NCBI RefSeq assembly: GCF_003319115.1
Contig: NZ_QOHF01000007.1
Span: 124,001-188,000, forward strand
DNA length: 64,000 nt
From: Geodermatophilus sp. TF02-6
GTDB taxonomy: Bacteria > Actinomycetota > Actinomycetes > Mycobacteriales > Geodermatophilaceae
Reading direction: 5' to 3'
A program made the translations under genes and the position numbers. How positions within the stretch are numbered: the stretch's first letter is position 1; the number at the start of each line of letters is the position of its first letter. Shown piece by piece: positions 1-64,000 of this stretch. Below the pieces are notes generated by a model. It had not been told where the DNA came from and made no database searches. It saw only the letters and a list, made by a program, of their open reading frames with translations.

Positions 1-2
1 TG

Positions 3-77
3 CTCGGGATGAACCAGCCCCGCCTGTTCACGCGGTGGCGCCGACAGCTCCGCTCCCCCGTGCCGACTCCCTGCTGA
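3..77 (+). CDS. possible C-terminal end of a truncated gene
   Basis: The window opens inside a frame encoding a short tail (LGMNQPRLFTRWRRQLRSPV and a few more residues) that ends at a TGA at 75-77. The basic, tryptophan-containing tail looks like the end of a real protein entering from the left. Only about 24 codons are visible, so no family can be named. The remaining bases up to 197 hold nothing recognisable apart from the 3' end of the LysR gene beyond them. Confidence is low. Confidence 0.25.
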   Translation, partial: LGMNQPRLFTRWRRQLRSPVPTPC

Positions 78-197
78 CTGCTGGGCTGACTGTTGGGCCG
101 GACCGGGCGGTCGGCGCTCTGCACCCGTGGTGAGGACCGGGCACCCCGCGGACCGCGCGGCCGGCGCCGGTGCGGCTCTACCAGCGGTGGGCCTCCG

Positions 198-1100
198 TCA
201 CCCTCGAGCCGGGTCGGCGTGGGTGTCGCCGGACGCCTGCGGCGTGCGGCGTGCGTACTGCTCGCAGACGAGGTGCACGAACGTGTCGAGGTTGGGCGGC
301 GGGCTGTCGGCCCACCAGGCGAGCCACACCGGCAGGGGCGGGGCATCCCGGACGAGCCGGTAGGCGACGCCGGAACGGGGGTGCTGGGCGGCAGTTGCCT
401 CAGCGGAGATGCCGACGGCCTGGCCGGCGGCGATGACGGTGAGCCAGTCCTCGATCCCGTGCACGGTCCGGACGGCGGCAGGCGCCGCCGGTGGCGACCA
501 CAGCTCCTCGGTGGTGGTCCCGGTCAGGGGGTCGACGGCGATGGTGCGCCCGGCGAAGTCGTTGAGACTGAGGCTGCGACGGCGGGCCAGCGGATCGTCG
601 GCGGCCACGGCGGCGTAGCGCCGCTCGACACCGAGCAGGGCGGTGCGCAGCCGCGCGTCGCCGACCGGGCGGCGGAGCACGCTGACGTCGACGGCGCCCT
701 CGGTCAGGCCCGCGGTCGGGCTGTTGGCGTGGACGAACACCAGCGCGGAGCCGGGGTGGTCCTGGGACCACCGGCGCTGCACCGCGGTGGTGTGCCGACC
801 GAGCGCCGACCAGGCGTAGCCGACGCGCAGGTTGCCGCGGGCCCGGTCGCCGGCGCGCCGGATCGCGGCGACCTCCTCCAGGACGCGGCGCGCGTGCCCG
901 GCGACCCGGGCGCCCACCGGGGTCAGCGACACCTCGCGGGTCGTGCGCTGTAGCACGCGGGCGCCCAGGACGCGTTCCAGCGCGGCGATGGTGCGGGACA
1001 CCGACGCCTGCGACGTGCCGAGGACGTCGGCGGCTCCGGTGAAGGTGCCGGCGTCGACCACGGCGAGCAGCGCCCGCAGCTGGCGCACCTCGAAATCCAT
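198..1100 (-). CDS. LysR-family transcriptional regulator
   Basis: A 300-residue protein of the usual LysR length. The N-terminal winged helix-turn-helix (about residues 4-62) reads FEVRQLRALLAVVDAGTFTG, then SQASVSRTIAALERVLGARV, which is typical of the family. Residues from about 90 form the type 2 periplasmic-binding-protein-like effector domain (NLRVGYAWSALGRH). It should act as a DNA-binding homotetramer responding to a small effector, which the sequence does not identify. The ATG start at 1100 lies 70 bp from the divergent EamA exporter. LysR proteins commonly control the divergent neighbour, so this transporter is the likely target. Confidence 0.93.
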   Translation of the reverse strand: MDFEVRQLRALLAVVDAGTFTGAADVLGTSQASVSRTIAALERVLGARVLQRTTREVSLTPVGARVAGHARRVLEEVAAIRRAGDRARGNLRVGYAWSALGRHTTAVQRRWSQDHPGSALVFVHANSPTAGLTEGAVDVSVLRRPVGDARLRTALLGVERRYAAVAADDPLARRRSLSLNDFAGRTIAVDPLTGTTTEELWSPPAAPAAVRTVHGIEDWLTVIAAGQAVGISAEATAAQHPRSGVAYRLVRDAPPLPVWLAWWADSPPPNLDTFVHLVCEQYARRTPQASGDTHADPARG

Positions 1101-1142
1101 GCGGTTAACGTATCACCGGGCACGTGTCCGGCATTTCCCTCA

Positions 1143-1165
1143 TGAGTCGAGCGTGCCCATACTCA
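1143..1165. promoter_or_regulatory. candidate LysR operator (TGAGT-N13-ACTCA)
   Basis: The 70-bp divergent gap contains the inverted repeat TGAGT (1143-1147) and ACTCA (1161-1165) separated by 13 bases. LysR sites are loosely T-N11-A dyads of this kind. The placement six bases before the EamA GTG start would suit autoregulation plus control of the exporter. This is a pattern match only. Confidence 0.35.
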
Positions 1166-1170
1166 GGCGG

Positions 1171-2166
1171 GTGACCAATGAGGCAGGGATCGGCGCGACG
1201 GCCGTCGGCGGACCGGGAGCGCGCCTGCTGCGCGGGATCGGGACGATGCTGGGCAGCGCGCTGAGCAACCAGGTCGGGGCCGCCCTCGGCGCGCACGCGT
1301 TCGGGGCGCTCGGCCCGGCGGGGGTGGTGGCGACTCGTCAGGTGGTGGCGGCGGCAGTGCTGCTGCCGCTCGCCCGCCCGCCGGTGCGCCGGATGCCCCG
1401 GGCGCAGTGGTGGCCGGTCCTGCTCCTGGCGGCCGTGTTCGGCGGCATGAACCTGTCGCTGTACACGGCGATCGATCGGATCGGGCTGGGGCTGGCGGTG
1501 ACGCTGGAGTTCCTCGGCCCGCTCGCCGTCGCCCTCGCCGGGTCGCGCTCGCGGCGTGATCTGTCGATCGCGGCCACGGCCGCGATCGGTGTCTACGTGC
1601 TGGTGCTGCCCGGGCGGTCGAGTGACTACCTGGGCCTGGGGCTCGGGCTGTTGGCCGCCGGCTGCTGGGCGGCGTACATCGTGCTCAACCGGGTCGCGGG
1701 AGCTCGCCTGCCGGGACTGCAGGCCCCCGCGCTGGCCACCGCGCTCTGCGCGCTCGCCTACCTGCCGGTACTCCTCGTGCTCGCCGGGTCCGGGCGGCTG
1801 GACGGGGTGCCGATGGCCTACGCCGTGGCGGCCGGGGTGCTGTCGTCGGTGGTCCCGTACGCGGCCGACCTGACCGCGCTGCGCTTCGTCCCCCAGCGCT
1901 TCTTCGGGGTGTTCATGAGCGTCCACCCGGTCCTGGCCGCGCTGGTCGGCATGGTGCTGCTGGGTCAGCTGCTGGCCGGGCACGAGTGGGTCGGGATCGC
2001 GGTGGTCGTGCTGGCCAACGCCGCAGCGGTCACCACGGCGGGCGGGCGCCCCCACGAAGCGCTGGCCGGGCCGAGCAGCGAGGGCGGCGTCCACGTCACC
2101 GTCGCCGAGGCGCTCGCCGGAGCCGAGCTCGACGTGCCGGTGGGCCGCACCAGTACGGGACGCTGA
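1171..2166 (+). CDS. EamA/RhtA-type drug-metabolite exporter
   Basis: A 331-residue integral membrane protein of the drug/metabolite transporter superfamily, with about ten hydrophobic segments in two EamA repeats (GTMLGSALSNQVGAALGAHA, LAVTLEFLGPLAVALAG, then LGLGLGLLAAGCWAAYIVLN). The LEFLGPLAVAL stretch resembles RhtA, a threonine/homoserine exporter, so an amino-acid or metabolite efflux role is plausible but not shown. The frame is open further upstream, but that part overlaps the divergent LysR gene, so the GTG at 1171 is preferred. The last 40 residues are a hydrophilic tail. Confidence 0.85.
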   Translation: MTNEAGIGATAVGGPGARLLRGIGTMLGSALSNQVGAALGAHAFGALGPAGVVATRQVVAAAVLLPLARPPVRRMPRAQWWPVLLLAAVFGGMNLSLYTAIDRIGLGLAVTLEFLGPLAVALAGSRSRRDLSIAATAAIGVYVLVLPGRSSDYLGLGLGLLAAGCWAAYIVLNRVAGARLPGLQAPALATALCALAYLPVLLVLAGSGRLDGVPMAYAVAAGVLSSVVPYAADLTALRFVPQRFFGVFMSVHPVLAALVGMVLLGQLLAGHEWVGIAVVVLANAAAVTTAGGRPHEALAGPSSEGGVHVTVAEALAGAELDVPVGRTSTGR

Positions 2167-2287
2167 CGCCCCGCCGAGACGCCGACGCACGGGGTGTGCG
2201 CCCCACTACGGGCGGTGTGCCAGCGATGCGCTACGGCTCGGAACGGAGCGTGGAGTCGGTCAGGGCACGGTCACCTCGGCAGAGGCT

Positions 2288-2329
2288 TCCCGGCACCGGA
2301 GCCGGTTCTCGGCAGCTCCGGTGCCGGGA
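2288..2329. terminator. bidirectional terminator hairpin
   Basis: CCCGGCACCGGAGC (2289-2302) pairs perfectly with GCTCCGGTGCCGGG (2315-2328). One more T-A pair closes outside, and the loop is 12 bases. It lies between the convergent EamA and BCCT genes and should end transcription from both sides. There is no U-run, as is common in high-GC actinobacteria. Confidence 0.8.
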
Positions 2330-2354
2330 GACGTGTGCCTCGCAGGCGGTACAG

Positions 2355-4337
2355 CTAGTCGCGAGGATCCAGCGGGCGGCCGATGGACTCCGCCGTGGGC
2401 TGGCTCCGTGCAGGCACGGAGCCGTCCCCCGTAGACGACACGAAGTTGCCGTGCGGGCTCACCGACAGCTGGCCGTCCCCCTCCGAGCTCGCCTGCGAGG
2501 GCCTCGCCACCACGTGCGCGGTGTCCGGCAATGGCGAGCTCGGGGTCCTCTCCACGACGAGGACGAAGTCGTCCCCGTGGCGGCTGATGCCTTCGACGAC
2601 GGCCTGCTCGATCGCCGAGGTGGCGTAGCTCCCGCGCAGGACGATGGGATCGCGGCGGAGGTCCTTGACCAGGCTCACCGCCATCGCCGCCATGACCAGC
2701 GCGAACGGCAGAGCCGCGATGATCGTCAGGTTCTGCAGCCCCGTCAGGGCGGCACCCTCGTCGCCCAGGAGCAACATGATCGCGGCGACGGCGCCCATCA
2801 CCACGCCCCAGAAGACGACGACCCAGCGGCTCGGTTCCAGGGTGCCGCGCTGCGACAGCGACCCCATGACGATCGATGCCGCGTCCGCACCGGACACGAA
2901 GAAGATGCCGACGAGCACCATCACGACCACCGTCGCGACGCTGGCCAGGGGGTACTGCTCCAGGACGGTGAACAGCTGCCCCTCGGTGGTGCCCTGCCCG
3001 GCGACGTCGACGCCGCCGCGCTGTGCGGCGATCCCCGCCCCGCCGAAGACGGCGAACCACAGCAGGCTGACCAGGCTGGGCACCAGGAGCACGCCGGTGA
3101 CGAACTGGCGGATGGTCCGGCCGCGGCTGATGCGCGCGATGAACAGTCCGACGAACGGGGTCCAGTTGATCCACCAGGCCCAGTAGAAGACCGTCCAACC
3201 GCGCAGCCAGACGGCCATCGGGTCACCGCCGGTGGCCTCCGTGCGCGCGGCCATCTCGCCGAGGTCGGAGAAGTAGCTGCCGACCGCGTCGGGGATGAGG
3301 TTGAGGATGAAGATCGTCGGACCGACGACGAAGACGAACACCGCCAGGGCCAGGGCCAGGACCATGTTGGTGTTGGACAGCCACTGGATCCCACGTTCGA
3401 TGCCGGAGACGGCCGAGGCGACGAACGCCGCGGTCAGGATCGCGATGATCGCGACCAGGACGCCGTTGCCGACGTTGCCCGCCCAACCGAGGATCTCGAC
3501 CCCGCTGCCGATCTGCAGCGCGCCCAGGCCCAGGGAGGCGGCCGACCCGAACAGCGTGGCGAAGATGGCCAGGACGTCGATGACCCGGCCGGCCGGACCG
3601 GCGGCCCGCCGTTCACCGAGCAGCGGGATGAACGCGGAGCTGATCAGCTGACGGCGGCCCCGCCGGAAGGTGCCGTAGGCGATGGCCAGCCCGACGACGG
3701 CGTACATCGCCCACGGGTGCAGCGTCCAGTGGAACAGCGTGGTGGCCATCGCCGTCTGGATCGCCTCGGACGTCTCGGGCTCGTCCGTGAGCGGCGGGGG
3801 GGAGACGTAGTGCGAGAGCGGCTCGGCGACGCCGTAGAACATCAGCCCGATGCCCATGCCCGCGCTGAACATCATCGCGACCCACGAGACGGTGCGGAAC
3901 TCCGGCCGCTCGTCGTCGTGCCCCAGCGGGATCCGCCCGTACTTGCTGGCCGCCAGCCAGAGGACGTACACCACGAACGCCGACGCCAGCAGTACGAACA
4001 GCCAGCCGAGGTTGCCGGTGATCCAGCCGAGGACCGAACTGCTCGCGGTGCCCAGGCCGGTGGGGGTGGCGAAGCCCCAGGCCACGAAGCCCAGCGCCAT
4101 GGCCGCAGCGACGGCGAACAGGACCCGGTCCACGGCCCAGTGCCGGTCGGCCACGCAGGGTGGCGGCTTGGCGAGTGCGGGGTGGACCCCTGCCACGGAC
4201 ACGTCCGCAGCCGAGAGCGGGGGCTCCCCCTGTCCCGACCGATGGGCTCGGCTGACCGACGTCGGCTCGGCATCGACGTCATCGGGGCTGTTCAGCGGGC
4301 GGGAGGGCGAGGCTGGCTCGTGACGCGATGGCTCCAT
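2355..4337 (-). CDS. BCCT-family osmolyte transporter
   Basis: A 660-residue secondary transporter of the betaine/carnitine/choline family with about twelve membrane helices. The diagnostic tryptophan-rich segment WTVFYWAWWINWTPFVGLF is present, as are the glycine-rich MMFSAGMGIGLMFYGVAEP of helix 3 and the following LSHY. It probably imports compatible solutes such as glycine betaine by sodium or proton symport. A hydrophilic C-terminal tail of over 100 residues may be regulatory, as in BetP. The ATG at 4337 is chosen because GGGGA precedes it at suitable spacing; a TTG at 4349 is possible. Confidence 0.93.
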   Translation of the reverse strand: MEPSRHEPASPSRPLNSPDDVDAEPTSVSRAHRSGQGEPPLSAADVSVAGVHPALAKPPPCVADRHWAVDRVLFAVAAAMALGFVAWGFATPTGLGTASSSVLGWITGNLGWLFVLLASAFVVYVLWLAASKYGRIPLGHDDERPEFRTVSWVAMMFSAGMGIGLMFYGVAEPLSHYVSPPPLTDEPETSEAIQTAMATTLFHWTLHPWAMYAVVGLAIAYGTFRRGRRQLISSAFIPLLGERRAAGPAGRVIDVLAIFATLFGSAASLGLGALQIGSGVEILGWAGNVGNGVLVAIIAILTAAFVASAVSGIERGIQWLSNTNMVLALALAVFVFVVGPTIFILNLIPDAVGSYFSDLGEMAARTEATGGDPMAVWLRGWTVFYWAWWINWTPFVGLFIARISRGRTIRQFVTGVLLVPSLVSLLWFAVFGGAGIAAQRGGVDVAGQGTTEGQLFTVLEQYPLASVATVVVMVLVGIFFVSGADAASIVMGSLSQRGTLEPSRWVVVFWGVVMGAVAAIMLLLGDEGAALTGLQNLTIIAALPFALVMAAMAVSLVKDLRRDPIVLRGSYATSAIEQAVVEGISRHGDDFVLVVERTPSSPLPDTAHVVARPSQASSEGDGQLSVSPHGNFVSSTGDGSVPARSQPTAESIGRPLDPRD

Positions 4338-4871
4338 GACAGTCCCCAATCGTGTTGCGTCATATGAGACTCGCTTCGCAAGAGGGAACCAGAGGTTGCA
4401 CCGTGGATCAAGGGTCTGCGGTGATTCTCCTCACGGTCAGACCTCCACGGACGCCGTCCGCGCCGCGCTCGTGACGAGCCCGGTCGTGCGGGGATCACGC
4501 CTGTGCCGGTTCGTGCCGCCCTCGGCCCTCGGCAGCGCAGCGCTCGAGATCACGCCGATCCTGCACCGTCGGAGCGGCATGCCGGGTTTCGACCGTGTGA
4601 CGGAGCCGCGCACACCGCGGCTCTTCCCGCCCCAGGGGAGCGGGTGGGTGATCACCGCGTCGCGGTGCCCACGTCCCCCTCGCGCACCCCAGATCGCTGA
4701 TGAGATGGGTTCCGACTGGGTGACCAGCAGTTGCTCGCACTCCTCGGTGCCGGCGACGGGCGGGCAGCGGCGACCTGGCTGACGCCCCTCCACCGTGCCC
4801 GCGCCTGGGAACACACGCCGCCGCGGGGCGAGCACTCGATCACACGCTCCTCGTGCTCCTGTCCAACGCCG
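4338..4871. other. long intergenic region upstream of the BCCT gene
   Basis: About 530 bases with no gene-like frame. Short frames on both strands have arginine-rich, shadow-like compositions and no good ribosome sites. It must hold the BCCT promoter. No riboswitch or RNA gene was recognised, and base composition is a little more mixed than in neighbouring genes. Confidence 0.4.
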
Positions 4872-4905
4872 AGTCGCCCCGGCCGTACGAGACGGCCAGG
4901 GCGAC
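4872..4905 (-). terminator. terminator of nrdJ
   Basis: AGTCGCCC plus GGCCGT pairs with ACGGCC plus GGGCGACT, giving 14 base pairs around one C-A mismatch and a five-base loop. It lies about 90 bp beyond the nrdJ stop codon. Confidence 0.75.
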
Positions 4906-4994
4906 TGAGGGCTCAGATGTCAAGACCGGGTTGAAGGATGAGCTTGATACACGATGTCACCATCGAGCCGGATGACATCCCGGCGAGCCTCGCA

Positions 4995-7900
4995 TCAGCT
5001 GCAGCCGCTGGTGGAGCCGCAGCCCTCGCAGACGTAGCAGCTACCGGCCGGGCGCATCTTCGTGCCGCAGGTCATGCACAGCGGCGCGTCGGTCGCCGTC
5101 CCGGTGACCAGCTCGAGCAGCTCGGCCGAGGAGTGGGCCTCCTTGACCCGCTCGGCCTTCACCTCCGGCTTGGTCGGGCCCTCGGTCGGCACCGAACCGC
5201 GCAGGGCCTCGACATCGACCTCCTCCTCCACGACCTCGGCGGTCGAGGCGGAGCCGCCGTACGAGCCGGACACCTGCGCCGCCCGCTCCTCGGCGGTGAA
5301 GATGCCGAGGTTGGCCCGCTTCTCCAGCGGCAGGTGGTCCAGCGCCAGGCGACGGAAGATGTAGTCCATCACCGACTGGGCGATCCGGATGTCCGGGTCG
5401 TCGGTCATGCCGGCCGGCTCGAACCGCATGTTGGTGAACTTCTGGATGTAGGTCTCCAGCGGCACACCGTGCTGCAGCGCGATCGAGATGCCGATCGAGA
5501 AGGCATCCATCACACCGGCCAGGGTCGAGCCCTGCTTGCCCAGCTTGAGGAAGACCTCGCCGAGGCTGCCGTCCTCGTACATGCCGGCGGTCAGGTAGCC
5601 CTCGGCGCCGGCGACGCTGAACGACGTCGTCGAGCTGGTCCGCTTCTTCGGCAGCCGCTTGCGCACCGGGTGCGACAGGGCAGCCGGCGCCGGCTCCTCG
5701 ACCGTGGCCGTGGTGTCGGCCTGCTTGGCCTTGGCCTTGGCCTTGGCGTCGGACAGCGGCTGGCCGACCTTGCAGTTGTCCCGGTAGATGGCCAGGGCCT
5801 TCAAGCCCAGCTTCCACCCCTGGAAGTAGATGTTCTCGACGTCCTCGACGGTCGCCGACTCGGGCATGTTGACCGTCTTGCTGATCGCGCCGGAGATGAA
5901 CGGCTGCACCGCGGCCATCATCCGGACGTGGCCCATCGGCGAGATGGCCCGCTCCCCCATCGCACAGTCGAACACCTCGTAGTGCTCCGGGCGCAGGCTG
6001 GGCGCGTCGACGACGTGGCCGTGCTCGGAGATGTACTCGACGATGGCCTCGATCTGTTCCTCCTGGTAGCCGAGGCTGCTCAGCGCCCGCGGGACCGTCT
6101 GGTTGACGATCTGCATGGAGCCGCCGCCGACCAACTTCTTGTACTTGACCAGCGAGAAGTCCGGCTCGATACCAGTGGTGTCTGCGTCCATTTTGAAACC
6201 TATTGTGCCGGTCGGCGCAAGCACACTTGCTTGCGCATTCCGCCAACCGTTCTCTGCACCGATCTCCATGCACTCCTGCCACTCCGCCGTCGCCGCCTTG
6301 AGCACATCGGCATCGTCTGCGCCGACCGGACGGATGGCGTCATTGGCCGCGCAGTGCTTGCGCATGACCCGGGCATGCGCGTCGGAATTGCGAGCGAAGC
6401 CCTCGTATGGGCCCAGGATGCCGGCCAGCTCGGCCGAGCGCCGGTAGGCGGTGCCGGTCATCAGCGAGGTGATCGCCGCGGCGAGGGTCTGCCCGCCGCG
6501 CGAGTCGTAGGCGTGGCCGGTGGCCATGAGCAGCGCGCCGAGGTTGGCGTAGCCGATGCCCAGCTGACGGTAGGCGCGGGTGGTCTCGGCGATCGGCTCG
6601 GTCGGGAAGTCGGCGAAGCAGATGGAGATGTCCATCGCCGTGATGACCAGCTCGACGGCCTTGACGAAGGTCCGCGTGTCGAAAGTGCCGTCGTCGGCGA
6701 GGAACTTCATGAGGTTCAGCGACGCCAGGTTGCACGAGCTGTTGTCCAGGCTCAAGTACTCCGAGCAGGGGTTGGACGCGTTGATCCGCCCGGTCTCGGG
6801 GTTGGTGTGCCAGTCGTTGATCGTGTCGTCGTACTGGATGCCGGGATCGGCGCACTCCCACGCCGCGTGGGCCATCTTGCGGAACAGGCGCTTGGCGTCG
6901 ACGGTCTCGATCACCGAACCGTCGAGGCGGGCGTGCAGCCCGAACTCGCGGTCCTCCTCGACCGCGCACATGAACTCATCGGAGACGCGGACGGAGTTGT
7001 TGGCGTTCTGGTACTGGACGCTGGTGATGTCCTTGCCGCCGAGGTCCATGTCGTACCCGGCGTCGCGCAGCGCGCGGATCTTGTCCTCCTCGCGCGCCTT
7101 GGTCTCGATGAACTCCTCGATGTCGGGGTGGTCGACGTCGAGGACGACCATCTTGGCCGCGCGGCGGGTGGCCCCACCGGACTTGATGGTGCCGGCCGAG
7201 GCGTCGGCGCCGCGCATGAAACTGACGGGGCCGGAGGCGGTACCGCCGGAGGAGAGCAGCTCCTTCGACGAACGGATGCGGGAGAGGTTCAGCCCGGCGC
7301 CGGAGCCGCCCTTGAAGATCAGACCCTCCTCCCGGTACCAGTTGAGGATTGAGTCCATCGTGTCGTCGACGGCGAGGATGAAGCAGTTGTGCACCCGGAT
7401 GTTGCCGGACAGGTACTCGCCCGACTCAGTCTGGATGTCGTAGACCTCCATCGCACCACGCCGCTCGATGTGTGCGATCTCGAGGGCCTTGGTGTCCCTG
7501 GCCGGCAGACCGGGCAGGTTGAAGCTGGCCTCGAGCTTGGCCGTCTTGACCGGGTCGATGAACCCGATCTCCATCGCGAAGGCATCGCGGTCGCCCTCGT
7601 TCTGGATGCGCAAGCCCCACAGGTCGTGGCGGTCGGGACGAGGATCCGACTTGCGACCGACACGGGCGAAGATGCCGAATCGCAGCAGCAGCGACTGGAC
7701 TCCCCGGATGAGGTCCTCGGAGATCATGTCGAGTCCGACGAGCGTGGATGATGCTCGCGCGGAGACATGACCCTCGGCCTGGAAGAGGCTGCGCAGGTAG
7801 GCGGCGACCACCGGCTTGGGCGCGGTGTAGAGGTGCGCGGGCACCGTCATGTCGGTGCCGCGGTCGAGGAGACCCCAGCGCTGGACGAAGTCGCGCTGGT

Positions 7901-8948
7901 GTTCGCCGTAGAGCCGGATGCGGTGGCCGTCGAGGTCCGTCCGCTGGGTCTTGAACCGACGCTCGTGACGGTGTGAGTCCGGGAACACCTGGTCCAGGTG
8001 ACCGTGGACCCACCCGTTCTCCGCCGCGTTGACTGTCAGGTACTCGGTCGTCAACGACCGGTTGGCACCGGTCTCGTACTGGCCGACGAAGCCGTCGGAC
8101 TGCAGCCACCCGGCCAGAGCAGCCTCGGCGATCTCCCGCACGTCGAGCTGCGCTTCCCCGTAGGCGTCGCGCCTGTGCCACTCCAGCCTGTCTCCGGGCC
8201 GGAGGGTGCCGGCCTCGACGAAGCGGCCGGTCCCGGTACCGCTGACCTTCCACACCAGGTGGTCCGCGGTGACGTCGAGGACGTAGCCAGCCTTGGTGTG
8301 GATCCGCAGGACCTCCTTGACACCGTTCGCCTTGGCCGCAAGCACCCGAGTGAGGCCGTAGGCGTCGAAGACCTTGGTCCCGACGGCGTCGTTCTCGACG
8401 AGCTCGCCGATCGGGATCAGGCCACCAGGGGTGCTGACGAGGGCGTCATAGGGCTGGCAGGCGCTGACCTGCTGCGGTGCACTCGTCCCGACGTTGAACC
8501 ACACGGGTGAGTTGAAGCTGAAGTACTGGTGCAGCAGCATCCAGGTCAGCTCGTGCTCGAAGACCTCCGCGTCGCCCTCGGAGGCGAAGTACCCGTGCTC
8601 GCGGCCGGCCGCACCGTAGGTGAGCACGACGCGGTCGATCAGCTGGCGCAGGCTGCTCTCCCGCTGCGGGGTGCCGAGGGCACCGCGGAAGTACTTCGTG
8701 GTGACGATGTTGGTGGCGTTGATGCTCCACTCGGCGGGGAACTCCACGCCGCGCTGCTCGAAGTTGATCGACCCGTCCCGCCAGTTGGTCATGACGACGT
8801 CACGACGCTCCCAGGTCACCTCGTCGTACGGGTGGACCCCGGCGGTGGTGAAGACGCGCTTGACCTTCAGGCCCTTCCCCCTGGCCGGCGCCTTACCGGC
8901 GGCGGCGCGACGCGTGCGGCCCGACAAGCGATCCTCGGTCTCGGTCAC
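4995..8948 (-). CDS. nrdJ: B12-dependent (class II) ribonucleotide reductase NrdJ, intein-containing precursor
   Basis: The 1317-residue precursor reduces ribonucleotides to deoxyribonucleotides using adenosylcobalamin. Removing the 358-residue intein (residues 164-521) leaves 959 residues, normal for actinobacterial NrdJ. Host motifs include SACFILAVDD after splicing, the NPCSEYLSLDNSSCNLASLN active-site region, APTGTIG, and a C-terminal zinc-ribbon-like cysteine cluster (CMTCGTKM, CYVCEGCG). The APTGTIG motif is followed by FKMDADTTG, whereas I recall most relatives having MMDCDTTG. It follows nrdR on the same strand after 105 bp, so the two probably form an operon repressed by NrdR. Confidence 0.97.
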   Translation of the reverse strand: MTETEDRLSGRTRRAAAGKAPARGKGLKVKRVFTTAGVHPYDEVTWERRDVVMTNWRDGSINFEQRGVEFPAEWSINATNIVTTKYFRGALGTPQRESSLRQLIDRVVLTYGAAGREHGYFASEGDAEVFEHELTWMLLHQYFSFNSPVWFNVGTSAPQQVSACQPYDALVSTPGGLIPIGELVENDAVGTKVFDAYGLTRVLAAKANGVKEVLRIHTKAGYVLDVTADHLVWKVSGTGTGRFVEAGTLRPGDRLEWHRRDAYGEAQLDVREIAEAALAGWLQSDGFVGQYETGANRSLTTEYLTVNAAENGWVHGHLDQVFPDSHRHERRFKTQRTDLDGHRIRLYGEHQRDFVQRWGLLDRGTDMTVPAHLYTAPKPVVAAYLRSLFQAEGHVSARASSTLVGLDMISEDLIRGVQSLLLRFGIFARVGRKSDPRPDRHDLWGLRIQNEGDRDAFAMEIGFIDPVKTAKLEASFNLPGLPARDTKALEIAHIERRGAMEVYDIQTESGEYLSGNIRVHNCFILAVDDTMDSILNWYREEGLIFKGGSGAGLNLSRIRSSKELLSSGGTASGPVSFMRGADASAGTIKSGGATRRAAKMVVLDVDHPDIEEFIETKAREEDKIRALRDAGYDMDLGGKDITSVQYQNANNSVRVSDEFMCAVEEDREFGLHARLDGSVIETVDAKRLFRKMAHAAWECADPGIQYDDTINDWHTNPETGRINASNPCSEYLSLDNSSCNLASLNLMKFLADDGTFDTRTFVKAVELVITAMDISICFADFPTEPIAETTRAYRQLGIGYANLGALLMATGHAYDSRGGQTLAAAITSLMTGTAYRRSAELAGILGPYEGFARNSDAHARVMRKHCAANDAIRPVGADDADVLKAATAEWQECMEIGAENGWRNAQASVLAPTGTIGFKMDADTTGIEPDFSLVKYKKLVGGGSMQIVNQTVPRALSSLGYQEEQIEAIVEYISEHGHVVDAPSLRPEHYEVFDCAMGERAISPMGHVRMMAAVQPFISGAISKTVNMPESATVEDVENIYFQGWKLGLKALAIYRDNCKVGQPLSDAKAKAKAKQADTTATVEEPAPAALSHPVRKRLPKKRTSSTTSFSVAGAEGYLTAGMYEDGSLGEVFLKLGKQGSTLAGVMDAFSIGISIALQHGVPLETYIQKFTNMRFEPAGMTDDPDIRIAQSVMDYIFRRLALDHLPLEKRANLGIFTAEERAAQVSGSYGGSASTAEVVEEEVDVEALRGSVPTEGPTKPEVKAERVKEAHSSAELLELVTGTATDAPLCMTCGTKMRPAGSCYVCEGCGSTSGCS
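6160..6405 (-). other. patch of atypical codons in nrdJ around APTGTIG
   Basis: In this stretch nrdJ uses codons rare in the rest of the window: AAT, GCA, CAA, AGT, CTT, ACA, ATA, AAA, ACT. The protein reads QASVLAPTGTIGFKMDADT here. Codons on both sides return to the usual G/C third positions. The APTGTIG motif is a known insertion point for ribonucleotide-reductase inteins, so the patch may be a co-conversion tract left by an invasion. Confidence 0.55.
7386..8459 (-). mobile_element. intein with LAGLIDADG homing endonuclease in NrdJ
   Basis: The insertion splits the host sequence SA-CFILAVDD. The intein starts at Cys164, ends with His520-Asn521, and the next extein residue is Cys522, so all splice-junction residues are present. 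Block A is CQPYDALVSTPGG, block B is VTADH (Thr227, His230), and the C-terminal block is EVYDIQTESGEYLSGNIRVHN. Two dodecapeptide motifs, LAGWLQSDG (Asp285) and LRSLFQAEG (Glu392), keep both catalytic acids, so the homing endonuclease may be active. The exact 1074-bp in-frame length and intact motifs argue against decay. Confidence 0.95.
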
Positions 8949-8974
8949 GGAGCTCTCCCTGTGTCGTGGGCGGT

Positions 8975-9002
8975 GCCTTCTGTACGAGGCCTTCTGTACG
9001 AG
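8975..9002. repeat. 14-bp perfect tandem duplication
   Basis: GCCTTCTGTACGAG occurs twice back to back in the 105-bp gap between nrdR and nrdJ. It may be a slippage product or a duplicated binding site. No function can be assigned. Confidence 0.8.
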
Positions 9003-9053
9003 GCGGCTGGGGAAGAGAGCCGCACCCTTCCTACCGGGTGGTGCCGACAGTTC

Positions 9054-9599
9054 TCAGGCGCCGGCGGAGGCGGCCTGACCCCGCCCCCCACCCCGCCGGC
9101 GGGTGACCGGCGAGGGGTCCTGCATCCCCGGTAGCGGCGGGGTGCCGGCAGCGACGTGCCGGGCCCGCAGTTCGGTGATCGCCTTCTCGAAGTCCTCCAG
9201 CGAGGTGAAGGCGCGGTAGACGCTGGCGAAGCGCAGGTAGGCCACCTCGTCCAGCTCCCGCAGCGGCCGCAGGATGGCCAGCCCGACCTCGTGGCTGGGG
9301 ACCTCCGCCACGCCGCTGGCCCGGATGGTGTCCTCGACCTGCTGTGCCAGCAGCTGCAACTGGTCCTCGTCGACCGGCCGCCCCTGGCAGGCCCGGCGGA
9401 CGCCGGCGACGACCTTGGCGCGGTTGAACGGCTCGCTCACGCCGCTGCGCTTGACGACGGCGAGGACGGCCTCCTCCACCGTGGTGAAGCGCCGCCCGCA
9501 CGCCGGGCACGACCGGCGGCGGCGGGTGGTCGCCCCCTCGTCGGCCTCCCTCGAGTCGATGACGCGGCTGTCGGGGTTGTGGCAGAAGGGGCAGCGCAC
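9054..9599 (-). CDS. nrdR: transcriptional repressor NrdR
   Basis: A 181-residue NrdR, which senses ATP/dATP and represses ribonucleotide reductase genes. The zinc ribbon has Cys3, Cys6, Cys31 and Cys34 ([10 protein letters not shown], then [11 protein letters not shown]), followed by an ATP-cone domain beginning [16 protein letters not shown]. The frame is open upstream, but the family begins at the RCPFC motif and a purine-rich GAGGAGAGGGGAG sits just before the GTG at 9599, which fixes the start. The C-terminal tail is basic and probably disordered. It lies directly upstream of nrdJ, its expected target. Confidence 0.97.
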
Positions 9600-10023
9600 G
9601 GCCTCTCCCCTCTCCTCGGTGCGCCCGACGCCTCCGCCCGACCGCGACGGCCGCAGGGCGGCCGGCATCGGGGTCGGGAGACCGGCTGTGGACCCTCCTG
9701 GGGACATCCCGTGGACGCCCGGGGGAGAACCTGAGGACCGGTCTGTGGACGGAATCTCATCGGCGCAACTACTAGATGTTGGGGAACCCTAGGTCGACCG
9801 CTACTAGATCTGCAAGTTGTGACACGCCGAGCCGCCTCATCGACACCCGATCGTGACCGGCGGCGCAGGCGCCCCACCCGCACCAGCGTCGCGCCCGGCC
9901 CGGTCCGGCCCCGGCCGGTGGGAACGGGTCACGAGCACGCCGACGGCGACCCGCGGAGCCCGGGCGGCGCCGCGCCGTCCGGTCCGGCGGGACGCCGTGG
10001 ACACCTGTGGACGCCGTGACGCC
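9600..10023. other. nrdR upstream region
   Basis: A gap of about 420 bases between the upstream hypothetical gene and nrdR. It holds the two NrdR-box-like sites at 9769-9816. I saw no cobalamin riboswitch elements (no convincing B12 box), although nrdJ uses B12. Nothing else is recognised. Confidence 0.45.
9769..9816 (-). promoter_or_regulatory. tandem NrdR boxes
   Basis: CTACTAGATGTTGGGG (9769-9784) matches the published palindromic NrdR box (ACACWATATNTTGTGT type) at about ten positions. CTACTAGATCTGCAAG (9801-9816) repeats its left half exactly. The two are 32 bp apart, about three helical turns, as expected for cooperative NrdR binding to paired boxes. Position upstream of nrdR-nrdJ fits autoregulation. 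Confidence 0.7.
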
Positions 10024-10761
10024 TCAGGCCCTCGGGCCCCCGTCGCGACGCGGGGTCCACGGACGTGGCAGGCGGTCGCCCAGCCGCAGTGGCCGGGTCA
10101 GGTGGTCGACCTCCGGGCGTGCCATGAGGACGGTCGCGTCGGCGCACATCGGAGCGGGCGCCGACCCGGGCGTCGGCGCGGGGCCCGGCGCGGGGGTCGG
10201 CTCGGACGGCGGCGGGTCGTCCGCGGCCCGGTGCCGGCCGGTTCCGGCGGGCGCCCGGTGTCGTCCGGCCGGGGTGTCGGCGCGGACCGCGGGCAGCTCG
10301 GCGGTCACGTCCCCACCGTGTCGGCGGCGGCGCCAGGATGCCGACGAGGACGGGGCCGCGGCGGCGGGCAGCTGCGGCGCCGCGAGGACGCCGGCCACCA
10401 GTCGCTCGCGCGCGGCGGCCTCGCTCAGGGACACGGCCGGGGCCGCCGACCCGCCCGCCGTCGGCTCGGACCCGGCGACCGGCTCCGCGGCGACCGGCTC
10501 CGCGGCGGACGCCGGCCGCGCTCGAGCCGGCAGGCGGAGGTCGGCGAGGTCGGTCCAGACCTCGCGCTCGACGCCGGCGACGGCCACCCGCACCCACACC
10601 TCGCAGACACCCTGGCCGTCGTGCCGCCAGCCGAGGATCGAGCCCGGCCACCAGGCGCCGTCCACGTGCCCCTCGACACGCGGTGACTGCTGCGCGAAGA
10701 CCGCCGGCCGACTGCTCGAGACCCCTGCCACGCGACCGACCGTAGGACGCCTGCTCGGCAC
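10024..10761 (-). CDS. hypothetical protein with a small tryptophan-rich N-terminal domain
   Basis: A 245-residue protein of unknown function. Residues about 30-75 look folded (VDGAWWPGSILGWRHDGQG, then CEVWVRVAVAGVEREVWTDL) and resemble a small SH3- or Tudor-like barrel in their pattern of strands and aromatics. The remainder is low-complexity Ala/Pro-rich sequence. This frame is chosen over the overlapping ones because its N-terminal part has protein-like composition. The GTG start at 10761 has no strong ribosome site. It lies downstream of the LysM gene on the same strand. Confidence 0.6.
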   Translation of the reverse strand: MPSRRPTVGRVAGVSSSRPAVFAQQSPRVEGHVDGAWWPGSILGWRHDGQGVCEVWVRVAVAGVEREVWTDLADLRLPARARPASAAEPVAAEPVAGSEPTAGGSAAPAVSLSEAAARERLVAGVLAAPQLPAAAAPSSSASWRRRRHGGDVTAELPAVRADTPAGRHRAPAGTGRHRAADDPPPSEPTPAPGPAPTPGSAPAPMCADATVLMARPEVDHLTRPLRLGDRLPRPWTPRRDGGPRA

Positions 10762-10886
10762 TCACCGTGAGCGACTCAGGACGACGGCTTGACGAACCTC
10801 ACCGCTCGGCCTTGTCGCACCCTGACCCGTGCCGACAGGGCCCGGCCGGCCAACGACCCCGGTCGGCACGTCGCCCGCCGGTGGGG

Positions 10887-11468
10887 TCAGGGCAGCTCGA
10901 GGACCTCCCCCGGGACGACGAGCGCGCCGTCGAGGTGGTTGACCTCCTCGATCGCGTCGACCACGGCACGGACGTCCTCGTCCCCGCCGGCCACCTCCAC
11001 GGCGATCGACCAGACGGTGTCCCCCGGCTGCACGACGACGCTGTCGCCGCCGACGAGGCGGAGGTCCTCGTCCGGCCCACCGGCGGCGAGGGACCGGACG
11101 GCGGCCACCAGACCCACCGCGACGGCCGCGGCGACCACGACGAGCACGCGGCGCCCGCGCCGGGTGAGCCGCAGCGGAGCCGCGGGGACCGAGCGGCACC
11201 CGCCGCGGACCCGGCCCGGAACCGGTCCGCCGCAGCGCGGCAACCGACCTCCGGGGCGGACCAGGTCACGGCGGGTCCGCGGTGCGGCGGGAGCGGACTC
11301 GACCGCACGCGCCGCCCGACCGCCGACCGGGCGCAGGTACCCCGGGACGCGCGGGCCCGCGCCCGGCGGGGCCGACCGCGCCGACCGCCCCGACCGTCCC
11401 GCGGCCGGCGCCCCGGCGACGACGGGCCGCTCCGCCGGGACCCGGACCGCTCGCTGCACGCTGCCCAT
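10887..11468 (-). CDS. LysM-domain membrane-anchored protein divergent from lexA
   Basis: A 193-residue protein. A basic N-terminal region is followed by one hydrophobic segment (VLVVVAAAVAVGLVAAVRSL) and a C-terminal LysM motif beginning VQPGDTVWSIAVEVAGG and ending VVPGEVLELP. LysM binds peptidoglycan, so the protein probably spans the membrane with its LysM outside. The ATG at 11468 follows GGAGGAG at good spacing; longer frames run into the lexA promoter. It is divergent from lexA behind a perfect SOS box, as for the YneA-type cell-division inhibitors of Bacillus, so DNA-damage control of division is a reasonable inference. Confidence 0.85.
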   Translation of the reverse strand: MGSVQRAVRVPAERPVVAGAPAAGRSGRSARSAPPGAGPRVPGYLRPVGGRAARAVESAPAAPRTRRDLVRPGGRLPRCGGPVPGRVRGGCRSVPAAPLRLTRRGRRVLVVVAAAVAVGLVAAVRSLAAGGPDEDLRLVGGDSVVVQPGDTVWSIAVEVAGGDEDVRAVVDAIEEVNHLDGALVVPGEVLELP

Positions 11469-11506
11469 CGCCACTCCTCCGGCTCGCGCCGCCTCGTCGT
11501 CCCCGG

Positions 11507-11522
11507 TCGAACGGACGTTCGA
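11507..11522 (-). promoter_or_regulatory. SOS box (LexA site) for the LysM gene
   Basis: TCGAACGGACGTTCGA is a perfect palindromic match to the actinobacterial/Gram-positive LexA box TCGAAC-N4-GTTCGA. It ends 38 bp upstream of the LysM gene start. Confidence 0.9.
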
Positions 11523-11586
11523 CCGGATGCGCGTGCGATGTCTACCGCACGGTGCCGACGGAAGTCGACGGGGAGCGGCGCGACCT

Positions 11587-11602
11587 TCGAACACACGTTT
11601 GA
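11587..11602 (+). promoter_or_regulatory. SOS box for lexA
   Basis: TCGAACACACGTTTGA matches the LexA box in 11 of its 12 fixed positions. It lies 168 bp upstream of lexA, which implies a long lexA leader and autoregulation. Confidence 0.8.
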
Positions 11603-11641
11603 AATGCCGGCGCCGAGGCGCTAGCGTCCGGGACAGCGCCC

Positions 11642-11670
11642 GTCCGCCGTCACCGACGAGGTCGGCGGAC
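11642..11670 (+). other. hairpin in the lexA leader
   Basis: GTCCGCCG (11642-11649) pairs with CGGCGGAC (11663-11670), with a further ACC/GGT stem inside. It lies in the likely 5' leader of lexA, about 100 bases before the start codon. It might affect read-through or mRNA stability. Role unknown. Confidence 0.4.
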
Positions 11671-11770
11671 CCGGGACCGGCCTCCCGTCCGGAGGAGACG
11701 ACCGGCCGGGACACCTCGGGGCGGGCGCACGACGGACGGGCTGTGGCGGCACAGCCGGCGAGGAGGAGAC

Positions 11771-12580
11771 GTGGCGGGCACGAGCGGGACGTCGGGCAGC
11801 GGGGGCCGGGGCGGCGGCCGCACCCCCCGGCGCACGGCCGGGAGCCGGGCCGGCGGCACGCCGACGGCCGCACGGGACGAGGGCGCGGGAGGGTCGGTGC
11901 GCACGTTCCCCGACCGCGGCGAGGGCGGTGACGGGCTCACCCAGCGGCAGCGCCGCGTCCTCGAGGTCATCCGCGACTCGATCGAGCGGCGCGGTTACCC
12001 GCCCTCGGTGCGGGAGATCGGAGAGGCCGTGGGGCTGTCGTCGGCCTCCTCGGTGGCCCACCAGCTCAGCGTGCTGCAGAAGAAGGGCTGGCTGCGCCGC
12101 GACCCGAACCGTCCCCGCGCCCTCGACGTCCGTCTGCCCGGGGATGCGCCCGGCGAGACGTCCGCGCCCGTCGTGCCCGCGGCGTCGGGGGCCGAGGAGA
12201 CCTCGGCCCCGACCTACGTGCCGCTGGTCGGGCGCATCGCCGCCGGTGGCCCGGTGCTCGCCGAGCAGGCCGTCGAGGACGTCTTCCCGCTCCCGCGCGA
12301 GCTGGTCGGCGAGGGGACCCTCTTCATGCTCAGGGTCTCCGGGGACTCGATGGTCGAGGCGGCCATCTGCGACGGCGACTGGGTCGTCGTGCGCCAGCAG
12401 CCGACCGCCGAGAACGGCGAGATCGTGGCCGCCATGCTCGACGGCGAGGCCACGGTGAAGACCTACAAGCGGCGCGACGGTCACGTGTGGCTGCTGCCGC
12501 ACAACTGCGCCTACGAGCCCATCCCGGGCGACGAGGCCACCATCCTCGGCCGCGTCGTCACGGTCCTGCGCCGGGTCTGA
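11771..12580 (+). CDS. lexA: LexA SOS repressor
   Basis: A 269-residue LexA. After a Gly/Ser/Arg-rich leader of about 55 residues, the DNA-binding winged helix runs from [20 protein letters not shown] through [19 protein letters not shown]. The self-cleavage site is Ala158-Gly159 in GRIAAGGPV. The catalytic pair is Ser193 (SGDSM) and Lys230 (ATVK). The GTG at 11771 follows GAGGAGGAGA. RecA-stimulated autocleavage should derepress lexA, the LysM gene and recA, all of which carry SOS boxes here. Confidence 0.97.
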
Positions 12581-12590
12581 CCGTCACCGG

Positions 12591-12632
12591 CGCCGTCCGG
12601 ACCGGGCCCCCGAGGGCTCAGGTCCGGCGGCG
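12591..12632. terminator. terminator between lexA and the propeller gene
   Basis: CGCCGTCCGGACC (12591-12603) pairs with GGTCCGGCGGCG (12621-12632) with a single bulged T. It overlaps the 3' end of the convergent gene and should stop transcription in both directions. Confidence 0.65.
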
Positions 12633-13670
12633 CAGCCTGCCGGCCACCCAGACCAGCACGGCGGCGAGCGCCGCAGCGACCAACGCGGCCGGGACCCGGG
12701 AGGGGCCGGCGGCGGTGGGCAGCGGCTCCGGGCGGGACCCGTCGGAGGGCTCGACGGTCGCGACCGGGCCGGCGGCAGTGGGCAGCGGAACGACCGTCAC
12801 GTCGCTGGGCAGGCCCTCGCTCGCGACCAGGAGCGCCCCGCCGTCCCCGGTGAAGCCGACCGCCTCCCCCTGGGGAGCGGCAGGGAGGGCGACGCGGACC
12901 GGTTCGCCGGCCAGTGCCCCGACGACGTCGGAGCCGGAGAGGGGCCAGACGTAGGCGTCGGTGTAGGTGCGCAGGGCGAGCAACCGCCCGTCCGGCGAGA
13001 CCGCGCCGCCGGTCACCATGAGCTGGCCGGCCCGACCCACCGGCCCACCCGGCGTACCGGTCAGCGTGAGGTCCACCTCCGCCACCTCGGTGAGGCCGAC
13101 CGTGCCGCCGTCGACGAGCGCGGAGTCCGGCCGGTACACCGCGCTCGCGCCGAGGACCTCCTTGGACACCAGGTACGGCGTACCGTCCGGCGCGAGCAGC
13201 AGCGCCTCGACGTCCCGGGCGCCGTCGGGGTAGGCCAGCCGGCAGACCGACGTGCCGCCGTCCGGACGCAGCGCGATCAGGGCCACCGTCTCCCGGGTGC
13301 CCTGGTTGTCGCCGGTGTCGGCCAGCCACAGCGTCCCGTCGGCGCCCAGGGCGAGGTCCTCGGGGTCGTAGGGGTCGACCGGCGCGGACCGCACGGCGAC
13401 GACCTGGCAGCCGGCGTCCAGCACGTACACGTCGACCCGGTCACCGCCGTCGTCCACCGCGAACACCCGGTTCCCGACCTCGACCAGGCCCGACAGCTCG
13501 GACAGCCGCGGGTCGGTGACCTGGCAGCGCGTCGCCGGGCCGCCCGGGTCGGCCGCGGGGTCAGCGGACGCGGGTGCTGCGGCTGCGAGGACGAGGGCCA
13601 GCAGTGCCGCCGCCCCGGCCGCCCACCGCCTCCGGGCGCCGCTGCTGCGGCGGTCGGCCTGTCCGCGCAC
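12618..13670 (-). CDS. exported beta-propeller-like protein with C-terminal membrane anchor
   Basis: A 350-residue protein. It has an N-terminal signal peptide (RRRWAAGAAALLALVLAAAA, cleavage near ASA-DP), a body of repeated short blades (LSELSGLVEVGNRVFAVDD, LALGADGTLWLADTGDNQG, GAVSPDGRLLALRTYTDAYV), then a Pro/Ser linker. A C-terminal helix with basic tail (ALVAAALAAVLVWVAGRLRR) follows. The repeats resemble NHL/SMP-30-like propellers. It is probably anchored on the outer face of the membrane; ligand and reaction are unknown. The GTG start overlaps the upstream PAP2 gene by 110 bp, which is long but needed to include the signal peptide. Confidence 0.75.
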   Translation of the reverse strand: MRGQADRRSSGARRRWAAGAAALLALVLAAAAPASADPAADPGGPATRCQVTDPRLSELSGLVEVGNRVFAVDDGGDRVDVYVLDAGCQVVAVRSAPVDPYDPEDLALGADGTLWLADTGDNQGTRETVALIALRPDGGTSVCRLAYPDGARDVEALLLAPDGTPYLVSKEVLGASAVYRPDSALVDGGTVGLTEVAEVDLTLTGTPGGPVGRAGQLMVTGGAVSPDGRLLALRTYTDAYVWPLSGSDVVGALAGEPVRVALPAAPQGEAVGFTGDGGALLVASEGLPSDVTVVPLPTAAGPVATVEPSDGSRPEPLPTAAGPSRVPAALVAAALAAVLVWVAGRLRRRT

Positions 13671-14397
13671 CGACCCAGCGTGACAGCACGACGGCGTCGA
13701 GTGCGTGGACCACGCCCAGCAGCAGCAGGCCCACCGCCGCTCCCACGACGGCGTCGGTGACCCAGTGGAAGTCCAGGCCGACCATGGCGACCCCCGTGGC
13801 CACCGGGCCGGCGACGCTGAGCAGGCCGAAGGTGCGCTGCACCCGCTCGGGCAGCCGGAACTCCACGGCCTGCCAGCGCGCCACCCCCCACATCAGCACC
13901 GCGTTCGCCACGTGCCCCGAGGGGTAGGACTGGCCGTCCCGGTGGAAGAAGGAGCCGGGGTAGGCGGGAGCGGTCCGGCCGGTTCCGTACTTGAACCCGT
14001 AGACGACCGCCGTGAGCAGGACGAGCGCGACCAGCACCCGCACCAGCGGGACGAGGGTGCGGCGGCGCCAGGCCAGGTAGCCGACCAGCACCGCCAGGAC
14101 GACGAGGATGAAGCCGCGACCGCCGAGCTGGGTGACCGCCCACACCGGCCAGTAGGCCGCCGAACCCGCGAGGTCCCAGGCGCTGACCGCCTGCGAGACC
14201 CGCAGGTCCATCCGTTCGAGCCCGCCGCGGGTGAGCAGGTCGGCGGTCACCGCGACGGCGACTCCGAGGGCGAGCACCAGCAGCCACCACGGCGGCCGGC
14301 CGGCAGAGACCACCCGCCGGGGGTGCTCGCCGGCGACGTCCGGCGGCGCGTGCTCGCCGCGACGCGGCCGCGACGCGCCGCTGGTCACGCCGGTCAC
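13561..14397 (-). CDS. PAP2-superfamily phosphatase
   Basis: A 278-residue membrane phosphatase with about five to six helices. The three PAP2 signature motifs are present in order: K136-YGTGRTAP, Y158-PSGH, and GLDFHWVTD with His211. Such enzymes dephosphorylate phosphatidate, undecaprenyl pyrophosphate or related lipid phosphates on the outer membrane face. The exact substrate cannot be told. The last 20 or so residues are Arg/Gly/Ser-rich and overlap the propeller gene. Confidence 0.88.
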   Translation of the reverse strand: MTGVTSGASRPRRGEHAPPDVAGEHPRRVVSAGRPPWWLLVLALGVAVAVTADLLTRGGLERMDLRVSQAVSAWDLAGSAAYWPVWAVTQLGGRGFILVVLAVLVGYLAWRRRTLVPLVRVLVALVLLTAVVYGFKYGTGRTAPAYPGSFFHRDGQSYPSGHVANAVLMWGVARWQAVEFRLPERVQRTFGLLSVAGPVATGVAMVGLDFHWVTDAVVGAAVGLLLLGVVHALDAVVLSRWVGARTGRPPQQRRPEAVGGRGGGTAGPRPRSRSTRVR

Positions 14398-14464
14398 GCT
14401 ACCGGCCCGTGATCCGATCGTGACCTCGTCCCACGGAGCGGGGTGGCCCGACCGGGTGGTGCGG

Positions 14465-15928
14465 TCAGCCGACCGGCGTGGCGAACTGCTCCAGGAGGGC
14501 GGCCAGCGCGCCGTCCACGCGGGCGGTCAGCCGGGTGCCCGCGGCCTCGTGCTGCACGCTGCGCACCTCGCCGTCGCGGTGCACGCGGGCCACCAGGTCG
14601 CCGCGGGAGTAGGGCACCAGCACGTCGACCTCGACGTCCGGGTGCGGCAGCCGGTCGGCGATGACCGCGCGCAGCTGCTCGATCCCCTGCCCCGTGCGCG
14701 CGGACACCCACACCGCGCCCGGCAGCGCCCGACGCAGGGTGAGGACGTCGTCCTCGCTCATCGTGTCGACCTTGTTCACGACGATCAGCTCCGGCACGGC
14801 CGCCGCGTCGATGTCCCGGAGGACGACGTGGACGGCGTCGATCTGGCCCAGCGGATCGGGGTCGGAGCCGTCGACGACGTGCAGCAGCAGGTCGGCCGCC
14901 GCGACCTCATCCAGGGTGGAGCGGAAGGCGTCGACCAGCTGGTGCGGCAGGTGCCGGACGAACCCGACGGTGTCGGTCAGCGTGTACTCGCGGCCGTCCG
15001 GCGACTGGGCCCGGCGAACGGTCGGGTCGAGGGTGGCGAACAGCGCGTCCTCCACCAGCACGCCGGCGTCGGTCAGCCGGTTGAGCAGACTCGACTTGCC
15101 GGCGTTGGTGTACCCGGCGATCGCCACGCCGGGCACCGCGTTGCGGTCGCGGCTCGACCGCTGGGTGGCCCGCGCGGTGGCCATGCCGGCGATCTCGCGG
15201 CGCAGCTTGCTCACCCGCGCGCGGATCCGCCGCCGGTCGGTCTCGATCTTGGTCTCACCCGGCCCGCGGGTGCCGATGCCGCCACCGCCGGCGACGCGGC
15301 CACCGGCCTGCCGGGACAGCGACTCACCCCAGCCGCGCAGCCGTGGCAGCATGTACTGCATCTGGGCGAGCTCGACCTGCGCCTTGCCCTCCCGGCTCGA
15401 CGCGTGCTGGGCGAAGATGTCGAGGATCAGCGCGGTCCGGTCGACCACCTTGACCTTGAGGATCCGCTCCAGCGCGCCCAGCTGGCCGGGGGTCAGCTCA
15501 CCGTCGCAGATCACCGTGTCGGCGCCCACCGACGCGACGATGTCGCGGATCTCGGCGGCCTTGCCCGACCCCACGTAGGTGCCGGCGTCGGGCTTGTCCC
15601 GCCGCTGGCTGACCGCCTCCAGGACCTGTGAGCCCGCGGTCTCGGCCAGCGCGGCCAGCTCGGCGAGGGACCGGTCGGCATCGGCCTGCGTGCCCTCGGT
15701 CCAGACGCCGGCCAGCACCACGCGCTCCAGGCGCAGCCGGCGGTACTCGACCTCGGTGACGTCGGCCAGCTCGGTGGACAGGCCGGCGACGCGGCGCAGC
15801 GCACCGCGGGCCTCCAGGTCGTAGGAGCCGGTCGTGTCGTCGGCCTCACCGAGGGAGGGTCGTTCGGCAGCGGTGGTCATCGGGTCCAGCGTGACATGCC
15901 CGTTCGTCGGGTTCACCTGAGTTGTCAT
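14465..15928 (-). CDS. hflX: ribosome-associated GTPase HflX
   Basis: A 487-residue HflX. The N-terminal HflX domain contains GTYVGSGKAAEIRD, then the Gly-rich RVAGGGGIGTRGPGETKIET linker and a G domain with P-loop GYTNAGKSS (about residues 272-280), DTVGF and NKVD. HflX binds the ribosomal E-site region and splits or rescues stalled 70S ribosomes. The ATG at 15928 is used; a TTG at 15940 or an internal ATG at 15880 are alternatives. It stands alone, 66 bp beyond the NADH dehydrogenase stop. Confidence 0.96.
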   Translation of the reverse strand: MTTQVNPTNGHVTLDPMTTAAERPSLGEADDTTGSYDLEARGALRRVAGLSTELADVTEVEYRRLRLERVVLAGVWTEGTQADADRSLAELAALAETAGSQVLEAVSQRRDKPDAGTYVGSGKAAEIRDIVASVGADTVICDGELTPGQLGALERILKVKVVDRTALILDIFAQHASSREGKAQVELAQMQYMLPRLRGWGESLSRQAGGRVAGGGGIGTRGPGETKIETDRRRIRARVSKLRREIAGMATARATQRSSRDRNAVPGVAIAGYTNAGKSSLLNRLTDAGVLVEDALFATLDPTVRRAQSPDGREYTLTDTVGFVRHLPHQLVDAFRSTLDEVAAADLLLHVVDGSDPDPLGQIDAVHVVLRDIDAAAVPELIVVNKVDTMSEDDVLTLRRALPGAVWVSARTGQGIEQLRAVIADRLPHPDVEVDVLVPYSRGDLVARVHRDGEVRSVQHEAAGTRLTARVDGALAALLEQFATPVG

Positions 15929-16006
15929 CGCCGTGTACAACGCCTCGCGCCCACGGGTGCATCCCGACGTGGACCGCCGGCTGCCGGCCGTCGGCGGAGG
16001 ACCGGC

Positions 16007-17389
16007 TCAGCCGGCGAGGTAGCGCTCGGTCTGCTGCGCGGTCGCGACCAGGGCGGCTTCGGGCGGGATGGCCCCGACCTGCACGTCCTGGGTCGGGAGG
16101 GCGGCCGACAGCAGCCAGTCCACGGCGACCCGGACCCGGTTGGCGGCCGCCGGCAGCGCGTAGAGGTGGTAGCCCCGGGCCACGGCCTTGGCGAGCGGCC
16201 CCTGCAGGTTCACCCCGAGCGGCTTGGCCACCGCGTCCCGCCCGCCGAGGTCGGCGACCAGACCCAGGTCGCGGTGGCGGTAGGGCCGCGCGCGCCCGAC
16301 GCCGAGGTCGGCGGCGGTGTTGCGGCCGAGGGCCGTGCCCTGCCGCTGGGCGTGCTGGGCGGTCGGGGGGGTCACCGGCGGTGGACCGTCCGAGTCCCCC
16401 TGGCGGGCTCGCTGCCTGGCGACGACCAGGTCAGGGACGGCGGCGGCGTCCCCGGCCGCGAAGACCCCCGGCGCGCCGGGCACCCTCAGCTCGGCGTCGA
16501 CGACCAGGCGGCCTCGCTGCAGCTTCGTGCCGACCTTCGTGACCAGCGGGCTGGCGGTCACCCCCGCACCCCAGATCAGGGTGCGGCTGGGCACGGTCGT
16601 GCCGTCGGTGAGCTCGACCTCGGTGTCGCGGGCCTCCTTGACGGTCACGCCGAGCCGCACGTCGATGCCGCGCCGGCGCAGCGCGCCCATCGCCACGTCG
16701 CCGAGCGACTTGCCCAGCTCCGGCAGCACGGTGTCCGCGAGGTCGATGAGCACGAAGCGGACGTCGTCCGGGGTGACCCGGTTCCACCGGGAGGCCACCG
16801 AGGTCAGCTCGTGCTGCAACTGGGCGACGATCTCCGTGCCGGTGTAGCCGGCCCCCACCGCCACGACGGTCAGCCGCTGCTGGCGTTCGGCGCGGCCCTC
16901 GGGGGTGTCGGGCAGGGCGTCGGCGCGGTCGAGCTGGGCGAGCAGGTGGTCGCGCAGGTAACGGGCCTCGATGAGCGTCTTGACACCGTGGGCGCGCTCG
17001 GCGACCCCGGGGATGTCGAACTGTCGGGTGACCGACCCCGACACGAGGGCCAGCCGGTCCCAGTCCAGGGAGATGGTGCGCGAGACGCGGTCGCCGTCGC
17101 CGAGCAGGTCCACCTGCAGGGTCGTGCCGGACACGTCGACGTCCGTCGCGCGGCCCAGGATCAGCTCGGTCCGCGGCAGCTGGTAGCGCAGCGAGACGGC
17201 GACGTGCCGCGGCTCGAGCAGCCCCGCGGTGACATCGGGCAGCAAGGGGCTGTACAGCAGGTAGTCGGTCGGGTTGACCAGCACCAGGTCGGCCGCCTCC
17301 GGCGGCAGGAGTCTCTCCAGCTTGCGCAGGGCGTGGAACCCGGCGAAGCCCCCTCCGACGACGACCACCCTCGGCCGCGACTGCGTCAT
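16007..17389 (-). CDS. ndh: type II NADH dehydrogenase (FAD-dependent)
   Basis: A 460-residue NDH-2-like oxidoreductase that would pass electrons from NADH to quinone without pumping protons. The first dinucleotide fold is RVVVVGGGFAGFHALRKLE. A second NAD-binding fold is VVAVGAGYTGTEIVAQLQ, and the FAD-contact motif is VFAAGDAAAVPD. An insertion of about 25 hydrophilic residues (RARQGDSDGPPPVTPPTAQ) interrupts the usual AAGD-to-AQHAQRQG spacing. The ATG at 17389 begins directly before the FAD motif, as in relatives. Confidence 0.9.
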   Translation of the reverse strand: MTQSRPRVVVVGGGFAGFHALRKLERLLPPEAADLVLVNPTDYLLYSPLLPDVTAGLLEPRHVAVSLRYQLPRTELILGRATDVDVSGTTLQVDLLGDGDRVSRTISLDWDRLALVSGSVTRQFDIPGVAERAHGVKTLIEARYLRDHLLAQLDRADALPDTPEGRAERQQRLTVVAVGAGYTGTEIVAQLQHELTSVASRWNRVTPDDVRFVLIDLADTVLPELGKSLGDVAMGALRRRGIDVRLGVTVKEARDTEVELTDGTTVPSRTLIWGAGVTASPLVTKVGTKLQRGRLVVDAELRVPGAPGVFAAGDAAAVPDLVVARQRARQGDSDGPPPVTPPTAQHAQRQGTALGRNTAADLGVGRARPYRHRDLGLVADLGGRDAVAKPLGVNLQGPLAKAVARGYHLYALPAAANRVRVAVDWLLSAALPTQDVQVGAIPPEAALVATAQQTERYLAG

Positions 17390-17555
17390 GGCGCCGTCCC
17401 CTCGTTCCGGCGGGCCGCCGGGTCGGCGACCACGCCCTCTGCGGTCCAGCGTCGATCCTCGTCCGACCGGGCCGGTGACGCCACGGGGCGAGCGTGGGTG
17501 GACGCCGGACGGCGCGGGTAGGGCGGAGGGGAGACCGACGTCGAGGAGGCCGGAC

Positions 17556-17777
17556 GTGGACGAGAGCGGCAGCAGGCGCATGGGCGAGGACGAGGAGCTC
17601 GACGACCCGGGCCGTGACCCGCTGGGCCTGGACCCGCCGCGCAACCCCTTCGGTGGCGCCAGCCAGGACACCGGGCAGGGGAGGCCACGGGGCACCGGCA
17701 ACGTCGGCCCCGGGGACAAGCCCGAGGCGCCGACCGACGCCCCCGAGACGCGGGCGGACACCCCCGACCGGCCCTGA
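17556..17777 (+). CDS. small acidic disordered protein
   Basis: A 73-residue frame with a GTG start seven bases after GAGGAGGCC, a strong ribosome site. The product (MDESGSRRMGEDEELDDPGR, then LGLDPPRNPFGGASQDTG) is highly charged, rich in Gly, Pro and Asp, and has no hydrophobic core, so it is probably disordered. It starts 166 bp from the divergent NADH dehydrogenase. No family is recognised. The ribosome site and balanced composition favour a real gene. Confidence 0.5.
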   Translation: MDESGSRRMGEDEELDDPGRDPLGLDPPRNPFGGASQDTGQGRPRGTGNVGPGDKPEAPTDAPETRADTPDRP

Positions 17778-17849
17778 CGCACGACTGCGCCGGCGAGCCC
17801 TGCCGGCCGATCGGCTCCCGGGCCCTCGCGGGGTGCCACGCCCGGGGAA

Positions 17850-18722
17850 TCACCCTCCGAGCCACTCCCGGGTGAGCGAGCCCTCGGCCACCACCACGGC
17901 GGGGCCGCGCAGCACCGTCGTCCGCTCGTCGACCCGCACGGTCAGCCGACCACCGGGGACGTCGACGGTGACGGTGCCGGTGGCCGCACCACCAGCCTCC
18001 AGCGCCGTCCACGCCGCCGCGCAGGCCCCCGTGCCGCAGGAGCGGGTCTCCCCCACGCCACGCTCGGACACCCGCAGCCGCACGTGCGACCCCGGCTCGA
18101 GCACGTTGACGAACTCCACGTTGACCCCGTCCGGGAACAGGCCGGGGTCGACGGCCGGCGCGGTCGTGAGGTCGAGGGTGTCGACGTCGACGTCGGTGAG
18201 GCAGGCCAGGTGCGGGTTGCCCAGGGAGACCGCCCGGCCGGCGAACGTGGCGCCGTCCAAGCTGGCCTCGCCGTGCCCGAAGGGGCGGGCCGCGCCCATG
18301 TCCACCCAGTAGCCGCCGTCCGGCGCGGCGCCGACCCGCCGCGGTCCGCCGCGGGTGCCCACCAGCACGCCGGCCGCGCACGCCGCCCGGTCGAGCAGCC
18401 CCTCGGTGACCAGGACGTGCAGGAACAGCCGGATGCCGTTGCCGCACATCTCGGCGTGCGAGCCGTCGGCGTTGCGGTGGTCCATGAACCACTCGCAGGA
18501 ACCGAGCGCCTCGCCGAGGACGACGGGGGCGTCGGGCACGTGCTCGCTGCGTACGACGCGCAGCACGCCGTCCCCACCGAGGCCGGCCCTCCGCTCGCAC
18601 AGCCGGCGGACCACGGCCGCGTCCAGGCGCTGATCGGGCCAGGCCGTGCCGTCGGGGTCGGGCAGGACGACGAAGTCGTTCTCCGTGCCGTGGCCGATCA
18701 GCACCCGGTCGTGCGCGCTCAC
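17850..18722 (-). CDS. dapF: diaminopimelate epimerase
   Basis: A 290-residue DapF, which interconverts LL- and meso-diaminopimelate for lysine and peptidoglycan synthesis. The two catalytic cysteines are Cys93 (EMCGNGIRLF) and Cys229 (SCGTGACA). The GTG start at 18722 overlaps the miaA stop in a GTGA arrangement, implying translational coupling. A longer open frame upstream is ignored because it runs through miaA. Confidence 0.96.
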   Translation of the reverse strand: MSAHDRVLIGHGTENDFVVLPDPDGTAWPDQRLDAAVVRRLCERRAGLGGDGVLRVVRSEHVPDAPVVLGEALGSCEWFMDHRNADGSHAEMCGNGIRLFLHVLVTEGLLDRAACAAGVLVGTRGGPRRVGAAPDGGYWVDMGAARPFGHGEASLDGATFAGRAVSLGNPHLACLTDVDVDTLDLTTAPAVDPGLFPDGVNVEFVNVLEPGSHVRLRVSERGVGETRSCGTGACAAAWTALEAGGAATGTVTVDVPGGRLTVRVDERTTVLRGPAVVVAEGSLTREWLGG

Positions 18723-19639
18723 CGGTCCAGGGTACGAGCGGTGATCACCTCGAGCGCCGCGTCGACCAGGTCGGGCCGGGCGGCGTCGAGCCAGGTGGTC
18801 GCGGGATCGCGGCGGAACCACGAGCGCTGCCGGCGCACGAACCGCCGGGTGGCGGCCACCGTGCGCTCCCGCGCCTGCGCAGGTGTGAGCTCCCCGTCGA
18901 GCTGGGCCAGCACCTGGGCGTACCCGAGCGCCCGCGACGCCGTCGGCCCCTCGCGCAGTCCGGAGGCGGCCAGCGTCTCGACCTCGGCGACGAAGCCGGC
19001 CGCCCACATCCGGTCGACCCGGACCGCGACCCGCTCGTCGAGCTCGGCGGGCTCCCGGTCCAGGCCGACCACCACCGCCGGGTAGTGCGGCCGGGGCTCG
19101 GGCAGCACGGCGCGGAACGGCCCGCCGGTGATCTGGACGACCTCGAGGGCCCGCACGACCCGCCGTCCGTTGCTGGGCAGGACCGCCGCCGCGGCGGCCG
19201 GGTCGAGCGCGGCGAGCCGGGCGTGCAGCGCGCCCGGGCCGACCTCGGCGAGCTCGGCCTCCAGCCGCGCCCGCACCGCGGGGTCGGTGCCGGGGAAGTC
19301 CAGCTCGTCGAGGACGGCGCGCACGTACAGCCCGGAGCCCCCGACCAGCAGGGGCACGACGCGGTCCGCCCGCAGCCGGTCGATCTCGGCGCGGGCCAGC
19401 CGGCGGTACTCCGCGACCGACGCGGCCTGCCGCACGTCCCAGACGTCGAGCAGGTGGTGCGGCACGCCGTCGCGCTCGGCGGCGTCGGGCTTGGCGGTGC
19501 CGACGTCCATGCCGCGGTAGAGCTGCATCGAGTCGGCGTTGACCACCTCGCCGCCCAGCCTGCGGGCCAGGGCCACGCCGAGGGCGGTCTTGCCGGTGGC
19601 GGTCGGCCCGACCAGCGCGACCACCGGTGGAGCCGTCAC
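18719..19639 (-). CDS. miaA: tRNA dimethylallyltransferase
   Basis: A 306-residue MiaA that adds a dimethylallyl group to A37 of tRNAs reading UNN codons; MiaB, encoded nearby, then methylthiolates it. The P-loop is GPTATGKT (residues 11-18). NADSMQLYRGMDVGTAKP and the HHLLD motif are typical. Both ends overlap neighbours: its GTG overlaps the preceding stop and its TGA overlaps the dapF start, each as GTGA. Confidence 0.96.
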   Translation of the reverse strand: MTAPPVVALVGPTATGKTALGVALARRLGGEVVNADSMQLYRGMDVGTAKPDAAERDGVPHHLLDVWDVRQAASVAEYRRLARAEIDRLRADRVVPLLVGGSGLYVRAVLDELDFPGTDPAVRARLEAELAEVGPGALHARLAALDPAAAAAVLPSNGRRVVRALEVVQITGGPFRAVLPEPRPHYPAVVVGLDREPAELDERVAVRVDRMWAAGFVAEVETLAASGLREGPTASRALGYAQVLAQLDGELTPAQARERTVAATRRFVRRQRSWFRRDPATTWLDAARPDLVDAALEVITARTLDR

Positions 19640-20370
19640 CGCACCAGCCAGTCGGCGACCAGGTAGCCCACGCCGAACGGCGCCCCGTCGAAGCGCAGCC
19701 GGGCGACCACCTCCCGGCCGGCCAGCACCGCGCCGACCGCCCGCCAGGTGGGGACGCCGGCCGCCATCAGCCGCTGCCCCTCGGCGGGGTCCAGCGCGGC
19801 CAGGGCGGCGGCGTCGCCGCCGGCCAGGGCCGCGGCCACGGCGGCGTCGAACGGTGCGGCCACCTCGTCCAGGTAGCCGGGTGCCCTGACGCTGCGGCGC
19901 GCCGACCCGTCGCCCATCGCCAGGACGCCCACCGGACCGGGAAGCGTGGGTAGCAGGCCGGCGAGCCGGTGCGGCGGGACACCCAGCCGCGGGCCGGCGT
20001 GCCCGGCCTCCCCCAGCAGCCAGGCGCCGACGGTGAGCGCCGGCGGGGTCCTCCGGCAGCCGGGCCGCACCGGCCCGCAGAAGGGCACCTCCAGGTCCAC
20101 CCCGAACCCGCGCAGGTCTCCGATGTCGCCGTCCCCGTACGGTCCGCAGCTGCCCTCGCCGCCGGCGACGACCACCACCTGCGGCCGGACCGCCAGCACG
20201 GCGTCGACCGCCGCGGCGCAGGCCGCCCGCAGCGCGGCGGTGTCCGCCGCCGCGCGGCCCGCGACGGCCGGCACCAGCAGCGGCGGGCAGGGGCAGAAGG
20301 CGACGCACAGGGACGCCGGGCGGGACGCGGCCGGGCCCGGCACCGGGAGCCCGGCCGGAACGGAGCTCAC
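19636..20370 (-). CDS. extradiol-dioxygenase-superfamily-like protein, first gene of the miaA operon
   Basis: A 244-residue protein often seen beside miaA in actinobacteria. It resembles the class III extradiol dioxygenase (LigB-like) fold in pattern: CPCPPLLVPAVAG near the N-terminus, VRPQVVVVAGGEGSCGPYG, and VGVLAMGDGSAR. The iron-binding histidines of true dioxygenases are not obvious, so catalytic function is doubtful. The GTG at 20370 is divergent from the DUF349 gene with a 57-bp gap, and its stop overlaps the miaA start. Confidence 0.75.
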   Translation of the reverse strand: MSSVPAGLPVPGPAASRPASLCVAFCPCPPLLVPAVAGRAAADTAALRAACAAAVDAVLAVRPQVVVVAGGEGSCGPYGDGDIGDLRGFGVDLEVPFCGPVRPGCRRTPPALTVGAWLLGEAGHAGPRLGVPPHRLAGLLPTLPGPVGVLAMGDGSARRSVRAPGYLDEVAAPFDAAVAAALAGGDAAALAALDPAEGQRLMAAGVPTWRAVGAVLAGREVVARLRFDGAPFGVGYLVADWLVR

Positions 20371-20427
20371 CGCAGCAGTCTCCCGGATCCGGCGGCGTTC
20401 CCCGTGCGGCATGGGACACTGCGGTGC

Positions 20428-21867
20428 GTGTCCAGCACGGAGAACGCCGCAGGCCCCGCGCAGCTGCAGCCCGAGCCGGAGCCGGCCGAATCCCAGGCGG
20501 TGACCGCCGAGGCGGGGACGGCGGCCGCACCGACGCCCGGCGACGCCGCTCTCGCCGACCCGACGGCGGCAGCTCCCGGGACCACCCCGCAGGAGGCCAC
20601 CCCGCAGGAGTCGGCCGTGGCTCCCGCGCCGGGCGCCGCCCCCGAGGCGGCGGGGTCCGACCCCGCCCGCTGGGGCCGGGTGGACGAGGACGGCACCGTC
20701 TACGTCCGCACCGCCGCGGGCGAGCGCGCCGTCGGCTCCTGGCAGGCCGGGGACCCGGCGGCCGGGCTGGCCCACTACGCCCGCCGCTACGACGACCTGG
20801 CCACCGAGGTCTCGCTGCTCGAGGCACGGCTGCGGGCGCACACCGGCAACCCGAGCGAGATCAAGGCCAAGGCGCAGGCGCTGGCCGAGTCGATCCCCAG
20901 CGCGACCGCCGTCGGCGACCTCGACGGGCTGGCTGCCCGCGCCCGGGCCATGGTCGGGACCGCCGACTCCGCGGCCGCCGAGTCGCGAGCGGAGAAGGCC
21001 GCCGCCCGGGCCGCGCAGATCGCCCGCAAGGAGGCGCTGGCCGCCGAGGCCGAGCAGATCGCCGCCGAGTCCACGTCGTGGAAGGCCGCCGGCGACCGGC
21101 TCAAGGCGATCGTCGAGGAGTGGAAGACCATCCGCGGCATCGACCGCAAGACCGACGAGGCGCTGTGGAGCCGCTTCGCCGCCGCCCGGGACGCCTTCGG
21201 TCGCCGCCGGGGTGCCCACTTCGCCGCCCTCGACGCGCAGCGCGGCGAGGCCCGCGCCGCCAAGCAGGAGCTGATCGCCGAGGCCCAGCGGCTGTCCACG
21301 TCCACCGACTGGGGCGCCACGAGCGCCGCCATGCGCTCGCTCATGGACCGCTGGAAGGCCGTCCCCCGCACCGGCCGCGACGGCGACGACGACCTGTGGA
21401 AGCAGTTCCGCGCCGCCCAGGACGTGTTCTTCAGCGCCCGCGCGGAGCAGGACCGGGCCCGCAACGCCGAGCAGCTGGCCAACCAGCACCGCAAGGAGGA
21501 GCTGCTCACCGAGGCCGAGAAGCTCGACCCCACCACCGACCTGCGCGGTGCGCAGAACGCGCTGCGCAGGATCCAGGAGCGCTACGACGCCGTCGGCCAC
21601 GTGCCGCGCGGGGCGATGCGGCAGCTCGAGGACCGCATGCAGGCCGTCGAGCAGCGGGTCCGCGGGGCCGCCGACACCTCCCGGGCCCGGGTGGCCCCGG
21701 AGAACCCGATGGTCACCTCGATGCGGCAGGCCGTGGCCAAGGCCGAGGAGCAGCTGGGCAAGGCCGAGGCCGCGGGCGACGCCGTCCGCATCGAGCGCGC
21801 CCGGGCCGACCTGACCACCCGCCGGGAGTGGCTGGCCGAGGCCGAGAGGTCGACGTCCCGCCGCTGA
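20428..21867 (+). CDS. DUF349-domain coiled-coil protein
   Basis: A 479-residue protein. An Ala/Pro/Glu-rich leader of about 75 residues is followed by WGRVDEDGTVYVRTAAGERA and repeated DUF349 units (WKAAGDRLKAIVEEWKTIRG, WGATSAAMRSLMDRWKAVPR). Long helical, probably coiled-coil, segments follow. DUF349 proteins are widespread in actinobacteria; the function is unknown. The GTG at 20428 is the last good start before the domain and clears the divergent gene. An earlier open frame is a shadow. Confidence 0.85.
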   Translation: MSSTENAAGPAQLQPEPEPAESQAVTAEAGTAAAPTPGDAALADPTAAAPGTTPQEATPQESAVAPAPGAAPEAAGSDPARWGRVDEDGTVYVRTAAGERAVGSWQAGDPAAGLAHYARRYDDLATEVSLLEARLRAHTGNPSEIKAKAQALAESIPSATAVGDLDGLAARARAMVGTADSAAAESRAEKAAARAAQIARKEALAAEAEQIAAESTSWKAAGDRLKAIVEEWKTIRGIDRKTDEALWSRFAAARDAFGRRRGAHFAALDAQRGEARAAKQELIAEAQRLSTSTDWGATSAAMRSLMDRWKAVPRTGRDGDDDLWKQFRAAQDVFFSARAEQDRARNAEQLANQHRKEELLTEAEKLDPTTDLRGAQNALRRIQERYDAVGHVPRGAMRQLEDRMQAVEQRVRGAADTSRARVAPENPMVTSMRQAVAKAEEQLGKAEAAGDAVRIERARADLTTRREWLAEAERSTSRR

Positions 21868-21868
21868 G

Positions 21869-21962
21869 GACCCCGCTGCCCCCACCGGAGAAGGACCCCT
21901 CCAGGGGCCTGCCGCGAGCTTGCGAGCGGTGGGGAGGGGGTCCTTCCGCCTGCAGCGGGGCC
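21869..21962. repeat. intergenic palindromic repeat, copy 1 (terminator-like)
   Basis: It lies between convergent DUF349 and miaB genes. CCCCGCTGC (21871-21879) pairs with GCAGCGGGG (21952-21960) outside, and GAAGGACCCCTCC (21890-21902) pairs with the 21933-21946 segment inside with one bulge. The centre carries the family core CGAGCTTGCGAGCGGTGGGG at 21915-21934. It probably serves as a bidirectional terminator. Confidence 0.8.
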
Positions 21963-21963
21963 A

Positions 21964-23445
21964 TCAGGTCGGGGCGCCGATGCGGGGCATGCCGAGCAGC
22001 ACACCGGGGGTCGTGGGCCGCATCCCGGCCTCGGCGGCGTCCCCGGCGCGGGTGCGACGGTGCGAGAGCAGCGGGCCGTCGGCCACCAGGTGGTGCGGCG
22101 CGGCCTGGGTCACCACGGTCTCGACCACGTCACCGGGACGCACGGAGACCCGCCCACCGCCGTCCGCCGCGGTGAAGTGCACCAGCCGGCCGTCGCGGGC
22201 CCGGCCGGACAGACGCCCGGTGCGGGCGTCCTTGCTGCCCTCCCCCGCGGCGACCAGCAGCTCGACCGTCCGGCCGATCAGCGCGCGGTTCTCCTCCCAG
22301 CTGATCTCGTCCTGCAGCGCGACCAGCCGCTCGTAGCGCTCCTGGACGACGGGCTTGGGCAGCTGCCCGTCCATCTCGGCAGCCGGCGTCCCAGGCCGCT
22401 TGGAGTACTGGAAGGTGAACGCGCCGGCGAAGCGGGCGGCCCGGACGACGTCGAGGGTCTGCGCGAAGTCCTCCTCGGTCTCCCCGGGGAAGCCCACGAT
22501 GACGTCGGTGGTGATCGCCGCGTCGGGCATCGCCGCCCGCACCCGGTCGAGGATGCCCAGGTAGCGCTCCTGCCGGTAGGCGCGGCGCATCCGGCGCAGG
22601 ACGTCGTCCGACCCCGACTGCAGCGGCATGTGCAGCGAGTGGCAGACCGCCGGCGTCTCGGCCATCGCGGCGATGACGTCGTCGGTGAACTCCCGCGGGT
22701 GCGGGCTGGTGAACCGGATCCGCTCCAGGCCCTCGATCCGACCGGCCGCGCGCAGCAGGTCGGCGAACGCGCCCTGCTGCCCGAACTCGACCCCGTAGGC
22801 GTTCACGTTCTGGCCGAGCAGCGTCACCTCCAGCACGCCCTGGTCGACCAGCGCCTGCACCTCGGCGAGGATCTCGCCGGGCCGGCGGTCCCGCTCCTTG
22901 CCGCGCAGCGACGGGACGATGCAGAACGTGCAGGTGTTGTTGCACCCGACGCTGATCGACACCCAGCCGGAGTGGGCGGAGTCCCGCTTGGCCGGCAGCG
23001 TCGAGGGGAAGACCTCCAGGGCCTCGGCGATCTCCACCTGCGCCTCGGCGTTGTGCCGGGCCCGCGCCAGCAGCGCCGGCAGCGAGCCGACGTTGTGGGT
23101 GCCGAAGACGACGTCCACCCACGGGGCGCGGCGCACGATCTCGCCGCGGTCCTTCTGCGCCAGGCAGCCGCCGACGGCGATCTGCATGCCGGGGCGGGCG
23201 GCCTTGACCGGCCGCAGGTGGCCGAGGTTGCCGTAGAGCCGGTTGTCGGCGTTCTCCCGCACCGCGCAGGTGTTGAGGACGACGACGTCGGCGGCCTCCC
23301 CCTCGGCGGCGGGGGCGTAGCCGGCGGCCTCCAGGAGCCCGGAGAGCCGCTCGGAGTCGTGCACGTTCATCTGGCAGCCGTAGGTGCGCACCCGGTAGGT
23401 CCGCTCCGGGGCGGGCGGGTCGGTGTGGCTCGGATCGGTCGTCAT
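21964..23445 (-). CDS. miaB: tRNA-2-methylthio-N6-dimethylallyladenosine synthase
   Basis: A 493-residue radical-SAM methylthiotransferase acting on i6A37 of tRNA, the product of MiaA. The N-terminal cluster cysteines are Cys24, Cys60 and Cys94. The radical-SAM triad is Cys168, Cys172 and Cys175 (GCNNTCTFC). A C-terminal TRAM domain ends in a tail of about 45 extra residues. It is separated from the miaA operon by the divergent DUF349 gene. Confidence 0.97.
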
Positions 23446-23566
23446 GACGGATCGAGGGTACGGCGGCTCCCTGCCCTGGTCCGCCGCTCATCCCGGACCG
23501 GCTTCGTTACGGCTTCGTGATCGCCCCGTCCGATCGGCGTCGGTCGCCGGCTCTAGGGTCCTTCGG

Positions 23567-24340
23567 GTGAGCAGCCTCGGGATGAGCGGACCGGGCATGT
23601 CCGGAGGACCTCTCGTCCGCCTGTCGGGCGTCAACAAGTGGTTCGGCGAACTCCACGTGCTGCAGGACGTCGACCTGTCGATCGACCGCGGCGAGGTCGT
23701 CGTGGTCATCGGTCCCTCCGGCTCGGGCAAGTCGACGCTGTGCCGCACGATCAACCGGCTCGAGGCGATCCAGCAGGGCGAGATCACCATCGACGGCCAG
23801 CGGCTGCCCGAGGAGGGCAGGGCCCTGGCCCGGCTGCGCAGCGACGTCGGCATGGTGTTCCAGAGCTTCAACCTGTTCGCGCACAAGACGATCCTGGAGA
23901 ACGTCACCCTCGGGCCGGTCAAGGTCCGCAGGCAGTCGAGGGCCGAGTCCCAGCGGCGGGCCCGCGAGCTGCTCGACCGGGTCGGCGTCGGCGCGCAGGC
24001 CGACAAGTACCCGGCCCAGCTCTCCGGTGGTCAGCAGCAGCGCGTCGCGATCGCCCGGGCGCTGGCGATGGACCCCAAGGTCATGCTCTTCGACGAGCCG
24101 ACGTCGGCGCTGGACCCGGAGATGATCAACGAGGTCCTCGACGTGATGACCTCGCTGGCCCGCGACGGCATGACGATGGTCGTCGTCACCCACGAGATGG
24201 GCTTCGCCCGCCGCGCGGCCAACCGGGTCGTCTTCATGGACGGCGGCCGGATCGTCGAGTCCGCCGACCCCGAGACCTTCTTCACCCGCCCCCGGTCGGA
24301 GCGGGCCAAGGACTTCCTCTCGAAGATCCTCGACCACTGA
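23567..24340 (+). CDS. gluA: glutamate-type amino-acid ABC importer, ATPase
   Basis: A 257-residue ATPase of the polar amino-acid uptake family. Motifs: Walker [11 protein letters not shown]-loop [13 protein letters not shown], signature [19 protein letters not shown], Walker [14 protein letters not shown], and switch His in [12 protein letters not shown]. It is the first gene of a four-gene importer. Possible starts are GTG 23567, ATG 23582 or ATG 23597; ribosome sites do not decide. Glutamate specificity is inferred from gene order and resemblance to corynebacterial GluABCD. Confidence 0.93.
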
Positions 24341-24374
24341 GCCCGGGGCGACCCGGCGAGAAAGGAACCACCCC

Positions 24375-25268
24375 ATGCGCATGTCCCGCTCCGCCGCCAC
24401 CCTCGGGGCGCTGGGCCTCGTGCTGGCCGGCTGCTCCAGCGAGGCCGGCCAGCAGGCCGAGGAGTCCGCGAGCAACACCCCCTCGGTGGCCACGGACGTC
24501 CAGTTCCAGCCCGGCACCACGATGGCCGAGCTGCACGACGCGGGCACGATCACCGTCGGCACCAAGTTCGACCAGCCCGGGTTCGGCCTGCTCAACCCGC
24601 AGACCCAGACCCCCGAGGGCTTCGACGTCGAGATCGCCAAGATCGTCGCCGGCGAGCTCGGCATCGCCCCCGAGGACATCACGTGGACCGAGACGGTCTC
24701 GGCCAACCGCGAGCCGTTCATCCAGAACGGGCAGGTCGACATCGTGGTCGCCACCTACACGATCAACGACACCCGCAAGCAGGTGGTCGACTTCGCCGGG
24801 CCGTACTACATCGCCGGGCAGGACATCATGGTCGCCAAGGGCAACCCCGAGGGGATCGAAGGGCCCGACGACCTCGCCGGCAAGACCGTCTGCTCGGTCG
24901 AGGGCTCGACGCCCGCGCAGAACATCCGGGACAACTACCCCCAGGCCAACCTGGTCACCTACGACGTCTACTCCAAGTGCGCCGACGACCTCACCAACGG
25001 CAACGTGCAGGCGGTGACGACGGACAACGTCATCCTCACCGGCCTGGTCGCGGGCAACCCCGAGGGCTTCGAGCTGGTCGGCAACCCGTTCACCGAGGAG
25101 CCCTACGGCATCGGCCTGGCCAAGGGCGACACGGAGTTCCGCGCCTTCATCAACGACGCGCTGGAGCAGTCGTTCGAGGACGGCACCTGGGCCGCCGCCT
25201 GGGACCGCACCGCCGGCGTGATCACCGGCGAGCAGGCCCCCGAGCCGCCGACGGTCGACCGCTACTGA
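24375..25268 (+). CDS. gluB: glutamate-type ABC importer, solute-binding lipoprotein
   Basis: A 297-residue lipoprotein. The signal peptide ends in the lipobox LAGC (GALGLVLAGCSSEAG). The mature part is a family 3 solute-binding protein: ITVGTKFDQPGFGLLNPQTQ, EGFDVEIAKIVAGELG, and VVATYTINDTRKQVVDFAGP. It should capture glutamate or a related acid at the cell surface for the GluC-GluD channel. AGAAAGGAA just upstream is a good ribosome site. Confidence 0.94.
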   Translation: MRMSRSAATLGALGLVLAGCSSEAGQQAEESASNTPSVATDVQFQPGTTMAELHDAGTITVGTKFDQPGFGLLNPQTQTPEGFDVEIAKIVAGELGIAPEDITWTETVSANREPFIQNGQVDIVVATYTINDTRKQVVDFAGPYYIAGQDIMVAKGNPEGIEGPDDLAGKTVCSVEGSTPAQNIRDNYPQANLVTYDVYSKCADDLTNGNVQAVTTDNVILTGLVAGNPEGFELVGNPFTEEPYGIGLAKGDTEFRAFINDALEQSFEDGTWAAAWDRTAGVITGEQAPEPPTVDRY

Positions 25269-25274
25269 GTCCCC

Positions 25275-25309
25275 GTGACGCCGTCGGGCCGACCGCCCGG
25301 CGGCGTCAC
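25275..25309 (+). terminator. intercistronic hairpin between gluB and gluC
   Basis: GTGACGCCGTCGGGC (25275-25289) pairs with GCCCGGCGGCGTCAC (25295-25309): 15 pairs, one a G-U, with a five-base loop. There is no U-run. By analogy with malE-malF hairpins, it probably stabilises the gluB mRNA and partly terminates, so that the binding protein is made in excess over the permeases. Confidence 0.75.
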
Positions 25310-25332
25310 CCCTCCGACCCGGCGAGGACGCG

Positions 25333-25983
25333 GTGCAGTTCATCAGCGACAACTCCGACCTGCTGTGGAGCGCGTGGCTCACGACGCTCTCCCTCGCGGT
25401 CGCCAGCGGCGTGTGCGCGCTGGTGCTCGGCACCGTGCTCGCCGGCATGCGGGTGAGCCCGGTGCCCCCGCTGCGCGGCCTGGCCACCTTCTACGTCGAG
25501 GTCTTCCGCAACACCCCGCTCACGGTGGTGTTCTTCTTCCTCTTCTTCGGGCTGGTCTACGTCGACCTGCAGTTCCCCAGCCGGTTCACCACCGCGGTCG
25601 CGGCGCTGTCGCTCTACACCGCGTCGTTCGTCTCCGAGGCGCTGCGCTCGGGCATCAACGCCGTCCCGCCGGGCCAGGCGGAGGCGGCCCGGGCGTTGGG
25701 CCTGGGCTTCGGCCAGACGCTGCGCACGGTCGTGCTGCCGCAGGCCTTCCGCACCGTCGTCCCGCCGCTGGGCAACGTGTGGATCGCCCTGGCCAAGAAC
25801 ACCTCGATCGCGGCCGGCTTCGCGGTCACCGACCTCACCGCCGCGCTGCAGCGGCTGGCCAACCTCAACGCCGACCAACTGCTGGCCGTGTTCGCCGCCG
25901 TGGTGCTCGGCTACCTGGTCATCACGCTGCCCTCGGCCTGGCTGATCCGGGTCGTCGAGAACCGGGTGGCGATCGTCCGATGA
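25333..25983 (+). CDS. gluC: glutamate-type ABC importer, permease 1
   Basis: A 216-residue inner-membrane permease of the His/Glu/Gln family with about five helices. The family segment EVFRNTPLTVVFFFLFFGL and the EAA loop EAARALGLGFGQTLRTVVLP are present. The start is a GTG at 25333 shortly after the gluB-gluC hairpin. The stop overlaps the gluD start as ATGA. Confidence 0.93.
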   Translation: MQFISDNSDLLWSAWLTTLSLAVASGVCALVLGTVLAGMRVSPVPPLRGLATFYVEVFRNTPLTVVFFFLFFGLVYVDLQFPSRFTTAVAALSLYTASFVSEALRSGINAVPPGQAEAARALGLGFGQTLRTVVLPQAFRTVVPPLGNVWIALAKNTSIAAGFAVTDLTAALQRLANLNADQLLAVFAAVVLGYLVITLPSAWLIRVVENRVAIVR

Positions 25984-26888
25984 GCGGCCCGAGCGTCCTG
26001 TTCGACCTGCCCGGGCCGGGCGCCCGCCGACGGCAGCGGATCGGCACCGTCGTCGGCTCGCTGGTGGTCCTGGGCCTGGTCGCCCTGGCCCTGTGGCGGC
26101 TGGGCACCCACGGCCAGCTGGAGCCCGAGCGGTGGGCCATCCTGTTCGACCCGGCGACGGGCGTGCCGCAGGCGCTGTGGCAGGGGCTGCTCAACACCCT
26201 GGCGGTGGCCGCCGTCGGCATGGTGCTGGCGACCGTGCTGGGGGCGCTGCTGGCCATGGGGCGGCTGTCCGACCACGGCTGGGTGCGCGCCCCCGTGGGC
26301 GTGGTGATCGAGTTCTTCCGCGCCGTGCCACTGCTGATCCTGATCCTGTTCTGCCTGCTGTTCCTGCCCACCGTCGGCGTGCCCATGACCGCGTTCCGGG
26401 CGCTGGTCCTCGGCCTGACGCTGTACAACATGGCCGTGCTGGCCGAGATCTTCCGGGCCGGCATCCTGTCGGTCGACCGCGGCCAGCGCGAGGCCGCCTT
26501 CGCCCTGGGCATGCGCAAGACGCAGGTGATGACGCTGGTCCTCCTGCCGCAGGCGGTGCGCCGGATGCTGCCGGTGCTCGTCGCGCAGCTGGTCGTCCTG
26601 CTCAAGGACTCGTCGCTGGGCTTCATCGTCGGCTACGTGGAGTTGTTGCGCACCGCGCGCAGCCTGGTGGAGTTCTTCAACTTCTCGTACGGCAACCGGT
26701 ACACCTTCGTGCTCTACGTGGCCGCCGGGCTGATCTACATCGTCGTGAACCTCCTGCTCTCCGCGCTGGCCCGCTACGTCGAGGCGCGCACCCGCCGCAA
26801 CGCGAAGGCGGCCGCGGCCGGGGAGGGGGAGCTGCCGGCCGACGTGCAGATGGGTGGGGGTGGCGGCGCCGTCCCCGTCGCACGGTGA
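25980..26888 (+). CDS. gluD: glutamate-type ABC importer, permease 2
   Basis: A 302-residue partner permease. The matching segments are EFFRAVPLLILILFCLLFLP and the EAA loop EAAFALGMRKTQVMTLVLLP. It is longer than GluC by an N-terminal cytoplasmic stretch and a hydrophilic tail ending in a Gly run. The ATG overlaps the gluC stop, indicating coupled translation. Confidence 0.93.
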   Translation: MSGPSVLFDLPGPGARRRQRIGTVVGSLVVLGLVALALWRLGTHGQLEPERWAILFDPATGVPQALWQGLLNTLAVAAVGMVLATVLGALLAMGRLSDHGWVRAPVGVVIEFFRAVPLLILILFCLLFLPTVGVPMTAFRALVLGLTLYNMAVLAEIFRAGILSVDRGQREAAFALGMRKTQVMTLVLLPQAVRRMLPVLVAQLVVLLKDSSLGFIVGYVELLRTARSLVEFFNFSYGNRYTFVLYVAAGLIYIVVNLLLSALARYVEARTRRNAKAAAAGEGELPADVQMGGGGGAVPVAR

Positions 26889-26913
26889 TCCCGTTCGCCG
26901 GGGAGGACCACCG

Positions 26914-27384
26914 GTGCACCCGGCGGTCACACCCCGAGGCGGGACTGCCGAGAACTGCGACGTGGACACCGCTCTCCGCCCCGTCGTGCCGCCGCTGCCC
27001 AGCCTGGTGCGCGCGCCCGAGGGACGCACGGACGCCGCTCAGGAGTTCGTCGCTCGGATGCGGGCGGCCGCGCCGGACTTCGCCGCGGCCGCCGGCGCCG
27101 AGACCGCCGTCGTCCGGGAGGTCGTCCCGCCGGCCCGCCACCGCCGGTCCCGCTGCTGCGTGGTGCTGCGGTTCTCCGGCGGCGACGAGGCCGACCTGAC
27201 CTTCCTCGGCCCGGTGAGCCGCCCCTCGACCGCGCCCGAGCGCGCCTTCGACCTGCAGATCCAGGCCTGGCTGGCCTCCGGCCGCGACACCGAGGGGACG
27301 TGGGTGGTGCCCGACGACGAGGCGTCGGACGGCGTCGCCGTGGACGTCTCGGCCTGGTCGGCGGCCGCCCGCTCCACCGGCTGA
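26914..27384 (+). CDS. hypothetical protein
   Basis: A 156-residue soluble-looking protein of unknown function. The GTG at 26914 is chosen because GGGGAGGA lies seven bases before it; a second GTG at 26962 would give 140 residues. The C-terminal half looks folded (CCVVLRFSGGDEADLTFLGP, then FDLQIQAWLASGRDTEGTWV). It follows gluD by only 25 bp and may be co-transcribed, but it also precedes ctaD. No domain was recognised. Confidence 0.6.
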   Translation: MHPAVTPRGGTAENCDVDTALRPVVPPLPSLVRAPEGRTDAAQEFVARMRAAAPDFAAAAGAETAVVREVVPPARHRRSRCCVVLRFSGGDEADLTFLGPVSRPSTAPERAFDLQIQAWLASGRDTEGTWVVPDDEASDGVAVDVSAWSAAARSTG

Positions 27385-27420
27385 CCGGCCGCCGTCGGCG
27401 TCCGGCCGGCCGCCGCAGAC

Positions 27421-27463
27421 GTCTCGGCTACCGAGACCTGCTCCGATGGGTCACCATGGTGAC
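27421..27463 (+). promoter_or_regulatory. palindromes upstream of ctaD
   Basis: Two perfect dyads occur within the 126-bp gap before ctaD. GTCTCGG-CTA-CCGAGAC (27421-27437) could be a short terminator of the preceding operon. GTCACCATGGTGAC (27450-27463), a 14-bp gapless palindrome, looks like an operator. The binding protein is unknown. Confidence 0.4.
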
Positions 27464-27510
27464 GGCGCTCTCGAGCAGTGGAGCGCTCGCCGTCCTCTGG
27501 GAGCGCCCGC

Positions 27511-29271
27511 ATGACCGTCCTGGCCCCACAGCCGATCGTGAGCCGACCGAGCGCTCTGCCGCCGGCACCCAAGGGCTCGCGGCTGTCCAACCTGCTGCGG
27601 ACCACCGACCACAAGACCATCGGCCTCATGTACCTGGCCACCTCGTTCGCCTGGTTCATCGTCGGTGGGTTCATGGCCATGCTCATCCGCGGTGAGCTGG
27701 CCCGGCCGGGGCTGCAGTTCCTCTCCCCCGAGCAGTACAACCAGCTGTTCACCATGCACGGCACGATCATGCTGCTGCTGTTCGCGACGCCGCTGTTCTT
27801 CGCGTTCGGCAACCTGGTCATGCCGCTGCAGATCGGCGCCCCCGACGTCGCCTTCCCGCGGCTGAACGCCTTCTCCTACTGGCTGTACCTGTTCGGCGGG
27901 ATCATCGCCGGCGCCGGGTTCCTCACCCCCGGCGGGGCGGCGGACTTCGGCTGGTTCGCCTACACCCCGCTGTCGGATGTGACCAACACGCCGGGGTTGG
28001 GGCCGGACCTGTGGATCACCGGGCTGGCGGTCAGCGGTCTGGGCACCATCCTGGGCGCGGTCAACTTCATCACCACGATCGTCTGCCTGCGCGCGCCGGG
28101 GATGACGATGTTCCGGATGCCGATCTTCTGCTGGAACACCCTGATCACCAGCCTGCTGGTGATCCTGGTGTTCCCGATCCTGACCGCGGCGCTGATGGCG
28201 CTGCTGGCCGACCGGCAGCTCGGTGCCCTGGTCTACTCGCGGGCCAACGGCGGGGCGATGCTGTGGCAGCACCTGTTCTGGTACTTCGGCCACCCCGAGG
28301 TCTACATCATCGCGCTGCCCTTCTTCGGCATCGTCACCGAGATCATCCCGGTCTTCGCCCGCAAGCCGCTGTTCGGCTACAAGGGCATGGTCTTCGCCAC
28401 CACCGCGATCGGGTTCTTGTCGCTGACGGTGTGGGCGCACCACATGTTCGCCACCGGGGCGGTGCTGCTGCCGTTCTTCTCCTTCCTGACCTATCTGATC
28501 GCGGTGCCGACCGGGATCAAGTTCTTCAACTGGATCGGCACCATGTGGCGGGGTCAGCTGACCTTCGAGACGCCGATGCTGTGGTCGATCGGTTTCCTGG
28601 TCACCTTCTTGCTGGGGGGTCTGACCGGTGTGCTGCTGGCCAGCCCGCCGCTGGACTGGCACGTGTCGGACACCTACTTCGTGGTGGCGCACTTCCACTA
28701 CGTGGTGTTCGGCACCGTGGTGTTCGCCGCCAACGCCGGCATCGCCTTCTGGTTCCCGAAGATGTGCGGTCGGATGCTCGATGAGCGCCTGGGCAAGCTG
28801 CAGTTCTGGCTGACGTTCATCGGCTTCCACGGCACGTTCCTCGTCCAGCACTGGCTGGGCAACGAGGGCATGCCGCGCCGGTACGCCAACTACCTGCCCA
28901 GCGACGGGTTCACCACGCTGAACACGGTCTCGACGATCTTCTCGTTCGTGCTCGGCGCGTCGATCATCCCGTTCGTCTACAACGTCGTGCACTCGTGGCG
29001 GTACGGGCAGCTGGCCCTGCGCGACGACCCTTGGGGGGCGGGCAACTCGCTGGAGTGGGCGACGTCGTCCCCGCCGCCGCGGCACAACTTCGTCGAGATC
29101 CCCAAGATCCGCTCCGAGCGGCCGGCGTTCGAGGCGCACTACCCGGAGCTCATCGAGCGGCTCGACGCCGAGAAGCACGCCGGCAAGCGGCACCAGCCCT
29201 ACGCCGGCGTCAGCGAGGTCGGCCTCACCGGCGGTGAGCGGCAGGGCAGCCGGGACCCCGACCCCACCTGA
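27511..29271 (+). CDS. ctaD: cytochrome c oxidase subunit I
   Basis: A 586-residue heme-copper oxidase subunit I with twelve membrane helices, the catalytic core of the aa3 terminal oxidase. The low-spin heme and binuclear-centre motifs are present: [10 protein letters not shown], the HPEVYII segment with cross-linked His and Tyr, WAHHMF with paired CuB histidines, and HFHYVVFGT near the heme ligands. The ATG at 27511 follows GGGAG. Other oxidase subunits are not beside it, which is common in actinobacteria. Confidence 0.97.
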
Positions 29272-29284
29272 GAACGGCCCCTCT

Positions 29285-29388
29285 GCCCCCTCCGTGGAAG
29301 GCCCCCGTCCCGGGCCCCGCCCGCAGGCTCAGGGCGGGGCCCGGGACGGGGCCGTGGGCCTGGAGGGGGCCGTCCCGAGCTTGCATCA
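29285..29388. repeat. intergenic palindromic repeat, copy 2, with a 20-bp perfect stem
   Basis: It lies between convergent ctaD and recX. The segment 29303-29322 pairs perfectly with 29332-29351, and the loop is nine bases. An outer GCCCCCTCC (29285-29293) pairs with GGAGGGGGC (29362-29370). A partial family core CGAGCTTGC sits at 29376-29384. It is the strongest hairpin in the window and surely ends ctaD transcription. Confidence 0.85.
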
Positions 29389-29402
29389 GCCGCGGCCGAT
29401 CC

Positions 29403-29440
29403 TGCGCCCGCTGAGGGGCTTCCGCCCGTCGGCGGGCGCA
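29403..29440. terminator. second hairpin in the ctaD-recX gap
   Basis: TGCGCCCGC (29403-29411) pairs with GCGGGCGCA (29432-29440). It lies downstream of recX. A separate dyad, TGCGGTA-C-TACCGCA at 29461-29475, lies between it and the recX stop. Confidence 0.6.
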
Positions 29441-29502
29441 GCCACGTGTCGGTGCCGCGGTGCGGTACTACCGCAGGGTGACGTGCTGGCCGGGATGACG
29501 GG

Positions 29503-30165
29503 TCAGGGCAGCCAGGCGTTCAGGTCCGGTTCCCCGTGGCCTGGGGTCTCCCCGGTCTGTTCCTCGGACCGGTCCTGGTCGAGGGCCTCGCGGACCACCC
29601 ATACCGCCAGCCCGGATCCGTAGCCCTTGCGCGTGAGCATCCCCACCAGCCGGCGCTCGGCGGTCGCCCGGTCGACCCGGCGCAGGCTCGGCAACCGGCG
29701 CTCGACCAGTCGTCGGGCCGCCCCCCACTCGTCCTCGTCGTCGACCTGGGCGAGCGCCTCCTCGGCGACCTCCCCGTCGATGCCCTTGGCTCGCAGCTCG
29801 GTCTTGAGTGCTCGCCGGGCCAGGCCTCGACCGGCCTGCCGGGACGTCACCCAGGCGCGGGCGAAGGCGGCGTCGTCGATGAGGCCGACCTCGCTGAACC
29901 GGTCGAGGACGCGCTCGGCAGCGTCGTCGGGCACCCCTCGCCCGGCGAGCAGGTCGGCCAACTGTCGACGGGTCTTCGGCGCGCCGGTGAGCGCCCGCAG
30001 ACAGATCGACCGGGCGACCTGCTCGGGATCCCCCGGATCGTCCTCGACCTCGGGGCCGGCGCCCGGCGACACGGCGTCCGCGCTGTCCGGGTCAGGGGAC
30101 AGACGCGGACGCCGCCCGCGCCGACGCCCAGGAGCGGAGCGCTCGCGGGCCTCGGGCCGGCTCAC
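29503..30165 (-). CDS. recX: RecA regulator RecX
   Basis: A 220-residue RecX. An arginine-rich and acidic leader of about 45 residues precedes the helical repeats (ICLRALTGAPKTRRQLADLL, DDAAFARAWVTSRQAGRGLA, KGYGSGLAVWVVREALD). RecX binds RecA filaments and inhibits RecA. The start is two bases after the recA stop, so the two are co-transcribed and probably coupled. Confidence 0.95.
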   Translation of the reverse strand: MSRPEARERSAPGRRRGRRPRLSPDPDSADAVSPGAGPEVEDDPGDPEQVARSICLRALTGAPKTRRQLADLLAGRGVPDDAAERVLDRFSEVGLIDDAAFARAWVTSRQAGRGLARRALKTELRAKGIDGEVAEEALAQVDDEDEWGAARRLVERRLPSLRRVDRATAERRLVGMLTRKGYGSGLAVWVVREALDQDRSEEQTGETPGHGEPDLNAWLP

Positions 30166-30167
30166 CG

Positions 30168-31226
30168 TCAGAAGTCGATCTGGTCGACCGGCTGGTCGGC
30201 CGGCTGGTCCGCCGAGGTAGGCGCGTCGAGCTGCGGGCCGATGCCGAGCTTCTCCTTGATCTTCTTGTCGATCTCGTCGGCGAGGTCGGGGTTGTCCCGG
30301 AGGAAGGTGCGGACGTTCTCCTTGCCCTGACCGAGCTGGTCGCCCTCGTACGTGTACCAGGCGCCGGACTTCCGGACGATGCCCTGCTCGACACCGATGT
30401 CGATCAGCCCGCCCTCGCGGCTGAAACCGGCACCCCAGAGCAGATCGAGCTCGGCCTGCTTGAACGGCGCGGCCACCTTGTTCTTGACGATCTTCACGCG
30501 CACCCGGCTGCCGACGGCCTCGGTGCCCTGCTTGAGCGTCTCGATGCGCCGCACGTCGAGCCGGACCGACGAGTAGAACTTCAGCGCCCGACCACCGGTG
30601 GTGACCTCCGGGGAGCCGTAGACCACGCCGACCTTCTCGCGCAGCTGGTTGATGAAGATCGCGGTGGTGCCGGAGTTGTTGAGCGCGCCGGTGATCTTGC
30701 GCAGGGCCTGGCTCATCAGCCGGGCCTGCAGACCGACGTGGCTGTCGCCCATCTCGCCCTCGATCTCGGCGCGGGGCACCAGGGCGGCGACCGAGTCGAT
30801 GACGATGACGTCGAGCGCGCCGGAGCGGATCAGCATGTCGGCGATCTCCAGCGCCTGCTCCCCGGTGTCAGGCTGGCTGACCAGCAGCGCGTCGGTGTCG
30901 ACACCGATCGCCCGGGCGTACTCGGGGTCGAGCGCGTGCTCGGCGTCGATGAACGCCGCGATGCCGCCGGCAGCCTGGGCGTTGGCCACCGCGTGCAGGG
31001 CGACCGTCGTCTTGCCGGAGGCCTCGGGGCCGTACACCTCGATGATGCGGCCCCGCGGGAGACCGCCGATGCCGAGGGCGATGTCCAGGGCGATGGAGCC
31101 GGTCGGGATGACCTTGATGGCCTGTGCGGCGTTGTCACCCAGCCGCATGACCGAGCCCTTGCCGAACTGCTTGTCGATCTGGGCGAGGGCCATGTCGAGG
31201 GCCTTGTCGCGGTCGAGCGTTGCCAT
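30168..31226 (-). CDS. recA: recombinase RecA
   Basis: A 352-residue RecA for strand exchange, and LexA co-protease. The Walker A motif is GPEASGKTT (about residues 66-74), followed by [11 protein letters not shown] and [20 protein letters not shown]. The ATG at 31226 is preferred over a GTG at 31235 because the GAAGGTGAG ribosome site precedes the ATG and overlaps the GTG. No intein is present. An SOS box lies 130 bp upstream. recX follows immediately. Confidence 0.98.
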
Positions 31227-31355
31227 GGTGCTCACCTTCGGGAAGTCGCGTGCAGCGGGTCGGTGTCGACGTTAGGACGGGGGTCTGACACTTCCGGGGC
31301 AACCGGTCGACCTGTGGAGGAGCACCCGGCCTGTGGATCCTGCGCCCAATCTAAC

Positions 31356-31371
31356 CCGAACGTGTGTTCGA
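31356..31371 (-). promoter_or_regulatory. SOS box for recA
   Basis: CCGAACGTGTGTTCGA matches the LexA box TCGAAC-N4-GTTCGA in all but the first base. It lies between the DUF3046 stop and recA, so recA has its own LexA-controlled promoter. Confidence 0.88.
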
Positions 31372-31400
31372 CTGCCAGGGTGACACGCCGCCTCGACAGC

Positions 31401-31595
31401 TCAACGGTCCTTGGGTGGGACGTCGTACTCCTCGCAGATCGCCAGCCACACCCGACGGACGGGCAGACCCGCCTCGATCGCCTGGACGGCCGTGCGGCCG
31501 CCCAGTGCGGAGAAGACGTGGTCGCGCGCCACGCTCTCGGCGCGCACGGAGCCGAGCTGCTCCGACAGCCGGGACCAGAAATCCTGCAGGCGCAC
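31401..31595 (-). CDS. DUF3046 protein
   Basis: A 64-residue protein of the DUF3046 family (MRLQDFWSRLSEQLGSVRAE, then ALGGRTAVQAIEAGLPVRRV), which characteristically precedes recA in actinobacteria. It has a GTG start. Function is unknown. Its position makes it a possible recA-region accessory factor. Confidence 0.88.
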   Translation of the reverse strand: MRLQDFWSRLSEQLGSVRAESVARDHVFSALGGRTAVQAIEAGLPVRRVWLAICEEYDVPPKDR

Positions 31596-31659
31596 GCCCG
31601 CGACGCTAGCGCGCCCCCGCCACCGGCCGGGTCGACCGCGCGCCGCCTACGCTGGCAGC

Positions 31660-31770
31660 GTGTTCCCCAGCACCGGATCCGCGACGTGGGACCTCGTCCT
31701 CCAGCTCGGGATCGCGCTGGCCATGCTGGTCTCGCTGATCCTGCTCTACCGCAACTTCCGGGGACGCTGA
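31660..31770 (+). CDS. small single-pass membrane protein
   Basis: A 36-residue frame with a GTG start. It encodes a short polar N-terminus, one membrane helix (LVLQLGIALAMLVSLILLYR) and a basic end. Its tail overlaps the end of the convergent MFS gene by 25 bp. No clear ribosome site is seen. The clean helix with positive-inside tail suggests a real small protein. Confidence 0.45.
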   Translation: MFPSTGSATWDLVLQLGIALAMLVSLILLYRNFRGR

Positions 31771-33047
31771 GTCGCGGGCCGTCCCGGGCCGTCCCCGGTG
31801 CGCGCCCAGACCAGCACCAGGGGCAGCACCAGCGCGGCGGAGACCGCGGCCACCAGCCCGTAGCCGCCCAGTGCCAGCAGCGGGCCGCCGACGACCCCGG
31901 CCAGCGCGGCACCCAGACCCATGAGCAGGTCGGCGCCGCCCTGCGCGGTGGGCCGCCGCTGCTCGTCGACGGACTCGGTGACCAGGGTCGAGCCGGCGAT
32001 GAGCCCGCAGGACCAGCCCAGGCCGAGCAACAGCAGGCCGGCGCCGAGCTGGGCGGCCCTGCCCGGTGGTGCCGTGCCCGCCACCGCGGCCGCGGTCAGC
32101 AGCAGGGCCGCGGCCACCGCGACCGTCGTCCGCCGACCGGCACGGTCGGCCAGCAGCCCGACCAGCGGCGAGAAGAGGTACATCCCGGCGACGTGCACGC
32201 TGATGACCAGGCCGATGACGCGCAGCGTCGTCCCCTCGTCGTGCCCGGCGGAGCCCATGTGCACGGGGGTCATCACCATGACGCCGACCATCACCGCGTG
32301 GGACACCACGACCGCGGTGAGACCGAGCCGGCCACGCGGGTCGGCCCAGACCTCCCGCAGCGCCGCCGAGGTCGCCCGGCGGGGGCGACCGGCGTTCCCG
32401 GCTCCGTGGCCGCGCAATCGCCGGGCCAGCAGCAGCGGGTCTGGCCGCAGCAGGACGAGCAGGCCCAGCGCCACCACGGTGAAGACGGCCACGGAGATGG
32501 CGAACGCACCGGCGAGGGGCGGCAGCCCCAGGGTCTCGCCGAGCGCCTCGCCGGGGCCGGCGAGGTTGGGGCCCAGCACCGAACCCACCGTCGTGGCCCA
32601 CACCACCAGGGACAGCGCCCGCCCGCGGTGCTCCGGTGCGGCGAGGTCGGCCGCGGCGTAGCGGGCCTGCAGCCCGCAGGCGGTGGCCGCCCCGAAACCG
32701 AACAGCCCCACGAGCAACAGCGGCAGCGACGAGAGCGAAGCGGCGAGCACGGTGACCAGCGAGCCGAGGACGGCGACGGTGAAACCTGCGGTCAGTCCCG
32801 CCCGCCGGCCGGCCCGGTCGCTGATGCGGGCCAGCGGCACGGCGAGGACCGCGGCGCCGAGCACCCCGGCCGTCTGCCCGAGCCCGGCGGCCGCGTCGCT
32901 GCCGGCGACGTCGCGGGCCAGCAGCCCGCCGACGGTGATGCCGACGGTCACCCCGAGCCCGGCCAGCGCCACCCCGCCGCCGAGCACGCCGAGGGTGCGA
33001 CGCTGGACGAGCGCCGGGTCGGGGAGGGTCGGGGTCTGCGCGGTCAC
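31746..33047 (-). CDS. MFS transporter
   Basis: A 433-residue major facilitator with about twelve helices. The loop 2-3 signature region is ISDRAGRRAGLTAGF, and a related motif in the second half is LLADRAGRRTTVAVA. Substrate is not deducible; drug or metabolite export is common for this type. It starts ten bases from the acyl-CoA dehydrogenase stop on the same strand, suggesting an operon. Confidence 0.9.
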   Translation of the reverse strand: MTAQTPTLPDPALVQRRTLGVLGGGVALAGLGVTVGITVGGLLARDVAGSDAAAGLGQTAGVLGAAVLAVPLARISDRAGRRAGLTAGFTVAVLGSLVTVLAASLSSLPLLLVGLFGFGAATACGLQARYAAADLAAPEHRGRALSLVVWATTVGSVLGPNLAGPGEALGETLGLPPLAGAFAISVAVFTVVALGLLVLLRPDPLLLARRLRGHGAGNAGRPRRATSAALREVWADPRGRLGLTAVVVSHAVMVGVMVMTPVHMGSAGHDEGTTLRVIGLVISVHVAGMYLFSPLVGLLADRAGRRTTVAVAAALLLTAAAVAGTAPPGRAAQLGAGLLLLGLGWSCGLIAGSTLVTESVDEQRRPTAQGGADLLMGLGAALAGVVGGPLLALGGYGLVAAVSAALVLPLVLVWARTGDGPGRPATQRPRKLR

Positions 33048-33057
33048 GGTGGCCGGC

Positions 33058-34203
33058 CTAGAGGCCCATCGCGCGGCCGATGATCTCCCGCATGATCTCG
33101 TTGGTGCCGCCGTAGATGGGCTGGATGCGCGCGTCCCGCCAGGCCTTGGAGACCGGGTACTCGTCCATGTACCCGTAGCCGCCGTGCAGCTGCAGGCAGC
33201 GGTCGGCCACCGTGTTCTGCAACTCGGTGGTCCAGTACTTGGCCATCGCCGCGTCCACGGCGGTCAGCTCTCCGGCGTCGAGCTGCCGCACGCACTCGTC
33301 GACGAAGGTGCGGGCGATGGTCACCTCGGTCTGCAGCTCGGCGAGGACGAAGCGGGTGTTCTGGAAGCGGGCGACCGGCTGCCCGAACGCGGTGCGGGAG
33401 GTGACGTACTCGCGGGTGTAGGCCAGCACGGTCTCGGCCGACGCGACCGCCCCGACGGCGATGGACAGCCGCTCCTGCGGCAGGTTCTCCATGAGGTGGT
33501 AGAAGCCGCGGTTCTCCGTCCCGAGCAGGTTCTCCGCCGGCACCCGGACACCGTCGAAGAACAGTTCCGCGGTGTCCTGCGCCTTGAGGCCCACCTTCTC
33601 CAGGTTGCGGCCGCGGGTGAAGCCCGGCACGTCCCGCTCCACCACGAGCAGGCTCAAGCCCTTGGCGCCGGGTGCCTCGGGGTCGGTGCGGGCCACGACG
33701 ACGACCAGGTCGGCGTTGATCCCGTTGGTGATGAAGGTCTTGGCGCCGTGGAGCACCCAGGCGTCGCCGTCGCGGCGGGCCGTCGTCCGGACCCCCTGCA
33801 GGTCGCTCCCCGCACTCGGCTCGGTCATCGCGATGGCGGTGATCAGCTCTCCGCTGCAGAAGCCGGGCAGCCACCGCTGCTTCTGCTCCTCCGTGCCGAG
33901 GTCGCGCAGGTAGGGGCCGACGACGTCGTTGTGCAGGGAGAAGCCGACGCCGGTGGCGCCGATGCGCATGAGCTCCTCGTCGACCACCGCCTGGTAGCGG
34001 AAGTCGCGGACGCCCCCGCCGCCGTACCGCTCGTCCATGTCGGTGCCGAGCAGGCCCTGTGCCCCCGCCGAGGTCCACACCTCGCGCGGGACGATGCCGT
34101 CGGCCTCCCACCGGTCGTGGAAGGGCACCACGTTCTTCTCGGCCCAGGCACGGACCATCTGCCGGAAGTCCTCGTGCTCGGCCTCGTACAGGGAACGGCG
34201 CAT
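33058..34203 (-). CDS. acyl-CoA dehydrogenase
   Basis: A 381-residue FAD-dependent dehydrogenase of fatty-acyl-CoA or branched acyl-CoA. The FAD/substrate segments AIAMTEPSAGSDLQGVRTTA and TFITNGINADLVVVVARTD are present. The end LQLHGGYGYMDEYPVSKAWR and PIYGGTNEIMREIIGRAMGL follow the family. The YGGT motif, rather than YEGT, resembles long-chain-type enzymes, so the catalytic base is not at the medium-chain position. The ATG at 34203 follows a longer open frame without support. It is divergent from lhr. Confidence 0.93.
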   Translation of the reverse strand: MRRSLYEAEHEDFRQMVRAWAEKNVVPFHDRWEADGIVPREVWTSAGAQGLLGTDMDERYGGGGVRDFRYQAVVDEELMRIGATGVGFSLHNDVVGPYLRDLGTEEQKQRWLPGFCSGELITAIAMTEPSAGSDLQGVRTTARRDGDAWVLHGAKTFITNGINADLVVVVARTDPEAPGAKGLSLLVVERDVPGFTRGRNLEKVGLKAQDTAELFFDGVRVPAENLLGTENRGFYHLMENLPQERLSIAVGAVASAETVLAYTREYVTSRTAFGQPVARFQNTRFVLAELQTEVTIARTFVDECVRQLDAGELTAVDAAMAKYWTTELQNTVADRCLQLHGGYGYMDEYPVSKAWRDARIQPIYGGTNEIMREIIGRAMGL

Positions 34204-34394
34204 GGCCGCCAGTGTGCCCGACGCCACTGCCGTCGCCGGCCCCCGTCCGCGCAGGACGGGACGCCGGTCCGCCACCCCCGGAGGAGGTCTGCGCCCAGCG
34301 GCGACCGGGGAGGCCGGTGCGCGGACCGGGTGGGACCGTCCCGCACGGTCCGCGCAGGCCAGCGGAGTGTCGTCCCCCTGTGGACACTGGACCC

Positions 34395-37300
34395 GTGCCC
34401 GCCCGCCCGTCCGCTCTCGACCGGTTCTCCGAGCCCACCCGGGCCTGGTTCACCGGCGCCTTCGCCGAGCCCACCGCCGCCCAGGAGGGCGCGTGGCAGG
34501 CCATCAGCAGCGGCGGGCACGCCCTGGTGGTGGCCCCCACCGGGTCCGGCAAGACGCTGGCCGCCTTCCTCTGGTCGCTCGACCGGCTGGCCGGCGCACC
34601 ACCGCCGGCCGACGAACGGGCTCGCTGCCGGGTGCTCTACGTCTCCCCGCTCAAGGCGCTGGCCGTCGACGTCGAGCGCAACCTGCGGGCGCCGCTGGCC
34701 GGCATCGGGCAGGCCGCGGCCCGACTCGGCCTGCCCCGCCCGGAGATCGGCGTCGGCATCCGGTCCGGCGACACCCCGGCCGACGAGCGGCGCGCCTTCG
34801 CCCGGCGGCCTCCCGACATCCTCATCACCACCCCCGAGTCGCTGTTCCTGCTGCTCACCAGCGCGGCGCGGGAGGCGCTGCGCGGCGTCGAGACGGTCAT
34901 CGTCGACGAGGTGCACGCGGTGGCCGACAGCAAACGCGGCGCGCACCTGGCCGTCTCCCTCGACCGGCTCGACGAGCTGCTGGAGCGCCCGGCGCAGCGG
35001 ATCGGTCTGTCGGCGACGGTGCGCCCCGTCGAGGAGGTGGCCACCTTCCTGGCCGGAGGCCGGCCGGTGGCGGTGGTCGCGCCCGGCTCGGCCAAGGAGT
35101 GGGACCTCTCCGTCGTCGTCCCCGTCGAGGACATGAGCAGCCTGGGACAGCCCACCGGCGAGCTGGCGGGCTCCGCGGCGGGCGACCAGCCGCGGACGTC
35201 GATCTGGCCGGCGGTGGAGGAGCGGGTGCTCGACCTGGTGCAGGCGCACCGCAGCACCATCGTCTTCGCCAACTCCCGGCGGCTGGCCGAGCGGCTGACC
35301 AGCCGGCTCAACGAGCTGGCCTACGAGCGGGCGACCGGCGAACCGGTCCCGCCCGGCACCAACGCCGCCGCGCTGATGGCGCAGGCCGGTTCCGGCGGCG
35401 GGGTCCCCGAGGGCGTGCAGCCGGTCGCCGCCGCCCACCACGGCTCGGTCTCCCGCGAGCAGCGGGCGGTCGTCGAGGAGGCGCTGAAGTCCGGCCGGCT
35501 GCCGGCGGTGGTGGCGACCTCCAGCCTGGAGCTCGGCATCGACATGGGGTCGGTCGACCTCGTCGTCCAGGTCGAGGCGCCGCCCACGGTCGCCTCGGGG
35601 CTGCAGCGGGTGGGGCGGGCCGGGCACCAGGTGGGCGCGGTCAGCCGCGGCGTGCTGTTCCCCAAGTACCGCGGCGACCTGGTGCAGTGCGCGCTGGTCG
35701 CCGAGCGGATGCGGGCCGGCGCCATCGAGTCCATCCGCTACCTGCGCAACCCGCTCGACGTCCTCGCCCAGCAGGTGGTCGCGATCGTCTCCGAGCGGCC
35801 GCGCACCGTCGACGAGGTCGCCGCGCTGGTCCGCCGTTCGGCGCCGTTCGCCTCGCTGCCGGACTCCGCGCTGCACGCGGTGCTCGACATGCTGGCCGGC
35901 CGCTACCCGTCCGACGCCTTCGCCGAGCTGCGCCCGCGGCTGACCTGGGACCGGGTCACCGACACGCTCACCGCGCGGGCCGGCGCCCAGCGGCTGGCGG
36001 TCACCAGCGGCGGCACCATCCCCGACCGCGGCCTGTTCGGCGTCTTCCTCGTCGGCGGGGAGGACAGCAGGGGCGGCCGGCGGGTCGGCGAGCTCGACGA
36101 GGAGATGGTCTACGAGTCGCGGGTGGGCGACGTGTTCCTGCTCGGCTCCTCCTCGTGGCGGATCGAGGAGATCACCCACGACCGGGTGCTGGTCAGCCCG
36201 GCTCCCGGGCAGCCCGGGAAGATGCCGTTCTGGCACGGCGACGCGCCGGGGCGGCCCCTGGAGCTCGGCCGGGCGCTGGGCGCCTTCCTGCGCGAGGTCG
36301 GCTCGGCGACACCCGAGGCCGGACGGGAACGCGCGCGGGCCGCCGGCCTCGACGAGTGGGGTGCGGCGAACCTGCTGGCCTACCTGGCCGAGCAGAAGCA
36401 GGTCACCGGTCACCTGCCCGACGACCGCACCCTGCTGGTGGAGCGCTTCCGCGACGAGCTCGGCGACTGGCGGCTGGTCGTCCACTCCCCCTTCGGCGCT
36501 CAGGTCAACGCCCCGTGGGCGCTGGTGCTCGCCGCCCGGCTGCGGGAGCGCTACGGCGTCGACGTCGGCTCCATGCACTCCGACGACGGCATCGTGCTGC
36601 GGCTGCCCGACACCACCGGTGAGCCGCCGGAGGCCGACCTCGCCGTCCTGGACCCGGACGACGTGGAGCGGGAGGTGACCGCCGAGGTGGGCACCTCGGC
36701 GCTGTTCGCCAGCCGGTTCCGCGAGTGCGCCGCGCGGGCGCTGCTGCTGCCGCGCCGCGACCCGCGCCGGCGCACCCCGCTGTGGCAGCAGCGCCAGCGC
36801 GCCGCCCAGCTGCTCTCGGTGGCCAGCGAGTTCTCGAGCTTCCCCATCACCCTCGAGGCCGCCCGCGAGGTGCTGCAGGACGTCTACGACGTGCCGGGCC
36901 TGGTCGAGTTGATGCGCGACGTGCGCTCCCGCCGGGTGCGGGTGGTGGACGTGCAGACGCAGTCGGCCTCGCCCTTCGCGCAGTCGCTGCTGTTCGGCTA
37001 CGTCGGCCAGTTCCTCTACGAGGGCGACGCCCCGCTCGCCGAGCGCCGCGCCCAGGCCCTCGCGCTCGACACCGGCCTGCTCGCCGAGCTGCTGGGCCGC
37101 TCCGAGCTGCGTGAGCTGCTCGACGCCGAGGCGCTGGCCGAGGTGGAGGCCGAGCTGCAGCGGCTGCCCGCCGAGCGCCACCCTCGCGACGTGGACGGCG
37201 CCGCCGACCTGCTGCGCATCGTCGGCGACCTGACCCCCGCCGAGGCCGCCGCCCGTGGGGTGGGCCGCGAGTGGCTCGACGAGCTGGTCGCCGCCCGCCG

Positions 37301-39044
37301 CGCCCTGGTGGTCCGGATCGCCGGCGAGGAGCGGTACGTCGCCATCGAGGACGCCGGCCGGCTGCGCGACGCGCTCGGCACCGCGCTGCCGGTGGGGGTG
37401 CCGGAGGTGTTCACCGAGCCGGTGCCCGACCCGCTCGGTGACCTCGTCGGCCGTTACGCGCGCACCCACGGCCCCTTCCAGCCCGGCGAGGTGGCCTCGC
37501 GTCTCGGGCTGGGCGTCGCGGTGGTGACCGCCACCGTGCAGCGGCTGGTCGGCACCGGCCGGCTGGTCACCGGCGAGTTCCGCCCGGGCGGCACCGGTCA
37601 GGAGTGGTGCGACGCCGACGTGCTGCGGTCGGTCCGCCGGCGCAGCCTGGCCCGGCTTCGCCAGGAGGTCGAGCCGGTGTCGGTGGACACGCTGGCCCGG
37701 TTCACCCCGGCCTGGCAGTCGGTGGGCAGCCGGATGCGCGGCCCGGACGGCGTCCTGGCCGCCGTCGAGCAGCTGGCCGGCGCGCTGGTACCGGCCAGCG
37801 CGCTGGAGTCGCTGGTGCTGCCGGCCCGGGTCCGCGACTACTCCCCGGCGATGCTCGACGAGCTGACCAGCGCCGGGGAGGTCCTGTGGGCCGGCGCCGG
37901 AGGGCTGCCCGGCGGCGACGGCTGGATCAGCCTCGTCCCCGCCGACCTCGCGCCGCTGCTGCTGCCCGACCCGCTGGAGCTGCCGGAGGCGGGGCCGGCG
38001 GTCCTCGAGCACCTCTCCGGCGGTCAGGCGGTGTTCTTCCGCGGCCTGTCCGACCTCGTCGGTCAGGCTGTCGGCTCCACCGACGACGCGGCGCTGGTCG
38101 ACCTCGTCTGGGACCTGGTCTGGGCCGGGGTGCTCACCAACGACACCCTGGCGCCGCTGCGCACGCGGCTGGCCGGTGGCGGGACGCACCGGCAGCCCGC
38201 GCCGCCACGGGCCCGGCTGGACCGCACCCGCTACGGCCGGACCCGGCTGGGCCGGCCCGCCATGCCCACCCGCACCGGGCCGCCCACGGTGGCCGGCCGG
38301 TGGTCGCGGCTGCCCGACCGGGAGGCCAACCCCACCAAGCGGACGACCGCCCGCGCCGAGGCGCTGCTGGAACGGCACGGCGTGCTCACCCGGGGCGCGG
38401 TGATGGCCGAGCAGGTCCCCGGCGGGTTCTCCGCGGTGTACCCGGTGCTGCGCGCGTTCGAGGAGAACGGCCGGGCGCGGCGCGGCTACTTCGTGGAGAC
38501 CCTCGGCGCCGCCCAGTTCGGCACCCCGGGATCGGTCGACCGGCTGCGCGGCTTCGCCGCACCCGACCGGGTGCCCACCGGGGCGGTGGTGCTCGCGGCG
38601 ACCGACCCGGCCAACGTCTACGGCGCCGCGCTGCCCTGGCCGGAGCGACCAGCCGCGGAGGCGGAGCGACCAGCCGCGGAGGCGGAGCGACCAGCCGCGG
38701 AGGCGGAGTCCGTGGACGTCGGCGAGGGCACCGGCGGCGGACGACGAGCGGCCGCCGGACACCGGGCCGGGCGCAAGGCCGGAGCTCTCGTGGTGCTGGT
38801 CGACGGCGACCTCGTCCTCTACGTCGAACGCGGCGGCAAGACGCTGCTGTCCTGGACCGATGAGGAGACGGTGTTGAAGGAGGCGACCACGGCGCTCTCG
38901 AGTGCGGTCGCCGCGGGTGCGCTGGGCCGGATGGTGGTGCAGAAGGCCGACGGCGCCTCGGTGCACGAGTCGACCCCGCTGTCGGCGGCGCTGCAGGCCG
39001 CCGGCTTCGCCGCCACTCCACGCGGCCTGCGTCTGCGCGCCTGA
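34395..39044 (+). CDS. lhr: ATP-dependent helicase Lhr
   Basis: A 1549-residue superfamily 2 helicase that translocates 3' to 5' on single-stranded DNA and unwinds RNA-DNA hybrids in repair. The Walker A is PTGSGKT (residues 48-54), the box is DEVH (171-174), then GLSATVRP and QRVGRAGHQVGAVSRG. A very long C-terminal part (WH, beta-barrel and effector domain) is present as in mycobacterial Lhr. A threefold repeat ERPAAEA near residue 1420 extends a linker. The GTG at 34395 gives a family-like N-terminus. It is followed by nei, a conserved repair pair. Confidence 0.97.
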   Translation: MPARPSALDRFSEPTRAWFTGAFAEPTAAQEGAWQAISSGGHALVVAPTGSGKTLAAFLWSLDRLAGAPPPADERARCRVLYVSPLKALAVDVERNLRAPLAGIGQAAARLGLPRPEIGVGIRSGDTPADERRAFARRPPDILITTPESLFLLLTSAAREALRGVETVIVDEVHAVADSKRGAHLAVSLDRLDELLERPAQRIGLSATVRPVEEVATFLAGGRPVAVVAPGSAKEWDLSVVVPVEDMSSLGQPTGELAGSAAGDQPRTSIWPAVEERVLDLVQAHRSTIVFANSRRLAERLTSRLNELAYERATGEPVPPGTNAAALMAQAGSGGGVPEGVQPVAAAHHGSVSREQRAVVEEALKSGRLPAVVATSSLELGIDMGSVDLVVQVEAPPTVASGLQRVGRAGHQVGAVSRGVLFPKYRGDLVQCALVAERMRAGAIESIRYLRNPLDVLAQQVVAIVSERPRTVDEVAALVRRSAPFASLPDSALHAVLDMLAGRYPSDAFAELRPRLTWDRVTDTLTARAGAQRLAVTSGGTIPDRGLFGVFLVGGEDSRGGRRVGELDEEMVYESRVGDVFLLGSSSWRIEEITHDRVLVSPAPGQPGKMPFWHGDAPGRPLELGRALGAFLREVGSATPEAGRERARAAGLDEWGAANLLAYLAEQKQVTGHLPDDRTLLVERFRDELGDWRLVVHSPFGAQVNAPWALVLAARLRERYGVDVGSMHSDDGIVLRLPDTTGEPPEADLAVLDPDDVEREVTAEVGTSALFASRFRECAARALLLPRRDPRRRTPLWQQRQRAAQLLSVASEFSSFPITLEAAREVLQDVYDVPGLVELMRDVRSRRVRVVDVQTQSASPFAQSLLFGYVGQFLYEGDAPLAERRAQALALDTGLLAELLGRSELRELLDAEALAEVEAELQRLPAERHPRDVDGAADLLRIVGDLTPAEAAARGVGREWLDELVAARRALVVRIAGEERYVAIEDAGRLRDALGTALPVGVPEVFTEPVPDPLGDLVGRYARTHGPFQPGEVASRLGLGVAVVTATVQRLVGTGRLVTGEFRPGGTGQEWCDADVLRSVRRRSLARLRQEVEPVSVDTLARFTPAWQSVGSRMRGPDGVLAAVEQLAGALVPASALESLVLPARVRDYSPAMLDELTSAGEVLWAGAGGLPGGDGWISLVPADLAPLLLPDPLELPEAGPAVLEHLSGGQAVFFRGLSDLVGQAVGSTDDAALVDLVWDLVWAGVLTNDTLAPLRTRLAGGGTHRQPAPPRARLDRTRYGRTRLGRPAMPTRTGPPTVAGRWSRLPDREANPTKRTTARAEALLERHGVLTRGAVMAEQVPGGFSAVYPVLRAFEENGRARRGYFVETLGAAQFGTPGSVDRLRGFAAPDRVPTGAVVLAATDPANVYGAALPWPERPAAEAERPAAEAERPAAEAESVDVGEGTGGGRRAAAGHRAGRKAGALVVLVDGDLVLYVERGGKTLLSWTDEETVLKEATTALSSAVAAGALGRMVVQKADGASVHESTPLSAALQAAGFAATPRGLRLRA
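38641..38703 (+). repeat. three perfect 21-bp tandem repeats inside lhr
   Basis: CGGAGCGACCAGCCGCGGAG plus one G is repeated three times without a mismatch. It encodes ERPAAEA three times in a hydrophilic linker before the C-terminal domain, so copy-number change would be tolerated. Confidence 0.9.
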
Positions 39045-39243
39045 ACCGGCGGCTCGGGCAGGCCGGCCGCGACCGGTGTCCGCAGGTCAGCACCGCACCG
39101 GCTCCGCTCCCCGCAGGTCCGGCACGGCGGCGCCCCGGTACCGGCCCGAGGAGCAGGCCGCCCAGCCGCAGGTCAGCTGCTACGAGTGCGAGCGGCTCCC
39201 AGCAGGTCAGCGGCCCGCGCGCCGGACAGGGGACACTGGCACC

Positions 39244-40098
39244 GTGCCCGAGGGAGACACCGTCTATCTGGCGGCCAAGCGCATGAACACCGCGCTCGCC
39301 GGCGCCACCCTGCGCCGCGGTGAGCTCCGCGTACCCCAGCTGGCCGCCACCGACCTCGCCGGCCGCACCGTCCGCGAGGTCGTCCCCCGGGGCAAGCACA
39401 TGCTCATCCGCCTGGCCGACGGGTGGACCCTGCGCACCCACTTCCGCATGGACGGCAGCTGGCACATCTACCGTCGGGGTGCGAGGTGGCGCGGCGGTCC
39501 GGCCTTCGCCGTCCGGGCGGTGCTGGCCACCGACGCGTGGGAGTGCGTCGGTTACCGGCTGCACGACGTGGCGATGGTCCGCACCGCGCACGAGGACCAG
39601 CTGGTCGGGCACCTCGGCCCCGACGTCCTGGGCCCCGACTGGGACCTCGAGGAGGCGCTGCGTCGCCTGCGGGCGGACCCCGACGAGCAGATCGGCGCCG
39701 CGCTGCTCGACCAGCGCAACCTGGCCGGCATCGGCAACCTGTACAAGGTCGAGTCGCTGTTCGTCTGCGGCGTCCACCCGTGGACCAGGGTGGCCGACGT
39801 CGCCGACCTGCCCGGGCTGGTGGAGCGGGCCCGCACCCTCATGCTGGCCAACCGCGAGCACCCGGAACAGAGCACCACCGGTGACCTGCGCCGCGGCCAG
39901 GACCACTGGGTCTACGGGCGCAAGGACCGTCCGTGCCGGCGCTGCGGCACCCCCATCCTGCGCGGCGACCAGGAACCGGACCAGCAGGAGCGGGTCACGT
40001 ACTGGTGCCCGCACTGCCAGGCCGCCCGCTCCCCGATCGACCCCGCCGCCCGCACGGGCGAGCCCGGCCGGCCTCCTCCGCTCGCCGGGGCGACCTGA
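39244..40098 (+). CDS. nei: Fpg/Nei-family DNA glycosylase (endonuclease VIII-like)
   Basis: A 284-residue base-excision enzyme for oxidised bases. The N-terminus VPEGDTVYLAAKRM supplies the catalytic Pro (after removal of the first residue) and Glu. The H2TH region is AALLDQRNLAGIGNLYKVES, and the zinc finger is CRRCGTPI with CPHC. The GTG at 39244 places PEGD directly at the start, which the chemistry requires. It lies 199 bp after lhr, as in other actinobacteria. Confidence 0.95.
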   Translation: MPEGDTVYLAAKRMNTALAGATLRRGELRVPQLAATDLAGRTVREVVPRGKHMLIRLADGWTLRTHFRMDGSWHIYRRGARWRGGPAFAVRAVLATDAWECVGYRLHDVAMVRTAHEDQLVGHLGPDVLGPDWDLEEALRRLRADPDEQIGAALLDQRNLAGIGNLYKVESLFVCGVHPWTRVADVADLPGLVERARTLMLANREHPEQSTTGDLRRGQDHWVYGRKDRPCRRCGTPILRGDQEPDQQERVTYWCPHCQAARSPIDPAARTGEPGRPPPLAGAT

Positions 40099-40102
40099 GA
40101 GG

Positions 40103-40223
40103 GGACCCGGCCCCCTTGAGAAGGACCCCGTCCCCCTCACCCCTCGCATGCTCGGAGCGGGCCTCCGGACGGGGCCATCTGAGGCTCGCGGCGGCCCTCT
40201 GGACGGGGCCTGCCCTGGAGGGG
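40103..40223. repeat. intergenic palindromic repeat, copy 3
   Basis: It lies between convergent nei and the PspA-like gene. The family core reads on the minus strand at 40135-40154 (CGAGCATGCGAGGGGTGAGG). GGACGGGGCC occurs at 40167 and again at 40201, and the former can pair with the GGACCCCGTCC at 40123-40133 with one bulge. An outer GGCCCCCT pairs near the end with AGGGGGCC. Probably a terminator for both genes. Confidence 0.7.
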
Positions 40224-40229
40224 GCCGCG

Positions 40230-41096
40230 TCAGGCGCCCTGCTGCTCCGGGCGTTGCACCGGCTCGGCCACCGGGGGGGCGTCGGGCTGCTGCACCGACG
40301 AGGAACCCTCCTCGAGCGCGCCGGCCACCGCGGGGCCGCCGGTCACCGCCTGCTGGCCCGAGCCGGTCACCGCCGGCTGCCCCATCGAGGCGCGGATCTG
40401 GTCGAGACGAGAGGCGCCGGCGACGTCCAGGGTGGCCTTCTGCACCTCGAGCATCCGGCCCTCGACCGAGGTCTGCGCCAGTTCGGCCTGCCCCAGGGCG
40501 TTGGCGTAGCGCCGCTCGATCTTGTCCCGGACCTCCCCCAGGCTCGGGGTGTTGCCCGGCGCGGCGAGCTCGTTGACCTGGCGCATCGACGCGGCCACGT
40601 GCTCCTGCATGCGCGCCTGCTCGAGCTGGCTCATCAGCTTGGTCCGCTCGGCCAGCGTCGTCTGCAGCCGCATCCGGCTCTGCTCCACCGCGCCGCGGGC
40701 CTGCTCGGCGGCCTGCAGCGCCTCGTCGTGGCTGCGCTTGAGGTCCTCCATCGCCTGCTCGGCCGCGACCAGCTGGGTGGCGAACGCCTGTGCGGCGTTC
40801 TCGTACTCGGCCGCCTTGGCCGCGTCCCCGGAGACCCGGGCCCGGTCGGCCAGCACCAGCGCCTGCCGCGCGGAGGCCTGCAGCTTCTCCACCTCGCCGA
40901 GCTGCCGGTTGAGCCGCATCTCCAGCTGGCGCTGGTTGCCCAGCACGGCCGCGGCCTGGTTGGCCAGGGCCTGGTGCCGCTGCTGCTCGGCCTCGATCGC
41001 CTGCTGGATCTGGATCTTCGGGTCGGCCTTCTCGTCGATCTTGGCGTTGGCGGAGGCCGTGAGGTACCTCCACAGCTTCACGAACGGGTTGGGCAT
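40230..41096 (-). CDS. pspA: PspA/IM30-family membrane-stress protein
   Basis: A 288-residue, mostly alpha-helical coiled-coil protein ([40 protein letters not shown]) typical of PspA/IM30, which binds inner leaflets and protects the membrane. A Gln/Pro/Val-rich tail of about 50 residues is extra. The ATG at 41096 follows AGGAGG five bases upstream. It is divergent from the PfkB kinase. Confidence 0.92.
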
Positions 41097-41243
41097 CAGT
41101 CCTCCTGCGCAGGTCGCGGATCGTCCGCCGGTGGGTCCCGCCCGGCGGGCCGCAGCGATCGTCGTCACGTTCATCGTCCCAGGTGCCCGCACCTGCGAGC
41201 CACCAGAGGCGCCCGCGGACGGTTGCCTCGTTAGGGTCGCGAC

Positions 41244-42260
41244 GTGTCCAGCGAGAAGCCGGTGCTGAGCGTCCTCGGCGAGCTCGTCGTCGATCTGCTG
41301 CCCGACCTGGGAGCCGGGGCCGGCCCCGAGGGCACCGCCCCCCGCTACGTCGCCCGCCCCGGCGGCAACGCGCTCAACGTCGCCGTCGCCGCCGGACGCC
41401 TCGGCGTCCCGGTGCGCCTGCTGGCCCGACTGGGCGCCGGGCCGCTGGCCCCGGGGTTGCGCCGGCACGCCGAGCTGGCCGGTGTGGATCCCGGCGGGTT
41501 GGTGCCGGCCGTCGAGCCGGTCAGCCTCGCGGTGGTCGGCCTGCGTCCCGACGGCTCCCCGCACTTCGGCTTCCACGTCCTGGGCGCGGCCGACTGGCAG
41601 TGGACCGACGACGAGCTCGCCGCCGTGGTCCCGCCGGGGACGGCGGTCCTGCACGTCGGCTCCATCTCGAGCTGGACGCCGCCCGGCTGCGAGGCGATCG
41701 CCCGGTTGGTGGAGAAGGTCGCCGCCGACGGCACCGCCCTGGTCAGCGTCGACCCCAACATCCGGCCGGTGCTCGCCGACGGCCCGGTCGGGACGGCGCT
41801 GGGCAACTCCTCCACCGAGGTCAGAGCCCGCCTCGACCGGCTGCTGGCCCGCGCCGACGTCGTCAAGCTCAGCACCGAGGACCTCGCCTGGCTCGAGCCC
41901 GACGCCGTCGACGACCTCGACGGGACGGCGCTGCGCTGGGCCGATCGCGGTGCCGCGCTGGTGCTGCTCACCGACGGCGCGGCGCCGCTGCGGGTGGCCC
42001 GCCCCGGCCGCGCCCTGCTCTACCGCGAGCCGCCCCGGGTCCCCGTCGCCGACGCCGTGGGGGCCGGTGACTCGCTCGCCGCGGGGCTGTTCGCCGGCCT
42101 GCTCGGCGCGGGGGTCACCACGCGCCGGCAGCTGGAGGAGCTGCCCGACGAGGAGCTCCTGCCGATCCTCGACGACGCCGTGCTCGTCGCCGCCCTCACC
42201 TGCACCCGGGTGGGCGCGGACCCGCCGACCCGCGACGACCTGGCGGCGGTCCGCCGGTGA
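41244..42260 (+). CDS. PfkB-family carbohydrate kinase
   Basis: A 338-residue ribokinase-fold sugar kinase. The N-terminal signature is [20 protein letters not shown]. The C-terminal signature [20 protein letters not shown] contains the anion hole and catalytic Asp. Fructokinase-like, but the sugar is not fixed by sequence. It has a GTG start 147 bp from the divergent pspA gene. Confidence 0.9.
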
Positions 42261-42263
42261 GCC

Positions 42264-42412
42264 CCCGGCGGCGGCGAGCGGAGCGCGCTGCTGCGCCGCT
42301 TCCCACGCCGCTGCGGGCCTGCCACCGTCGAGGACCTGGCCGCCTGGGTCGGGATCACGCCTCCGACTGCCAGGAGTCGCCCCGCTCGGCGTGCTGCTGG
42401 CGTTCGGGTCCG
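42264..42412 (+). pseudogene. relic of a winged-helix (HTH_42/YcaQ-type) gene
   Basis: After the kinase stop a frame without a start encodes [20 protein letters not shown] followed by [13 protein letters not shown]. This resembles the domain segment RYLxxYGPATxxDLAxWxGL of winged-helix DNA-binding proteins of the HTH_42 family. The rest of a roughly 350-residue protein is missing and downstream sequence turns low-complexity. It is best read as the remnant of a deleted gene. A full-length relative lies at 61896-63104. Confidence 0.5.
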
Positions 42413-42498
42413 CCTCCGGTTCCTGTGCCGGGTCGTGGAGAAGGGTACCGAGGTGGTGACGGCCATCCGCGCGTTCGGCGCGGTCGTCGCCCGTCGGG

Positions 42499-42978
42499 CT
42501 ACCTGCGCTCGCCGCGGTCGTGTGTGCGTTGGTGCATCGTGGCAACGGCGGAGGTGCCGAACGCGGCCAGGTCGAGCAGCACCCGCGCGACGTGCCGCCG
42601 TTCCCACGACCGACGGATCTCCGCCCACCCGGCCGCGTCACCATCGGGCGGATAGGCAACGGTGCGTGCGTTGAGGGGGAGCTGGCCGACCACGGTGATC
42701 CCCAGCATCACCGCGGTGCAGGCCGCGGCCGCGACGGCCAGCCGAGAGCCTGGTGCACCTCGTCGATCCACGGCCGCCGCGGTCGTGGCGACCACGGTGC
42801 CGACCATGTAGAACGGCATGATCGTGCCGAGCCGGGTGGTGAGCGCCCGCTCCGCCTCGATCTCGGCGCTCAACGGCAAGCTCCTCAGGGCCGGATGGGA
42901 TGCCATCAGGGTCCCCACCTCGTTGCCTGCCAACAGACCCGTCGTCACCAGTCCGGCGAGCTGGACGGACTTCCTCAC
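42499..42978 (-). CDS. DUF1772 (anthrone-oxygenase-like) membrane protein
   Basis: A 159-residue protein with four hydrophobic segments ([60 protein letters not shown]). [20 protein letters not shown] near the end matches the DUF1772 family. The GTG at 42978 follows AGAGGAG. Function unknown. It stands alone between the kinase and the sugar importer. Confidence 0.75.
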
Positions 42979-43024
42979 GTCATCCGCTCCTCTTCGTCCC
43001 CGCCACCGGTGCCGCACCCGCGGC

Positions 43025-43258
43025 AACCGTCCACCGCCGGCGGCGGCCCCCTGCAGGTGGACGGGCCCCCTCCTGCCCACCCCTCGGAGAAGGACCCCCT
43101 TGCCCCCCACCGCTCGCAAGCTCGCGGCGGGACCCTGCAAGGGGGCCGAGGTCCTTCGACGAAGGGCTCGGGGGGTCCTTCTGCCTGCAGAGGAGCCGGC
43201 GGCGCCCGGGAGGGGGCCGGACGCGAGCCTGTGCGTGGTGGGGGCAGGGGGGTCCTTG
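43025..43258. repeat. intergenic palindromic repeat, copy 4 (double)
   Basis: About 230 bases without a gene, downstream of the sugar ABC ATPase. It holds two family cores: 43105-43124 on the minus strand, identical over 20 bases to copy 1, and 43224-43243 on the plus strand (CGAGCCTGTGCGTGGTGGGG). GAAGGACCCCC near 43090 can pair with GGGGGGTCCTT near 43248 over about 20 bases of nearly palindromic sequence. Confidence 0.8.
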
Positions 43259-43259
43259 C

Positions 43260-44537
43260 TCAGGCCGCTCCGGCCCGGTGGGCTCCACCGCCGATCGTCG
43301 TGCCCCGCGCCTGGGCTTCCTGGACCTGCTCGACCCGGTCCTCGCTGGCCAGCTGGGTGAGCCGGGCACCAGCCTCGGCGTCGCGGGTGAGGTTCTCGCC
43401 GGACTGCGGGTCGAAGACGTGCACCTTGCGGCTGTCCAGCCAGAACTCGGCCTCCCGACCTTCCCGGATCCGGCTGGCCGCGTCGATGGAGACGACGGCC
43501 TGGGTGCGCAGCTCCTCGGAGTCCAGCTCGCGGGACAGGGCGCGCAGTTGGTCGGTGACCGCCTCCGGTGCTTCGTACGGGATGTAGGCGTACTGCGAGT
43601 CCCCGAGCCACTCGGTGACGTCGACCCGGGCCCGGAAGAGCGTCCCCAGCGGTCGCTTGGCGTCGTCGACCAGAGAGGCGTCCTCGAAGTACTCCGGTCG
43701 GATGCCGACCAGCAGCAGGTCCCGGCCCTGCACCGCGGCCAGGCGGCGCTCGTCGAGCCGGATCGGCCCGAACGGCGTCCGCAGTTGGTCACCCTCCAGC
43801 GTCGCCGGCAGGAAGTTCATCGGCGGCGACCCGATGAACCCGGCAACGAAGAGGTTGACCGGCTGCTCGTAGAGCTCGCGGGGCGAGGCGACCTGTTGGA
43901 TCCGCCCCTTCCGCAGGACGCACACCCGGTCGCCGAGCGTCATGGCCTCGGTCTGGTCGTGGGTGACGTAGACGGTGGTGATGCCCAGCCGGCGCTGCAG
44001 CCGGGAGATCTCGGTGCGCATCTGGCCGCGCAGCTTGGCGTCGAGGTTGGACAGCGGCTCGTCGAAGAGGAACGCCTCCGCCTGACGCACGATCGCCCGC
44101 CCCATCGCCACCCGCTGGCGCTGCCCGCCGGAGAGGTTGGCCGGCTTGCGCTCCAGGTGCTCCCGCAGCTCGAGGACGTCGGCCGCCTCGTCGACCCGGC
44201 GGCGGACCTCGTCGTCGGGCACCTTGGCCAGGCGCAGCGGGAACGCGATGTTCTCGAACACGGTCATGTGCGGGTAGAGCGCGTAGTTCTGGAAGACCAT
44301 CGACAGGTTGCGCTCGCGGGGCGCCATCTCGTTGACCCGCTTGCCGCCGATGATCATGTCGCCGCTGGTGATGTCCTCCAGGCCGACGATCATCCGCAGC
44401 AGCGTCGACTTCCCGCAGCCGGACGGGCCGACCAGGATCATGAACTCGCCGTCGGCGATGTCGAGGCTGACGTCGTTCACGGCGGGGTAGCCGTCGCCGT
44501 ACTGCTTGACGATGTTGTGCATCTCGATGGAAGCCAT
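43260..44537 (-). CDS. sugar ABC importer ATPase (SugC/MsmK/UgpC-like)
   Basis: A 425-residue ATPase of the carbohydrate uptake class. Walker A is GPSGCGKST, signature LSGGQRQRVAMGRAIVRQ, Walker B FLFDEPLSNLDAKL, then the C-terminal TOBE regulatory domain (LLVGIRPEYFEDASLVDD). It is the last gene of a binding-protein, two-permease, ATPase operon like LpqY-SugABC for trehalose. It follows the permease by 41 bp. Confidence 0.92.
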   Translation of the reverse strand: MASIEMHNIVKQYGDGYPAVNDVSLDIADGEFMILVGPSGCGKSTLLRMIVGLEDITSGDMIIGGKRVNEMAPRERNLSMVFQNYALYPHMTVFENIAFPLRLAKVPDDEVRRRVDEAADVLELREHLERKPANLSGGQRQRVAMGRAIVRQAEAFLFDEPLSNLDAKLRGQMRTEISRLQRRLGITTVYVTHDQTEAMTLGDRVCVLRKGRIQQVASPRELYEQPVNLFVAGFIGSPPMNFLPATLEGDQLRTPFGPIRLDERRLAAVQGRDLLLVGIRPEYFEDASLVDDAKRPLGTLFRARVDVTEWLGDSQYAYIPYEAPEAVTDQLRALSRELDSEELRTQAVVSIDAASRIREGREAEFWLDSRKVHVFDPQSGENLTRDAEAGARLTQLASEDRVEQVQEAQARGTTIGGGAHRAGAA

Positions 44538-44578
44538 CGCTCTTCGTCCCCTCGCTGGGTCGGTGGGGTGCGGGGGTC

Positions 44579-45412
44579 TCAGCCCTTGACCGCACCGTTG
44601 GTCAGGCCGGCGACGATCCGCCGTTGGAACAGCAGGACGAGGACGACGACGGGGATCGTCACGATCACCGCCGCCGCGGCGATGGCGCCGGTGGGGTCCT
44701 CGAACTGCGAGGCGCCGGAGAACAGGCCCAGTGCCGCGGGGACGGGCCGGGAGGCGCTGGTCGACGTCAGGGAGATGCCGTAGGCGAAGTCGTTCCAGGC
44801 GATGAAGAACGCGATGATCGCCGTGGTGAACACGCCCGGGGCGGCGAGCGGGACGATCACCTTCCGGAACGCCTGCCAGTTGGTGGCGCCGTCGACCTGC
44901 GCCGCCTGCTCCATCTCCCAGGGGATCTCCCGGAAGAAGGCCGACATCGTCCAGATGGAGATCGGCAGGGTCAGCGACAGGTACGGGATGATCAGCCCGG
45001 GCCAGGTGTCGTAGAGCCCGATCTGCCGCCAGAGGTTGAACAGCGGCGTGACGATCGAGATGACCGGGAAGATGGCCACCCCGAGCGCGGCGGACAGGAT
45101 CAGCCGCTTGCCGGGGAAGTCCAGCCGGGCGATGGCGTAGGCGGCGAACATCGACAGGATGCACGAGATCGCCGTCGCGATCAGGCAGATGCCGAACGAG
45201 TTGCGCAGCGCCGGCAGGAACAGGTCACTGGCCGACCCGGTGAGGATCGTCGTGTAGTTCTCCCAGGTCGGCCCGCTCGGCAGGAACTGCCCGTTCGAGA
45301 TGTCCGACGGCGCCTTGAACGACAGCGAGACGATCCACGCGATAGGGAACAGGCAGTACAGGATGATCAGGATGCCACCGACGATCCACCAGGTCTTCTC
45401 CCGCGTGGACAT
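44579..45412 (-). CDS. sugar ABC importer permease (MalG/SugB-like)
   Basis: A 277-residue permease with six helices. The EAA loop is EQAAQVDGATNWQAFRKVIV, followed by PLAAPGVFTTAIIAFFIAWN typical of MalG. The ATG overlaps the stop of the preceding permease as ATGA, so translation is coupled. Confidence 0.92.
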   Translation of the reverse strand: MSTREKTWWIVGGILIILYCLFPIAWIVSLSFKAPSDISNGQFLPSGPTWENYTTILTGSASDLFLPALRNSFGICLIATAISCILSMFAAYAIARLDFPGKRLILSAALGVAIFPVISIVTPLFNLWRQIGLYDTWPGLIIPYLSLTLPISIWTMSAFFREIPWEMEQAAQVDGATNWQAFRKVIVPLAAPGVFTTAIIAFFIAWNDFAYGISLTSTSASRPVPAALGLFSGASQFEDPTGAIAAAAVIVTIPVVVLVLLFQRRIVAGLTNGAVKG

Positions 45413-46374
45413 CAGCCTTCCCCTCTCGCCTGGGCCAGGTTGACCCGGAAGCCCTTGATGAAGATGAACGCGATGAGCACCACGCAGAGGAAGAGCAGCA
45501 CCGACACCGCGGAGCCGAGGCCGATCTCCACCCGGGCGATCGTCTGTCGGTAGGCGAGGAAGGACACCGTCTCGGTGTTGTTCGCGCCCGCGGTCATGAT
45601 GTAGATGCTGTCGAAGATCCGGAACGCGTCCAGGGTGCGGAACAGCAGGGCCACCATGATCGCGGCCTTCATGTTCGGGATGGTCACCCGCCACATGCGC
45701 TGCCACCAGGTGGCGCCGTCGACCTTCGCCGCCTCCTGCAGCACCTCGGGCACCTGCGCCAGGCCGGCCAGGAGCAGCAGCGAGATGAACGGCGTGGTCT
45801 TCCAGATCTCGGCCAGGCAGATGACCGCCAGCGAGGTCCACTGGCCGCCGAACCAGTCGGTGTCGGCCGAGATGCCCGGTAGCCAGGCGAACCAGCTGTT
45901 CACGAAGCCGGTGTCGACCCTGAAGGCGAATGCCCAGGCGAAGGCCGACACGACCGTGATGACCGCGTAGGGGATCAGGATCGCCGCTCGGACGACGGGA
46001 CGGATCGACGAGAGGGCCTTGGCCATCACCAGGGCGAGGGCGAAGCCGAGGACCAGCTCGACCGCGACGGTCACCACGGTGATGAACAGCGTGACGCCCA
46101 GCGCCGTCCACCAGACGGGGTCGGTGAGGATCACCGCGTAGTTGGACAGGCCGTTGAACGACCGGTTCCCCGGGTCGGTGAGCCGGTAGTTGAACAGCGA
46201 GTAGTAGACCGCCTGCAGGATCGGGTAGGCGGTGACCAGGAGCATCACCACGAACGCCGGTCCGGCCAGCAGCCAACCGAGCCGACGCTCGGCACGCGAC
46301 CGGTCGGAGAGCCCCCGTGGGGGTGCCGAGACCGGCTGGGTCTTCTCCCTGGGCGGGAGGGTGGTCTGCGTCAT
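45412..46374 (-). CDS. sugar ABC importer permease (MalF/SugA-like)
   Basis: A 320-residue permease. The EAA loop is QEAAKVDGATWWQRMWRVTI, and LDAFRIFDSIYIMTAGANNT follows as in MalF/SugA. Six or seven helices, with a charged N-terminal cytoplasmic stretch. Its ATG overlaps the binding-protein stop and its stop overlaps the next start. Confidence 0.92.
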   Translation of the reverse strand: MTQTTLPPREKTQPVSAPPRGLSDRSRAERRLGWLLAGPAFVVMLLVTAYPILQAVYYSLFNYRLTDPGNRSFNGLSNYAVILTDPVWWTALGVTLFITVVTVAVELVLGFALALVMAKALSSIRPVVRAAILIPYAVITVVSAFAWAFAFRVDTGFVNSWFAWLPGISADTDWFGGQWTSLAVICLAEIWKTTPFISLLLLAGLAQVPEVLQEAAKVDGATWWQRMWRVTIPNMKAAIMVALLFRTLDAFRIFDSIYIMTAGANNTETVSFLAYRQTIARVEIGLGSAVSVLLFLCVVLIAFIFIKGFRVNLAQARGEG

Positions 46375-47720
46375 AGCAGCTGATCTCCTCGCAGGACGGC
46401 GCTGATCAGTTCCTGGGCCCGCTTCCCGGTCGCGGGCGTCACCGACTCCGGCGGGTGGTACTCGCGCTGAATCCCCCCGGACACCTCGCTGTAGTAGGGC
46501 GTCTGCGGGCGGTTCGCGGCCGCCTGCAGGGACTCCAGGATGGTGGGGGCCATCGGGAAGACCTTCAACACCTCCGGGTCGTCGTAGACCGCGGCCGAGG
46601 ACGCCGGGTTGCCGTTGGTGGTCATGTAGTACGCCTGGTTCTCGTCGCTGCTGATGCACTCGGTCGCGTCGTAGACCAGGTCCGCGTGCCGGCTGAACGC
46701 CGAGACGGCGAGGTCGATCCCGCCGAACGGAGGTGCGCTCGGCTTGTCGGCGTCGACGCGCGGGTACAGGGCCCAGCCGTAGTCCTGCGGCACGGACGCG
46801 TCCAGGGTGCCTGCCTCGACGGCGGCGAGCGCACGCGAGTAGACGAACGGCCAGTTGACCATGAAGCCGCCGTCGGCGCTCTCGAACTCGGTGGCGCTGG
46901 TGTCCTCGCTCGACGTCGAGAAGGCCGGGCCGACAACGCCGGAGTTGGCGACGGTGTTCATCACCGTGGCCGCCCGGTCGGCGGCCGGTGTGGTCAGCCC
47001 CAGCTCGATGTCGTCCGGGTTGGTGGAGTTCTTCGCGATGATCGAGCCGCCGGCGGACTCGATGAGCGCGTTGAGCCACACCGTCAGCGACTCGGCGCGC
47101 CGGCCCTGGGCGCTGAGGATCTTCCCCTGGGACTGCGCCGCCGAGACCAGCTGCTCCCAGGTCACCGGCTGGCTCATGTCGAGCCCGGCCGCCTCGGCCA
47201 CCGACTTGCGGTACCAGAGCAGCTGCGTGTTGGCCCAGAACGGGACGGCGACCAGTTCGTCGTTCCACGTCGCCGAGTCCAGGGAGCTCTGCACGACGCC
47301 CTCGCTGACCCGCTGCGCGACGTCCTGCGGTACGGGGGCGAGGAAACCGGCTTGGGCGAACTCGGCGATGTAGGGGGGGTCCAGGCTCATCAGGTCGATC
47401 GAGGTGTCGTTGGCCGCCAGCCGCCGCACGAGCTGCTCGCGCTGGGCGGAGGACTCGCGCGGCAGCTGGGACACCTCGATCGTGTACGCCCCGTTCGAGG
47501 CGTCGCTGCAGCGCTGGGCGATCTCGGCCTGTCCCCCGGAATCGGGGTTGATGTACCAGTTGAGCACCGGCGCCCCGCTGGTGGCGCCTCCGCCGCCGCA
47601 GGCGGCCAGCACCGATGCCAGGACCAGTGTGGCCGCCGAGCAGCCCAGCGTCCGGCGGGTCCGCGCCCGCCGGTGCGGGGAACCGTCGGCCGGCGGCGCG
47701 TTCCTCTCCTCGTTCGACAA
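46371..47720 (-). CDS. sugar ABC importer solute-binding lipoprotein (LpqY-like)
   Basis: A 449-residue family 1 solute-binding lipoprotein. The signal peptide ends with the lipobox LAAC (ATLVLASVLAACGGGG). VLNWYINPDSGGQAEIAQRC and FWANTQLLWYRKSVAEAAGL are typical of LpqY-like trehalose- or maltose-binding proteins. The start is probably TTG at 47720 after GAGGCG; no ATG precedes the signal peptide. Trehalose specificity is inferred from operon type only. Confidence 0.9.
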   Translation of the reverse strand: MSNEERNAPPADGSPHRRARTRRTLGCSAATLVLASVLAACGGGGATSGAPVLNWYINPDSGGQAEIAQRCSDASNGAYTIEVSQLPRESSAQREQLVRRLAANDTSIDLMSLDPPYIAEFAQAGFLAPVPQDVAQRVSEGVVQSSLDSATWNDELVAVPFWANTQLLWYRKSVAEAAGLDMSQPVTWEQLVSAAQSQGKILSAQGRRAESLTVWLNALIESAGGSIIAKNSTNPDDIELGLTTPAADRAATVMNTVANSGVVGPAFSTSSEDTSATEFESADGGFMVNWPFVYSRALAAVEAGTLDASVPQDYGWALYPRVDADKPSAPPFGGIDLAVSAFSRHADLVYDATECISSDENQAYYMTTNGNPASSAAVYDDPEVLKVFPMAPTILESLQAAANRPQTPYYSEVSGGIQREYHPPESVTPATGKRAQELISAVLRGDQLL

Positions 47721-47920
47721 CGAGTTCGCCTCCCGTTCGGCGAGCGGCGACCGACGGTCACCGCGGTTTCCGTACCGTGGCGCAGGTCACCGGGGGTGTC
47801 AACTCGACCGAAACCGCCTCGTAATCATGCTCGCGGAGAGGCTCCGGAGGGGATGGCGTCAGGTCCCGGGTCGGACCGGTCGCAGGCGTCCAGGGTCCCC
47901 GATCGGGGCGCGGGCAGCCG

Positions 47921-48052
47921 CTCGCCCCGGGTGGGGGAGGGCACGTGGCCGCGGTGCGGTCCTGGGAGCGGGGAGCCGGAGGCTCCCCCGAGCAGGACGG
48001 GGGTCTGGGGCTCACCCGGGTGGGGGGACGGCACGTGGCCGCGGTGCGGTCC
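47921..48052. repeat. imperfect 42-bp direct repeat and hairpin upstream of the sugar importer
   Basis: In the 349-bp gap, 47921-47962 and 48011-48052 match at about 37 of 42 positions and share GGCACGTGGCCGCGGTGCGG exactly. The unit itself is rich in dyads (GCACGTGGC). Between them GGGGAGCC-GGA-GGCTCCCC (47970-47988), extended by GTCCTG/CAGGAC, forms a hairpin. These could be paired regulator sites with a terminator for the upstream DUF4032 gene. Confidence 0.65.
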
Positions 48053-48069
48053 GGTAGGACCGCCGTGAC

Positions 48070-49302
48070 TCAGTCCCGGCTGCCGACGATGGCCGACGGC
48101 GTGGTGAGCTCCCTGGGGGTCCGGGGCAGCACGGTCTCGAAGTAGGAGCGCGCCGCCGCCGTCGTGCCCACGTCATGGCCGGCCTGCTCGGACAGGAACC
48201 AGCGGTGCTCGAGGATCTCGTGGAAGACCTCGGCCGGGGCCAGCCGGCCGGCCAGGTCCGGGGGGATGGCCTCCACCACGGGCTGGTAGGCCTCGGCCAG
48301 CCAGCGGTAGCCGGCGATGGTGTCGGGGACCGTGGCCCCGGTCTTCTGCTCGAGGGAGGCGCGGTAGGCGCGCAGGTCGTTGAGCAGCCGGCGGGCCTGA
48401 CGCTCCTGGACCTCCAGGCCGGTCAGCCGGAAGAGCTCCCGGCGGTTGTGCCCCGGCTCGGCGACCCGGGTCTCGACGCGCAACCGGGCGCCCTCAGGAG
48501 TGGTCACCAACTCGATCTCACCGACGTCGAAGCCCAGGTCGTTGAGCCGCTGCAGGCGCTCGGTCACCCGGTAGCGCTGCTCCTCCAGCGCGAAGACCTC
48601 CTCGCGGGTCACCTCGTCCCACAGGGCGTCGTACCGGACCGGCAGGCTGTCGGCGACCTCGATCGGGTCGACGTCCGCCGGCAGCAGCCCACCGAACTGC
48701 AGGTCGAGCAGCTCCGCGCCCACCCGTTCCCGAGCGAGGTCGACGTCGTAGTGCCGCTGCCCCGGGCTGAGCTGCTCGTGCCGCTCGGAGGTCTCGGCGT
48801 CGACCAAGTAGGCGGCGAACGCGCCGGCGTCGAGGCGGAAGAGCGTGTTCGACAGCGAGCAGTCCCCCCAGAAGACCCCCGCCAGGTGCAGCCGGACCAG
48901 GAGCACGACCATCGTGTCGAGCAGCTGCTCGGCGGAGTGGTCGCCGGTGGGCCGGGAGAAGAGGAACCGGTAGGACATCGAGTACTCGAGGTAGCGGGTG
49001 ACGAGGATGGCGTCCTGACCGCCGGGACGGTCGACGCAGATGCCGAGGGCGGCGACCGCCGGCAGCCCCTCCTCCTCGAACTGGCCGAGCAGCGCGTACT
49101 CGTGCCGGGCCAGGTGCTCGGCGATCTCCTTGAGCGCGTACACGTGCCCGTTCTGCGTGGTGAACCGGACGACGTGCCGGGAGATGCCGCGTTGCGGGAC
49201 CTCGAGCAGGATGTCGGGGTCCCACTCCTCGAGCGGCTGGTGCCAGGGCAGGGTCAGCAGACCGGCCGCCTCGGTGGCCGGTGGCCGGAAGAGGTACCGC
49301 AC
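48070..49302 (-). CDS. DUF4032 protein (kinase-like fold)
   Basis: A 410-residue protein. The N-terminal part is kinase-like (HVYALKEIAEHLARHEYALL, then AGVFWGDCSLSNTLFRLDAG, resembling a catalytic HxDxxxxN loop with GD replacing HD). The C-terminal DUF4032 part (EILEHRWFLSEQAGHDVGTT) follows. Relatives occur next to sugar ABC importers. It may phosphorylate a lipid, glycan or protein, but that is unproven. It is upstream of, and on the same strand as, the LpqY-like gene. Confidence 0.8.
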   Translation of the reverse strand: MRYLFRPPATEAAGLLTLPWHQPLEEWDPDILLEVPQRGISRHVVRFTTQNGHVYALKEIAEHLARHEYALLGQFEEEGLPAVAALGICVDRPGGQDAILVTRYLEYSMSYRFLFSRPTGDHSAEQLLDTMVVLLVRLHLAGVFWGDCSLSNTLFRLDAGAFAAYLVDAETSERHEQLSPGQRHYDVDLARERVGAELLDLQFGGLLPADVDPIEVADSLPVRYDALWDEVTREEVFALEEQRYRVTERLQRLNDLGFDVGEIELVTTPEGARLRVETRVAEPGHNRRELFRLTGLEVQERQARRLLNDLRAYRASLEQKTGATVPDTIAGYRWLAEAYQPVVEAIPPDLAGRLAPAEVFHEILEHRWFLSEQAGHDVGTTAAARSYFETVLPRTPRELTTPSAIVGSRD

Positions 49303-49416
49303 GGCGGGCTCCGGTGGTCGCAGCAGTCGACGCCCCCTGCTGGGCGGTGTCGGACCGCCACGATGCCATGTCTCGATGCCGTGCCGCTCCGGGCGCTCCG
49401 GCGACCGCCCCCGACC

Positions 49417-50007
49417 TCATGCGGCCGCGAGGAGCTGGGCCAGGCGGGCCGCTGCGGCCCGGCGCCCCGGCCGGTCCCCCGGCTGCAGGACGACGGCGAG
49501 CAGCCAGCGGGCCACCAGCTCGGCAGCGGCGGTGTCGGCCGGCAGCGCCACCGCCAGCCGCGCCACGAGCTCCGCCCAGTGCTCCGTCGTGGTCGCGAGC
49601 AGTCCGGTCAGCACGGCGGGCTCGTCGTGGGCCAGCTGGCGCAGCACCGGGTGGCCGGCGACCTCGTCGGCCAGCGCGGTCAGCGCCGCCGCCGGGGGCA
49701 GCTCGGTCGCGAGCGCGGTGAGCCGGTCCAGCTCGGCGGCCAGCAGGGCGCGAGCCAGCTCGTCCTTGGTCCGGAAGTGGTTGTACAGGGTGGCCTTGGC
49801 CACCCCGGCCGCCGTCGCGACCGACTGCATGGTGCTGCCGCGCAACCCCTGCCCGGCGAAGGCCAGGGCGGCGCCGGCGAGGAGCCCGGCACGGGTGCGG
49901 CCCATGGCGTTGCCACCGCGGGTGTGCGCGCCGCGCACGTGGACCGGCGCACGTGGCGCCCAGCCCGGTGACGCGGGACTCGGGGAGGACGGTCCGACCG
50001 TCGCCAT
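49417..50007 (-). CDS. TetR-family regulator
   Basis: A 196-residue protein. The DNA-binding helix-turn-helix is at residues about 57-82 (MQSVATAAGVAKATLYNHFR, then TKDEL). The rest is the all-helical ligand domain. The N-terminal 34 residues are disordered; a shorter start at ATG 49905 is possible, but AAGGGG precedes the ATG at 50007. Ligand and target are unknown. Confidence 0.85.
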   Translation of the reverse strand: MATVGPSSPSPASPGWAPRAPVHVRGAHTRGGNAMGRTRAGLLAGAALAFAGQGLRGSTMQSVATAAGVAKATLYNHFRTKDELARALLAAELDRLTALATELPPAAALTALADEVAGHPVLRQLAHDEPAVLTGLLATTTEHWAELVARLAVALPADTAAAELVARWLLAVVLQPGDRPGRRAAAARLAQLLAAA

Positions 50008-50080
50008 GGCCCCTTGTCTGGCACCGCGGAGGCGACGAGTCAAGGACGCCGGCCGTCCGCCACCGGCCGTGTCGTGGGCC

Positions 50081-50488
50081 TCAGGCGGCCAGGGACACCG
50101 CCTCGCCCGGCCGCGCGGGGGGGCGGGTCGACGCGCCGACCAGCGCCAGCGCCGGCTCGGCAGCCGGCTGGTCGTCGGCTCCGGACGCAGCCGCCTCCGC
50201 CGCGGCCGGGGTGTCGGCGACGTCGGCCGCCGGCACGAGGGAGCGCACCCGGCCGTTCCCGTCGCGCAGCCCGACGCTGACCTCCGCCAGCAGGTCGGCG
50301 AGCTCGAGGTCCAGCGCGTCGCAGATCGAGGCGAGCAGCTCGGAGGACGCTTCCTTCTGTCCTCTCTCCACCTCGGAGAGGTAGCCCAGGCTCACCCGGG
50401 CGGCGCCGGAGACGTCGCGCAGCGTCCGACGCTGGCGCAGCCGGTGGCCGCGCAGGGTGGTCCCGAGCTGGGTGCGCAGCAGCGTCAT
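50081..50488 (-). CDS. clgR: ClgR-type Cro/CI-family regulator
   Basis: A 135-residue protein with an XRE helix-turn-helix (LRQRRTLRDVSGAARVSLGY, then LSEVERGQKEASSELLASIC) and an Ala/Pro-rich tail, ending in Ala-Ala. In actinobacteria ClgR activates Clp protease and stress genes and is degraded by Clp, often via a terminal alanine pair. It lies downstream of pgsA, its usual neighbour. Confidence 0.9.
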   Translation of the reverse strand: MTLLRTQLGTTLRGHRLRQRRTLRDVSGAARVSLGYLSEVERGQKEASSELLASICDALDLELADLLAEVSVGLRDGNGRVRSLVPAADVADTPAAAEAAASGADDQPAAEPALALVGASTRPPARPGEAVSLAA

Positions 50489-50654
50489 GGCCGTCTCCTG
50501 TCCTGCCTGTGCGGGAACGGCGGCTCCGTGAGGTGCCGTGCGCTCACCGTACGCGGCGCCACTGACAGGCACCGCGCCGCCGCGGGCGCGTCCGCTCTGG
50601 GCGTAACGCCCTGCACCGTGGGCACCTTCCCCGGCCCGTCCCGCATCTCGCCGC

Positions 50655-50870
50655 GGCCCCGTCCCGAGGCTCGGCCCCCTGCAGGCAGAAGAAGGACCAC
50701 CTCCCCGTGCCCTCCGTCGAAGGACCTCCTCCTCCCACCCCTCGCTCCGCTCGGGGTGGTGCCCGGGAGGAGGCCGACGCCCGGAGGGGGCCTGGCGCGA
50801 GCCTGCGAGTGGTGGGGAGCAGGGGATTCTCCTCCGAGGGGAGCGAGGAGGACAGTCCTTCTTCAGGCCC
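50655..50870. repeat. intergenic palindromic repeat, copy 5 (double)
   Basis: Within the 383-bp gap between pgsA and clgR. Cores lie at 50798-50817 on the plus strand (CGAGCCTGCGAGTGGTGGGG) and 50734-50753 on the minus strand. CCACCCC (50735-50741) pairs with GGGGTGG (50753-50759). The clgR promoter must lie in the remaining 160 bases. Confidence 0.75.
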
Positions 50871-50871
50871 T

Positions 50872-51534
50872 TCAGGCCGCCGCGTCGGTGCGCGGTCCGC
50901 CCGACGGGCCGGCGGCCCGGCGTGCAGCCGCGGCACGCATCGCCCGCGCGCTGGTGCGGCGCAGCACGAGCGCCCGGTAGACGTAGTCCACGCCGGTCGC
51001 CACGGTCAGCACCAGGGCGGCGGCCATCACCCACCAGCGGCCGCTGGCCAGCGCCCCTTCGAGCGGGAGGATGTACAGGCCGATCGCCACCGCCTGGACG
51101 ACGGTCTTGGCCTTGCCGCCCCGACTGGCGGCGATCACCCCGTGGCGGATCACCCAGAACCGGAGCAGGGTGACCCCCACCTCGCGGACCAGGATCGTCA
51201 GGGTCACCCACCAGGCCACCAGCGACAGCACCGACAGGCCGATGAGCGCGGTACCGGTCAGCGCCTTGTCCGCGATGGGGTCGGCGAGCTTGCCGAACTC
51301 GGTCACCTGACCGGTGCGCCGGGCGATCAGCCCGTCGTAGCGGTCGGTGAGGATCGCCAGGCCGAAGAACAGCGCGGCCCAGTAGCGCCGCGACTGGTCC
51401 GTGCCGCCGTCGCCCAGCAGCAGGACGGCGAACACCGGCACCACGGCCAGCCGCAGCACGGTCAGCGCGTTGGGCAGGTTGACCACCCGCACCGACTGCG
51501 GCGGGGTGGCGGCCGGGTCCGCCGGTCCGTTCAT
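50872..51534 (-). CDS. pgsA: CDP-diacylglycerol-glycerol-3-phosphate phosphatidyltransferase
   Basis: A 220-residue membrane enzyme of phosphatidylglycerol (or related phospholipid) synthesis. The CDP-alcohol phosphotransferase signature is DRYDGLIARRTGQVTEFGKL followed by ADPIADKA, with the aspartates in place. The ATG at 51534 follows GAGGAG. It lies between rimO and clgR. Confidence 0.93.
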   Translation of the reverse strand: MNGPADPAATPPQSVRVVNLPNALTVLRLAVVPVFAVLLLGDGGTDQSRRYWAALFFGLAILTDRYDGLIARRTGQVTEFGKLADPIADKALTGTALIGLSVLSLVAWWVTLTILVREVGVTLLRFWVIRHGVIAASRGGKAKTVVQAVAIGLYILPLEGALASGRWWVMAAALVLTVATGVDYVYRALVLRRTSARAMRAAAARRAAGPSGGPRTDAAA

Positions 51535-51607
51535 GCGGGCTCCTCGCCGTCCCCGGCGAGCCGGAGACACTCCCAGCTCGTCGCCCGCGCTCGCGACGCT
51601 GCTGCGC

Positions 51608-53035
51608 TCACCGGGCCACCGCGGGGACGAACGCGGCGGCGACCAGGTCCACGCCCTCGGTGCTGACCACCTCGGCGGCCACCAGTTGCCCGGGCACCGC
51701 TGCGTCGGGGACCGCGGTCACCGTCGTCGTCCCGTCGGCGTCGGGGTCCTGGTGCGCCGCGTGCCCCACCCAGGTGCCGGCACCCGCCTCGGCGGAGGCG
51801 TCCTCGGTGAGCAGGACCTCGACCCGCTCGCCGACGCGGTCCTCGGCGCGCTGGGCGATGAGCTCCTCGACGAGGTCGGTGATCCGGCGGACGCGGGCGT
51901 CGATCTCCGCCCCGTCCAGCTTGCCGGGCAGCCCCACGGCCTCGGTGCCCTCCTCGTCGGAGTAGCCGAAGACGCCGACCGCGTCGAGCCGGCCCTCGAC
52001 GAGGAAGCGCTCCAGTTCGGCGACGTCGTCCTCGGTCTCCCCGGGGAAGCCGAGGATGACGTTGGTGCGCAAGCCGGCGGCCGGCGCCAGGGCGCGGGCG
52101 CGCTCGATGAGGGCGAGGAAGTCCTCGGTGCCCCCGAACCGGCGCATGCGGCGCAGCAGCGACGGTGAGGCGTGCTGGAACGACAGGTCGAAGTAGGGCG
52201 CGACCCCGGGCGTCGTGGCGATCACCTCCAGCAGGCCCGGTCGCAGCTCGGCCGGTTGCAGGTAGGCCACCCGCACGCGGACGACGCCCTCGACGGCGGC
52301 CAGCTGCGGCAGCAGCCGCTCCAGCGAGCGCAGGTCGCCTGCGTCCTTGCCGTAGGACGTCGAGTTCTCGCTGACCAGGACCAGCTCGGTGACCCCCTGC
52401 GAGGCCAGCCACCGCGCCTCGTCGAGCACCTCGGCCGGCGGGCGGGAGACGAACGAGCCGCGGAAGGCCGGGATCGCGCAGAAGGCGCACCGCCGGTCGC
52501 AGCCGGAGGCGAGCTTGAGCGCCGCGGACGGGCCGGAGGCCAGCCGTCGGCGCTGCACCCAGCCGTGCCCGGGGATGGCGGGGGCGTCCGGCGCGGTCAC
52601 CGCGGCGGTGCGGGCCACCGGACTGATCGGGAGGAGCGTGCGCCGGTCGCGGGGGTCGTGCGGCGCCAGCGAGCGGCCGGTGAGGACGTCGTCGAGGCGG
52701 TCGCCGATGGCCGCGTAGTCGTCGAAACCGAGGACGGTGGCCTCGGGCAGCGCGCCGGCGAGCTCGGAGCCGTACCGCTCGGCCAGGCACCCGACGGCGA
52801 CGACCCGGGCGCCGGAGTCGGCGGCGGCGAGGATCGCGTCGACCGAGTCCTTCTTGGCCGACTCGATGAAGCCGCAGGTGTTCACCAGGACGGCGTCCGC
52901 GGCGTCGGCGTCCTCGACGAACTCGTACCCGCCGGCGGCCAGGCGGCCGGCCAGCTCCTCGGAGTCCACCTCGTTGCGGGCACACCCGAGGGTCACCACC
53001 GCCACCCGGCGGGCGGGGTCGGGCCGAGCTGTCAC
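51608..53035 (-). CDS. rimO: ribosomal protein S12 methylthiotransferase
   Basis: A 475-residue radical-SAM enzyme that methylthiolates Asp of ribosomal protein S12. N-terminal cluster cysteines are Cys18 (TLGCARN), Cys54 and Cys83. The radical-SAM motif is Cys179, Cys183, Cys186 (GCDRRCAFC). A TRAM domain closes the protein. The GTG at 53035 is chosen as the first start before the conserved strand; a GTG at 53068 is possible. Confidence 0.96.
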
Positions 53036-53067
53036 CGGTCCATCGTAGGGGCGCGGGACAGCCTCCA

Positions 53068-53141
53068 CCGAGGACGACGGGGGACGGCCGCGTCCCGGGC
53101 ACCGCCCCGAGCCTGCGAGGGGTGGGGAGGACGGGGTCCTC
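53068..53141. repeat. intergenic palindromic repeat, copy 6
   Basis: It directly follows the ftsK stop codon. GAGGAC (53079) pairs with GTCCTC near 53137, GGGACG-GCCG-CGTCCC forms an inner stem, and the core CGAGCCTGCGAGGGGTGGGG is at 53108-53127. Probably the ftsK terminator, before rimO. Confidence 0.75.
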
Positions 53142-55685
<2,544 letters not shown>

Positions 55686-55839
55686 GCACCAGACGGTAAT
55701 GGCCGCAGGTGCGCCGAAACGGCAAGCCACGCCCCGTGTCCGCGACCTGCGGTCGGGGGTGTGCCGACGCGCGGTGCGGTTCAGCACGGGAGCTGGCCCA
55801 CCCCGGTGTGGCGCGGAGGCGCTGCACGGTAGGTGGGGC

Positions 55840-56028
55840 GTGGTCGACCTCGACGACGTCGTCGCCTGCGCCCGGTACCTCGCCGACGTCTACGCCGAAC
55901 GCTCGCCGATCTCGCCCCAGCCGACCCCGTCGGACGATCATGGAGTCCGAGATACGACTGAAGGGCCCCTGCAGCGGGGCCGTCAGACCTCGAGGACGGT
56001 GGGGATGATCATCGGGCGGCGGCGGTAG
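55840..56028 (+). CDS. possible small acidic ORF antisense to the RNase J end
   Basis: In the 297-bp gap upstream of ftsK, a GTG after AGGTGGGG opens a 62-residue frame ([20 protein letters not shown], then [11 protein letters not shown]). The first 30 residues have a plausible helical composition. However, the last third overlaps the RNase J terminator and 3' end, where composition turns shadow-like. It could instead be a decayed gene start. Confidence 0.25.
55964..55981. terminator. short hairpin after RNase J
   Basis: GGCCCC (55964-55969) pairs with GGGGCC (55976-55981). It abuts the RNase J stop codon and resembles the outer stems of the palindromic repeat family. Confidence 0.55.
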
Positions 56029-57683
56029 GTGTCCGACACCCACTTGCCGATCGTCCGGCGGATCACCTGGGAGAGCCGGTGCGGGTCGGTCTCGCCGTCG
56101 GCCAGGGTGCGCCGCAGGCTCTCCTCGACCAGCTGCAGCGCCGGGTCGAACACCGACGGGTCGTCGGAGAACCCGCGGGCGGACAGGTGCACCGGCCGGA
56201 CGATGGTGCCGGTCGAGGGCTCGATGACGACGGTGAGCGCGACGAACCCCTCGTCGCCGAGTATCCGCCGCTCCTGCAGCGACTCCTCCCCCACGTCGCC
56301 GACGTTGAGCCCGTCGACGTAGACGTCGCCCACCGGCACCGAGCCGGTGATCGTCGCCTTGCCGTCGACGAGGTCGACGACGACGCCGTTCTCGGCGAGC
56401 AGCACGCGGTCGGCCGGCATGCCGGTCTGCTCGGCCAGCGCGGCGTGCGCGCGCAGGTGCCGCCACTCGCCGTGCACCGGCATCAGGTGGCGCGGTTTGG
56501 CCACGTTGAGCAGGGTGCGCAGCTCGCCCGCCGGGGCGTGGCCGGAGACGTGCACCATCGCCGTCTCCTTATGGACCACGGTGGCGCCGAGGCGGGCCAG
56601 CTGGTTGATCACCCGGTAGACGGCGGTCTCGTTGCCCGGCACCAGCGAGGAGGCCAGCACGATGGTGTCGCCGGCCTCGATGGTCACCTGGTGGTGCTCG
56701 CCGCGGGCCATGCGGCCCAGAGCGGACAGCGGCTCCCCCTGCGAGCCGGTGCTGATGAGCACCACCTGCTCGGGCGGCATCGCCGTCGCCTCGTCCAGGC
56801 CCACCATGAGGCCCGGCGCCACCCGCAGCAGGCCGAGGTCGCGGGCCACCCCCATGTTGCGGACCATCGAGCGGCCGACGAAGGCGACCTTGCGCCCGTG
56901 CATCTCCGCGGCGTCGAGCACCTGCTGGATGCGGTGCACGTGGCTGGCGAAGCTGGAGACGATCAGCCGCTGGGTGGCGCGGCGGAAGACGTCCTCGAGC
57001 ACCGGGCCGATGGCCCGCTCCGAGACGACGAACCCGGGCACCTCGGCGTTGGTGGAGTCGGCCAGCAGCAGGTCGATGCCCTCCAGCCCCAGCCGGGCGA
57101 ACGCGCCCAGGTCGGTGAGGACGCCGTCGAGCGGCAGCTGGTCCATCTTGAAGTCGCCGGTGTGCACCAGGACCCCGGCCGGGGTGTGGACGGCGACGGC
57201 GAGCGCGTCGGGGATCGAGTGGTTGACCGCGATGAACTCGCAGTGGAACGGGCCGGCGACGTGGTCGTCCCCGGCGGCCACCTCGACCGTGACCGGGTCG
57301 AGCCGGTGCTCGCGCAGCTTGGCCTTGACCAGGGCGAGGGTGAACCGCGAGCCGACCAGCGGGATGTCGCCGCGCATGCGCAGCAGGTACGGGATGGCGC
57401 CGATGTGGTCCTCGTGCCCGTGGGTGAGGACGACCGCGGCGATGTCGTCGAGCCGGTGCTCGACGACCCCGAAGTCCGGCAGGATCAGGTCGACGCCGGG
57501 TTGCTCGGCCTCCGGGAACAGCACGCCGCAGTCGATGACCAACAGCGCGCCGTCGAACTCGAGGACGGCCGTGTTGCGGCCGATCTCGCCGAGCCCGCCC
57601 AGCGCCATGACCCGCAGGCCGCCGGCCGGCAGCGGAGGGGGAGCCTGCAGGTCCAGGTGCGGCTGGGCGGTCGGTGCGGTCAC
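55983..57683 (-). CDS. rnj: ribonuclease J
   Basis: A 566-residue metallo-beta-lactamase RNase with 5' exo- and endonuclease activity in RNA maturation and decay. The metal-binding motif HGHEDH is at residues 88-93. Other elements are LADSTNAEVPGFVVSE, ISTGSQGEPLSALGRMARG and HVSGHAPAGE. The GTG at 57683 overlaps the dapA stop (GTGA), so the two are coupled, a conserved dapA-rnj pair in actinobacteria. Confidence 0.97.
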   Translation of the reverse strand: MTAPTAQPHLDLQAPPPLPAGGLRVMALGGLGEIGRNTAVLEFDGALLVIDCGVLFPEAEQPGVDLILPDFGVVEHRLDDIAAVVLTHGHEDHIGAIPYLLRMRGDIPLVGSRFTLALVKAKLREHRLDPVTVEVAAGDDHVAGPFHCEFIAVNHSIPDALAVAVHTPAGVLVHTGDFKMDQLPLDGVLTDLGAFARLGLEGIDLLLADSTNAEVPGFVVSERAIGPVLEDVFRRATQRLIVSSFASHVHRIQQVLDAAEMHGRKVAFVGRSMVRNMGVARDLGLLRVAPGLMVGLDEATAMPPEQVVLISTGSQGEPLSALGRMARGEHHQVTIEAGDTIVLASSLVPGNETAVYRVINQLARLGATVVHKETAMVHVSGHAPAGELRTLLNVAKPRHLMPVHGEWRHLRAHAALAEQTGMPADRVLLAENGVVVDLVDGKATITGSVPVGDVYVDGLNVGDVGEESLQERRILGDEGFVALTVVIEPSTGTIVRPVHLSARGFSDDPSVFDPALQLVEESLRRTLADGETDPHRLSQVIRRTIGKWVSDTYRRRPMIIPTVLEV

Positions 57684-58576
57684 AGGTGGATGCCTCCTGC
57701 GGCGAGGTCGGTGCGCAGGCGCTCGACCTGCTCGGGGGTGGCGTCGACCAGAGGCGGGCGCACCGGGCCGGCGGGCAGGCCGAGTTCCTTCAGCGCGGCC
57801 TTGACCAGGATGACGCCCTGGGTGCGGAAGATGCCGGTGTAGACCGGCAGCAGGCTCTCGTTGACCGCCCGGGCCTTGACCAGGTCGCCGGACTCGACGG
57901 CGGCGATCAGCTCGGCCAGCCGCGGCCCGACCAGGTGGCCGACGACGCTGACCACGCCGACCGCGCCGAGGGCCAGCAGCGGCAGGTTGAGCATGTCCTC
58001 GCCGCTGTAGTACGCCAGGTCGGTGCGGGCGAGGGTCCAGGCGATCGAGCCGAGGTCGCCCTTGGCGTCCTTGACCGCCACGATCCGCGGGTGCTCGGCG
58101 GCCCGCACCAGCGTCTCCACCTCGATGGGGACGACGGTGCGCGGCGGGATGTCGTAGAGCATCACCGGCAGGTCGGTCGAGTCGGCGACCGCGGTGAAGT
58201 GGCGCAGCAGGCCGGCCTGGGGCGGCTTGTTGTAGTAGGGGGTGACGACCATGAGGCCGTGGGCCCCGAGCCGCTCGGCGTCGCGGGCCTTGTCGATGGA
58301 GTGGGCGGTGTCGTTGGTGCCGACACCCGCGACGACGGTCGCCCGGTCCCCCACGGCGTCGAGCACTGCCTCCAGGACGGCCCGCTGCTCGGCGTCGCCG
58401 GTCGTCGGCGACTCCCCCGTCGTCCCGAGCACGACCAGACCGTCGTGGGCCTGTCGGTCCACCAGGTGCGCGGCCAGCTCCTGCGCCCCGGCGAGGTCGA
58501 TCGAGCCGTCCTCGGCGAACGGGGTCACCATCGCCGTGAGCACACGGCCGAAGGGCCGGGCGGGGTCGGAGGTCAT
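57680..58576 (-). CDS. dapA: 4-hydroxy-tetrahydrodipicolinate synthase
   Basis: A 298-residue aldolase of lysine/diaminopimelate synthesis. The Schiff-base lysine is Lys169 (VAVKDAKGD). Tyr141 (LYDIPPRT) and Tyr115 (PYYNKPP) complete the active site, and GTTGES binds pyruvate. It lies between folA and rnj and supplies the path completed by DapF in this window. Confidence 0.97.
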   Translation of the reverse strand: MTSDPARPFGRVLTAMVTPFAEDGSIDLAGAQELAAHLVDRQAHDGLVVLGTTGESPTTGDAEQRAVLEAVLDAVGDRATVVAGVGTNDTAHSIDKARDAERLGAHGLMVVTPYYNKPPQAGLLRHFTAVADSTDLPVMLYDIPPRTVVPIEVETLVRAAEHPRIVAVKDAKGDLGSIAWTLARTDLAYYSGEDMLNLPLLALGAVGVVSVVGHLVGPRLAELIAAVESGDLVKARAVNESLLPVYTGIFRTQGVILVKAALKELGLPAGPVRPPLVDATPEQVERLRTDLAAGGIHL

Positions 58577-58585
58577 GGGGTGAAT

Positions 58586-59155
58586 CTACCGAGCCTGCCG
58601 CGCCCGGCCGGTCGCCGGCGCAGCGGCTGCGGCGGGCGCCGTCGTCCCCCGCCGGTACTCCGACACCGCGTACCGCAGCCCGGTGACCGACGTCGCCCAG
58701 CCGGCGGCCGGCTCGCGGGACACCCGCTGCCACTCCGGGCCCAGCGCCGGCGCGCAGGTGTCGCCGTCGACCCGGGTGTCGACGCGGGTGACCACGATCC
58801 GGTCGGCGTGCGGCAGGAACGCGGCGTAGACCCGGCCGCCGCCGACCACCCACAGGTCACCGCGGTGCTCCAGCGCCCCCTCGACCGAGCCGGCTCGGGA
58901 GGCGCCGTCGGCCGACCAGGACGGGTCGGTCGTGAGGACGACGTTGCGGCGCCCGGGCAGCGGGCGGAACCGCTCGGGCAGCGACTCCCAGGTGCGCCGG
59001 CCCATGACGACGGTCGAACCCGTGGTGAGGGTACGGAACAGCGCGAGGTCCTCGGGCAGGTGCCAGGGCAGGCGGCCGTCGGCGCCGATGACCCCGCCCT
59101 CGGCCTGCGCCCAGATCAGGGCGACGCTCCTGGGTGACCTCGTCGGCTCGGTCAC
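58586..59155 (-). CDS. folA: dihydrofolate reductase
   Basis: A 189-residue DHFR that regenerates tetrahydrofolate after ThyA. The N-terminal motif VALIWAQAEGGVIGADGRLP and PWHLPEDLALFR are present, with VVMGRRTWESLP and WVVGGGRVYAAFL. The tail is Ala/Arg-rich and extra. The GTG start lies three bases after the thyA stop codon, so the two are coupled. Confidence 0.96.
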   Translation of the reverse strand: MTEPTRSPRSVALIWAQAEGGVIGADGRLPWHLPEDLALFRTLTTGSTVVMGRRTWESLPERFRPLPGRRNVVLTTDPSWSADGASRAGSVEGALEHRGDLWVVGGGRVYAAFLPHADRIVVTRVDTRVDGDTCAPALGPEWQRVSREPAAGWATSVTGLRYAVSEYRRGTTAPAAAAAPATGRARQAR

Positions 59156-59158
59156 CGC

Positions 59159-59977
59159 TCACACCGCCACCGCGGCGCGGATGGCCGGGTGGTGGCGGTA
59201 GTCGCGCAGCGTGAGGTGCTCGTAGGCGTAGTCGAACAGCGAGGGCGCCGGCGCCAGCTCGAGGGTCGGGAACGGCAGCACCTCGCGGGAGAGCTGCTCG
59301 GTGACCTGGTCGACGTGGTTGCGGTAGACGTGACAGTCCCCGCCCACCCAGATGAACTCACCGGGGGCCAGCCCGACCTGGGCGGCGACCATGCGGGTGA
59401 GCAGCGCGTAGCTGGCGATGTTGAACGGCACGCCGAGGAACATGTCCGCGCTGCGCTGGTAGAGCTGGCAGGACAGCCGCCCGTCGGCGACGTGGAACTG
59501 GAACAGCGCGTGGCACGGGGCCAGCGCCATCTCCGGCAGGGCGGCCACGTTCCACGCCGAGACGACCATGCGCCGGGAGTCGGGGTCGGTGCGCAGGGTC
59601 TCCAGGACGGCGGAGATCTGGTCGACGTGCCCGCCGTCCGGCGTCGGCCACGACCGCCACTGGACGCCGTAGACCGGGCCCAGCTCGCCCTCGGGTGAGG
59701 CCCACTCGTCCCAGATGCTCACCGCGTTGTCCTGCAGCCAGCGCACGTTGCCGTCGCCGCGGAGGAACCACAGCAGCTCGTAGGCGACCGACCGGAAGTG
59801 CACCGACTTCGTGGTGACGAGCGGGAAGCGCTCGGCGAGGTCGTAGCGGAGCCGCTCGCCGAAGAGGCTGACCGTGCCGGTCCCCGTCCGGTCGGTCTTG
59901 GGGCTGCCCTGCTCGAGCACCCGGCGCAGCAGGTCCTCGTACTGGGTGTCGATCGGGCCGTCGGTCGTGCTCGCCAC
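59159..59977 (-). CDS. thyA: thymidylate synthase
   Basis: A 272-residue ThyA converting dUMP to dTMP with methylene-tetrahydrofolate. The catalytic Cys155 lies in [29 protein letters not shown] and [20 protein letters not shown] are characteristic. The GTG at 59977 puts the conserved TQYEDLL near the N-terminus. It forms an operon with folA. Confidence 0.97.
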
Positions 59978-60039
59978 GCGCCCGAGGGTACGGCCGGGCA
60001 CCGACGACCCCGGCCGCGACACCGGTCAGACTCGGACCC

Positions 60040-60447
60040 GTGGACCCGTGGAGCGCGCTGGCCGCGGTCGTCGGCGGGCTGCTCCTGCTGTGGGGCGTCC
60101 TCCTGCTGCTGCTGTGGCGGGCCCGGCCGGCGGAGCTCACCGTGCGTGAGGCGCTGCGCCTGCTGCCCGACCTCGTGCGCCTGGTCCGCCGGCTCGCTGC
60201 CGACCGCGCCCTGCCCCGCGGGGTGCGGCTGCGGCTGTGGCTGCTGCTGGCCTACCTGCTCTCCCCGGTGGACCTCGTGCCCGACGTCGTCCCGGTGCTC
60301 GGCTACGCCGACGACGTCGTGGTCGTCGCGCTGGCGCTGCGCTCGGTGGTCCGCTCGGCCGGCGCGCCGGCCCTGCAGCGCGCCTGGCCCGGCGGCGCCG
60401 CCGGGCTGACCGTCGTCCGGCGGCTGGCCGGCCTGGACGAGCACTGA
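60040..60447 (+). CDS. YkvA-like (DUF1232) membrane protein
   Basis: A 135-residue protein. An N-terminal helix (ALAAVVGGLLLLWGVLLLLL) is followed by the DUF1232 signature LLAYLLSPVDLVPDVVPVLG and YADDVVVVALALRSVVR. Function unknown; inner membrane likely. It has a GTG start, 62 bp divergent from thyA. Confidence 0.85.
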   Translation: MDPWSALAAVVGGLLLLWGVLLLLLWRARPAELTVREALRLLPDLVRLVRRLAADRALPRGVRLRLWLLLAYLLSPVDLVPDVVPVLGYADDVVVVALALRSVVRSAGAPALQRAWPGGAAGLTVVRRLAGLDEH

Positions 60448-60457
60448 CGTCTTGCTG

Positions 60458-60487
60458 TGGCGCCATGGTGGTGTCACCATGGCGCCA
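60458..60487. promoter_or_regulatory. perfect 13-bp inverted repeat at the HicB-like start codon
   Basis: TGGCGCCATGGTG (60458-60470) and CACCATGGCGCCA (60475-60487) are exact complements around a GTGT spacer. The last A of the right arm is the A of the ATG at 60487. Position and symmetry fit an autorepressor operator or a hairpin hiding the start codon. Confidence 0.7.
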
Positions 60488-60999
60488 TGGCGTCCCTGGA
60501 CCTCACCCCGCACGTCGCGGCGCTGCGCGAGGCGCTGGGCGCGGTCGCCGCGGCCGGTGGCGAGCAGACCCGCGAGACGGTGGGGCTGCTGGCCACGGGC
60601 ATGGAACCGGCGGTCCGGCTGGTGCTGCTCGACGCGTGGGCGGCCATGGCGGCGGAGGTGACCGCGGCGTGGGACGGCGGACAGGTCGACGTCCGCCTCC
60701 GCGGGGGCGGGGCGGAGGTCGTCGTCGTCCCCGACCCGGAGCACCCACCGACGGGCCCGGGGCACCCACCGGCGGGCGGAGCCCCTCCCGCCGGGGAGCA
60801 GGACGCCGAGGGCGCCGTCGCCCGGATCAGCCTGCGCCTGCCCGAGCCGCTCAAGGTCCGCGCCGAGCAGGCCGCCGCCTCCTCCGGCGCGTCGCTGAAC
60901 ACCTGGCTGGTCCGCGCCGTCGCCGCGGCCCTGCACGCGCCCCACCCGGCGCCACCCCTGCGTGGGCCGCGCCGCCTCTCCGGCTTCGCCCGCAGCTGA
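60487..60999 (+). CDS. HicB-like ribbon-helix-helix protein
   Basis: A 170-residue protein. An N-terminal helical region (HVAALREALGAVAAAGGEQT, VRLVLLDAWAAMAAEVTAAW) is followed by a Pro/Gly linker and a ribbon-helix-helix-like C-terminal segment, ARISLRLPEPLKVRAEQAAA then SLNTWLVRAVAAAL. HicB-family antitoxins have such a domain, but no HicA toxin is adjacent. It is probably a DNA-binding autoregulator of the downstream DUF4097 gene. The start is ATG 60487, or GTG 60457, which would make the inverted repeat coding. Confidence 0.75.
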   Translation: MASLDLTPHVAALREALGAVAAAGGEQTRETVGLLATGMEPAVRLVLLDAWAAMAAEVTAAWDGGQVDVRLRGGGAEVVVVPDPEHPPTGPGHPPAGGAPPAGEQDAEGAVARISLRLPEPLKVRAEQAAASSGASLNTWLVRAVAAALHAPHPAPPLRGPRRLSGFARS

Positions 61000-61020
61000 C
61001 CCACACCTCTGGAGGTCCGC

Positions 61021-61824
61021 ATGTCCGTCCGGACGTTCACCCGCGCGGTCGCCACCCCGCCGGTCGTCGAGGTCCGCAACCCGGCCGGGTCGGTCACCGT
61101 CGCCGCGGTCGAGGGCTCCACCGGGCTGTCGGTGCGGGTCGAGGCCCTCGACGAGGCCGCCGAGGAACTCCTCGACCGGGTGGTGGTCGAGGCCAGCGAG
61201 GAGCAGCCGGTGCGACTGCGGGTCGTCGTCCCCGAGCACCGGCTGTTCCGCACGCCGTCCTTCGCCGTGCGCGTGGACACCCCGGCCGGTGCCGCGGTGC
61301 TCGCGACGGTGGCCTCGGCGCGGTGCGAGCTGCGCGGCGCGCTGGGTCGGGTGGTGCTCACCTCGGCCAGCGGCGACTGCTCCGTCGAGTCCTGCGCCGA
61401 GGCACAGGTGCGCAGCGCCAGCGGCGACGTCGCCCTGGGCGCGGTCGCGGGGCCGGCGACGGTGCACGCGGCGTCCGGTGACGTCCGGCTCGGGTCGGCG
61501 GCCGGTGCGGTCGAGGTCCGGACCGCCTCCGGCGACGTCGAGGTCGGCGCGGCCGGCGGTGACCTGTCGCTGCGCACCACCTCGGGCGACGTCGAGGTCG
61601 GCAGCCTGGCCGCCGGCAGCACGCGGGTGACGTCGGTGTCCGGGGACGTGACGCTCGGCGTCCGGCCCGGCCTGCGGGTGTGGCTCGACCTCGCCAGCGT
61701 GTCCGGGCGCCTGGAGTCCGAACTCGCCGACGAGGCAGCCGGCAAGGGCGCGGCGGAGCTCACCGTGGCGGCGCGGTCGGTTTCCGGCGACGTGCGGATC
61801 CGCCGTACCGCACCGGTCGGCTGA
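61021..61824 (+). CDS. DUF4097 beta-strand repeat protein
   Basis: A 267-residue protein. From about residue 115 it consists of repeated strands with ASGDV or TSGDV cores (VRSASGDVALGAVAG, VHAASGDVRLGSAAGAVEVR, TASGDVEVGAAGGDLSLRTT), forming a right-handed beta-helix. No signal peptide, so it is probably cytoplasmic. Function unknown. It has GGAGG before the ATG, and follows the HicB-like gene by 21 bp, a pair seen in many actinobacteria. Confidence 0.88.
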   Translation: MSVRTFTRAVATPPVVEVRNPAGSVTVAAVEGSTGLSVRVEALDEAAEELLDRVVVEASEEQPVRLRVVVPEHRLFRTPSFAVRVDTPAGAAVLATVASARCELRGALGRVVLTSASGDCSVESCAEAQVRSASGDVALGAVAGPATVHAASGDVRLGSAAGAVEVRTASGDVEVGAAGGDLSLRTTSGDVEVGSLAAGSTRVTSVSGDVTLGVRPGLRVWLDLASVSGRLESELADEAAGKGAAELTVAARSVSGDVRIRRTAPVG

Positions 61825-61826
61825 CC

Positions 61827-61912
61827 CTCAGCACAGCACGACGGCTCAGCACAGCACGACGGCTCAGCGCAGCGACGGCTCAGCGCAGCGACGGCTCAGC
61901 GCAGCGCGACGG
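61827..61912. repeat. five-unit tandem repeat at the 3' end of the YcaQ-type gene
   Basis: Units of CTCAGCACAGCACGACGG (18 bp, twice), CTCAGCGCAGCGACGG (16 bp, twice) and CTCAGCGCAGCGCGACGG (once) lie back to back. On the minus strand each unit contains TGA in the same place; the last unit provides the real stop of the YcaQ-type gene, so the array arose from that gene end. Confidence 0.85.
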
Positions 61913-63104
61913 CGAGGTCGGGGGCCAGGTCGCCCCGGTCGCGGACGGCGACCGAGTCCAGCTCCAGCCAGCCGCTCATCTCGGTCAGCTCGGTGGCGAG
62001 GGCGGCGGCCACCTCGGCGCGGTCCACGCCGGGCTCGGCGAAGGCCGACTGCACCCGCAGGACGCCGGTCTGCCGGTCGGCCTTGAGGTCGACGCGAGCG
62101 ACGAGCCGGTCGCCGAGCAGGAACGGGAGCACGTAGTAGCCGTGCACCCGCCTGACCGCCGGCGTGTAGATCTCCAGCCGGAAGCGGAAGCCGAAGACGC
62201 GCTCGACGCGCGGCCGTTCCCACACCAGCGAGTCGAAGGGGCTCAGCAGCGCGCGGGCCCGGATCCAGCGGGGACGTCGGGCTGCGGGGTGCAGCCAGGC
62301 CGGCGCACCCCACCCGGCCACCTCCACCGGCAACAGCTCGCCGACGTCGGCAAGCTGGGTGATCGCGGCGCGGGCCGGAGCCGGTCTGAGCCGGAAGTAG
62401 TCGCGCAGGTCGCGCTCGGTGGCCACCCCGAGCGCGCGGGCGGCGGTGCGGACGAGCTCGCGGACGGCGTCGGCCGGTTCGGGCGTGGGAGCCCGCAGGA
62501 CCGCGGCGGGGAGCACCCGCTCGGTCAGGTCGTAGACGCGTTCGAACGCGGAGGTGCGGCCGCGGGTGGTGAGCACCCCGGTGTAGAAGAGCCACTCGAG
62601 CGCCACCTTGCCGGCGTGCCAGTTCCACATGCTGCCGGGCCGGTCGGGGCGCGGCTCGGCGAGGTCGCTGGCCTTCAGCGGCCCCGCCTCCCGCACCCGG
62701 TCGAGGACCTCGGCCACGTAGCCCGGCCGCTCCCGCTGGATGCGCACCATGGAACCCCAGGCGTGCTGCTCGGCGGCCGCCATCCGCCACCGCAGGTACG
62801 GGTGCAGCCGCACGGGGAGGAACGACGCCTCGTGCGCCCAGTACTCGAACAGCCGCCGGCGGCCGGCCAGCTCGTCGAAGGCCTCGCGGCGGTAGGGCCC
62901 CAGCCGGCTGAACGCGGGCAGGTAGTGCGACCGGGACAGCACGTTGACCGAGTCGATCTGCACCACCGCCAGGCGGTCCGTGAGCCGCCGCAGGTGCCGG
63001 CCGTCGACGACCCCGGTCGGGCGCGGGTCCGCGAAACCCTGCGCGGCGAGGGCGATGCGGCGGGCCAGCGGGGCGGAGATCCGGTCGACGGCGGGGAGAC
63101 CCAC
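61896..63104 (-). CDS. YcaQ-type winged-helix DNA-binding protein
   Basis: A 402-residue protein of the YcaQ/AlkX (COG3214) family. VQIDSVNVLSRSHYLPAFSR and EYWAHEASFLPVRLHPYLRW are signature segments, followed by a domain with DLRDYFRLRPAPARAAITQL and LLSPFDSLVWERPRVERVFG. Members of this family are DNA-binding, and some are interstrand-crosslink glycosylases. The GTG at 63104 is followed by GLPAVDRIS. It is divergent from the GNAT gene. Confidence 0.88.
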   Translation of the reverse strand: MGLPAVDRISAPLARRIALAAQGFADPRPTGVVDGRHLRRLTDRLAVVQIDSVNVLSRSHYLPAFSRLGPYRREAFDELAGRRRLFEYWAHEASFLPVRLHPYLRWRMAAAEQHAWGSMVRIQRERPGYVAEVLDRVREAGPLKASDLAEPRPDRPGSMWNWHAGKVALEWLFYTGVLTTRGRTSAFERVYDLTERVLPAAVLRAPTPEPADAVRELVRTAARALGVATERDLRDYFRLRPAPARAAITQLADVGELLPVEVAGWGAPAWLHPAARRPRWIRARALLSPFDSLVWERPRVERVFGFRFRLEIYTPAVRRVHGYYVLPFLLGDRLVARVDLKADRQTGVLRVQSAFAEPGVDRAEVAAALATELTEMSGWLELDSVAVRDRGDLAPDLAVALR

Positions 63105-63173
63105 GGACGCCGATCCTGCCTGCCGGGTCCGACAGCGCCGGACGGCACCCTCCGCCCGCCTACGCTGCCGTCC

Positions 63174-63755
63174 GTGGAGCCGACCTCGCCGTTCCCGCGC
63201 CTGACCGGCACGGCCGAGGTGTCGGTCCGCCCGGCCCGACCGCAGGACGCCGCCGCGATCGCGCGCGTCCAGCTGGTCACCTGGCGGACGGCCTACCGCA
63301 CGGTGCTGCCCCGCGAGGTCCTCGACGGGTGGGACGAGCACGCGGCCACGGACACCTGGCGGGCCGCCGCGGCGGCGCCGCCGACGCCGGCGCACGGGGT
63401 GCTGGTGGCCCTCGAGCGGGACACCGTCGTCGGCTTCGCCGCCTACGGCCCGCCAGACCCCGCGGACGACGACTCCCGTCCCACGACGGAGGTCGCCACG
63501 CTGCTGGTGGAGCCGCGGTGGGGACGCCGCGGGCACGGCAGCCGGCTGCTGGCCGCGGTCGCCGACCTGGCCCTCGCGGGGGGTAGTGCCCGTCTGCAGA
63601 CGTGGTTGCCGGAACAGGACGCCGTGTCCGGGGGCTTCTTCGAGTCGGCCGGTTGGGGCCAGGACGGCTGGGTGCGCACGCTCGACACCGGCGGTACGCC
63701 GCTGCGCGAGGTCCGCTGGCATGCGCTGCTGGAGGAGACGGACGGGAGTCGATGA
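63174..63755 (+). CDS. GNAT N-acetyltransferase
   Basis: A 193-residue acetyltransferase. VRPARPQDAAAIARVQLVTW opens the GNAT fold, and the acetyl-CoA loop is EPRWGRRGHGSRLLAAVADL. Substrate unknown. The GTG at 63174 is 69 bp divergent from the YcaQ gene. Its stop overlaps the next start as ATGA. Confidence 0.9.
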   Translation: MEPTSPFPRLTGTAEVSVRPARPQDAAAIARVQLVTWRTAYRTVLPREVLDGWDEHAATDTWRAAAAAPPTPAHGVLVALERDTVVGFAAYGPPDPADDDSRPTTEVATLLVEPRWGRRGHGSRLLAAVADLALAGGSARLQTWLPEQDAVSGGFFESAGWGQDGWVRTLDTGGTPLREVRWHALLEETDGSR

Positions 63756-64000
63756 GCTTCGAGGGGTTCCCCGACGAGGGGCTGGTGTTCTACGAGGGCC
63801 TGGAGGCGGACAACAGCAAGACCTACTGGACGCGCCACCGGGCCGCCTTCGAATCGACCGTGCGCGCGCCGATGCAAGCGCTGCTCGAGGAGCTGGCTCT
63901 GGAGTTCGGGACGGCGAAGGTGTTCCGGCCGTACCGGGACGTCCGGTTCAGCCACGACAAGACCCTCTACAAGACGCACCACGGCGCGGTCGTGAACCCG
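63752..64000 (+). CDS. DUF2461 protein (truncated by window end)
   Basis: The first 83 residues of a DUF2461 protein (SFEGFPDEGLVFYEGLEADN, then KVFRPYRDVRFSHDKTLYKT). Full members are about 210 residues; function unknown. The ATG overlaps the stop of the GNAT gene, so the pair is coupled. The rest lies beyond the window. Confidence 0.88.
   Translation, partial: MSFEGFPDEGLVFYEGLEADNSKTYWTRHRAAFESTVRAPMQALLEELALEFGTAKVFRPYRDVRFSHDKTLYKTHHGAVVNP

Follow-up and report, generated by a model that had tools for sequence, protein, structure and literature searches.

Our findings favor a model where a gene for an RHH protein and the DUF4097 (Toastrack) gene behind it form an autorepressed operon whose promoter, operator, and start codon would all be a single element and whose Toastrack protein would dock on the tail of the repressor to tune or relieve repression; taken as a whole, we regard this model as probable. 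The two genes lie in a stretch of 64,000 nucleotides from Geodermatophilus sp. TF02-6 (contig NZ_QOHF01000007.1, positions 124,001 to 188,000 of the forward strand), here called the window, and all positions are counted from its first letter unless a locus is named. Its features are the following.

60452–60457, plus strand: candidate −35 element TTGCTG (TTG at −35/−36 in 151/158 operator loci)
60458–60465, plus strand: operator box 1, TGGCGCCA (consensus TGRYGYCA at −29 to −22)
60469–60476, plus strand: operator box 2, TGGTGTCA (consensus at −18 to −11)
60480–60487, plus strand: operator box 3, TGGCGCCA, ending on the A of the ATG (consensus at −7 to +1)
60475–60480, plus strand: candidate −10 element CACCAT, running from box 2 through the spacer into box 3 (158/158 loci with A(−11) and T(−7))
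60458–60487, no strand: 13-bp perfect dyad, arms 60458–60470 and 60475–60487
60487, plus strand: predicted transcription start, the A of the ATG (leaderless), from −35/−10 spacing and the scarcity of Shine-Dalgarno sites
60487–60999, plus strand: RHH regulator gene, 170 aa (annotated-type name HicB-like), from a PDB-sequence profile and the fold
60505–60732, plus strand: N-terminal domain, residues 7–82, two helices and a beta hairpin (AlphaFold2)
60814–60936, plus strand: RHH domain, residues 110–150 (profile and structure comparison)
60979–60996, plus strand: C-terminal tail SGFARS, motif [ST]G[WFY]xR (G166 invariant; tracks DUF4097)
61011–61015, plus strand: Shine-Dalgarno GGAGG of the DUF4097 gene (read from the sequence)
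61021–61824, plus strand: DUF4097 (Toastrack) gene, 267 aa (PF13349, E 4.3e-18)

According to this model, the gene at 60487 would yield a dimeric RHH repressor with an N-terminal helical domain and a C-terminal RHH domain. Three TGRYGYCA boxes overlying −35, −10, and +1 would serve as its operator, with the third reaching into the start codon. Each box would hold one RHH dimer, and the dimers, aligned along the same side of the DNA, would exclude RNA polymerase. Transcription from the A of the ATG would give a leaderless mRNA, so that the entire 39-bp gap before the gene would serve as promoter and operator. The co-transcribed Toastrack protein would then dock on the repressor tail, [ST]G[WF]xR, and tune or relieve repression when an envelope or drug signal arrives; elsewhere, about half of the loci have the operon running on into an ABC exporter.

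Three Boxes Fused to a Start Codon

The perfect 13-bp dyad on the start codon, from which the preliminary description set out, is exact. Its arms, TGGCGCCATGGTG (60458–60470) and CACCATGGCGCCA (60475–60487), are complementary at 13/13 pairs around the loop GTGT (60471–60474), and it ends, at 60487, on the A of the ATG. Chance does not account for the dyad: with up to 3 mismatches allowed, the pattern occurs once in the window and in 0/100 shuffles. When the genome itself was searched with the two 9-bp ends and a free 12-bp middle (up to 3 mismatches), the present site came back exact, along with one further site at 3 mismatches; only the exact site is meaningful, because the reversed-pattern control was commoner at 3 mismatches (6 per strand vs 2). 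The dyad arises from three tandem boxes, TGGCGCCA, TGGTGTCA, and TGGCGCCA, which start at 60458, 60469, and 60480 and thus lie 11 bp apart. Comparison across relatives shows that the long dyad is not the conserved unit; that role falls to the three palindromes of 8 bp (TGRYGYCA), each one helical turn from the next. The boxes span the stretch from the −35 TTG to the start codon, and box 3 includes the A of the ATG; the 39-bp gap between the stop codon of the upstream DUF1232 gene (60447) and the ATG holds TTGCTG and the three boxes.

The suggestion that the dyad belongs to an operator-like element at the start codon finds support in sequence comparison. Among 201 non-redundant relatives, three boxes stand at the RHH gene's own start codon in 158, and in 19 they instead mark where a short upstream ORF begins (counted if within 300 nt upstream of the RHH gene); 17 relatives have two boxes only and 6 have none, and 23/200 scored loci lack the full three-box form. 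The box test asked for at least 21/24 letters and permitted 11- or 12-bp spacing for box 1; applied to random windows of these loci, it was passed by 0/3,310. A stricter first count found the element in 80/117 loci, where 16/20,273 other start codons in the same loci also passed, by chance or as true second sites. The 201 rows are not a random sample. They draw on four sources: matches within the family, 80 relatives (the top-ranking ones of 484 or more in genome contigs), a sample spread evenly over the class, and 28 picked genomes. Of identical core proteins, only the first was kept; the 28 genomes were picked from families f2 and f110 because the first loci without DUF4097 had turned up there. 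The even class sample is a fairer estimate than the pool: it holds the RHH gene in 65/197 genomes (69 matches; 64 read, 5 short ones omitted), and of its 63 loci besides the window's, 61 have DUF4097 next and 52 have the three boxes at the start. In the window's own family, a relative of the RHH protein occurs in 54/112 genomes (57 matches). DUF4097 follows directly in 47/47 of the loci inspected, out of 57, and many family loci read TGRYGYCA-N3-TGRYGYCA-N3-TGRYGYC-ATG. A profile scan of genome contigs gave at least 484 relatives; in the top 80, the element also occurs in Streptomyces, Saccharopolyspora, Promicromonospora, Microbacteriaceae, and others.

The link between element and gene family also emerges when protein information is left unused. 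Screened blind for three boxes plus ATG, with at most one mismatch, 396 genomes of the phylum yielded 13 distinct sites in 13 genomes, and the reversed pattern gave 0 in the control columns printed. Twelve of the 13 lie just before an RHH gene that is followed by DUF4097, and 11, the window's own included, are fused to the RHH start codon; at L062 the boxes stand about 17 nt before an RHH start with its own Shine-Dalgarno site. Site L051 (1501–1532 of that locus), with three boxes and one mismatch, has neither RHH nor DUF4097 nearby. The Geodermatophilus sp. TF02-6 genome yielded a single site at up to one mismatch, which implies that, at this stringency, the genome offers one target only.

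In relatives with a short ORF inserted ahead of the RHH gene, the element sits at the first ORF and was found upstream in 20/20 loci examined; in two such loci (L023 and L208), box 3 does not run into a start codon. In Geodermatophilaceae (L005–L030, e.g. L012), an ORF of about 50–70 codons lies between operator and RHH gene. This inserted ORF has captured the fused start codon and shows the pattern M..W.YxEELRxQL ... DRDVARLLSPWRR; the one tested gave no Pfam match.

An RHH Protein and the Letters of Its Boxes

On sequence profile and predicted structure, the window protein can be assigned as an RHH regulator. A sequence profile compared with the PDB matched AtaR (E 0.001), KacA (0.018), Mnt (0.029), and Arc (0.037), and residues 110–156 of the model superimpose on PutA, CopG, AmrZ, and Arc with Z 5.2–5.7 and a Foldseek E of about 1, a strand-helix-helix fold shared with RHH relatives. 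Predicted alone, the first 82 residues reach a mean pLDDT of 88.6 and would fold in the order helix-helix-strand-strand. Against the PDB, this N-terminal domain has no significant match (best Foldseek E 0.57, VIA Z 5.4); the Z 5.4 matches are long-coiled-coil ATPases, an ordinary level, in a comparison whose rows did not include the N-terminal half of HicB. Two direct repeats of 21 nt, 90% alike, lie at 60735–60776, in the linker of the RHH protein.

MetJ and Arc act as RHH dimers on tandem short palindromes, and the met box of MetJ is an 8-bp sequence, AGACGTCT, which the box sequence TGACGTCA resembles. By our reading, residues 113/115/117 of the strand correspond to Arc Q9/N11/R13; R113, S115 (60829–60831), and R117 are the expected base-contacting residues of the strand, and by analogy with Arc we take residue 115 to be the middle position of the three (R113, x115, R117). 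Unlike in MetJ and Arc, the repeat here is 11 bp instead of 8 bp, an extra N-terminal domain is present, and the operator is fused to the start codon.

Residue 115 varies together with the letters of the boxes. Of 169 loci, 53 have N there, 48 have S, 67 have T, and 1 has K, and when G at position 3 and C at position 6 are counted over the three boxes (maximum 6), the mean score is 4.87 for N, 2.33 for S, and 1.57 for T, with the K locus left out. Paralogues within one genome follow suit: in G073, L026 has T with 0/6 and L043 has N with 6/6, and in G944, L213 has N with 5 and L240 has T with 2 (the latter counted by eye). This covariation argues that the RHH protein reads these boxes. The window's own protein goes against it, for its S115 is paired with 5/6 G/C letters, the highest value among the 48 S loci. 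On the tree, N115 needs 4 changes, only 1 of them forced by well-supported branches, and thus the covariation rests on few independent events; 0% of 200 bootstrap trees unite the N115 loci in one clade.

Toastrack and the C-Terminal Tail

The preliminary description placed a DUF4097 beta-helix gene after the HicB-like gene, correctly so: the gene at 61021–61824 matches PF13349 with 66 bits against a cut-off of 22.9 and is the genome's only PF13349 match. The survey of co-occurrence that had been proposed for the two genes shows the pair to be widely conserved, DUF4097 following the RHH gene in 180/201 non-redundant relatives, as in 61/63 loci of the even class sample. At the other end of the RHH protein, beyond a variable linker that separates it from the RHH domain, lies a short tail in which G166 is invariant (52/52) and R169 nearly so. 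With the pattern [ST]G[WF]xR, which was chosen after alignment A2 had been viewed, tail and DUF4097 are both present in 178 of the 201 loci, both absent in 20, and mismatched in 3. The mismatched loci are L062 (ending in KGTVRT) and L104 (PPAGTA), with DUF4097 and no tail, and L126, with a tail and no DUF4097. Families f2 and f110, which belong to the same order, illustrate the correlation: in 28 picked genomes, their 30 loci divide into 12 with DUF4097 and tail and 18 with neither.

On the tree, DUF4097 was lost three times; the tail went with it in two cases, and L126 is a recent loss with the tail kept. A pair test of this co-loss gives p 0.5, significance being out of reach with two independent co-losses. 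In 6 DUF4097-less loci the AlkZ-like neighbor is still present, 27–740 nt after the RHH gene, compared with 827–2,841 nt in 33 DUF4097-positive loci; since this gene still adjoins, DUF4097 is missing from the same place. A polyketide-cyclase or lipid-transport-like gene (one was tested with Pfam) replaces the missing DUF4097 in L228, L234, L240, and L241. At L238 (family f110), also without DUF4097, the next gene has a DUF1707 SHOCT-like domain, a domain that has been linked to Toastrack in a published survey (PMC11237479).

Two versions of an autorepressed operon differ in what the tail is for. Toastrack could simply be regulated cargo, a membrane-linked scaffold, with the tail serving DNA binding or stability of the RHH autorepressor. 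The persistence of operator and RHH gene without DUF4097 favors such an arrangement, as do the tail retained in L126 and the small number, two, of independent co-losses of tail and DUF4097; the strength of the association (178 / 20 / 3) and the position of the tail, set apart from the RHH domain by a variable linker, speak against it. We consider this cargo role possible, if somewhat doubtful. In the version favored here, Toastrack would dock on the tail, perhaps as an anti-repressor, and the tail/DUF4097 correlation is the first concrete idea here of how Toastrack could talk to a transcription factor.

HicB Resemblance and Toxin-Antitoxin Reading

The name HicB-like holds for the RHH part alone. 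The Pfam HicB family (PF05534) scores the window protein at 18.9 bits, under its cut-off of 21, and covers residues 114–144 only, and the sole HicB chain listed, 6g26_B, aligns to residues 112–154; at E ≤ 0.01, PF05534 is matched by 51/52 relatives. The N-terminal domain of HicB is RNase H-like. A genome-wide search for HicA (PF07927), whose absence had been noted before, gave 0 matches at E ≤ 0.01; 7/14 control genomes scored positive. Membership in HicB, as first assumed, is not supported on either count. Like HicAB, the present system has an RHH domain in the second half of the protein, with weak similarity to PF05534; unlike HicAB, it has an apparently different N-terminal half, no HicA, and Toastrack as partner.

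Should the RHH protein nonetheless be an antitoxin and DUF4097 its toxin, one would expect two adjoining genes with the RHH gene first, an operator of autoregulatory appearance, and an RHH part resembling antitoxins such as AtaR and KacA, all of which are found. DUF4097, however, belongs to the Toastrack beta-helix family, which the survey describes as scaffolding envelope-stress systems inside the cell (PMC11237479), and an ABC exporter follows in half of the loci. Moreover, two lineages lost DUF4097 and kept the RHH gene and operator, and the reverse order of loss, expected for an antitoxin, was not seen. With HicA absent from the genome and no match from PADLOC, a toxin-antitoxin reading is not supported, and we judge it very unlikely; the RHH/DUF4097 pair looks like a regulator and not like a toxin-antitoxin pair. 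Many actinobacterial proteins named 'HicB family antitoxin' may belong here, in which case they have been mis-filed as toxin-antitoxin genes.

Probable Promoter and Leaderless Start

The three-box element coincides with promoter letters. TTG begins at −36 or −35 in 151/158 operator loci, versus 63/3,160 control 6-nt windows. All 158 also carry the two strongest letters of a −10 element, A(−11) and T(−7), which are not independent evidence because A(−11) is the last letter of box 2 and T(−7) the first of box 3. A sigma-70 promoter scan gave 0 sites, as expected at this G+C content. No ribosome site is seen before the window ATG (60487), in agreement with the preliminary description, and an SD-like 4-mer precedes 1/158 RHH genes, compared with 123/138 DUF4097 genes. 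Given the TTG and the scarcity of SD-like sites, the leaderless mRNA envisaged at the outset, starting from the A of the ATG, appears likely and well supported by these comparisons.

The dyad had also been taken for a start-codon hairpin, that is, an RNA structure masking the start codon for translational control, with transcription coming from upstream. RNA from 60450 does fold better than shuffles (z −2.77), whereas RNA from 60487 folds no better than shuffles (z +0.77); the hairpin would thus form only with an upstream RNA start, which contradicts a leaderless one. The −35/−10 spacing places the predicted transcription start at the A of the ATG, and the dyad would then be absent from the mRNA. 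Complementarity of the spacers is close to that of shuffled pairings (0.375 vs 0.355, p about 0.27), and perfect 13-nt arms occur in just 4/80 three-box loci, the window's included. Boxes 1 and 3 pair better with each other than shuffled combinations do (0.819 vs 0.784, 0/2,000), an excess equally well explained by boxes drifting together within a lineage. With spacers not conserved as complementary and the fold missing in RNA from 60487, we rejected the hairpin, to which we give very little chance. That box 3 and the start codon coincide through compact packing, and that an ordinary leader comes from a promoter inside DUF1232, is suggested by L062, where the boxes precede a start that has a Shine-Dalgarno site, and is made very improbable by the fusion at the same position in 158/201 relatives, 157/158 of them without such a site. 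Under the autorepressed model, the element would be a clean case of a leaderless gene with its start codon inside its own operator.

Known Systems and the Wider Operon

That the pair is an undescribed two-gene system, as had been ventured, is not supported. The PSP survey of Ravi and co-workers (PMC11237479) records an actinobacterial operon in which Toastrack is joined by ABC genes and an RHH factor, and it proposes Toastrack as a sub-membrane docking surface; an ABC ATPase follows within 2 kb in 52/108 of our DUF4097-positive loci with at least 2.6 kb of sequence. The composition on record (RHH, Toastrack, ABC ATPase, and permease) is the layout of L088, L107 (ABC_tran and ABC2_membrane by Pfam), and L112, and its RHH protein likely represents the present family. 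The passage that mentions that operon gives neither an operator nor a leaderless start nor a tail (PMC11237479). The window locus, in turn, is without ABC genes, DUF4097 being followed by a convergent AlkZ-like gene; the neighbors identified are DUF1232, thymidylate synthase, DHFR, and AlkZ-like. An operon of this kind is already in print; of the fused promoter-operator-start-codon element and the tail, we found no description in print in the one open-access library searched.

A comparable arrangement is the LltR-DUF1700-DUF4097 operon of Listeria, in which loss of the repressor LltR (PadR) raises DUF4097 expression about 100-fold and for which envelope-acting signals are supposed (PMC6624303). 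It likewise consists of an autorepressor gene followed by a DUF4097 gene; it differs in its PadR winged helix and the extra DUF1700, and no leaderless element figures in the portion of the description seen (PMC6624303). In the lunaemycin cluster, as far as its gene account goes, a 177-aa protein without an assigned function, Lun1, stands beside the DUF4097 protein Lun2, and a DrrA ATPase stands beside a second DUF4097 protein in Lun26–27 (PMC9866976); these genes are possibly the same module in antibiotic clusters.

Going further, we tentatively envisage a phylum-wide class of switches: a 36-bp promoter-operator-start element in which three RHH boxes in helical phase would supply both the key −10 letters and the start codon of a leaderless mRNA, Toastrack as an anti-repressor that would read the repressor through the five-residue tail, lost along with Toastrack in some lineages, and paralogues kept apart within one cell by matched changes in strand residue 115 and in positions 3 and 6 of the boxes. 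As a single proposition this is speculative, and we would put it forward with reservation.

Finally, the end of the contig itself, beyond the window (L033, 5750–6401 of that locus), reads by eye as 5S and 23S rRNA, about 4 kb after the RHH gene, which may explain why the contigs of many relatives also break 3–5 kb from the locus.
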